Origin: a virus
Virus record (IMG/VR): IMGVR_UViG_3300044641_000973
Span: 1-29,873 of that record
Length of the DNA: 29,873 bases
Reading direction: 5' to 3' (one strand)
Shown here: positions 1 to 29,873 of the stretch, piece after piece
Layout: every line of letters begins with the position of its first letter
Position numbering within the stretch: position 1 is the stretch's first letter
The notes under the pieces: generated by a model
What the model saw: only the letters and a program-made list of their open reading frames with translations
Told to the model about the DNA's origin: nothing
The model's database searches: none
Made by a program: the position numbers and the translations under genes

Positions 1-127
1 GTTAGTACACAAATCCCTTCATTCTTTAAGAATTTAGGATAAGCATTTACTCCATACTTAGCATTTAATTCATTAACAATAGGCATAAAATCTGTAAGCT
101 CATGGTATCTAAATCCAGAGAATTTGT
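1..127. repeat. Terminal direct repeat, left copy (circular join)
   Basis: The first 127 bases are identical to the last 127 bases (29747-29873). The ERF recombinase frame runs through both copies without a break. An exact 127-base overlap is what a de Bruijn assembler with k=127 leaves on a circular contig, so this is more likely an assembly overlap than a biological terminal repeat. Confidence 0.95.
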
Positions 128-224
128 TAAGTCCTGATTTTGGAATTTTACGCTTACTAATTTCCAACTTAATTGCAGCCATCCTAAGATGCAATGTTGG
201 TAGTTTTTCTTCTTGGTTTTGCAT
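1..224 (-). CDS. ERF-family single-strand annealing protein, N-terminal part
   Basis: This is the 5' part of the gene whose 3' part lies at 29407-29873; across the join the protein has 187 residues. The ATG is at 224, upstream of the internal Met that a linear reading would pick. The N-terminal part has the ERF pattern: a Leu/Ala/Ile-rich helix, then KSGLNKFSGFRYHELTDF (residues 29-46), equivalent to the 'K.G.....GF.Y....D' start of ERF proteins. A promoter with a 19-nt spacer lies at 246-275, so this is probably the first gene of the recombination operon. The start has no Shine-Dalgarno sequence, only AT-rich leader. Assignment to the ERF superfamily is from motif recognition. Confidence 0.85.
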   Translation of the reverse strand, partial: MQNQEEKLPTLHLRMAAIKLEISKRKIPKSGLNKFSGFRYHELTDFMPIVNELNAKYGVNAYPKFLKNEGICVL

Positions 225-245
225 ATATATTTATTTAATTGTTTA

Positions 246-275
246 CAAATGTAATAATTTTATTTAGTTGTGCAA
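246..275 (-). promoter_or_regulatory. Host-type promoter TTG-N19-TAnnTTTG
   Basis: On the minus strand TTG (273-275) is followed after exactly 19 nt by TACATTTG (246-253). This matches the Bacteroidota housekeeping consensus TTG-N17-23-TAnnTTTG. It points at the recombinase gene starting at 224, with a short leader. The -33 part overlaps the 3' end of the preceding small gene. Two other intergenic promoters in the window have the same 19-nt spacer. Confidence 0.75.
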
Positions 276-430
276 CTATCTTCATTTAATTTCATGCACA
301 TTTCACAATATTTAATCATTTTGTCTAGTGCTATTCCTATCTCAGTAGGTGATGGCATTGGTAGTGTTCCTTCATCATCCCTTCTCCATGCTTGAAAGTT
401 CTTAATGAAGTCTAAGTCTTCTTGTGTCAT
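260..430 (-). CDS. Small hypothetical protein (56 aa)
   Basis: A 56-residue reading frame whose ATG overlaps the stop of the nuclease gene as ATGA (427-430), the coupling used throughout this genome. The protein is mixed helical with an acidic N-terminus (MTQEDLDFIKNFQAWRRDD) and a short Cys pair, YCEMC, near residues 41-45. It has no signal peptide or membrane segment. It is the last gene of the operon that begins with the primase-helicase; its 3' end overlaps the next promoter. I do not recognise a family. The evidence that it is real is the tight coupling and the filling of an otherwise empty gap. Confidence 0.6.
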   Translation of the reverse strand: MTQEDLDFIKNFQAWRRDDEGTLPMPSPTEIGIALDKMIKYCEMCMKLNEDSCTTK

Positions 431-900
431 TCTGCTATAGTATTATACCATTCAAGAAATGAGTCAAAGTCTCTAGCAATGTAGTAGATACCTTTAGCAC
501 TCTCTATCTTTTCTTGATACTGCTTTTGTACCTCAGACTGTCTATCTCTACCATACTTCACTTCAATTTTGACTGACTTACCATTGATAGTAGCTGATAT
601 GTCAGCAGTTCCTTTGGTCCCTTGTCCTGGTGTCCACTTACCGGGCAACTGTTTTGTGTAGGCTATCTCACCAGTTCCTACTTGTATCTTGTTACCTTCT
701 CTGTATTGTCCTTGATTGCCTATCCTCTCAGCTTGATTGCCAGTAGCATTGATGTAGAATATTATTGACTTTGTCAGGCTGTTTGCTGAGTTATCATTCC
801 ATTCTGTAGATGGTAGATAGTTAGGATTCATACTAGGATACTTAGCCTTAAGAGTCTCAAGCTCTAATGCCTTGAGTTTAGCTTTGTTTTCTTTGGTCAT
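427..900 (-). CDS. VRR-NUC-like PD-(D/E)XK nuclease
   Basis: A 157-residue protein whose C-terminal half carries the VRR-NUC / Holliday-junction-resolvase-like nuclease pattern: GTAD at 97-100 (catalytic Asp), EVK at 113-115 (the E-x-K motif), then a Gln-rich helix (QSEVQKQYQEKI, from 121) and GIYYIARDFDSF (137-148), the usual closing strand. VRR-NUC proteins are structure-specific nucleases that act on branched DNA. The first 90 residues are polar and hold no motif I know. It lies between the primase-helicase pair and a small unknown gene, with ATGA overlaps on both sides, so a role in processing replication or recombination intermediates is inferred. No key residue appears to be missing. 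Confidence 0.8.
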   Translation of the reverse strand: MTKENKAKLKALELETLKAKYPSMNPNYLPSTEWNDNSANSLTKSIIFYINATGNQAERIGNQGQYREGNKIQVGTGEIAYTKQLPGKWTPGQGTKGTADISATINGKSVKIEVKYGRDRQSEVQKQYQEKIESAKGIYYIARDFDSFLEWYNTIAE

Positions 901-1139
901 ATTGCTTTCGATTTGTAGTAGTTTTCAACTAAGTGCTCATTTTCAAGCTCCCAAAATTCTTTAAGTAAATTTATAAATCCTTTATGTGGATTAGGAGTCA
1001 TCCATTCTACCTCTAGTGTACCTTTATGGTCAGTTATGCTAAATATTTCTTCATCAAAGCAATAGCTTACTATTTTGTTTTTAACATTTTGAAGTCTCTC
1101 AGACCTCCATTCTTCTTGTATATTGTAATTTATTATCAT
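897..1139 (-). CDS. Small hypothetical protein (80 aa) after primase
   Basis: An 80-residue acidic protein, Trp- and Glu-rich in its C-terminal half (EVEWMTPNPHKGFINLLKEF, residues 43-62), with no signal peptide, membrane segment or familiar motif. Its ATG overlaps the primase-helicase stop and its stop overlaps the nuclease start, both as 4-nt ATGA overlaps, so it is very probably translated by coupling. Position suggests an accessory replication protein, but no function can be read from the sequence. Confidence 0.75.
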   Translation of the reverse strand: MIINYNIQEEWRSERLQNVKNKIVSYCFDEEIFSITDHKGTLEVEWMTPNPHKGFINLLKEFWELENEHLVENYYKSKAI

Positions 1140-3469
1140 AGTTCTGAAAAAATTATGTATCTACCTTTGTGATTTTTATCTTTTGAAATTTTATAGCCTT
1201 TATGCTTAGCATACTCAAGTAGCCATTTAGAGAAACGTTGAGGAGTCATGTCTTTATAATTATAATCTACCTCAAATGAGCTTAATAATTCGCTGTTATA
1301 GTACATGACATCTTTAACAAGTTCATTCTCACTAATGAAGTCATAGAAGTCCTTACTAGTAGCTTGAATAAATCTTTTTGCATCAGCATTGATACCTATT
1401 GACTTAGTCAATCCTTCTCTTAAGTATAATTGTAGATTCTTAATCATGTAATTGTCAAATCTTAGCCAGTCATCTGTGGACCATTGGTCAAATAGTAATT
1501 TTCCATAATGCTTAAGAGGGGAGTTATTAGAGTTAAAGTATTGAAAAAACTCAATCTCATGTCTTCTACGATCATGACTACCTCCAGCTCCTTGAATAAC
1601 ATAGTTAGTTGTTATGACTATTTTAGGTGATCTTTCAAATGGAATAAAAACCTCATCTTTATTTTTACGATTGACAGTAATTCCTTCAGATACTATCATG
1701 AATAATTGCTCAAAGTTAAAATTCTTAACAACATCATCAAATGCTAAAATCTGAGTATCTAAATTAACTCTTTGATATAAAAAGTCTGACTTACTAGGAT
1801 TGTACATTTTACCATCTATCTTGACTGTCTTTCTAATGTGATTCAAAGCTGTTAACATTAACGACTTACCACTACCACCATTAGGATTCTCATCTATTTC
1901 TTGATCATTAAAGATAATTGCTTTTTGATTGGTCCTATCCTTATAACCATGGATTAAATAACCTAATGTAGATTGTAGTGCAGCTATTCTCTTAGGCTCT
2001 TCATTAGATACTTTTTGCACTAAGTCATAAAAGTCATTATTAAAATCATTCACCAGGTGAAAATCTCTATTTATAATTTGATTCTCCCAAATATATCCTT
2101 CAACATCAATATAACTTAACATCTTAGACTCATCCTTAGTAACTTTAACAACACCATTTTGGAATGGTAGATATGAGCAGTCATGACCATCTTGCAACAT
2201 CTTAAGACTAACTGAGTCAATCATGTTAAGGTGATTCTCTGAAAATAAATAAGGTGACCTAGAGCAATGATTCCAAATGTTTATGTGTCCCTTTTTGATA
2301 AGGTAAGTAAGTACAAAGTCTTTAATTTGTTCAACAGAAGACAACCTAACTTTATTTTCAATGACTCTGACAAATGTAGGTTTCTCAGCATTCTCAGGAT
2401 AAAATTTGTTAAATCCATTTTTCACTAAGAAGTTACTATATTTCAATGGCTCAATATCTACTACTTCTTTTTTAGAGACAGTCCAAAAAATGTCATCACT
2501 ACCAGTATCTTCTTTGATATCAATTAGTGTTTCTGTGGTGATGTTGTGGTCCTTCTTAATTTGCTCATCATCCACACCATTTTTAACTTTTAGCTTTATT
2601 CTGTCAATAGTAGACTTGTCTTCAAAGTACTTGCTGTTAAAGTTGCTTTTTTTATACGCTGACTTGATAGCTGACAGCATTTCAGAGTGAGTGAAGTCTT
2701 CATTTGTAGTGTACTTATTGTACAGATACTGCTCAGCCACATCTTGATTGATGCCATAATCACAAAGACAGCATGCTAATTCAAAAATAAAGTGATTCCT
2801 ACTACCATCTGAGAATGAAGTCTTAAATTTAAACTTTTCAATAAGTTCTAGCTTCTTATTCTCATCTTGCAGTATACACACTGGAGGCTTCTCAATGTAA
2901 TCAAAACCTTTATCTTGAGTAATTCCTTCAAATACTAAACAGAATTCATTGAAATAAATATCAGGATCATAAGACTCAAAGCATACTCTACTAACATCTT
3001 GATTTTTTGAGTCAAAATAGTCAGATTTAAAGTATTCAGCATAGGCTAAAAATCTTCTTTTATGCTCTACAGCTGTTGACTCAGGTATTCTTATGACAGC
3101 TTTTAGTCCATTGCCACCAGGTGACGTGAATACTATCACTACATAAGGATCATTGATTAACCTTTCTCTCTCAGCTTTCATTACATCAGTCGAAGGATAG
3201 CCATCAAAGTCTAATACACAAAGTCCGGAATGCTCAATCAATCCTTTTGCATTCCTTTCAGAGAATGTACCATTAAACATAATTGCAATAAGTCCCTTTT
3301 TAGCTGTTGAATACTTAGGATCTTTCTTGTCTACTGATCTAATTAGATTAATCTTTTCAATAAGTTCAGGAGTTCCTAATTTAATTCTAGCAACTACCTC
3401 AGTTAGATTAAGATTGAATGGAGTCTCTTTCGAGTTAAACAATGACTTGAATACAGATATTTTTTTCAT
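1136..3469 (-). CDS. Replicative primase-helicase (VirE_N/BT4734-like + SF3 helicase)
   Basis: A 777-residue fusion. Residues about 1-180 resemble the BT4734-like/VirE N-terminal domain found in Bacteroidota mobile elements, with LDFDGY at 86-91 and FTSPGGNGLKAVIRI at 114-128, the acidic and Gly-rich motifs of a prim-pol-like fold. Residues about 500-650 are a superfamily 3 helicase: Walker A NPNGGSGKS (528-536), Walker B ILAFDDV (574-580), sensor KIVITTN (616-622) and the arginine-finger region SHDRRRHEIEF (631-641). The protein probably primes and unwinds phage DNA as a ring. It is the first gene after the repeat-rich intergenic block, behind its own promoter at 3556-3585. The ATG at 3469 is preceded by an A-rich leader without a Shine-Dalgarno sequence. 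Confidence 0.92.
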   Translation of the reverse strand: MKKISVFKSLFNSKETPFNLNLTEVVARIKLGTPELIEKINLIRSVDKKDPKYSTAKKGLIAIMFNGTFSERNAKGLIEHSGLCVLDFDGYPSTDVMKAERERLINDPYVVIVFTSPGGNGLKAVIRIPESTAVEHKRRFLAYAEYFKSDYFDSKNQDVSRVCFESYDPDIYFNEFCLVFEGITQDKGFDYIEKPPVCILQDENKKLELIEKFKFKTSFSDGSRNHFIFELACCLCDYGINQDVAEQYLYNKYTTNEDFTHSEMLSAIKSAYKKSNFNSKYFEDKSTIDRIKLKVKNGVDDEQIKKDHNITTETLIDIKEDTGSDDIFWTVSKKEVVDIEPLKYSNFLVKNGFNKFYPENAEKPTFVRVIENKVRLSSVEQIKDFVLTYLIKKGHINIWNHCSRSPYLFSENHLNMIDSVSLKMLQDGHDCSYLPFQNGVVKVTKDESKMLSYIDVEGYIWENQIINRDFHLVNDFNNDFYDLVQKVSNEEPKRIAALQSTLGYLIHGYKDRTNQKAIIFNDQEIDENPNGGSGKSLMLTALNHIRKTVKIDGKMYNPSKSDFLYQRVNLDTQILAFDDVVKNFNFEQLFMIVSEGITVNRKNKDEVFIPFERSPKIVITTNYVIQGAGGSHDRRRHEIEFFQYFNSNNSPLKHYGKLLFDQWSTDDWLRFDNYMIKNLQLYLREGLTKSIGINADAKRFIQATSKDFYDFISENELVKDVMYYNSELLSSFEVDYNYKDMTPQRFSKWLLEYAKHKGYKISKDKNHKGRYIIFSEL

Positions 3470-3752
3470 AATTCTTACTTTTATTCTTGCTAAAAAAAAA
3501 GAAGGGGAAAAGTAGCAAGAAAACTTTTTAAATGGATGCCTCCAAAACCCCTTTGCAAATGTAATAATAAAATTTAATTATCCAAATGCGTGACAAACAT
3601 GACAACTATGGGACAACTTTAAAATTCCTTGTCACGCCTATAAGCTATACTGGTATTGAGTTACAGCAAAAGCGTGACAACTAGACAACTTTTTTTGGTG
3701 GTGTCCCCTACTTTTTTTAAAAAAGTCCAGCTATCCACTATAAGAGAAGTTG
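3470..3752. other. Noncoding repeat-rich block, candidate replication origin
   Basis: This 283-base gap holds three exact copies of GCGTGACAA or its complement (3588-3596 forward, 3629-3637 reverse, 3672-3680 forward), a fourth near-copy at 3757-3764 just inside the next gene, and related (T/G)GACAACT half sites at 3600-3608, 3610-3618 and 3683-3690. TTATCCAAA (3577-3585) and CTATCCACT (3731-3739) resemble the DnaA box TTATCCACA with one and two mismatches. A 17-base AT palindrome lies at 3710-3726. The block separates the DnaA-IV-like gene from the primase-helicase gene. Iterons plus an AT-rich element next to replication genes is typical origin architecture; operator function is the main alternative. 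Confidence 0.6.
3556..3585 (-). promoter_or_regulatory. Host-type promoter for the primase operon
   Basis: On the minus strand TTG (3583-3585) is followed after exactly 19 nt by TACATTTG (3556-3563), fitting TTG-N17-23-TAnnTTTG. The -33 end overlaps the DnaA-box-like TTATCCAAA, and GCGTGACAA begins 2 nt further upstream, so binding of a replication or regulatory protein there would be expected to affect the promoter. About 85 nt of leader separates it from the primase ATG. Confidence 0.75.
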
Positions 3753-4136
3753 TCACTTGTCACGTTCTAAGTACTGGTCATTAGCTATCCTTTCCTTAAT
3801 TATCCTTAAATCTGTAGTGTTGTTACATTTCATAACATCCTCAAAGATAGAGTACTTAGGTAGCTCAATTGGTGCTTCACTAGGATAGAGATAGTCTTTA
3901 ATTGGTGCAATAATGTCATCATAAATCTTGTCACAATTTTGAAATTGATTGTCTACATTAAGTCCATGCATGACAGTGACGTGATCCTTTTCAAGCATTC
4001 TACCTATTTCTGACAAGTTCAATCCTAATTTTTTTAGCTCTGAAAATAAATAGTATCTTTTATAAACTATCCCTCTACTTCTTTTTGTACTGATTAGATT
4101 GTGAAGTTCAATCATGTATTTAATTTTATCAATCAT
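3753..4136 (-). CDS. DnaA domain IV-like DNA-binding protein
   Basis: A 127-residue protein with the signature of the DnaA C-terminal DNA-binding domain: LNLSEIGRMLEKDHVTVMHG at 39-58 closely follows the DnaA pattern 'lsl.eIGr.fgrdHtTVlha'. A basic helix (STKRSRGIVYKRYYLFSELK, residues 16-35) precedes it, as in domain IV. There is no AAA+ domain, so it cannot hydrolyse ATP or form a DnaA filament by itself. The stop codon lies within the repeat block where DnaA-box-like sites and GCGTGACAA repeats are found. A phage origin-recognition protein or a repressor acting at the origin is inferred. The last 50 residues have no familiar motif. It is coupled to the methyltransferase gene by an ATGA overlap. 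Confidence 0.8.
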   Translation of the reverse strand: MIDKIKYMIELHNLISTKRSRGIVYKRYYLFSELKKLGLNLSEIGRMLEKDHVTVMHGLNVDNQFQNCDKIYDDIIAPIKDYLYPSEAPIELPKYSIFEDVMKCNNTTDLRIIKERIANDQYLERDK

Positions 4137-5329
4137 AATTTAAATTTATTTATTATTAATTCTAAACATTTTACTACTATACTATTACCAGCTTGTTTGT
4201 ACGCTTGTGAGTCACTTACGGGCCAAGTGAATGTGTCAGGGAAGTCCATTAAACGAAAGCACTCTCTAGGGGTTAGTCTACGGATTTTAAATCCATCACT
4301 TATCACAGCTTGTCCACTACCATCTTCTCTCGCTCTTGCTGGTATTGTTGGACAATTGCCATCTTCAATCTCTCTGAATCCTTGACCATCTTTGTGTGTT
4401 CTCCAGGTGCCAACCATCACACCTTGACTACAAGCTGTGTCCAAAGTCTGTGCTACTTCTTTACCAACTCTACCTCTTCGAGTATCTGAGGATGCAAAAC
4501 CAAAATTAATAGAGTCACCTTCAGTAGCTTCTTCATAACCTTTCACTGTGCCTGATTTGACTTTAAGATACTGTTGATCACGTCCACCCATTTTAAAATA
4601 TCCAGCGTGAATACATGCACTATTGTTAGGATTTTCATTTTCAATAATTGGATTTTTGTGATGTGATAAAACATTTATCATTTTCTCACTTAAAAAATAC
4701 TTATCATCAACATCTTTCTCAAGTACATCTTTAAGTCTATTAGTTAAATACTCTTCTTTAGGCCAGTCGAAAACATTATCCTCATCATCACGAATACCAA
4801 TAATAAATACTCTCTCTCTATTCTGTGGAACACCTAATTTTTTAGCATTTAAAACTTTCCAATACAAGTGATAAGGAACAGCATCATCTGTAGGAAAAAT
4901 TGTAGGAGCACCATTTACTGACTTACCACCTAAGTAGTTTATCCATTCTTGGAATGTTTTACCATTGTCATCTGAAAGTAAACCTTTGACATTCTCAAAA
5001 ATGAAATAACGAGGCTTATTTTCTTGTATAAATTCGTGAGAATTAAAGAATAAAATACCTCTTTTATCACCCTTACCTAATCTCTTTCCAGCTAAACTAA
5101 ATGCTTGACATGGTGGTGAAGTCATGTAGATGTCAAGTGACTCAGATGGTATCTCTCTATCATAAACATTTTTAGGGTAGTATTTTGGCTCACCATAATT
5201 ATGAATGAAGGTCTGCCTAGCATACTTGTCCATGTCACATGCGAAGACTTCTTCAAAGTCAACACCTAATCTTATCAAGGCTTGATTGAATGCACCAACA
5301 CCTGAGAAATCACTTCCTACCTTTATCAT
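4133..5329 (-). CDS. DNA (cytosine-5-)-methyltransferase, orphan
   Basis: A 398-residue protein with the C5-methyltransferase motifs in order: motif I DFSGVGAF (7-14, AdoMet binding), motif IV SPPCQAFS (71-78, with catalytic Cys74), motif VI ENV (112-114), motif VIII PQNRERVFIIG (168-178), a long variable target-recognition region (about 185-345), motif IX RRLTPRECFRLMDFP (350-364) and motif X QAGNSIVV (379-386). All catalytic motifs look intact. No restriction endonuclease is near, so it is an orphan enzyme, probably modifying phage DNA to evade host restriction; a regulatory role is possible. The target sequence cannot be predicted. ATGA overlaps on both sides place it in the early operon. 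Confidence 0.95.
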   Translation of the reverse strand: MIKVGSDFSGVGAFNQALIRLGVDFEEVFACDMDKYARQTFIHNYGEPKYYPKNVYDREIPSESLDIYMTSPPCQAFSLAGKRLGKGDKRGILFFNSHEFIQENKPRYFIFENVKGLLSDDNGKTFQEWINYLGGKSVNGAPTIFPTDDAVPYHLYWKVLNAKKLGVPQNRERVFIIGIRDDEDNVFDWPKEEYLTNRLKDVLEKDVDDKYFLSEKMINVLSHHKNPIIENENPNNSACIHAGYFKMGGRDQQYLKVKSGTVKGYEEATEGDSINFGFASSDTRRGRVGKEVAQTLDTACSQGVMVGTWRTHKDGQGFREIEDGNCPTIPARAREDGSGQAVISDGFKIRRLTPRECFRLMDFPDTFTWPVSDSQAYKQAGNSIVVKCLELIINKFKL

Positions 5330-5520
5330 AAAGGCTTTAAATAGTACTTGTTAAATTTATCTTTATTCACCTGGTAACCTAATGACTTGAATAGGCTAAA
5401 ATATCTGTAGATAGTTCTGTTTGAAACGTTCAAATATCTTTCTATTGTGGTGATTGATCTAGGTCTTTCTTGCATTAGTTGCATCAACTTGATACATCTG
5501 TACATTTTAAATTGATTCAT
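5326..5520 (-). CDS. Small HTH (winged-helix-like) DNA-binding protein
   Basis: A 64-residue protein made almost entirely of a helix-turn-helix of the HTH_11/DeoR type: an N-terminal helix (KMYRCIKLMQLMQERPRSI), the HTH core TTIERYLNVSNRTIYRYFSL (residues 24-43) and a short wing-like strand pair (LGYQVNKDKFNKYYL). Proteins of this shape are transcriptional regulators. It is coupled to the methyltransferase by ATGA and sits mid-operon, so it may control the early region, where a 17-base palindrome lies near the promoter. The target is not known. Confidence 0.75.
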   Translation of the reverse strand: MNQFKMYRCIKLMQLMQERPRSITTIERYLNVSNRTIYRYFSLFKSLGYQVNKDKFNKYYLKPL

Positions 5521-5756
5521 AGCTCTTCTTTAAATTCTGTTTCTAACCACTGTCTGAATGCTCTCTGAATGTTCACTTGTTGAGATTGTGCCTCAAGCTC
5601 TGCATCATGGATGATGATGTTATCTACCTTTCTGACCTCATTGATAAACAAGTTAGCGTATCTCTTTGACTGGTGATAGATTTTAACATCTTCAATCAAG
5701 TCAGCCATCACTGGTAGTAGTGCCACTACTGCTAGGAGTTTTTGTTCTTGTGTCAT
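5517..5756 (-). CDS. Small hypothetical protein (79 aa)
   Basis: A 79-residue protein, predicted helical throughout. It begins with a hydrophobic segment (LLAVVALLPVMADLIEDV, residues 7-24) that could be a weak membrane helix or a buried amphipathic helix, and continues with a charged region ending in FKEEL. Start and stop both overlap neighbouring genes as ATGA, and the downstream junction carries the repeated GAGCTATGA boundary. Family not recognised. An early takeover or accessory protein is suggested only by position. Confidence 0.7.
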   Translation of the reverse strand: MTQEQKLLAVVALLPVMADLIEDVKIYHQSKRYANLFINEVRKVDNIIIHDAELEAQSQQVNIQRAFRQWLETEFKEEL

Positions 5757-5875
5757 AGCTTGATGTATTTTACAATTGTGTCAACATTAGCAATAGCCAC
5801 TAACATTATTAAAATGAGTATTACTACTATGAGAATAGCATCATTTAGGAATTTCAATCTATTGTCTAGTTTCAT
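5753..5875 (-). CDS. Small single-pass membrane protein (40 aa)
   Basis: A 40-residue frame between two early genes, joined to both by ATGA overlaps (5872-5875 and 5753-5756). After a basic N-terminus (MKLDNRLKFLND) residues 13-29 form an uninterrupted hydrophobic helix (AILIVVILILIMLVAIA), followed by a short polar tail with two Lys. The expected topology is one transmembrane segment. The family is unknown; membrane-localised early phage proteins can act in superinfection exclusion or host takeover, but that is speculation here. Confidence 0.7.
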   Translation of the reverse strand: MKLDNRLKFLNDAILIVVILILIMLVAIANVDTIVKYIKL

Positions 5876-6090
5876 AGTGCTTGTATTTCTTGTTTAACTT
5901 TGTTCCAATATTGCTTAAATGGATTAGGTAACATAACATTGTCCATTGCTTTAATTATCTCATCAACTGCAATCAATGAACATCTTTGAGCATAAAAAAA
6001 TTTGATTTCAAACTCATAAAATTGTTCTGAATCTGAATCAATTTTCATAAATTTAAGCGTTAACTCTTTTGCTTTCTCTTTTGGTGTCAT
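5872..6090 (-). CDS. Small hypothetical protein (72 aa), Bacteroidota phage type
   Basis: A 72-residue helical protein with the order MTPKEKAKELTLKF..., then QRCSLIAVDEIIKAMD (residues 35-50) and YWNKVKQEIQAL at the end. I associate this layout with a short hypothetical protein often seen in Bacteroidota phages and prophages; that is from memory and has no known function. There is no signal or membrane segment. It is coupled by ATGA on both sides, and the upstream junction has the GAGCTATGA boundary. Confidence 0.75.
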   Translation of the reverse strand: MTPKEKAKELTLKFMKIDSDSEQFYEFEIKFFYAQRCSLIAVDEIIKAMDNVMLPNPFKQYWNKVKQEIQAL

Positions 6091-6260
6091 AGCTCTTCTA
6101 CTTTATAACCATTATTAATATACCATTGTGGAGTCTCAGGAAGGTCATCAGGATACTTCTCATCTTGAAGACATCCATTGTGGTCAAGGTAACAATACCA
6201 CCAAAAGCCACCTAACTCTTCTACTGAGTCCTCTAACCATACTCTGTGTGTTGCTGTCAT
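6087..6260 (-). CDS. Small acidic aromatic-rich protein (57 aa)
   Basis: A 57-residue frame that fills the space between two recognised small genes. It overlaps both neighbours as ATGA (6257-6260 and 6087-6090), and both junctions carry GAGCTATGA. It is acidic and rich in Trp and Tyr (GGFWWYCYLDHNGCLQDEKY, residues 17-36), with no signal or membrane segment, and ends in VEEL. The family is not recognised. Its size and charge fit an early host-interaction protein, but that is inference. Confidence 0.7.
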   Translation of the reverse strand: MTATHRVWLEDSVEELGGFWWYCYLDHNGCLQDEKYPDDLPETPQWYINNGYKVEEL

Positions 6261-6382
6261 AGCTCCTCAATTTTTAAGATTAAACCTATCCATCTGTCCA
6301 CCATCAGGAATGCATGATGCTTGTCGTATGCCTTCACTATCTTGAAGGACTTGTCTCTCATTGTAACTCTGTAAGTTTTCAT
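6257..6382 (-). CDS. Small basic protein (41 aa)
   Basis: A 41-residue frame beginning MKTYRVTMRDKSFKIVKAYD and ending IEEL. Its stop overlaps the next start as ATGA with the GAGCTATGA boundary, which supports translation in this frame. It is strand-rich at the N-terminus and helical afterwards, with no motif I recognise. An overlapping frame (6267-6467) covers the same bases. The start lies 1-2 nt past a run of six A, so the two frames could be joined by slippage or represent one gene with a frameshift. Confidence 0.6.
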   Translation of the reverse strand: MKTYRVTMRDKSFKIVKAYDKHHAFLMVDRWIGLILKIEEL

Positions 6383-6467
6383 TTTTTGCTCTTAAATAGT
6401 TAATGTATAGAAGGATATTAAAGTGTCCTTTTTTAGTCCAATAGGACTCAATATCAGCTAAGTTCAT
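6267..6467 (-). CDS. Possible small protein (66 aa) overlapping its neighbours
   Basis: This frame begins at an ATG 14 nt inside the end of the zinc-ribbon-like gene. It reads MNLADIESYWTKKGHFNILL and continues as a plausible helix to about residue 30. After that the composition (SYNERQVLQDSEGIRQASCI) looks like the shadow of the 41-residue frame. Either only the first third is a genuine coding segment, joined to the 41-residue frame by a shift in the A6 run near 6383-6388, or two genes overlap by 116 nt. I rate the full-length reading as uncertain. Confidence 0.35.
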   Translation of the reverse strand: MNLADIESYWTKKGHFNILLYINYLRAKNENLQSYNERQVLQDSEGIRQASCIPDGGQMDRFNLKN

Positions 6468-6585
6468 GCTCTTCAATTTCTCCGTTATTACATCCACACT
6501 CCTCTTCTGTGTAGTGAATTTCATTTCCAAATGTGCAGAAGTGTACTTCAATAGTACCTTCTCCATTGCAATCAGGACAAATCAT
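6454..6585 (-). CDS. Zinc-ribbon-like small protein (43 aa)
   Basis: A 43-residue frame starting at an ATG that overlaps the stop of the preceding gene as ATGA (6582-6585) with the GAGCTATGA boundary. It begins MICPDCNGEGTIEV and later has CGCNNGE, giving two Cys pairs (Cys3/Cys6 and Cys30/Cys32). The CxxCxGxG form resembles half of a DnaJ-type zinc finger, so metal binding is likely. Many phages encode such minimal zinc-finger peptides of unknown role. A longer shadow frame covers the same bases but lacks the junction signal. Confidence 0.7.
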   Translation of the reverse strand: MICPDCNGEGTIEVHFCTFGNEIHYTEEECGCNNGEIEEHELS

Positions 6586-6812
6586 AGCTCACAAGTTTTA
6601 GTGATTATATACTTTTTATGCTTGAATGTGCTTTTGTTAGGTCTTTTTTTGACATCTAACTTGAACTCTTTTATCATCTGACTATGTGTGTGCCAGTATG
6701 ATCTCCATCTTGTTGCTGGTTCTGAGTCAGCACCAAATTGGCTTAGTGAAAATAGATACATGTCCCAGCAATGTTTCTCTTGTTCAATGATGTGATTAAT
6801 TAATTTTTGCAT
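6582..6812 (-). CDS. First gene of early operon, hypothetical (76 aa)
   Basis: A 76-residue basic, His- and Lys-rich protein (CWDMYLFSLSQFGADSEPAT, residues 15-34, then a basic C-terminus KKRPNKSTFKHKKY), without membrane segments. It is the first gene behind the promoter at 6924-6953, with a leader of about 105 nt containing a 17-base palindrome, so it is probably the first product of this operon. No family recognised. Basic charge fits nucleic acid binding but does not prove it. Confidence 0.7.
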   Translation of the reverse strand: MQKLINHIIEQEKHCWDMYLFSLSQFGADSEPATRWRSYWHTHSQMIKEFKLDVKKRPNKSTFKHKKYIITKTCEL

Positions 6813-6849
6813 GTTACTTAGTTTTAAGGGTTAAAATTTTGATTGTTGC

Positions 6850-6866
6850 TGCTATACTGTATAGCA
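6850..6866. promoter_or_regulatory. 17-base palindrome, candidate operator
   Basis: TGCTATACTGTATAGCA is a perfect inverted repeat (8-1-8) in the leader between the early promoter (6924-6953) and the first gene (start 6812). It would suit a dimeric HTH regulator, or it may form a hairpin in the mRNA leader. Two small HTH proteins are encoded in the phage. No second copy was noticed. Confidence 0.5.
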
Positions 6867-6923
6867 CTAATAATAAACGATTGTTCCTTGCATTTGATAT
6901 TGTTTTGGTTAATAATTATGAAA

Positions 6924-6953
6924 CAAAGTTAGTAAGTCTTTTCACTTATGCAA
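6924..6953 (-). promoter_or_regulatory. Host-type promoter for the early operon
   Basis: On the minus strand TTG (6951-6953) is followed after exactly 19 nt by TAACTTTG (6924-6931), fitting TTG-N17-23-TAnnTTTG. It lies between the late-operon terminator (6986-7019) and the first gene of the chained early operon, where a promoter is required. Confidence 0.75.
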
Positions 6954-6985
6954 ATATTTTAACATATTTTAACATATTGAAGTAT

Positions 6986-7019
6986 AAAAAAAGGGATAAA
7001 CTATTCCTAGATCATCCCT
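6986..7019 (-). terminator. Intrinsic terminator ending the late operon
   Basis: On the minus strand AGGGATGA (7012-7019) pairs with TTATCCCT (6992-6999; one G-U pair), followed by a run of seven T. It lies about 50 nt past the last late gene (7067) and before the early promoter, separating the two transcription units. Confidence 0.7.
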
Positions 7020-7066
7020 CTTGGGTGTTATTGTAACCAAACAATATACATGCGGTACAAATATAC

Positions 7067-7342
7067 TTATTTTTTTCTTCTGAGAATTAATTTTATTAAC
7101 TTTCCTACAAATCCTGACTGCTCATTAACATCTACATTCACTTCACCATTGGTCACTTGTACATCTACCTTCTCAGTGTCTACTTTTAAGCTCTTAGAGT
7201 CACTATCTTTGTGAAAGTCTACGTCTACCTTAGGAGTGTCCACTTTAACCTCTGTAGTGCCATTTTTACGAGTAACTTTAACATCCACATTCTTAGTGTC
7301 AATGTTGATGTTGATGTCTTTTTTCTTCTTGGGTGTCTTCAT
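7067..7342 (-). CDS. Strand-repeat protein with cationic amphipathic C-terminus
   Basis: A 91-residue protein overlapping the endolysin stop (TAATG). Residues about 8-75 are alternating charged/Val repeats with the pattern VDT-x-KVDV-x-V (TKNVDVKVT, TPKVDVDFH, TEKVDVQVT, GEVNVDVNE), which should form short beta strands. The end, GFVGKLIKLILRRKK (77-91), is a basic amphipathic helix like membrane-active peptides. No signal peptide is visible. Being last in the lysis cassette, it could help disrupt the outer membrane, as cationic phage 'disruptins' do, but this is inference. I recognise no family. Confidence 0.7.
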   Translation of the reverse strand: MKTPKKKKDININIDTKNVDVKVTRKNGTTEVKVDTPKVDVDFHKDSDSKSLKVDTEKVDVQVTNGEVNVDVNEQSGFVGKLIKLILRRKK

Positions 7343-7857
7343 TATGCTTCGTTTGTGCTTATTATTCCTTTATTAGATAATTCTATTTTTCTCACATTAG
7401 ATGGCTGTGCTATTTTCCACGCTGTTCTTCTTGCTTGATGCAATCTTGACTTAGCAATTCTCATCACATTCACCTGGTTAGATTGATTTCCACCTAGCAC
7501 ATGGTAGTGTGTTCTATCTTCACCAACATACAAGCCTACATGACCACCACCATCTCTCTTGAAGGTGAGCACATCACCTAACATTGGAGTACTTTCTTTT
7601 GTTCCATACTTAGCCCAGTTCAATGCCCACAATGGACCATCTACTACTTGAACACCAGCCTTGTGAGCACAGTAAGCAATAAATAGACCACACCAAGGTA
7701 TCTCATCATTAGTGTATACCTTAATTTTAAGCTCTTTTGCCCAGTCTAAAATGATTGGATTGTGAGCTTTGCCTACTATCTCCTTAGTACCTATTAGCTT
7801 GACAGCTTGTACTAAGATTCTAGGAGCAGTCTCTTCTTTTAGCCAGTTATAATTCAT
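7342..7857 (-). CDS. Endolysin, NlpC/P60/CHAP-like (TIGR02594 type)
   Basis: A 171-residue lysin of the TIGR02594/CHAP-like type. Catalytic Cys56 is in IPWCGLFIAYCAHKAG (53-68), His106 in GGGHVGLYVGED (103-114), and GGNQSNQVNV (122-131) is the usual closing motif. Such enzymes cleave peptide or amide bonds in the cell-wall peptidoglycan. No signal peptide is present, so release should depend on the holin just upstream. Holin, a tiny TM peptide, endolysin and a cationic protein follow one another in this block. The start at 7857 overlaps the end of the 23-residue TM peptide by 11 nt. Confidence 0.88.
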   Translation of the reverse strand: MNYNWLKEETAPRILVQAVKLIGTKEIVGKAHNPIILDWAKELKIKVYTNDEIPWCGLFIAYCAHKAGVQVVDGPLWALNWAKYGTKESTPMLGDVLTFKRDGGGHVGLYVGEDRTHYHVLGGNQSNQVNVMRIAKSRLHQARRTAWKIAQPSNVRKIELSNKGIISTNEA

Positions 7858-7918
7858 AGTATAGTATTATAATAACTCCCATTAATAGTCCACATACAAA
7901 TCCTAATAAGAATTCCAT
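7847..7918 (-). CDS. 23-residue transmembrane peptide in lysis cassette
   Basis: A minimal frame starting at an ATG that overlaps the holin stop as TGATG and ending 11 nt inside the endolysin gene. It encodes MEFLLGFVCGLLMGVIIILYYEL (split here as a single helix with a Cys at 9 and polar YYEL end), almost all of it one membrane helix. Its location between holin and endolysin suggests a small lysis accessory peptide (pinholin- or antiholin-like). It might instead be a chance frame needed only to couple translation. Confidence 0.45.
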   Translation of the reverse strand: MEFLLGFVCGLLMGVIIILYYEL

Positions 7919-8121
7919 CACTTTTGGACTGTTAATTGTGATAGTGTAGCTCCTATTGTACCAGCAGTGACTAAGTATCCAGCCATAGTTAGCACTAATG
8001 GAGGTAATTCAAATGGAGAAGACAATAATACAGCTCCAATACTACCTATAGTGATTGATAAGTTCCTTACTTTAAGCCAAAAATTAGGTGTTTTGGCACA
8101 CCATCTGTCTCTTAGTGTCAT
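7918..8121 (-). CDS. Holin, two TM segments (67 aa)
   Basis: A 67-residue protein with a basic N-terminus (MTLRDRWCAKTPNFWLKVRN) and two hydrophobic helices at about 23-39 and 42-62, separated by a Pro-rich turn (FELPPL). Size, topology and position directly before an endolysin fit a class II holin, which would permeabilise the inner membrane to release the lysin. The start overlaps the previous stop as ATGA. Family not named. Confidence 0.75.
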   Translation of the reverse strand: MTLRDRWCAKTPNFWLKVRNLSITIGSIGAVLLSSPFELPPLVLTMAGYLVTAGTIGATLSQLTVQK

Positions 8122-8408
8122 TTTACTAGTTGTATTTCTATTAGTTTTTTAACTGACTGAGTGAGCTCACTAATGTGCTCAGCTAAATGCTTAATCTCAA
8201 GCTGTGTCATTTTCTCAATGGCATCACTTCTGTGCCTTGCCTCATTATCTACTAGATCAATCTTACCTTTAAGATGACTAACATCAGCTATGATCTCTTT
8301 CTGCTCAGTTACCACAGCCTTAATATCATTATGTACATTTTTTAAAAAGTAACCTATCCCTGATAATAGGATAGTTATTATAGTAAATGCTATCTCATTG
8401 AATCCCAT
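8118..8408 (-). CDS. TM plus coiled-coil protein of the lysis block (96 aa)
   Basis: A 96-residue protein with one N-terminal membrane helix (NEIAFTIITILLSGIGYFL, residues 4-22) followed by a long heptad-rich helix to the end. The arrangement resembles XhlA-type hemolysin/holin partners and some phage membrane anchors. I chose ATG 8408, which overlaps the preceding stop as TGATG; an in-frame GTG lies one codon upstream. It precedes the holin and is coupled to it by ATGA. A lysis-regulating partner is likely; a structural role is the alternative. Confidence 0.65.
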   Translation of the reverse strand: MGFNEIAFTIITILLSGIGYFLKNVHNDIKAVVTEQKEIIADVSHLKGKIDLVDNEARHRSDAIEKMTQLEIKHLAEHISELTQSVKKLIEIQLVK

Positions 8409-8974
8409 CACAAAATAAGTATTGAATTATTATAACCATTTTCTCTCATTCCACCACAATGGCACCCACTATGACATTGACCAACACAATCACAAGAACA
8501 CTCATCTATCATTGGTCTAAGGTCAGTATCTCTGTTTGTCTTATCTGTGAAGCCAGGATAAAGGTCTTTATTAGCTATCAAGTATCTGATTAATCTTTGC
8601 TCATAAAATGAAGCCTTCTGTGCATAGTGCTCCATACCAAATGCTACCTCACTTCTGCTAACAGATGCTGAGAAGTCACCAAATTGAGTTTGCAGTCCTT
8701 TGTTCTTTAACTGATAAGTCAATCCAAAGATAGCATCTTCTGCACTTCTCCAAGCTATTACTGGCTGAATGAAGGTAACAAGTGTCTCCTCATCATTGGT
8801 AAGTGTCTGAGCATTGTATGCAGCAAGTAAATAGTTGTAGTAAGTGGTCCCTAAGATAGGCATCACTCTAAGCTGTGCCTGAGTAGCTATGTATGGAGTC
8901 ACATCAGTCACATCTACATTGGCTGTGATTGGTGTGTTGACCTTAAGGTAAGTCTCTGTTATAAAATAGATCAT
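8408..8974 (-). CDS. Head-tail connector-like protein (DUF6712 type) with Cys cluster
   Basis: A 188-residue protein resembling the DUF6712-type connector found after portal genes in Bacteroidota phages: N-terminal ITETYLKVNTPITANVD, a middle helical bundle (YYNYLLAAYNAQTLTNDEETL; WRSAEDAIFGLTYQLKNKGL) and a conserved-looking YEQRLIRYLIANKDLYPGF. It directly follows the portal (ATGA overlap). A Cys-rich tail, CSCDCVGQCHSGCHCGG (about 157-173), resembles a metal-binding knot and is unusual for a connector. Exact place in the particle is inferred from position. Confidence 0.65.
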   Translation of the reverse strand: MIYFITETYLKVNTPITANVDVTDVTPYIATQAQLRVMPILGTTYYNYLLAAYNAQTLTNDEETLVTFIQPVIAWRSAEDAIFGLTYQLKNKGLQTQFGDFSASVSRSEVAFGMEHYAQKASFYEQRLIRYLIANKDLYPGFTDKTNRDTDLRPMIDECSCDCVGQCHSGCHCGGMRENGYNNSILIL

Positions 8975-10284
8975 AGTGTTGGTGTTTCAGTTGGCATTAC
9001 GTCACCACCTTCTATAGGAGGTAAAGATGCAAGAGCTCTCACTTCATTTGGAGTCATTGCATTAAGTACTTTTGTAGCCACCAATGGACTAAGTGAGTTG
9101 ATAGCGTCTGCTGTCTTAGATGCATCACCTTCAATCTCCACAATTGTCTCATTGATGATTTGAAAGTTGTTGATAGTGTATTCACCTGGTATCTTAGCAA
9201 TCTCTAAAAGCTCATTTATTATCTCTTCTACCTGAGCTCTTAATGGCATTACTACATTTTTCTCAAAGATAACATAAGCTTGTTTGATGTCAGCACCTCC
9301 ACCTAGTGAGCCAGTAGTTCTAACTCCCATAAGGATAGGGTCAATAGTGTGAGCAAAGCAAATCTGTTCTGTATTCAATGCTGATGCCTCATGGAATAGT
9401 TTATCATTGCCATTAGTAGGTAGTGATTCAATCTTTGGTAGTTGGTCCGCTGAGTTAGCAAAGAATGCTACAGCCTTACCAGCATTAGCTGCACCTTTTA
9501 ACCTATCAATTGTGTGCTTAATCATTGACTTCTCCTCTTCTGACTGTGGTCTCTTTGGAAACATCATAGCAAAAGAAGGAAAGACACTATTTTGTATGTT
9601 ACTCTTTGCAAAGTAGCTAAGCTCACCTGATAGGAAAGCAAAGTTAAGAGCACTGGTGTACTGTGGTAGTGGATACCATTCCTGACCTAGTGTCATAATC
9701 TCATAGACATACAACTGCTCTAGGTCTGAGTTAGTAGGATGGTATCTTTTTATAGATGTTACATCAATTCTAGCTGACCAGTCATCACATAAAAAGTAAG
9801 TCTGCTTATCTCTAGCAATTCTGACCTTCTCAGGTGATACATTGTAAATCTTATACAGCTCTCTCTTTGAATTGTAGCACAGCTTGAAGTAAACTCTGTG
9901 ATGTACAGTCAACTGCTGAGCTATTGCTCTCTCTACTTTGCCTAACTTAATTTTCTTTTCAAAGGTGTAGAGCTTTAACTTGTCTTCATTGGTCATTCCT
10001 TCACTCTTAAGAGTGTACCCACCACCAACAACTGAGTTGGTCTTAAAGTCAACTATTGCACCATGTAAAGGTGATGTATAGTAGAGCTGATTAAGTAGCT
10101 CAGGAAACATGTTATCTTGTCCAAATGGTATGTAACCAGCTATCTGATATCTACCATTAACATAAGGTAGTGACAAGTTAGCATCACCTACTCTACCAAA
10201 TGGTGTAGAGAAAGATTGATAGCCTTCTACTACTTCTGTTGTTGTCTGAGGCTTAGTGCCTATGAATCTGTTATACCAAGCCAT
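8971..10284 (-). CDS. Portal protein
   Basis: A 437-residue protein with features of a short phage portal: an N-terminal clip/stem region beginning MAWYNRFIGTKPQT, YYTSPLHGAIVDFKTNSVVG (around residues 67-86), a wing with Tyr/Lys-rich strands (VRIARDKQTYFLCDD), and LFHEASALNTEQICFAHTID followed by GVRTTGSLGGGADIKQAYVIFEKNVVMPLR, which matches the conserved end of portal proteins where the crown helices begin. Twelve copies would form the DNA entry ring at a capsid vertex and dock the terminase. It is joined to the upstream gene by TAATG. In this phage portal is far from terminase (24560-25711), an unusual order. Confidence 0.85.
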   Translation of the reverse strand: MAWYNRFIGTKPQTTTEVVEGYQSFSTPFGRVGDANLSLPYVNGRYQIAGYIPFGQDNMFPELLNQLYYTSPLHGAIVDFKTNSVVGGGYTLKSEGMTNEDKLKLYTFEKKIKLGKVERAIAQQLTVHHRVYFKLCYNSKRELYKIYNVSPEKVRIARDKQTYFLCDDWSARIDVTSIKRYHPTNSDLEQLYVYEIMTLGQEWYPLPQYTSALNFAFLSGELSYFAKSNIQNSVFPSFAMMFPKRPQSEEEKSMIKHTIDRLKGAANAGKAVAFFANSADQLPKIESLPTNGNDKLFHEASALNTEQICFAHTIDPILMGVRTTGSLGGGADIKQAYVIFEKNVVMPLRAQVEEIINELLEIAKIPGEYTINNFQIINETIVEIEGDASKTADAINSLSPLVATKVLNAMTPNEVRALASLPPIEGGDVMPTETPTL

Positions 10285-10619
10285 TAGTCGTATATTGAGT
10301 TAATAATTGCACCAGCCACTACCATTCTACCCTCTTCAATCATTGTCAATCCAACTGGATCTAATGTAGGAGCTGAGCTTTCATAGACCTTATATCTATA
10401 CTGACCTTTAATAAAGTCAATATCTATAGGGTCCTCGATAGTAAATAGGTTAAATCTTGAGGGCCACAATGAAGTATCAACACCTTGCCAGTATATTGGG
10501 TTAGCTGTTGTGTTAAACTCATCCTCGAACTCAAATAAATAGTAAGCATTTGATAAGGTTGTGACCTCAGTTAAGGTCAGCACAAAGCTATTTGTTGAGT
10601 CTTTCTCAAGATATATCAT
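10284..10619 (-). CDS. Structural/connector protein (111 aa), start corrected
   Basis: A 111-residue protein (MIYLEKDSTNSFVLTLTEVT...) of a kind seen between the tail tube and portal genes of Bacteroidota phages: strand-rich, with YYLFEFEDEF near residue 27 and GQYRYKVYESS near residue 70. I place the start at the ATG at 10619, one base after the TACAATATAGG motif, not at the longer frame (10676), which begins with TTG and overlaps a terminator. Likely a head-tail joining or tail protein; the exact role is unknown. Confidence 0.7.
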   Translation of the reverse strand: MIYLEKDSTNSFVLTLTEVTTLSNAYYLFEFEDEFNTTANPIYWQGVDTSLWPSRFNLFTIEDPIDIDFIKGQYRYKVYESSAPTLDPVGLTMIEEGRMVVAGAIINSIYD

Positions 10620-10620
10620 A

Positions 10621-10631
10621 CCTATATTGTA
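10621..10631 (-). promoter_or_regulatory. TACAATATAGG start-site motif, copy 1
   Basis: Exact TACAATATAGG on the minus strand, 1 nt before the ATG at 10619. It directly follows a strong terminator (10651-10679), so a new promoter is expected here. See the motif finding for alternatives. Confidence 0.6.
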
Positions 10632-10650
10632 CTTAGCGAATTTTTTAATT

Positions 10651-10679
10651 AAAAAAAAAGCCTTACATTTCTGCAAGGC
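10651..10679 (-). terminator. Intrinsic terminator after the tail tube gene
   Basis: On the minus strand GCCTTGCA (10672-10679) pairs with TGTAAGGC (10660-10667) around a GAAA tetraloop, followed by nine T. An 8-bp GC-containing stem with a GNRA-type loop and a T run is a classic terminator. It lies between the tail tube gene and the connector gene. Confidence 0.85.
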
Positions 10680-10706
10680 CTCTTTATCTATGGAGAAAAG
10701 AATAGA

Positions 10707-11243
10707 TTATGGAGCTACTGTAGTCAAAGTAGTCACTACTGATTCTTCAATTTGGTAAGCTAAGAATTCATTCTCTGCAAGCAAAGTGATTGAATACTTA
10801 GAACCATCAGCTCTAGCAGTTCCTGAGCCTTCACCAGTAGCAGTCAACTGCAAGTATGGGAAAAACCAGTACAAGCCATTAGCATCTTGAACAATACCAC
10901 TTAAGTACTGCTGACCTGAGCCTAACACCTTGATAGCACTAGACTTAACTGACTCACGTCTGTGAAACATCAAGTTGATTGTCTGAGTTACAAATGAAGA
11001 GCCATTGATTAAGTCAATGTTTGACTCTTCAGTGTAGCTTGAAGTGTTGCGTCTGAATTCAAACTCAATAAATGGATCAGCTCCACCTACTAAGTCTAAG
11101 TTGTCAATTAGGTAGTCATCACCAGCATCAACTGTCAAGGTTGTCATATCAACATTATCTTGTTGATTGACGTAGAATTTATAGATACCACCAGTGTTGT
11201 TGTCACAACTCTTAAGGATGGTTTGAAGTGCATCACATGCCAT
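10707..11243 (-). CDS. Major tail (tube) protein, probable
   Basis: A 178-residue strand-rich protein (MACDALQTILKSCDNNTGGI...) lying two genes before portal and just after the major capsid gene. It contains FIEFEFRRNTSSYTEESNID (around residues 59-78) and INLMFHRRES, then GLYWFFPYLQLTATGEGSGT. The size and strand content fit a siphovirus tail tube, and two terminators isolate the gene, as expected for an abundant protein. Assignment rests on position and overall look; a capsid decoration or stabiliser protein is a possible alternative. Confidence 0.6.
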   Translation of the reverse strand: MACDALQTILKSCDNNTGGIYKFYVNQQDNVDMTTLTVDAGDDYLIDNLDLVGGADPFIEFEFRRNTSSYTEESNIDLINGSSFVTQTINLMFHRRESVKSSAIKVLGSGQQYLSGIVQDANGLYWFFPYLQLTATGEGSGTARADGSKYSITLLAENEFLAYQIEESVVTTLTTVAP

Positions 11244-11265
11244 GTTTTTTTATGTTTTAAAGGTT

Positions 11266-11294
11266 AAAAATAGGGGAGCACTTACTACTCCCCT
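11266..11294 (-). terminator. Intrinsic terminator after the major capsid gene
   Basis: On the minus strand AGGGGAG (11288-11294) pairs perfectly with CTCCCCT (11272-11278) across a 9-nt loop, followed by a short A and TTTTT. It lies in the 62-base gap after the capsid gene and would limit read-through into the next gene. Confidence 0.8.
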
Positions 11295-11305
11295 TGTATT
11301 AATGT

Positions 11306-12238
11306 CTAGTCAAAACATACATTGTATACAACAATCTCTGCTGGGTTAGTGTAGTGGAAACCAGCTTTTAAATTAGCTCTTGTTCTCAAGTATGGCTCAG
11401 CAACTGATTCAGACAAGTTAACTGCTTTCAAAGCCTTAGAGTCACCTTCAGCATCAAATGCGTATACTAGGTTGTTTTTCAATGTCAATACAATAGTGTT
11501 GTCAGGCATACCTTCACATACTACTATAGGAATTCCTAAGAAAGTCAATCCTAATGGTAAAGTAACATAAGTCTGAGTGTTACCTTGTGCTGCTTTCAAC
11601 TCATAAGCATTAGCTACGTTTGTAGAAACATACATTCTCAAGTCAGCTTTCTTGCGTACAATTGCATTAGGAGCAGCGTTAACTACAGATTCTAAGATAG
11701 TCAATACATTTGAAGTAGTTACAGCAGCAGACCATAAGCCATTAACAGCAACATCACCACACAACTGAACTAAGTAACCATTACACAAAGATAATAATGG
11801 ATCTAAAGATGTTGTGTCACCTTGCCATCTCAACAACTCTAAATCTTGACCAATAACCAAAGCCATTTCATTCCAGTAGTAAGACATAAATGATGCAACT
11901 GTGAAGTCACCATTTGAGCCTTGAGACATTTGCAATGCTAAGAAAGACTGCTCTAAGTCAAATTGACAAAGTTGAGCCATAGCTGATAAAGCACATACAT
12001 CAATGTCAATAGCATCTAATGAGTCAGTAGGAGCATTGAAGTTACAAGTAGATGCTTGTAGTAAGCTACCAAAAGTTACATTAGCTAACTTAGTTTTTGA
12101 CTTGATACCTGGTAAGGTACGAAAGTTGTTAGCAATGTCAGGACTTGATAAGTATGCTTTAGAATAAAACTCATCAGGGTTTGCACACAAAAGTGCATTT
12201 GTTTCGATGTCTAGGTCGAATTTTAGGTTACGTGTCAT
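11306..12238 (-). CDS. Major capsid protein (HK97-like fold)
   Basis: A 310-residue protein, directly after the protease/scaffold gene, with the composition of a capsid protein: a helical N-terminus, a central domain (FDLEQSFLALQMSQGSNGDFTVASFMSYYW around 93-122), then the peripheral/axial-like part with RMYVSTNVANAYELKAAQG and LTFLGIPIVVCEGMPDNTIVL, a common end pattern of HK97-fold capsids. Many copies form the icosahedral shell. It has several Cys in the N-terminal third (NALLCANP, STCNF, IDVCAL, QLCQF), which is unusual and might allow cross-links. The gene is followed by a strong terminator. Confidence 0.85.
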   Translation of the reverse strand: MTRNLKFDLDIETNALLCANPDEFYSKAYLSSPDIANNFRTLPGIKSKTKLANVTFGSLLQASTCNFNAPTDSLDAIDIDVCALSAMAQLCQFDLEQSFLALQMSQGSNGDFTVASFMSYYWNEMALVIGQDLELLRWQGDTTSLDPLLSLCNGYLVQLCGDVAVNGLWSAAVTTSNVLTILESVVNAAPNAIVRKKADLRMYVSTNVANAYELKAAQGNTQTYVTLPLGLTFLGIPIVVCEGMPDNTIVLTLKNNLVYAFDAEGDSKALKAVNLSESVAEPYLRTRANLKAGFHYTNPAEIVVYNVCFD

Positions 12239-12239
12239 T

Positions 12240-13196
12240 TTATTTTGATTTTGAAAATTTTACAAATTCTTTAAACTTTTCGTGAGCAGTCAATGCTACA
12301 CTAACTACTTCCTCTTCAGTGTCAACTGCAATACCTTCCTCAATTTGATTTTTTAAGGCTGCAATCATTGAGATAACTGAATTCATGTGTTCCTCTAACA
12401 AAGGTCTCACAATAGCAATAATAGCCTCAGCATCTACAGCTGGATCAATAGCCATAGCTACTTCTTCTGTTTCAGCTTCTTCTGTAGCTTGAGCCTCAGC
12501 ATCAGCTACTTCTTCTTCTACAGCTGGATCTGCTGATAACTCAGCTTCCATCTCTGTAGGTACATCTTTAATCTCAATAACTTCACCGTCTTTTACAACA
12601 TAGATTTTATCCTCGATTAGATGTTCTCCATCAGGTAATTTCATAGTATTTAATTTTAATTGTTCCGATAATTTCATACCTAAAAAGCCTTCTATAGAGT
12701 AACCAACTTGACCTGACTCAACAAGCTCATCATAGTAAGCTCTGTCAGTCACTTGACTTGTTAGCATCAGTGTTCCCTTAGGTACATTAATACCATAAGT
12801 AGTGAATGCTTTGTCAGTTTTTGGACTATCTACTATCCAAGCCTCTAGGATGTAAGCTGGTACCTTTTCAGTTGCATCATGCTCAAGATTAAAGATGTCT
12901 TTATTTTTTAGATTCTGCATGAATTTAGAATGTATCTGCTCAATCACCTCAGCTGAGAATTGTGCGTCATACTCTTCACCATCCTCATCCATTCTATAGA
13001 TATTCATAGGAATCATTGCTGGTGCAACAACTCTCATCTTAACTGAGTCAAATGAATGCCATAACACATGAGAATTGAAAGCCATACCTTTAACCTTAAT
13101 AGCAGGCTTTGATGTGAATGCAATCATTTCTATGCCTAAGTTTTCACCATCAGCATACTCATCCTCTATTGTTATCTTATAGACTGGTCTATCCAT
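12240..13196 (-). CDS. Prohead protease (XkdF/S78-like) fused to scaffold
   Basis: A 318-residue protein. Residues about 1-185 match XkdF-like phage serine proteases: His106 in IFNLEHDA (101-108) with IVDSPKTDKAF downstream, and Ser167 in SGQVGYSIEGFLG (161-173). Residues about 210-255 are very acidic and Ala/Glu-rich, followed by a helical region to a basic end (EKFKEFVKFSKSK), typical of a built-in scaffold. It would guide capsid assembly and then clip itself and perhaps the capsid protein. It is placed directly before the capsid gene with a 1-nt gap. The start is 1 nt after TACAATATAGG and only 44 nt from the divergent plus-strand gene. Confidence 0.85.
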   Translation of the reverse strand: MDRPVYKITIEDEYADGENLGIEMIAFTSKPAIKVKGMAFNSHVLWHSFDSVKMRVVAPAMIPMNIYRMDEDGEEYDAQFSAEVIEQIHSKFMQNLKNKDIFNLEHDATEKVPAYILEAWIVDSPKTDKAFTTYGINVPKGTLMLTSQVTDRAYYDELVESGQVGYSIEGFLGMKLSEQLKLNTMKLPDGEHLIEDKIYVVKDGEVIEIKDVPTEMEAELSADPAVEEEVADAEAQATEEAETEEVAMAIDPAVDAEAIIAIVRPLLEEHMNSVISMIAALKNQIEEGIAVDTEEEVVSVALTAHEKFKEFVKFSKSK

Positions 13197-13197
13197 G

Positions 13198-13208
13198 CCT
13201 ATATTGTA
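13198..13208 (-). promoter_or_regulatory. TACAATATAGG start-site motif, copy 2
   Basis: Exact TACAATATAGG on the minus strand, 1 nt before the ATG of the protease/scaffold gene. Since the next genes upstream are on the opposite strand, a minus-strand promoter must lie here or inside the plus-strand gene. This supports reading the motif as a promoter. Confidence 0.65.
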
Positions 13209-13216
13209 AAAAGTAT

Positions 13217-13224
13217 TATATTTG
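13217..13224 (+). promoter_or_regulatory. -7 element TATATTTG for the plus-strand pair
   Basis: TATATTTG matches the -7 consensus TAnnTTTG and lies 16 nt before the plus-strand ATG at 13241. The expected -33 TTG at the 19-nt distance (13195-13197) reads ATG, so the promoter may be weak or partly inactivated. It lies within the 44-base divergent gap shared with the protease/scaffold gene. Confidence 0.45.
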
Positions 13225-13240
13225 TTAAAAATTAAAATCT

Positions 13241-13786
13241 ATGGTAAATATTTTAGGCATTGAAGTACCTAACCAATTGAATGAGTTGACAGTACAGCAA
13301 TTTGAAACAATCACCACTATCCACGCTAACACTGAGCTAGATGCTATTGACAAGCATTTGCAAGTGTTTGAATTCTTAGGAGTGCCCACAATAAAATGGG
13401 ATGATGTGGAGATTGAGGAGTTCAAAGAGATTGTGAAATCTTTCAATGACTTATCAGGAAAGCCTGAGCTAGTTAACACACTAGAGATAGATGGCTACAC
13501 TTATACTGCATTTGAGGATAAGTTCAAACTATCTGTAAAGGACACTAAGCACATTGAGAAGATTATGCACTCTAAACATAAAGGATATATCTCTGAGTTA
13601 TTAGCTGTTTTATTCAAGCGTACTGATCTAACTAAGGTAGAGCACTACTCAGATGCACACATCAAGCTGAAAGCAAAGTTGATCAGAGAATTGAAAGCTG
13701 AAATAGCTGTGCCATACCTTGTAGAGATTGGTCAGAAATTATCTAAACACATACCTAAGGATGCACCTACCGAAATCTTGGAGTGA
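13241..13786 (+). CDS. Tail assembly chaperone-like protein, paralog A (plus strand)
   Basis: A 181-residue protein, one of only two genes on the plus strand. It begins MVNILGIEVPNQLNELTVQQ and is helical and charged throughout. Its first 75 residues share a layout with the following gene: [VL]P-x4-E-[LI]-x-V-x-QF at the start, then an acidic (D/E)(V/I)EE(F/V) stretch at about 57-62. Together with the overlap with the next gene, this resembles the paired tail assembly chaperones (G/GT type) found before tape measure genes. The assignment is from pattern and context. Both genes are flipped relative to the tail block. Confidence 0.6.
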   Translation: MVNILGIEVPNQLNELTVQQFETITTIHANTELDAIDKHLQVFEFLGVPTIKWDDVEIEEFKEIVKSFNDLSGKPELVNTLEIDGYTYTAFEDKFKLSVKDTKHIEKIMHSKHKGYISELLAVLFKRTDLTKVEHYSDAHIKLKAKLIRELKAEIAVPYLVEIGQKLSKHIPKDAPTEILE

Positions 13787-14492
13787 GATAGATGTTCTAC
13801 AGTTCAAAGAGATTAGAGAGCTGTACACTATACCTGAGGTCTTCAATAGAGAGATTGAGATTCTTGCTATACTAGCTGATGTCAGTTCAGAAGAGCTTGA
13901 AGACCTTGATATAGAAGAGGTGACCGCTATGATTAGTCAGATTAAGTTCGTGAACTCTGAGCCATCTAAACAATACAAGCACCAACTTGATGACTACCAC
14001 TTCAAGTCATTAGATAAGTTGACTGTAGGTGAGTACATTGACTTAGAACACTACTTCTCAAAGGACTACAATCAAAACATTGGTCACATTGCATCCATTC
14101 TTTATAGACAAAAGTCAGTCAATCAGTGGAATGTTACTGTATTTGAGCCTTATGACTTCTCTCCTAGAGTTAGATATGAGTTGTTTGATGAGTATTGTAT
14201 CAATGACATCTATGGAATAATTCCTGAGTTCATAGCTTTTAGAGAAAACTTCATGGACACCTATGGAAATCTATTCCACGATGACAATGGAGAAGAGGAT
14301 GAGGATGAAAGACCTACCAACTCTCAAGAGTCCAAAGACTTACAGCTTAAAAAGAGTGAAATCAAATGGGGATGGGAGAGACTAATCTACTCCCTATGCA
14401 ATGAAGACTTAACTAAGTTTGAAGATGTCACAAATCTACCACTTATTATGACCTTTAATATGTTAGCCATGAAGAAAGAATTAAACATCTAA
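13761..14492 (+). CDS. Tail assembly chaperone-like protein, paralog B (plus strand)
   Basis: A 243-residue protein starting at the ATG at 13761 (MHLPKSWSEIDVLQFKEIRE); an upstream TTG frame to 13728 has no typical start. LPKSWSEI-x-VLQF is a pattern I associate with Bacteroidota phage tail chaperone genes. It overlaps paralog A by 26 nt in the +1 frame, and reading +1 at the UGA stop of A (skipping one base) would join the two proteins. Its N-terminus is paralogous to A. The C-terminal part is acidic (DDNGEEDEDE) then helical. The 3' end overlaps the convergent gene at 14481-14492. Confidence 0.6.
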   Translation: MHLPKSWSEIDVLQFKEIRELYTIPEVFNREIEILAILADVSSEELEDLDIEEVTAMISQIKFVNSEPSKQYKHQLDDYHFKSLDKLTVGEYIDLEHYFSKDYNQNIGHIASILYRQKSVNQWNVTVFEPYDFSPRVRYELFDEYCINDIYGIIPEFIAFRENFMDTYGNLFHDDNGEEDEDERPTNSQESKDLQLKKSEIKWGWERLIYSLCNEDLTKFEDVTNLPLIMTFNMLAMKKELNI

Positions 14493-14930
14493 TGGATAGC
14501 CTACTTTAAATCCTTCAGGTGGATCAAGAGCTTCAAATGTGTATGTAATTCTTTGATTCTTTTCAAGTATCTCAGCCACTTTAAGCATAGGATAACGCTT
14601 AGTCAACCATTCTGTGTACTGAGAGTATATCTCTGCTGTGATTCCTGAGTTATTAAGCTCATTTGTAAACTGGTTGACATAGTCTCTAGGAGTAATTACT
14701 CCACCATTCCATAAGAAAGCACCATTGTTAAGGAATATAAAATAGTACATAGCAATAATTTGTATCTCTAACTTCTCAAAGCTGGTAATCTTAGCATTGA
14801 TTCTGATAGATTCTACCAATGTACCTTGACCAGCTACTATATCATTCCTAAGTATTCTCTTAAGGATGTTAGCCATCCTTCTCCTAGTCTTATAGAGCAC
14901 ATTAAACTCTCCGTTGTTAGCGTATGCCAT
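14481..14930 (-). CDS. Hypothetical structural protein (149 aa)
   Basis: A 149-residue protein of the type MAYANNGEFNVLYKTRRRMANILKRI (read up to the Arg-rich helix), seen near the tail genes of Bacteroidota phages, with MYYFIFLNNGAFLWNGGVIT around residues 61-80 and QYTEWLTKRYPML near residue 105. It has no membrane segment; the aromatic centre should form strands. A tail or adsorption-apparatus protein is inferred from the surrounding genes. Its last 12 nt overlap the end of the convergent plus-strand gene, with no terminator between them. Confidence 0.6.
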   Translation of the reverse strand: MAYANNGEFNVLYKTRRRMANILKRILRNDIVAGQGTLVESIRINAKITSFEKLEIQIIAMYYFIFLNNGAFLWNGGVITPRDYVNQFTNELNNSGITAEIYSQYTEWLTKRYPMLKVAEILEKNQRITYTFEALDPPEGFKVGYPLDV

Positions 14931-15148
14931 TAGATTACTGTTGTTGGTTGTGGTACATAAGGGCTTAAAGGTATATCTAGCAAATAAGCATATTCAGTTG
15001 GTGCAATATCAACCTCATCTGAACTGCTCAAAAATAAGAAATAAACGTTATTTATATCCTGCACAAAGTTAAAGAAAGTATCTGAGTCAAAGAATACTCC
15101 TTGTAGACTTTCTGCTGTTTCTGTTGTTACTATTCTACCTTCTATCAT
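14930..15148 (-). CDS. Small hypothetical protein of fibre block (72 aa)
   Basis: A 72-residue acidic protein, strand-rich in the first half (MIEGRIVTTETAESLQGVFF), ending with a Pro-rich segment (IPLSPYVPQPTTVI). There is no signal or membrane segment. It is coupled to the lamin-G-like gene by ATGA and to the next gene by TAATG. No family recognised; a small tail or fibre accessory protein is suggested by position only. Confidence 0.6.
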   Translation of the reverse strand: MIEGRIVTTETAESLQGVFFDSDTFFNFVQDINNVYFLFLSSSDEVDIAPTEYAYLLDIPLSPYVPQPTTVI

Positions 15149-15942
15149 ACTTGTCTACTTAAACTTGTTTGAAACGCTTGTATTGCTGTGTAAAGATTAG
15201 CTATTTCAGTTGAATTCAAAGTATCTCCAAAATAAATAAATGCCATTTCTCTACTGTCATAACTATTAATTAAAGTTGATTGATTTCTTGCTCCAATAAC
15301 AACAGTTAAATTTGGTGGTGTGTTTAAGGTTGTAGGTGATGCCGTTCTAATTAAACTCCCATTTCTAAAAAGTTGCGTTTGTGTAGCACCCGTTTTTGAA
15401 ACAACAAACAATCCTCTAGTATCTGTAACAAAGTTGCCATTTCCATTAATTATCCGATTGTTAGCGGCAAAATAAGTATTATTATCTGTAAATTTAGGTG
15501 CTATTTGCAAGCCTTCAAATGAAAAACCACCGACAGCTCCAAATGATGCACCAGCTGTTATTGCATTATCTCTTACATAAGCACCCGCTGATATATTTGT
15601 TCCTGTTGTTTGAGTTGATAAATTGAAAAAACTATCTGCAAAAGCTGTTGTTCCGTTTCCTTTGATTCCAGTTGCTGAATGTGTCCAACCCGTTGAAAAA
15701 GTTAATCTAAAAGCTACATCTAAATCTCTTGGGTCTTTCAAGTTGAATTTATGCTGTGATGCTGTGCCACCTACTACTGGATAAATAGCTTTCATTTTAG
15801 TCCAAACCCCATAGGTTTTTAAGTCATCTACCAAAGTTATAATTGCACTTTTTTGTGTTGGGTCAGTTATTCCAGCCGCTGTGATAAACGCTTGTGCATC
15901 GTCAACTATTTTTGGCATTAAAGATATTAGGCTTCGGTACAT
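15145..15942 (-). CDS. Tail appendage protein, lamin-G/concanavalin-like, probable receptor binding
   Basis: A 265-residue protein. It begins with a helix (MYRSLISLMPKIVDDAQAFI) and continues with YGVWTKMKAIYPVVGG (68-83) and FNLKDPRDLDVAFRLTFSTG (around 90-109), followed by strand-rich sequence with FRNGSLIRTASP and VVIGARNQS, the jelly-roll pattern of lamin-G/concanavalin A-like domains. This layout is common in Bacteroidota phage fibre-region proteins, which probably bind the host surface. The start is either 15942 (16-nt overlap) or the Met at 15918. By hand count the central 600 bases hold nine CG dinucleotides, against two in an equal stretch of the tail-tip gene, suggesting separate acquisition. 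Confidence 0.65.
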   Translation of the reverse strand: MYRSLISLMPKIVDDAQAFITAAGITDPTQKSAIITLVDDLKTYGVWTKMKAIYPVVGGTASQHKFNLKDPRDLDVAFRLTFSTGWTHSATGIKGNGTTAFADSFFNLSTQTTGTNISAGAYVRDNAITAGASFGAVGGFSFEGLQIAPKFTDNNTYFAANNRIINGNGNFVTDTRGLFVVSKTGATQTQLFRNGSLIRTASPTTLNTPPNLTVVIGARNQSTLINSYDSREMAFIYFGDTLNSTEIANLYTAIQAFQTSLSRQV

Positions 15943-16679
15943 ACTCCAATTATATCAAATTTAGTATCTGTTGAATTGTAAATGCAACCAATATAAGTAG
16001 TCTTATTTGCAACAGTTGTTGTTGGTGCAGTTACTCCAATTGCTCTGAAATTAGTTCCGTATGCAATTGTTCTTGCTGTGCCATTATCTTTAATTCTTAT
16101 AATCAAACTTTGTCCCTCAACAAATGCTCCAGTAGGATTAGCAAGTGTTAAACCTACCGCCTGAGCTGTAATAGTTACAATATCATTTGTGCTTGTAGCT
16201 GTTACTGTAGCACTAGACGCAACTGTTTGAACTCTTGGATTCATAGATGTACTTACTGAGCCATCCGCCATTAAGTATTGACTAGACGTTCCACCAGTTT
16301 TAACCAATGTAGTAGCTTCAAGAGTACCAATAATTGTTGCAGCATTACCACTACCTGATGTCTTATTGACTTTAAGTCCTTCATTAGCACCACCCTTAGT
16401 GATTAACAATCCTATTCCACTACCACTTGAGTGAGTAGCTGTAAGAGTGTCTGTGCTACCATTGTGAGTGATTTGTATCGCATTAGTAGTAGTAGCTCCT
16501 ATATCAGTAACTTGTTGTAAATCCTGACTACCACCACTAGCAGAATTGATTATCTCTTGACCAGTAATTGACATTGTCTCATAACCAGTGCCTGTTAGGA
16601 CACTTACCTCAAGTAAATCTGTAGCTTGTAAGTTAGCTCCCTTAGGAGTCATTTGTGATATCTTCTGTCTACGTGCCAT
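15927..16679 (-). CDS. Tail fibre-like protein (250 aa)
   Basis: A 250-residue low-complexity protein rich in Thr, Ser, Gly and Ala. It begins MARRQKISQMTPKGANLQAT, a fibre N-terminus common in phages, has repeated short strands (TTTNAIQITHNGSTDTLTAT) in a beta-helix-like middle, and ends with a domain resembling other phage fibre ends (LIIRIKDNGTARTIAYGTNF, around residues 193-212). It should be trimeric and surface exposed. It begins 1 nt after a variant of the TACAATATAGG motif. Confidence 0.75.
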   Translation of the reverse strand: MARRQKISQMTPKGANLQATDLLEVSVLTGTGYETMSITGQEIINSASGGSQDLQQVTDIGATTTNAIQITHNGSTDTLTATHSSGSGIGLLITKGGANEGLKVNKTSGSGNAATIIGTLEATTLVKTGGTSSQYLMADGSVSTSMNPRVQTVASSATVTATSTNDIVTITAQAVGLTLANPTGAFVEGQSLIIRIKDNGTARTIAYGTNFRAIGVTAPTTTVANKTTYIGCIYNSTDTKFDIIGVCTEA

Positions 16680-16680
16680 A

Positions 16681-16691
16681 ACTATATTGTA
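16681..16691 (-). promoter_or_regulatory. TACAATATAG(T) start-site motif, copy 3 (variant)
   Basis: TACAATATAGT on the minus strand, differing from the others only in the last base, again exactly 1 nt before the ATG (16679) of a fibre-like gene, in a 29-base gap after the tail terminator gene. Confidence 0.5.
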
Positions 16692-16708
16692 TTGAGTTGA
16701 GAATTTAG

Positions 16709-18013
16709 TTATAAGATAGGATTGACCTCAAACGCTTCAAATGGACTACCTTCTTCGATTGTGTAAGTTCCGAAAGGGCAAGGGGTGTCTTCGGAAAGGG
16801 TTGCTTGTAATTCTCCACAATCACAAGGTGTTGTTGTAACTGAACCTAAATCTTCACCGTTTACAAATGACCAATTATCAGAGATTGGAGGGTTAATAAA
16901 TGGTGATTTAGGTAGTATATAAACAGTGCCATCCAAAGGTGTTAATAAGTTCTCATTAAAAATTAAATGCCAAGACTCTCCATCTGAAAAAGGTGAATCT
17001 ACAAAATAAATAGCATAATCAACACCGTTAGTAATTGGATTAAATCCTTTTATGTAAGTATTTTGACCTTCAAATATCCCAACTTTTAAAAGTTCAACTG
17101 TAGTTTCTCCGTAATTTACTGAAATACACTCAATTGATTGTGTTGTAACAGTTGTTGAGATTACTTCATAACCTTCTAATAAAGATGTCCAAGTTATAAA
17201 ATCTGTTGATTCTGCTACATTTACACTACCATTTACACTTCTTTGAATCCACTTTGTACCGTCAAAAAATACAGTACTTATAACAGCAGATTCTCCTGTA
17301 TTGTTTTGATTTATATATAAATAAACAGATTCCCCATTGTATTCATCAACTTTAACTGCAACGTTTGTAGATTCAACCCCTAAGTATGATGAAACATTAA
17401 CCACAACTTCTTTTTCACAACTTGAATTTACAAACCATTCTTCACCGTCTTTCTCAATTTCATATCCATCAAAATAATAATTTCCATCTTCTTCTTTCTC
17501 TACCTCCACCGTTACAGGCTCTTCACCTTCTAAGGTGTAGGTAACTGATATAGTGTCACAACCTACCACTACTGGCAACTTAAGAGGGACTTGACAATTA
17601 GTCCAATTACTGATGTCAACATCTAGATTCATTACCCACCCCGCTGCATAATCTAGTAGTTGGTTGTTCAATGGAGTGATAGACGGTGAGCCAACGATAT
17701 CAAAGCTATAATCATTACTAAAATTAAAATAGTTGATTAAGTCTACCAATATCTGATGGCAGTCTGATAATATCACTGTGATGTTAGCTCTATCCTTCTG
17801 AATGATATCTAAACAATATACTTCTAAGCTGATAGTGTTCACATCCATTGTAGTAGATGCCACAATTGGAGTGATAAACACCAAAGGATATCTCTCATCC
17901 TTAGTGGCAAAGTTAGGAAGTTGCTCATTGAAGTCACTACCTACTTTCTTAACTTGTAGGTGATCATTGTAAAATGCTTCAATCTTGTTTATTAGTGCTT
18001 GATAACTTGTCAT
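16709..18013 (-). CDS. Tail terminator-like protein fused to a surface domain
   Basis: A 434-residue protein. Residues about 1-140 (MTSYQALINKIEAFYNDHLQ ... LDYAAGWVMNLDVDISNW) match the tail terminator/completion-type protein of Bacteroidota phages, which normally ends there at about 140-150 residues. Here about 290 more residues follow: strand-rich, Glu/Val repeats (EGEEPVTVEVEKEEDGNYYF), an FFDGTKWIQRSVNG region and a Cys-rich end (CDCGELQATLSEDTPCPFGT). The addition looks like a surface or host-binding domain. An ATGA overlap with the tape measure stop couples expression. Function of the extra region is inferred. Confidence 0.7.
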   Translation of the reverse strand: MTSYQALINKIEAFYNDHLQVKKVGSDFNEQLPNFATKDERYPLVFITPIVASTTMDVNTISLEVYCLDIIQKDRANITVILSDCHQILVDLINYFNFSNDYSFDIVGSPSITPLNNQLLDYAAGWVMNLDVDISNWTNCQVPLKLPVVVGCDTISVTYTLEGEEPVTVEVEKEEDGNYYFDGYEIEKDGEEWFVNSSCEKEVVVNVSSYLGVESTNVAVKVDEYNGESVYLYINQNNTGESAVISTVFFDGTKWIQRSVNGSVNVAESTDFITWTSLLEGYEVISTTVTTQSIECISVNYGETTVELLKVGIFEGQNTYIKGFNPITNGVDYAIYFVDSPFSDGESWHLIFNENLLTPLDGTVYILPKSPFINPPISDNWSFVNGEDLGSVTTTPCDCGELQATLSEDTPCPFGTYTIEEGSPFEAFEVNPIL

Positions 18014-20310
18014 AATTCAGCGTTTCTTTGGATGCGTTTAACTCTATTTTGTGTTGATGTCATTTCAGTCTCACTTACTACAGCTGTGACTGTGAAGTTA
18101 GGTGTTGATTGGTCATTAGTATTATTATTGTTACCTACATTGTTAGCATTGTTGCTGTTGCCAAATAAGTTAGGAGTAGCCATTTGTCCAACATTAGACT
18201 GTGTAGTACCACCACTTACTGGGCTTGGAGCATTACCACCACCCTCAAAAGATGTAGCAGAGATAGCTGAGATAGATGCGGCAGTTGCTGCTATAGATGC
18301 GGCTATTCTTATACCTGATGCAATACCTAGAGTGAAGTCAGGTACTGATAAGATTGCTAAGATAGCTTGAGCTCCATTGATTGCAGCCATTGCTAAGTTC
18401 ATTTTCTTTTGTTGCTCAAATTGTTGCTTAAGTATAGCCTCTTCTTGCTTACTACCTTTCTCAACATTTTTCAATTTATTTCTAGTGCTGATTTCTTGAA
18501 CACTAGTGATAGCACTAAGTGCTTGTTTAGTAGTTTCAAAGCCTTCATTGATATTCTTTAAAGTCTTAGCTTGAGCTTCAGCTTCTATCTCTTCAATCTT
18601 TTTAGCTGTAGCCTCTTCTGCTGTGATTTTAGCTTGTCTATATTTTTCTCTGATAGCTTCTTTTTCAAGCTCAGATAAATCTAGGTTGTTAAGCTCAGCA
18701 AGTTTTTGAGCATCTAATGTAGCAAGTTGTTTAGCTAAGAATTCACTATTAAGTCTTACCTCCTCATCCTTGTTCCCTTTAAATCTTTCAAGCTCAAAGC
18801 CAGCCACTAACAATGCTGATTCTTGTCTTAATTTTTCAGCATCAATCTTTAATTTATTACTTTCAAATACCTTAGCTGTCTTTTGCGTTTCAATGCCAGC
18901 TAAGTCTTGTGCTAACTTGTCATTGATGTTCTTAATTTCAGCCGCTGTTAAAGTTTCATTCTGTAGCTTGACACTAGCCTCAGCTTCAAGCTGTGCTATC
19001 CTAGCTGTGAATTTTGCATCATCTGTAGTAGCAAGTAGTAAGTCATTCTCTTTTTTAGCTAGTAACTCTTTGTTAGCAACCGCTAGAGCAGTGTCAGCAT
19101 ACTTCTTGTTGATAGCATCCTCTTGTATTTTCTGAGCTTCTACTAGTGCAGTGCTGTCATTTCCAAATTGCTTAGCGTTAGCTATTCTTTTCTTGTAGTC
19201 TGAGGCTACATCATCAAGCTCTTTTTGTTGCGCGGTCTTCTTGCTGTCAGATACTAACTTAGCCGCTGTTGCAATCTCATCCTCAGATGCCTTATCACCA
19301 GCTATCCTTTTCTTAGTTGCCTCATCACTAGCCGCTTTAGCTTTAGATGCGTTCTCTTTCTCAATTTTTTCAGCATCCTCAGCTTCTTTCTTGTCAGCAT
19401 TGATTTTAGCAATTCGCTTATCACTGTATCCTTGCTTTCTAATCTCAGTCTCTTTTGCAATCTGCTTGTTCAAATCTTCAATGACCTTAGCATCTGCATT
19501 GTCACCTAGTTTCTTTTGATCCGCTAGTGCTTTTTTTGCTGTCTCTTTTCTTATGCCAGCTTCTTTAATCTGAACGTCACTTCTCTCTATCTCTAACTTC
19601 TTAGTGTCTTCACCTCTAGCCTTAGCCTCAGCTATCTCTCTATTCAAATCAGATACTACTCTAGCAGTTCTTTCCTCAGATGACTTAACTACTTTCTCAT
19701 TAGCGGCTAATGTCTTCTCAGCATTCTCTTCGGCTGCATGAGTTGTTAAACCAATTGCATCGGTCATAGCATAGAAACCATCAATCAGTGCATTTATAGG
19801 AGCCATTAATGCCTTAAGCACAATGTCAAGAACACCAAATGACTTCAACACCAATGCTACTACAGCAATGATAGCTACTACAGCGGCTACTATTAAAAAG
19901 ATTGGATTCATTAGGATAGTAAGTCCTAGCTTTATAAATGCCTTGCTCACAATACCTAACACTTCTGTGAAGTCCTTAAATCCTTTGCCAATGTCAGCTG
20001 GATTCAAGCTACCTAAATTCTTTGCGAATACCTTAGCTTTCTCACTTGCACCTTCAAAGTCTAGGGATGCAATATCTCCACTTATGCCAGCGAATGAATT
20101 ACTGATTGATTCAAATTTTGATCCAGCTGTAAAGACTGCCACTTGCTCGTTAGCATCTTTCAGCCTATCAGCAACCTCACCAGCTCTTCTTGCTAACTGC
20201 TCCATTGCCTCAGGGTCGGTAGCGTTAGCAATAGCACCTTTGAGCTCTCTAAGCTCAGCCTTCATAGCTCCAATGCCTGTTATCTTTAATGGTATCTCAA
20301 CTTCATTCAT
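18010..20310 (-). CDS. Tape measure protein
   Basis: A 766-residue protein with the features of a tail tape measure: long helical, Ala/Lys/Glu-rich coiled-coil stretches (about 200-620), one strongly hydrophobic segment (ILMNPIFLIVAAVVAIIAVVALVL, from about residue 132, length near 24 residues, given here in part), and a Gly/Asn-rich end (NNANNVGNNNNTNDQ). It fixes tail length and may be injected with the DNA. At the usual 0.15 nm per residue, a tail of about 115 nm is expected. It overlaps the tail-tip gene by 8 nt and the tail terminator-like gene by 4 nt. Confidence 0.88.
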   Translation of the reverse strand: MNEVEIPLKITGIGAMKAELRELKGAIANATDPEAMEQLARRAGEVADRLKDANEQVAVFTAGSKFESISNSFAGISGDIASLDFEGASEKAKVFAKNLGSLNPADIGKGFKDFTEVLGIVSKAFIKLGLTILMNPIFLIVAAVVAIIAVVALVLKSFGVLDIVLKALMAPINALIDGFYAMTDAIGLTTHAAEENAEKTLAANEKVVKSSEERTARVVSDLNREIAEAKARGEDTKKLEIERSDVQIKEAGIRKETAKKALADQKKLGDNADAKVIEDLNKQIAKETEIRKQGYSDKRIAKINADKKEAEDAEKIEKENASKAKAASDEATKKRIAGDKASEDEIATAAKLVSDSKKTAQQKELDDVASDYKKRIANAKQFGNDSTALVEAQKIQEDAINKKYADTALAVANKELLAKKENDLLLATTDDAKFTARIAQLEAEASVKLQNETLTAAEIKNINDKLAQDLAGIETQKTAKVFESNKLKIDAEKLRQESALLVAGFELERFKGNKDEEVRLNSEFLAKQLATLDAQKLAELNNLDLSELEKEAIREKYRQAKITAEEATAKKIEEIEAEAQAKTLKNINEGFETTKQALSAITSVQEISTRNKLKNVEKGSKQEEAILKQQFEQQKKMNLAMAAINGAQAILAILSVPDFTLGIASGIRIAASIAATAASISAISATSFEGGGNAPSPVSGGTTQSNVGQMATPNLFGNSNNANNVGNNNNTNDQSTPNFTVTAVVSETEMTSTQNRVKRIQRNAEL

Positions 20311-23044
20311 ATACTCTTATTTCTATTGTGTTAAAAGACATTGCTCCATCTATAGACGTGGCAGTTAAATCATAGGTGTTAATTCTTACATCGTCAATTG
20401 TACCCCATAAAAATTCAGTTATAAAAACAGATGCCAATGTATTGTTAAGTGACAAATAAACTTTATCTTGATTAGGAAAAGCTCCTAATAAGTCACCAGA
20501 ATAAAGACCTAGTCCTACCCTTGTCCACACTATGTCACCTATTGTATTCTCTAGTACTGTGACCGTTGGGTCTGCTGTGCCAGTCTGACTGATTGTAGCT
20601 ACATACTTCTTGTAAGGTACTACCACATCACCATTGATTGTGCCAGTGACTGTCAGGTTGCTCACTACCATACCACTCTCACTCAAAGTCTGACCATCAC
20701 CTACTATGATTCCTTTTGTACCAGCTGTGACTACATTTCCCTTGCCAAAGACTTGAGCATTAGCACCAGGTAGAATGACATTGTTATTAAAAGTATTTCT
20801 ACCTACCAATGCATCTACACCTACTCCTATCATGATGTCACCAAATGGTCGTCCTCTGCCTATCTTAAATGGTGCAAGGTCTATCTCAGTGTCAATGCTA
20901 ATTAGCTCTACCTTAGTCAGCTGTCGTTGGTTACCATTGTAGTCTTGAATCTTGTTGATGTTCCACCAAGAGTTGTCGATATAAATCTTATCATTCAGCT
21001 TAAGTGATTGAATATCTACCTCAGTCAAGTCAAACATAGCTATCAGCATCTTGCCTACATTAATCTGATTGACTGTCCTTCTCCAATAGAGATTGTATAG
21101 GTTGTTAGATGTCAGTGATATTGGCTCATAGAAGTAAAAGTCATTAGTGCCAAAGTTGATATCAAAGCTAGGAGTCAAAGCATTGTCGAAATGTCCTAGC
21201 ATTGGATAGCTTGTCAAACCAAATTCACCAGTTGTACCAAAGTCTAAGATGTCAAATGGCTGACATGACTGAACACCACCATCATACAAGATGCGGATGT
21301 TAGTGTTAGGAGCTGAGCCAACTATTGCTGGTACATAAGCTCCAAATGATGTTAAGAAAACTGGTGTTGGTGAGAAGATTAACTCTTGAGTGTCAACATC
21401 TTTCACATACTCATTATCAAAAGTGTACTCTAGCTGTCCATAAATCTCTCTAGTAGCTTGTTCATACATTGTATTAAACTCATCAGTGTCAGGAGCATAA
21501 GTTAGCTTAAGCTTCTTGTTAGTCAAGTCAGGTAAAAAGATTAATTGCTGGTCCTTGTCCTTAGCTAACTTTCTGCTCCAGTCCTTCTCAGCTCCTGAGT
21601 CATAGTACTCATCTCTATGTCTTAGCACTAAGTTGTAAGGATTGTCAACATCTTGCTCAATATACAAGTTGTACATCTGTAGGATAGACTTAACAAAATC
21701 TGACTGCTTAATCTCAGATGGTACATATTGATTGACTGATAGTGTTGAGCCAGTTACTTGAATGTTGTTACTAGGTAAGATTGACATGTTGATAGATGTC
21801 AAGTCTAGGACCACGTTAACTGGTGCTAATGTGTCAGTAGATACTGTGTACCAATTGCCAGTAGTGAATGCAGCATCTGTGTGAAATATCTCAACTCCAG
21901 TATTAAGAATTTGAATATCTGAAACGTTGACATTTGGAGTGCCATTACTAGCTGATGGTATTTGAAGCGTATTTGAGAATGTTAAAATAGTAGTGTTACC
22001 ATTTGGTAGTACTGTAGTGATTCCATTAACTACAGCAGTTGAACCATAGACTATAGGATTATCAAATCCATCTACAGAAACCCTCATAAAAACCTTATAG
22101 TACTTTGCTGGTGTATCTACATAGCAGTCCTCTCCGCTTGTATTCTCTAAAATGATTGAGCCACCAATTGTCAAGTTATAAATGTAATGCTCTCCAGCTG
22201 GTAAACTAGTATTTATTGGTGAAGTATACTCACCATCTGTAGGATTGAATATTGATTGAGTATCTACTATCTCTGTCCATCCTGAGTCAATAGCTTCTTG
22301 AAAAGTTACATTCTGACCAACTGCTTGTACATTTGTAGTAGTCCAGGTGTTTGTAGCCTCTACTAAGAAATCATTGTAATCTTGGTCATTAGTGTCACCA
22401 TTATAAGGAATTAACAGCTTATCAAATCTAGCTGAGGCTATCTCATCCCAAGTGTATGTAAATCCAGCTACAGCGAAGATTCTATCAAAGTAAGTCTTAG
22501 CATAGATGGCTGGCTTAAAGTCATTAGCATTGAAATCATTGCCATTGATATACGGCATCACATACTTATAGCCATCAGCTACAGTGTGACTGAATGACGC
22601 CACTATATCTGTAGAGCTAAATGTATGATCTAAGTCAGAGAAGTCTAAGTCAGTTAATTTAGCATTAGTGATGGCTGTGAAGAATTCTGCTCTTGTATCT
22701 TTGATTAATACCTCATAGCTTACCTCATCCTCAAATCTATTGTTAGTCTGTACCTTGCTAACTGAAACCAATTGTAATAGAGCCTCATCTAATATAGGCA
22801 CACCATTCTGAATGACTTGACACTTTGTTAGTGTATTTAGATTGAATGTACCAGCTTCTATATTGACATCATAGTAGTGGCCTAGTAGGTCATTGTTGTT
22901 TTTAGTCCCGGCAAGAGTGACAGTCTTTGAGAATGTCCCCTTACGAGATGACAAGTCTCTAATGTCACCAATACTGAAAGTGATAGGTAGTGCAAGATTC
23001 TCTGAGACATCAAGCACTCCATTAGGTAGAACTATCTTAACCAT
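20303..23044 (-). CDS. Large tail-tip / baseplate protein (913 aa)
   Basis: A 913-residue protein of the kind that follows or precedes the tape measure in Bacteroidota siphoviruses. It begins MVKIVLPNGVLDVSENLALP, has FSIGDIRDLSSRKGTFSKTV (around 24-43), seen as the conserved start of these tail proteins, then long strand-rich regions and near the C-terminus a short beta-helix-like stretch (GKGNVVTAGTKGIIVGDGQT) ending in a jelly-roll-like domain. It is probably the tail hub or tip protein that contacts the host. It overlaps both neighbours by 8 nt. Gly- and Asn-rich repeats at the end could trimerise. Confidence 0.7.
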   Translation of the reverse strand: MVKIVLPNGVLDVSENLALPITFSIGDIRDLSSRKGTFSKTVTLAGTKNNNDLLGHYYDVNIEAGTFNLNTLTKCQVIQNGVPILDEALLQLVSVSKVQTNNRFEDEVSYEVLIKDTRAEFFTAITNAKLTDLDFSDLDHTFSSTDIVASFSHTVADGYKYVMPYINGNDFNANDFKPAIYAKTYFDRIFAVAGFTYTWDEIASARFDKLLIPYNGDTNDQDYNDFLVEATNTWTTTNVQAVGQNVTFQEAIDSGWTEIVDTQSIFNPTDGEYTSPINTSLPAGEHYIYNLTIGGSIILENTSGEDCYVDTPAKYYKVFMRVSVDGFDNPIVYGSTAVVNGITTVLPNGNTTILTFSNTLQIPSASNGTPNVNVSDIQILNTGVEIFHTDAAFTTGNWYTVSTDTLAPVNVVLDLTSINMSILPSNNIQVTGSTLSVNQYVPSEIKQSDFVKSILQMYNLYIEQDVDNPYNLVLRHRDEYYDSGAEKDWSRKLAKDKDQQLIFLPDLTNKKLKLTYAPDTDEFNTMYEQATREIYGQLEYTFDNEYVKDVDTQELIFSPTPVFLTSFGAYVPAIVGSAPNTNIRILYDGGVQSCQPFDILDFGTTGEFGLTSYPMLGHFDNALTPSFDINFGTNDFYFYEPISLTSNNLYNLYWRRTVNQINVGKMLIAMFDLTEVDIQSLKLNDKIYIDNSWWNINKIQDYNGNQRQLTKVELISIDTEIDLAPFKIGRGRPFGDIMIGVGVDALVGRNTFNNNVILPGANAQVFGKGNVVTAGTKGIIVGDGQTLSESGMVVSNLTVTGTINGDVVVPYKKYVATISQTGTADPTVTVLENTIGDIVWTRVGLGLYSGDLLGAFPNQDKVYLSLNNTLASVFITEFLWGTIDDVRINTYDLTATSIDGAMSFNTIEIRVYE

Positions 23045-24530
23045 TGATTATGTCGTTGTTACCTATTCTAACTTGAATAGATTGCTTAATTAGATTCTTA
23101 TTGCGTTGCTTAAATACCTCAAATGTGTTAGTGGTCACGTTGCAACTCACATACTCAGTACTCTCAGGAACGTGAATAACACATCCATCCTCATCAAATA
23201 GTACAGCTCCATCCTCTGTGATGTGATATAGCACATTCTTGATGTAAGTCTGTGGTGATGTTAGTAACTGCTGGAAATAATCTCCCTCAGCTTCTGTCAT
23301 AAAGTTGGTAGATAAGTCATAGAGCTTAGTGAGCTCAGTGTTGATGTTGACTGTACCTTGTTCATAACTTTTATACTGCCACTGACCATCTACTACACTA
23401 CCAGGTACATCTTGATTGTAAGTCTGTCTAGTGATGTTGCCTCTCTCGTATGCCTTAAGCTGGAAAGCAAAGCTACTCCATGAGCCTAATCTATCTAAGA
23501 ACACAATGTGACTCTCTGAGATTAACATTCTTCTATCTATGTTTACCTTGTACTTGATTGACTTTTGAGTCTGTGGAGAACCATCAACATACCAAACTTC
23601 ATAGCTAGTAGTATCATTTTTTACCAATGGAGCTGTGCCACTGATAACAGTCAATGATCCATAGTTATTAGGACCAACTGCAACACCTTTGATAGTCTGA
23701 CTACCAGCTACTACCTTAGAGAATAAATCTCCATTGTCATTTTGAAAGTATACCTTACCACCTGGTGCAACTCCAAAGCCACGCATGTTTAACCATAAAT
23801 CTTGACCAGGTGTGCAACTAAATTCTTGAGGCTGGTCTGTTAGCCATTCCTTAGTAGTACCGTCAAGCTCATAGTCAGTCTCATCCCAATATGGGAACTC
23901 AAGCCAAGGGTAAACACCATTGAAGACAAATTTGTCAAGTGTTGATATTATGTCTAAGTCTATAGTCTTTCTCTTATCAGCATACTCAACTACTCCATTG
24001 ATAGTAGCATCTGTTACTCCTGACCATAGAGCATTGATTGTAAAGTTAGTGGTGCCAGTTATAGCTATCACAGTGTGAAGTCCCTCAACACCAGGATTAG
24101 CAACTCCACTATCAGCTTGAGTGATATTCACCTGGTCACCTACTTGAAATGGATGTGTAGCTGTGATGCGTACATTGCCACTATTATCAGTCAGTGATGC
24201 TGTGTAGCTCATGTCAAAGATATACTCTTCTCCAAATTTAACATCATAGCCAAAGTAGCTATTAGACGCATCATAGAAAGTAGTGATTGAAGGATTGAAG
24301 TCAAAGCTCACTGAGTTGCTCAGTAGCTTAGACAAATCTTGCTCACCATAGCCAGTGCCAAATGTAGGTAGTGCCTTGTAGTATCCTATTCTTAGATTAG
24401 TCACTGAGTCAAAGACCTCAAAGATATATCTGAAGCCTGACTTATTCTTGTTAGTTGAGTCAATTATAAACTTGCACTCATTATAAGCTGGTGTGAAGTC
24501 CTGAGGCTGTGCTATGATTGTTTGTGCCAT
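23037..24530 (-). CDS. Tail protein upstream of tail tip (497 aa)
   Basis: A 497-residue strand-rich protein beginning MAQTIIAQPQDFTPAYNECK, a pattern I associate with distal tail proteins of Bacteroidota phages. It includes an inserted domain with HPFQVGDQVNITQADSG (around 127-143), resembling small OB-like or Ig-like inserts of tail proteins. It lies between terminase and the tail tip. Placing distal tail genes right after terminase is unusual. The start is 1 nt after TACAATATAGG. The exact role, distal tail or tail tip, is inferred from position. Confidence 0.6.
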   Translation of the reverse strand: MAQTIIAQPQDFTPAYNECKFIIDSTNKNKSGFRYIFEVFDSVTNLRIGYYKALPTFGTGYGEQDLSKLLSNSVSFDFNPSITTFYDASNSYFGYDVKFGEEYIFDMSYTASLTDNSGNVRITATHPFQVGDQVNITQADSGVANPGVEGLHTVIAITGTTNFTINALWSGVTDATINGVVEYADKRKTIDLDIISTLDKFVFNGVYPWLEFPYWDETDYELDGTTKEWLTDQPQEFSCTPGQDLWLNMRGFGVAPGGKVYFQNDNGDLFSKVVAGSQTIKGVAVGPNNYGSLTVISGTAPLVKNDTTSYEVWYVDGSPQTQKSIKYKVNIDRRMLISESHIVFLDRLGSWSSFAFQLKAYERGNITRQTYNQDVPGSVVDGQWQYKSYEQGTVNINTELTKLYDLSTNFMTEAEGDYFQQLLTSPQTYIKNVLYHITEDGAVLFDEDGCVIHVPESTEYVSCNVTTNTFEVFKQRNKNLIKQSIQVRIGNNDIING

Positions 24531-24531
24531 A

Positions 24532-24542
24532 CCTATATTGTA
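24532..24542 (-). promoter_or_regulatory. TACAATATAGG start-site motif, copy 4
   Basis: Exact TACAATATAGG on the minus strand, 1 nt before the ATG at 24530. It lies in the 29-base gap after the large terminase gene, at the head of the tail-tip block. Confidence 0.65.
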
Positions 24543-24559
24543 TTTTTATTAGAATTCAA

Positions 24560-25711
24560 TTAGAAGGATAGATAGCTGTCATCTGTGAAGTATTCCTTCT
24601 TGATGTAGGTTGCAGCGTATCTGATTGCATCCATAGCATCATCCCAAAGTTTGACTGGTTCATCTGTGATTGTGTCACCTATTTTTTTCCACTTGTAATT
24701 CTCATATTCTTTCTTGATAGCTGGATGGTCCTCACAGAATACACCAAAGGTCTTTATGTTATCTATCCCTTGCTTGACTACCTTGTTGGCATTCTCAATG
24801 TAATAACCAGCTCTATCAATCTCAGCTATTGTTTCAGGTCGAGAGTAGTCAGCTAGAATGTTGATGCTCTTCTCAATTCCTAACTGATCCATTCTTGCTA
24901 TCAAGTCAGTAGTGGTCAAGTAGCTCTCATAGATGATAGGCTCAATGTAGATGTCTTTGTCTCTCCAGTATACTCTGACTAATGCTGTAGGGTGATTGTA
25001 ACCAAAGTCAAGCCCATAGACATAGTCAGTAAACTTAGCTGGTCTATGCTTAACAAATGACCAATTAGAATAGATGTTACTCTTACTGATAGCCTTCTCT
25101 CCTAGTGCATAGATTTGATACTGTGCCTCATCTGTTCTCTTCAAGTCTTCAATCTGTCGCTTGATGCTCTCAGGTAGGAATGGATTGTCTTTGTAAGTTG
25201 ACTTTATTAGGATGCTCTCTTCAGCGGGCAACTCATAGAGCCACGAATTACTCTCAGATGGATTGTAGTCAAATATCAGCTTACCTTCTGTTCTCATATT
25301 GAGCTGAGTGAAGTCATCATAGTATAGCTCATTGGCTTCATTGCACCATGCAAGGTCTCGCTTTCTACCTCTAATCTTCTGCTCATCATCCACTGAGAAG
25401 AATTCAACTATTGAGCCATTGCCAAATGTGTAGATGTGTTCTGACTTGTTATGCCTTGCCACGTCATAGATTTCTAAGCTCTTCATTATCTCTAAGAAGT
25501 CTCTCATCACAGTAGCTCTCAATGCTGGGAAAGTCTTTCTAATGATTGACACTACCTTGTTAGGATTCTGTAGACAATAGACAATAATCAACTGACATAA
25601 GCTGTAGGTCTTTGATGACCTTGAGCCACCCTCATTGATTATAAATCTATGACTTGAGTCATTTAGTGCCTCGTGATTCTTTTGAAATATTACAGTTGAA
25701 TTTAGCTCCAT
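24560..25711 (-). CDS. Terminase large subunit
   Basis: A 383-residue DNA-packaging motor, PBSX-like (Terminase_3). The N-terminal ATPase has Walker A EGGSRSSKT (27-35) and Walker B DLAWCNEANE (119-128, ending in the catalytic Glu). The C-terminal nuclease has Asp235 in GLDFGYNHP (233-241), Asp288 in ADYSRPET (287-294) and Asp361 in AMDAIRYA (359-366), an RNase H-like triad. The enzyme cuts concatemers and pumps DNA into the prohead through the portal. I use ATG 25711; two codons upstream an in-frame TTG could extend it to 25717. It is preceded by the small subunit gene. Confidence 0.93.
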   Translation of the reverse strand: MELNSTVIFQKNHEALNDSSHRFIINEGGSRSSKTYSLCQLIIVYCLQNPNKVVSIIRKTFPALRATVMRDFLEIMKSLEIYDVARHNKSEHIYTFGNGSIVEFFSVDDEQKIRGRKRDLAWCNEANELYYDDFTQLNMRTEGKLIFDYNPSESNSWLYELPAEESILIKSTYKDNPFLPESIKRQIEDLKRTDEAQYQIYALGEKAISKSNIYSNWSFVKHRPAKFTDYVYGLDFGYNHPTALVRVYWRDKDIYIEPIIYESYLTTTDLIARMDQLGIEKSINILADYSRPETIAEIDRAGYYIENANKVVKQGIDNIKTFGVFCEDHPAIKKEYENYKWKKIGDTITDEPVKLWDDAMDAIRYAATYIKKEYFTDDSYLSF

Positions 25712-25763
25712 AGACAAATCATACCACTATTAGTAGTACTTATATTTATTATTATTAAGAATA

Positions 25764-26189
25764 TTACTCTTTATTAGAAGTAATAATATTAACCTTTATC
25801 TCAGAGATAGCTTCACCTTTTGTGGTAGTATCAACTCTCTCAGTCAGGTTGTTTAGTCTCTGAGTTATGGATGCATTGTACTGCCCAGTCATCCCACCTT
25901 CAATCTGATCATGTCGGATAGCTTCCTCTATGCGTGTACAGATTGTGGCATAATCAGTATATCTATCTTCTTTATTTGAAAAATAATCAGTCACTGTACA
26001 TCCATTATCAGCAGCATAACTTCTGAAACCTACTTGCGTCAATGGTCTCTCTAATGGGATAGCAGTTGCCTCGCCAGTTTTATTAGAGAGTGAGTATTGA
26101 TATCTAGGATTAGCTTTGCACCAATCTCTATAAGAAACAAATAACTCCCACATTTTCTCAGGAGTCTCTATGTACTTCTTCTTATACAT
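25764..26189 (-). CDS. Terminase small subunit-like protein, start corrected
   Basis: A 141-residue helical protein: MYKKKYIETPEKMWELFVSY at the start, PLERPLTQVGFRSYAADNGC near residue 60, and CTRIEEAIRHDQIEGGMTGQ (around 93-112), the usual layout of small terminase-like proteins in Bacteroidota phages. Its HTH-like middle would bind the packaging site. I place the start at 26189, where ATG overlaps the previous stop by 8 nt; a longer in-frame version to 26234 lies in another frame of the upstream gene. It precedes the large subunit. Confidence 0.8.
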   Translation of the reverse strand: MYKKKYIETPEKMWELFVSYRDWCKANPRYQYSLSNKTGEATAIPLERPLTQVGFRSYAADNGCTVTDYFSNKEDRYTDYATICTRIEEAIRHDQIEGGMTGQYNASITQRLNNLTERVDTTTKGEAISEIKVNIITSNKE

Positions 26190-26487
26190 TGTCTGTATTA
26201 ACCTTCTTTGTACGTTTCTTTTTAACTGGGACATCTATTGCCTTAAGAAATTCAGGTGATAAATCATTTTCAGATATTGGTCCTACAATTCCTTTATATT
26301 CAATAACAGTAGACTCAGGAGCTGTAACAGTCACTACCTCTTCAAAGATGTGCTTAAGTCCAATTGTCTGATAGTATTTCACTTTACTAAGGTCAAGTTT
26401 ATCAACTACGATAGTCTGAGTGCCTTTAAATCTGTCATAGATTTTAACAGTTTTACCTACGAATTCTGGTTTAATTGTGTATTCCAT
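26182..26487 (-). CDS. Small hypothetical protein before terminase (101 aa)
   Basis: A 101-residue protein with a strand-rich N-terminus (MEYTIKPEFVGKTVKIYDRF), then GLKHIFEEV (around 43-51) and a basic tail (KKKRTKKVNTDNV, 89-101). Short proteins of this type are often found directly before terminase genes in Bacteroidota phages; their function is unknown. It starts 16 nt after a TACAATATAGG motif, in the tail end of the sigma-like gene, and is probably the first gene of the packaging and tail operon. Confidence 0.65.
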   Translation of the reverse strand: MEYTIKPEFVGKTVKIYDRFKGTQTIVVDKLDLSKVKYYQTIGLKHIFEEVVTVTAPESTVIEYKGIVGPISENDLSPEFLKAIDVPVKKKRTKKVNTDNV

Positions 26488-26491
26488 AATT

Positions 26492-27022
26492 TTAGTCTTT
26501 ATACCTATATTGTATCAGTTTTATATTTTGTTTTATTTCTTTGATTAGAAAGAAAGCCGATGTGCTATTGATGTCAAAGTACTTAGCTAGAGCAGTCTGA
26601 GTAGAGTGACCTTTGTCATAGTATGCCTCAAATATAATCTTTTTTATCCTATCATCCAAAGAGTTACGGTATATCTCCACCATTGCCTTCTTGAAGTTAT
26701 AGCTCTCTTCAAGGTTAACCTTATGCTCAATGTCAGATGGATCATCTAGTGAGTCACCAAGATACTCATGTGATCTGTAGATGTCATCTTTCTTGGTCCT
26801 TGAGCCTTGAGTCCATATTAGCTCATATTTGATAGTGTTTAGTAGATAGCTCTTAGCCTTGTCTTCTGTTACCTCATCCATTTCTAGCTTAACACAATGA
26901 AGGTAAGCATTATTTATGACAGCATCAGCTTCTATAGAGCTAGGTATTTTGAGTCGTTGAATGAAGTGCTTAGTGTATTTTAGCACCTCTGTGTAGTTTT
27001 TTTGGATGTATTGGTCAAGCAT
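26492..27022 (-). CDS. Sigma-like RNA polymerase factor
   Basis: A protein of 176 residues from ATG 27022 (or 179 from ATG 27031; the longer frame begins with TTG). It resembles sigma-70 family proteins: a region-2-like part with IEADAVINNAYLHCVKLEMD and KSYLLNTIKYELIWTQGSRT, and a region-4-like HTH near the end, DKGHSTQTALAKYFDINSTS followed by AFFLIKEIKQNI. Such factors often direct phage late transcription. It is the last gene of the preceding unit, immediately before the packaging genes, and its final codons contain one copy of TACAATATAGG. It is coupled to the previous gene by an 8-nt overlap. Confidence 0.75.
   Translation of the reverse strand: MLDQYIQKNYTEVLKYTKHFIQRLKIPSSIEADAVINNAYLHCVKLEMDEVTEDKAKSYLLNTIKYELIWTQGSRTKKDDIYRSHEYLGDSLDDPSDIEHKVNLEESYNFKKAMVEIYRNSLDDRIKKIIFEAYYDKGHSTQTALAKYFDINSTSAFFLIKEIKQNIKLIQYRYKD
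26504..26514 (-). promoter_or_regulatory. TACAATATAGG start-site motif, copy 5
   Basis: Exact TACAATATAGG on the minus strand, located in the last codons of the sigma-like gene, 16 nt before the ATG at 26487. Unlike the other four it is not adjacent to the start, which favours a promoter over a ribosome-binding function. Confidence 0.6.
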
Positions 27023-27218
27023 TCTTTTCATACCAGGATAAAAAGTCCTTATACCATACTTTTCTTCTAACTGTAGAGCAAAAGCACTCTTTATCAATAA
27101 CTTTAGTCTGAGCCACTTTAATCTGTTTGAGTTGATTAAGTGACCTCTTTGTCATAATCTCACTCTCAGGTAGTGCTATAATAGACTCTATGAGTTGTAT
27201 ATCAGTTTGTTCAAGCAT
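27015..27218 (-). CDS. Small hypothetical protein with CFC motif (67 aa)
   Basis: I place the start at the ATG at 27218 (MLEQTDIQLIESIIALPESE, 67 residues); the longer frame to 27302 would overlap the membrane protein by over 100 nt. The C-terminal part, DKECFCSTVRRKVWYKDFLSWYE (in parts: ECFCSTVRRK then WYKDFLSWYE), is one I associate with short Bacteroidota phage proteins near the sigma-like gene. Function is unknown; the CFC could bind metal. It overlaps the membrane protein gene upstream by 31 nt and the sigma-like gene by 8 nt. Confidence 0.6.
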   Translation of the reverse strand: MLEQTDIQLIESIIALPESEIMTKRSLNQLKQIKVAQTKVIDKECFCSTVRRKVWYKDFLSWYEKNA

Positions 27219-27415
27219 ACTGCTGTGAGTGAAGTGGCACAAGCCACAGTGAATGATTGTGAGTAGATTAGTGCAGTCCAAAATGACATACACTTCCAGC
27301 ATCCTAGAGCAGTGTGTAGCCAGTCAGGTAGAATAAATCTATCAATGAAGTTCTGAATTGGCTCAAAGTTAACAAACCACCAGGTAGCTACTAATGAAGT
27401 AAAAAAAGCTGTCAT
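27188..27415 (-). CDS. Small membrane protein with CWKC motif (75 aa)
   Basis: A 75-residue protein with two hydrophobic stretches (about 2-16 and 43-66) and a CWKCMSFW motif at 39-46, giving a C-x-x-C-x-x-F-W pattern like DUF1360-type membrane proteins found in phages. Membrane location is likely; the role is not known. It begins after a hairpin at 27442-27462, so it may head the unit that includes the sigma-like gene. Confidence 0.6.
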   Translation of the reverse strand: MTAFFTSLVATWWFVNFEPIQNFIDRFILPDWLHTALGCWKCMSFWTALIYSQSFTVACATSLTAVCLNKLIYNS

Positions 27416-27441
27416 GTGTGTAAAGTTAGTTAATATTTATA

Positions 27442-27462
27442 AAGGGAGCTGTTAACTCCCTT
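27442..27462 (-). terminator. Hairpin overlapping the HTH gene stop, weak terminator
   Basis: On the minus strand AAGGGAG (27456-27462) pairs perfectly with CTCCCTT (27442-27448) across a 7-nt loop that contains the TAA stop of the HTH gene, followed by TTATAAATATT rather than a clean T run. Termination would be partial. Confidence 0.45.
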
Positions 27463-27685
27463 GATTTATGTACCATTTAAACCACTTCTCATAGAATGAG
27501 TCTTTAACAGTGTTGCCAGTTAGAAACCTAGATAATTGTGAGCCATTAACTCCAATGTCCTCAGCTATGTGAGTCTGCTTGTATCTGTTGGTCATTCTCA
27601 GGTTAGTCTGTTCTATCATCCACTCTTTGACTGAGAAGTTTTTATCTGTTAAGATAGTGATAGTATGCATCTTTGACAAATCCAT
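27452..27685 (-). CDS. Small HTH DNA-binding protein (77 aa)
   Basis: A 77-residue protein (or 72 residues from Met6) with a helix-turn-helix near its middle, TNRYKQTHIAEDIGVNGSQL followed by SRFLTGN (residues 32-58), resembling Cro/XRE-type HTH. The C-terminus is aromatic (FYEKWFKWYINQGS). It may regulate phage transcription. Its stop codon lies in the loop of a hairpin. It overlaps the end of the upstream small membrane protein by 44 nt. Confidence 0.65.
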   Translation of the reverse strand: MDLSKMHTITILTDKNFSVKEWMIEQTNLRMTNRYKQTHIAEDIGVNGSQLSRFLTGNTVKDSFYEKWFKWYINQGS

Positions 27686-27821
27686 AGATAAAGTAAATTA
27701 GTATTAATATTGAAACGATTGTGACTCCTCTTTTGCCTAGAAAGTAGTGCATGCCATAAAAAAACAAGCCAAATGTAGCCATAAGGCATAGCACTACTAT
27801 GATGTACTTAACTAGTCTCAT
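27642..27821 (-). CDS. Small two-TM membrane protein (59 aa)
   Basis: A 59-residue frame starting at the ATG at 27821, which overlaps the DUF3127 stop as TAATG. It starts MRLVKYIIVVLCLMATFGLF and has two hydrophobic helices (about 5-23 and 33-48) separated by a short basic loop (FLGKRG), ending in a Tyr-rich tail. It overlaps the HTH gene by 44 nt. The family is unknown. Overlap coupling and the clear membrane pattern are the evidence; a direct role cannot be read. Confidence 0.6.
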   Translation of the reverse strand: MRLVKYIIVVLCLMATFGLFFYGMHYFLGKRGVTIVSILILIYFIYGFVKDAYYHYLNR

Positions 27822-28099
27822 TAGAATAGCTTAGAGATTACTTTTAGAGCATTCAAGCTCACATAGTGTGTGCCATTGTATTCTCTACCTCTTAGCTCAA
27901 ATGTTACCTCTACTACTTCATTCACCTGAATAAAGTCTAGTAGGTCAATGTTATCATTCACTAATTGGAATTTCACCTCTTGAGGATACTTGTCATCAGG
28001 GTTACCTACTCTTAGGATAAATTCTTGTATCTTGAACTTCTCAGATACTTGTTTCATTGGCAATTTATTGATGATTGCTCCAGTTGTTGTGTGTGTCAT
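27821..28099 (-). CDS. DUF3127 protein, putative OB-fold ssDNA-binding protein
   Basis: A 92-residue protein with the DUF3127 pattern: a Gly-rich start (TTTGAIINKLPMKQVSEKFK), QEFILRVGN (around 25-33), YPQEVKFQLVNDNIDLLDFI (around 38-57), and RGREYNGTHYVSLNALKVI near the end. DUF3127 proteins are small OB-fold proteins found mainly in Bacteroidota; single-strand DNA binding is inferred, and fits the neighbouring recombination genes. A terminator-like structure lies just upstream (28122-28180), whose 5' arm could instead pair with the start of this gene. Confidence 0.85.
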   Translation of the reverse strand: MTHTTTGAIINKLPMKQVSEKFKIQEFILRVGNPDDKYPQEVKFQLVNDNIDLLDFIQVNEVVEVTFELRGREYNGTHYVSLNALKVISKLF

Positions 28100-28121
28100 A
28101 TTATTTGTTTACTTGTTACTT

Positions 28122-28180
28122 AAAAAACCCCTCCAACTGTATTTTAATTTAATTGCCAGACTTCGAGTAACTGGAGGGGT
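28122..28180 (-). terminator. Long-loop terminator or attenuator before DUF3127
   Basis: On the minus strand ACCCCTCCA (28172-28180) pairs perfectly with TGGAGGGGT (28127-28135), then five more T (TTTTT). The 36-base loop contains a nested hairpin (CCAG/CTGG and ACT/AGT arms). It lies in the 97-base gap before the DUF3127 gene, and read-through seems needed since no promoter is seen after it. Confidence 0.7.
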
Positions 28181-28196
28181 AGACTTTGCCGAGCCT

Positions 28197-28388
28197 CTAT
28201 TTTGTTTTGTTTAAATTGTTAAATTCATTGAATTCTTCTTGCTCAACTCTCTTGATAGTTAGCTCATTGTCTTCTGTAGTGAAGCTGATGCACCATCTGT
28301 GATTCTGTTCTGATAGTGCCTCACCAATATCTCTAGCTACTTCCCACTGTTCTATACCAGCTTTTATTATAAAATATCTTGTATACAT
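28197..28388 (-). CDS. Small hypothetical protein (63 aa)
   Basis: A 63-residue acidic protein (MYTRYFIIKAGIEQWEVARD ... TEDNELTIKRVEQEEFNEFN), mixed strand/helix, with no motif or membrane segment I recognise. It lies one base from the previous gene and is followed by a terminator-like hairpin, so it ends this stretch of the recombination operon. Function unknown. Confidence 0.6.
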   Translation of the reverse strand: MYTRYFIIKAGIEQWEVARDIGEALSEQNHRWCISFTTEDNELTIKRVEQEEFNEFNNLNKTK

Positions 28389-28389
28389 A

Positions 28390-28788
28390 TTATTTAGCTA
28401 TTGTTTTAGGATTGAAAATTAAAATATCATCACTTATTTTAGTGTAAGCAAATTCTTTTCTATCCTTTTCTTGTGTTATTTCTGTGAAAATAAACTCAAT
28501 TAATTGAAAAGATGAGAATTTAACATTTTGCTTACTTGTTTTTTGTGGTGATCCACAGAATTGAACTCTAAATCCAGCTTCATTATTAAACATAAAAGCT
28601 AAATTATCTCCTATTTTTCCAATTTTAACAAATTTCTTATCTGTCTTAAAATTATTAGAAATCGTGACAGCATAATTTTTGTTTTTAGTATTATACCAAA
28701 TAGACAAAGTGTCTTCTAATATTCTTCTTCTTCTTACTGGACCACTCCAGTCAAAGTATTCGATTAATTCTTCCATTTTTGTTTGCAT
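28390..28788 (-). CDS. Hypothetical protein (132 aa)
   Basis: A 132-residue Lys- and Phe-rich protein beginning MQTKMEELIEYFDWSGPVRR with a basic patch RRRR near residue 20, then strand-rich sequence (FVKIGKIGDNLAFMFNNEAG). No familiar motif. It lies between the YqaJ-like exonuclease and a small gene, with single-base gaps, so an accessory recombination role is possible but not shown. Its codons are AT-richer than its neighbours'. Confidence 0.6.
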   Translation of the reverse strand: MQTKMEELIEYFDWSGPVRRRRILEDTLSIWYNTKNKNYAVTISNNFKTDKKFVKIGKIGDNLAFMFNNEAGFRVQFCGSPQKTSKQNVKFSSFQLIEFIFTEITQEKDRKEFAYTKISDDILIFNPKTIAK

Positions 28789-28789
28789 G

Positions 28790-29410
28790 TTATTTGTTAT
28801 TTAATTGTTCAATATACTCATTATAATACTCAGTACAAGCTAAAAGACGCTCTCTAATGGCTTCTTCTGTTGAAATGTTACGTTCATACTGTAGCACTGT
28901 GATTCTCTTCTTAGGGTCAATGTGAGATACTTTGTGGATAGTTTTATTATCCCAGTCTGATAGTAGAAAATCATCTGTATCAATCATGCAGTAGATTAGC
29001 TCAGCTGATTCCTTGTCACATAGCATCATGTAGCCTCTCAATTGCCATTCATAATCTTTATTGATTCCTTCTGCTGCTATAGCTGGAAACGTCTCTAAGG
29101 ACCATGAAGTTTTAATGTCAATGATTGAATTGTCCAGGATGATGTCAGGTGTTCCAATTAGACAGTCATTCTCAATAGTTTCTTCATTCTTGATGTAGAA
29201 TGTATCTCTTACCTGATTAACTAGTTCAATTGACTCGTGCTCCCAGTCAGTGCCTTTCTGCATTGCTTTAGTAGAGATATAAGAGTTGTATCCAAAGAAA
29301 TCTTCTTTTGCCTTGCTAGCGATATAAGACTTAGTAGTCTGACTCAATACTTCTGACTTAGTTCTAGACTCAGTCATAAGTTTTCCTAGTGATGATGGAT
29401 GCCATTTCAT
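28790..29410 (-). CDS. YqaJ-like recombinase exonuclease
   Basis: A 206-residue PD-(D/E)XK nuclease: start MKWHPSSLGKLMTESR (typical of YqaJ/RecB-like phage exonucleases), a Glu-rich helix WEHESIELV (56-64), GTPDIIL (86-92) and IIDIKTSW (96-103; motifs II and III), then a Gln motif YEWQLRGYMML (120-130). It would resect DNA ends 5' to 3' for the ERF annealing protein, whose stop overlaps its start by ATGA. The pair resembles phage Red-type recombination modules. Confidence 0.88.
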   Translation of the reverse strand: MKWHPSSLGKLMTESRTKSEVLSQTTKSYIASKAKEDFFGYNSYISTKAMQKGTDWEHESIELVNQVRDTFYIKNEETIENDCLIGTPDIILDNSIIDIKTSWSLETFPAIAAEGINKDYEWQLRGYMMLCDKESAELIYCMIDTDDFLLSDWDNKTIHKVSHIDPKKRITVLQYERNISTEEAIRERLLACTEYYNEYIEQLNNK

Positions 29411-29873
29411 AATGCTTGTATTTGTGTTTTGGTTAAATTGAAATCTGATTTTAATTTTTCTGCTGTGTACTTGCCTGACTCAATAGATTTAAGAGCCTCT
29501 TTGAATCTGTCATCTGATAGCGTTGGTTTTTCAGGTACTGTAACTGGTTCTAATGATTCAACACCATCATTCTCAGTGATGTCATAGGCTGATTGATAAA
29601 GATACCTTCTATTATAAGTGATTGTAGATCCTAATCTTTGGATCGCATCAACTACAGATGTACCTCCACCTTTAGCTAACATTTCAGCATCAACATAAGG
29701 GATAATAACTTCATAGAAGTCAGTTTTATCATCTGAATTAACTAATGTTAGTACACAAATCCCTTCATTCTTTAAGAATTTAGGATAAGCATTTACTCCA
29801 TACTTAGCATTTAATTCATTAACAATAGGCATAAAATCTGTAAGCTCATGGTATCTAAATCCAGAGAATTTGT
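29407..29873 (-). CDS. ERF-family single-strand annealing protein, C-terminal part
   Basis: This is the 3' part of the gene that starts at 224 on the circle (187 residues in total). It contains GTSVVDAIQRLGSTITYNRR followed by YLYQSAYDITENDG, matching the conserved ERF core pattern of a Gly-Ser stretch and a Y-x-RRY segment. A variable linker (VESLEPVTVPEKPT) leads to a small C-terminal helical domain. ERF proteins anneal complementary single strands in phage recombination. Bases 29747-29873 repeat the window start. The stop overlaps the exonuclease start as ATGA. Confidence 0.88.
   Translation of the reverse strand, partial: KFSGFRYHELTDFMPIVNELNAKYGVNAYPKFLKNEGICVLTLVNSDDKTDFYEVIIPYVDAEMLAKGGGTSVVDAIQRLGSTITYNRRYLYQSAYDITENDGVESLEPVTVPEKPTLSDDRFKEALKSIESGKYTAEKLKSDFNLTKTQIQAL
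29747..29873. repeat. Terminal direct repeat, right copy (circular join)
   Basis: Exact copy of bases 1-127. Removing it leaves a circle of 29,746 bp. It lies inside the ERF-family recombinase gene, not in a noncoding packaging site, which argues for an assembly overlap of a circular or circularly permuted molecule. Confidence 0.95.

Follow-up and report, generated by a model that had tools for sequence, protein, structure and literature searches.

Two overlapping plus-strand genes of a virus, here called ORF1 and ORF2, are best read as encoding the pair of tail assembly chaperones of a long-tailed phage, each from a gene of its own. ORF1 would deliver the short form and ORF2 the long form, the latter in a single reading frame. 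The probability of this reading is put at roughly 0.87.

Most long-tailed phages, of course, obtain the short and the long tail chaperone from one gene, by a programmed ribosome slip. Few programmed frameshifts are as widely conserved as this G/GT frameshift, and the reason for its fixed ratio is still argued. Here, the same protein pair appears to be produced by slip in one sister lineage and by two genes in the other, which offers a natural comparison. Comparing the two lineages thus makes it possible to test directly whether the slip is needed. The assignment also suggests a function for an uncharacterised superfamily of flavophage proteins (Inhavirus, Duneviridae, Leefvirus). A -1 frameshift, so far unannotated, is likewise suggested for the cultured phages P12024L and P12024S.

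The gene pair and its conservation

The window, which is the whole stretch of DNA analysed, is a complete IMG/VR virus record of 29,873 bases. The argument uses the following features:

12240-13196, minus strand: protease gene (Peptidase_S78_2/XkdF), divergent from ORF1
13197..13240, no strand assigned: divergent intergenic region, 44 nt from protease start to ORF1 start (43-68 nt in relatives)
13217..13224, plus strand: TATATTTG, which fits the -7 element TAnnTTTG of Bacteroidota and precedes the ORF1 start by 24 nt
13241..13786, plus strand: ORF1, putative short tail assembly chaperone (TAC-N-like), 181 aa, ATG start; model pLDDT 88.5; dN/dS 0.02-0.10
13761..13786, plus strand: ORF1/ORF2 overlap, 26 nt, +1 frame; constrained as an ORF2 reading (MxLPKSW fixed, ORF1 tail variable)
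13761..14492, plus strand: ORF2, putative long tail assembly chaperone (TAC-NC-like), starting at the conserved ATG 13761 and 243 aa in length
13761..14228, plus strand: ORF2 N domain, residues ~1-156, with homology to ORF1 as well as to the sister-phage 0-frame product
14229..14486, plus strand: ORF2 C domain, residues 157-242 (FRENF...LF...KWGWERLIYSL), lacking in ORF1; in sister phages encoded by the -1 frame only
14481..14492, no strand assigned: overlap of ORF2 with the convergent gene, 12 nt (4-12 nt in relatives)
14481-14930, minus strand: convergent gene, neck/tail-completion-like by a weak match (P 2.4e-4)
18010..20310, minus strand: candidate tape measure protein gene, the presumed client; profile match to P12024L_50 (E 1e-5; P 9.8e-16)

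The ORF2 frame is open from TTG 13728, its conserved start being ATG 13761. The remaining substantial ORFs in the window all lie on the minus strand. An earlier reading, made from the sequence only, had set the pair alone on the plus strand, 44 bases from the protease gene, with a 12-base convergent overlap at its far end and a 26-base internal overlap that changes frame by +1 at the junction GAG TGA G. Every coordinate checks, and the junction is as it was given. The convergent gene, which that reading took to encode a fibre, is rather probably neck/tail-completion-like, on the weak match listed above.

Scans of viral contigs with each protein gave 131 loci, with further loci coming from later scans. 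The order protease (minus), ORF1 (plus), ORF2 (plus), gene 14481 (minus) is found in every locus that has the relevant flanks, some being without a detectable homologue of gene 14481. This flipped, overlapping layout reaches relatives at ~38-47% identity (the L120 group, L127 and L133), and the +1 relation of the two frames is kept in 126 of 128 loci. Measured against the window, dN/dS is 0.02-0.13 across both ORFs, a sign of strong purifying selection. Judged by such sequence comparison, ORF1 and ORF2 are real genes that always occur together.

Their N-termini had been proposed to be paralogous, and this is borne out. By BLASTP alone the similarity is weak (E 0.18; ~18% identity), yet it is collinear along 128 residues. 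Profile-profile comparison of the two families gives P 4.8e-7 over 117 columns, where unrelated family pairs run through the same pipeline gave P above 0.01. A search of the ORFs of three records with the ORF2 profile also brings up L133's ORF1 homologue (E 3e-6).

The phages of this family are freshwater phages. Their host probably belongs to the Bacteroidota, because distant relatives of the terminase are found in Bacteroidota phages and because the putative promoter is of the Bacteroidota type.

The long form and the tail block in sister phages

The long-form assignment comes from a sister set of 63 loci, of the type of Nonlabens phage P12024L. All 63 sister genes carry a slip run, (G/C/A/T)TTTTTTTTTA(T/C), inside FFYHLGNDL. 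After the run, the -1 frame is open and conserved (LSFRxRL...LF...WGWY.SIYALAKGDIT.FE.VTKL). The sister -1 fusion aligns to ORF2 residues 2-242 (221 columns, P 1.1e-20); with the 0-frame product alone, the match ends at ORF2 residue 158. The ORF2 profile (A2), set against the sister -1-frame C domain by itself, aligns through residues 157-242 (P 7.2e-13, 74 columns). Among close sister sequences, variation beyond the slip falls at the third position of the -1 frame; none falls there before it.

Because the slip run is invariant, the -1 frame behind it open and conserved, the fusion matched to ORF2 from end to end, and the variation placed at third positions, the sisters very likely use -1 frameshifting on the U8-9 run to obtain both a short and a long chaperone. 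The long form of lambda also arises by -1 frameshifting (PMC5009743). In the phage records themselves, the signature stands without annotation at P12024L genes 40 and 41 (L154:23946-24640) and likewise in L160-L221; P12024L_41 is annotated as a separate gene of 55 aa. P12024L_40 follows the terminase gene, on the same strand.

This, in turn, bears on the window. Since the sister -1 fusion matches ORF2 throughout, ORF2 would be the long form in one frame, and ORF1 a separate short form. ORF1 would consist of the N domain only, and ORF2 of a paralogous N domain joined in frame to the C domain. The window therefore encodes a short product as well as a long one, in which the shared N domain is extended by a C domain. 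The earlier reading had looked to a fusion of ORF1 and ORF2 for the long form; none is needed, as ORF2 holds all of it. Programmed frameshifting is not how this long form arises, given its one frame and its own ATG. From its sequence, the pair is thus a variant and not a frameshift system of the gpG/gpGT type; what is found is the split into a short gene and a long gene, the arrangement of T4-like phages.

It might be argued that both proteins are chaperones, but that ORF2 was acquired independently, that ORF1 alone performs both functions, and that the short/long split is a coincidence. The low identity of the two proteins, ~18%, would allow this. However, ORF1 and ORF2 are always adjacent and co-conserved, their N domains are homologous to each other and both match the sister N domain, and of the two only ORF2 has the sister C domain. 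Independent acquisition is accordingly held to be very improbable.

The sister tail block has a fixed order: TerL, chaperone, p42, neck-like gene, g45, BACON, tape measure. Its homologues in the window are the N-terminal part of 16709-18013 (p42), 23037-24530 (g45), 20303-23044 (BACON-type), 18010-20310 (tape measure) and, weakly, 14481-14930 (neck gene). P12024L_50 matches a tape measure PHROG (5.6e-12), and relatives of 18010-20310 also match tape measure PHROGs (6.5e-5, 2.1e-4).

Two size differences were seen among these genes. The tape measure candidate has 766 aa from its ATG, and the open frames of several relatives reach ~860 aa; the gap may come from a differing tail length or from a start elsewhere. 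The product of 16709-18013 has 434 aa, of which the first 136 match the 150-aa sister p42 (P 1.3e-10); ~300 additional residues follow them.

The sister chaperone homologue shares the strand of the tape measure gene and precedes it by several genes. In the window, the pair lies on the far side of the tape measure gene and is flipped, so that the usual upstream position is not the one observed. Comparing the two gene orders, the pair is moved and flipped relative to the sister tail block. That it does not adjoin the tape measure gene counts against the chaperone reading. More distant relatives, in siphoviruses such as Ingeline, stand upstream of an annotated tape measure gene.

Searches with the proteins themselves delivered no function from Pfam, PHROG or NCBIfam for either ORF, and no tblastn match to annotated phages for either. 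When the ORF1 family and the sister family were searched by sequence against solved structures, nothing credible came up, and profile comparison with HK97 gp13 and lambda G showed no similarity (a weak test for lambda G, which was a single sequence). Matches of sister members to PHROG 166, a "tail protein," were left unused, being weak (E 0.005-0.19) and in two registers.

AlphaFold2 modelled ORF1 at pLDDT 88.5 and ORF2 moderately, at 69.3, with the C-terminal part below 50. The two models match largely the same uncharacterised phage proteins, one of them from Nonlabens phage P12024S; the ORF2 model additionally matches a protein of Flavobacterium phage 6H. Foldseek against the PDB returned nothing significant. 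Chaperones of this type are expected to have a helical spiral fold like that of HK97 gp13 (2ob9). The best alignment of the ORF1 model to a solved structure is to this HK97 tail assembly chaperone (2ob9_B; Z 2.8, 65 residues, 3.7 A), but the match is weak and within noise.

The want of a sequence link to known chaperones, and the neck-like genes that adjoin the sister gene, would suit another view. On this view, both would belong to the structure or the connector of the neck or tail tip, and the sister slip run would yield a minor structural variant. However, a helical protein that has a short form and also a long form made by -1 frameshifting, and whose gene precedes that of the tape measure within the tail block, bears the classical signature of a chaperone (PMC5009743). 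The structural view is considered unlikely. The idea of tail chaperones with a short/long, G/GT-like logic, which the sequence-only reading had raised, is well supported by the sister fusion match and the tail-block position of the sister gene, and a role in tail assembly is what we infer from them.

Initiation, expression and proposed mechanism

Relative to the ORF1 stop, the ORF2 ATG is at -23, or at -35 in the diverged clade, and none of the overlapping junctions that were read lacks it. The near clade has 23 distinct overlaps with 58 variant cells, of which 37 sit at third positions of ORF2 codons, equivalent to first positions of ORF1. In these overlaps, the ORF2 N-terminus MxLPKSW shows two single exceptions, at one position, and the ORF1 tail takes 20 forms. 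In the 30 nt upstream of ATG 13761, variation tracks ORF1 third positions and only the ORF1 frame is constrained; therefore, no ORF2-frame coding is apparent there.

Two loci from two metagenomes (L009:1328-2616 and L010:3776-5064) carry a perfect 37-nt tandem duplication in the overlap. In these, ORF1 ends early, and the ORF2 ATG falls 17 nt past the ORF1 stop, in a different frame, with ORF2 intact. The duplication alters the frame relation and leaves both genes usable; there is a small chance that it is an assembly artefact.

Because MxLPKSW is fixed, because the ORF2 frame is unconstrained before the ATG, and because ORF2 is intact in the two duplicated loci, this pattern of variation argues for a separate initiation of ORF2 at ATG 13761 and against a +1 fusion.

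The sequence-only reading had proposed the opposite: that the ribosome skips one base at GAG UGA G, by a +1 shift like that of RF2, so that an ORF1-ORF2 fusion is the long chaperone. The +1 relation in 126 of 128 loci speaks for this, as does GAG/GAA TGA GAT, which is common in the near clade. However, the overlap is constrained as precisely the ORF2 N-terminus that a fusion would drop, and the product would carry two N domains. The codon and stop that end ORF1 differ by clade (GAG/GAA-TGA, GGT/GCT-TAA, GCA-TAA), and the frame is broken in the duplicated loci, whose ORF2 is intact. Further, a P-site tRNA-Glu would presumably not re-pair at AGU. The cassette of an RF2-type shift (a slip-prone codon, UGA C, an upstream Shine-Dalgarno stimulator) is not seen at GAG UGA G; the base 3' of UGA is C at the RF2 site (PMC5009743) and G here. 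Within the last 150 nt of ORF1 there is no XXXYYYZ heptamer of the form scanned, and across clades no conserved slip site at the junction. A +1 fusion thus appears scarcely credible, and separate initiation of ORF2 is preferred.

Upstream of ORF1, 27 of the 28 distinct intergenic sequences carry the motif of the TATATTTG site between -22 and -24, the diverged L120-type clade included. TAnnTTTG is the -7 consensus of Bacteroidota, at -12 to -5 (PMC6847099, PMC9723704). No -33 TTTG box was seen upstream of ORF1. Such 8-mers occur 50 times in the window, against 36 expected, so that position and conservation must carry the promoter argument. A candidate plus-strand start would lie near 13229, giving a leader of ~12 nt. 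Folding predictions over the same span give less stable structure around the ORF1 start (mean -3.2 kcal/mol) than around the ORF2 start (-5.3), which would be consistent with more ORF1 than ORF2 being made. At the convergent ends of ORF2 and gene 14481, neither a terminator-like site nor unusual structure was found. The conserved plus-strand motif and the missing terminator-like site both bear on the antisense transcription through the protease and fibre genes that the sequence-only reading expected, although the convergent gene is probably no fibre gene.

By analogy with lambda gpG/gpGT, both forms would coat the tape measure protein, the major tail protein would be recruited by the ORF2 C domain, and both chaperones would depart before the tail is completed. 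The short:long ratio, and with it the stoichiometry, would be set by translation initiation, at the promoter-proximal ORF1 start and at the internal, overlapping ORF2 start, rather than by the frequency of a slip.

As to history, it is about an even wager that one superfamily exchanged -1 frameshifting for gene duplication, the pair then moving to the other strand under a divergent promoter of its own, which would uncouple chaperone dose and timing from the tape measure operon. The change may have run from slip to two genes or from two genes to slip; either direction is possible because Duneviridae relatives have a single in-frame gene.

Comparison with known systems

The P12024L genes 40/41 and their relatives (Inhavirus type) are homologous to the window pair over the entire long form. 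Unlike the pair, they form a single locus, on the strand of its neighbours, with the long form apparently made by -1 slip on U8-9.

The Duneviridae proteins Ingeline2_46 and laban6-1 gp017 belong to the same superfamily (A3 against this group P 2.9e-9; A2 P 1e-6), and their genes lie upstream of the tape measure gene. Each is one in-frame gene of ~300 aa; neither a separate short gene nor a conserved slip run was seen in them. The homologue in Flavobacterium phage 6H (L155:10352-10927) is cut to 191 aa, with the remainder in another frame. A programmed frameshift was considered for it and rejected; close relatives have an intact 293-aa frame, and the break is a mutation or a sequencing error. 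A further member of the superfamily (L159:6854-7678; MZ447863, a Microcystis phage) lies upstream of a tape-measure-like gene. That record is listed under a cyanobacterial host; the superfamily is otherwise one of flavophages.

Lambda gpG/gpGT and HK97 gp13/gp14 resemble the window pair in their shared N domain and in the C domain of the long form. Unlike it, they use a -1 frameshift, and their genes lie close upstream of the tape measure gene; sequence similarity to the pair is not detectable.

The nearest arrangement is that of T4-like phages, where, according to Vladimirov, Gautam and Davidson (2022), as cited in PMC10885494, a short chaperone gene accompanies a fused, in-frame long gene, with no frameshift. 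The frameshift is common but not universal among tail chaperones, some T4-like phages being without it (PMC10885494). The window pair likewise has a short-form gene and an in-frame long-form gene; it differs in its tandem order with a 26-nt overlap, its strand opposite to the other genes, its siphovirus-type lineage and its probable Bacteroidota host, and the likeness drawn here is one of arrangement. Split short and long chaperone genes were known before; the window adds a flipped, overlapping tandem pair beside sisters that appear to use the slip.
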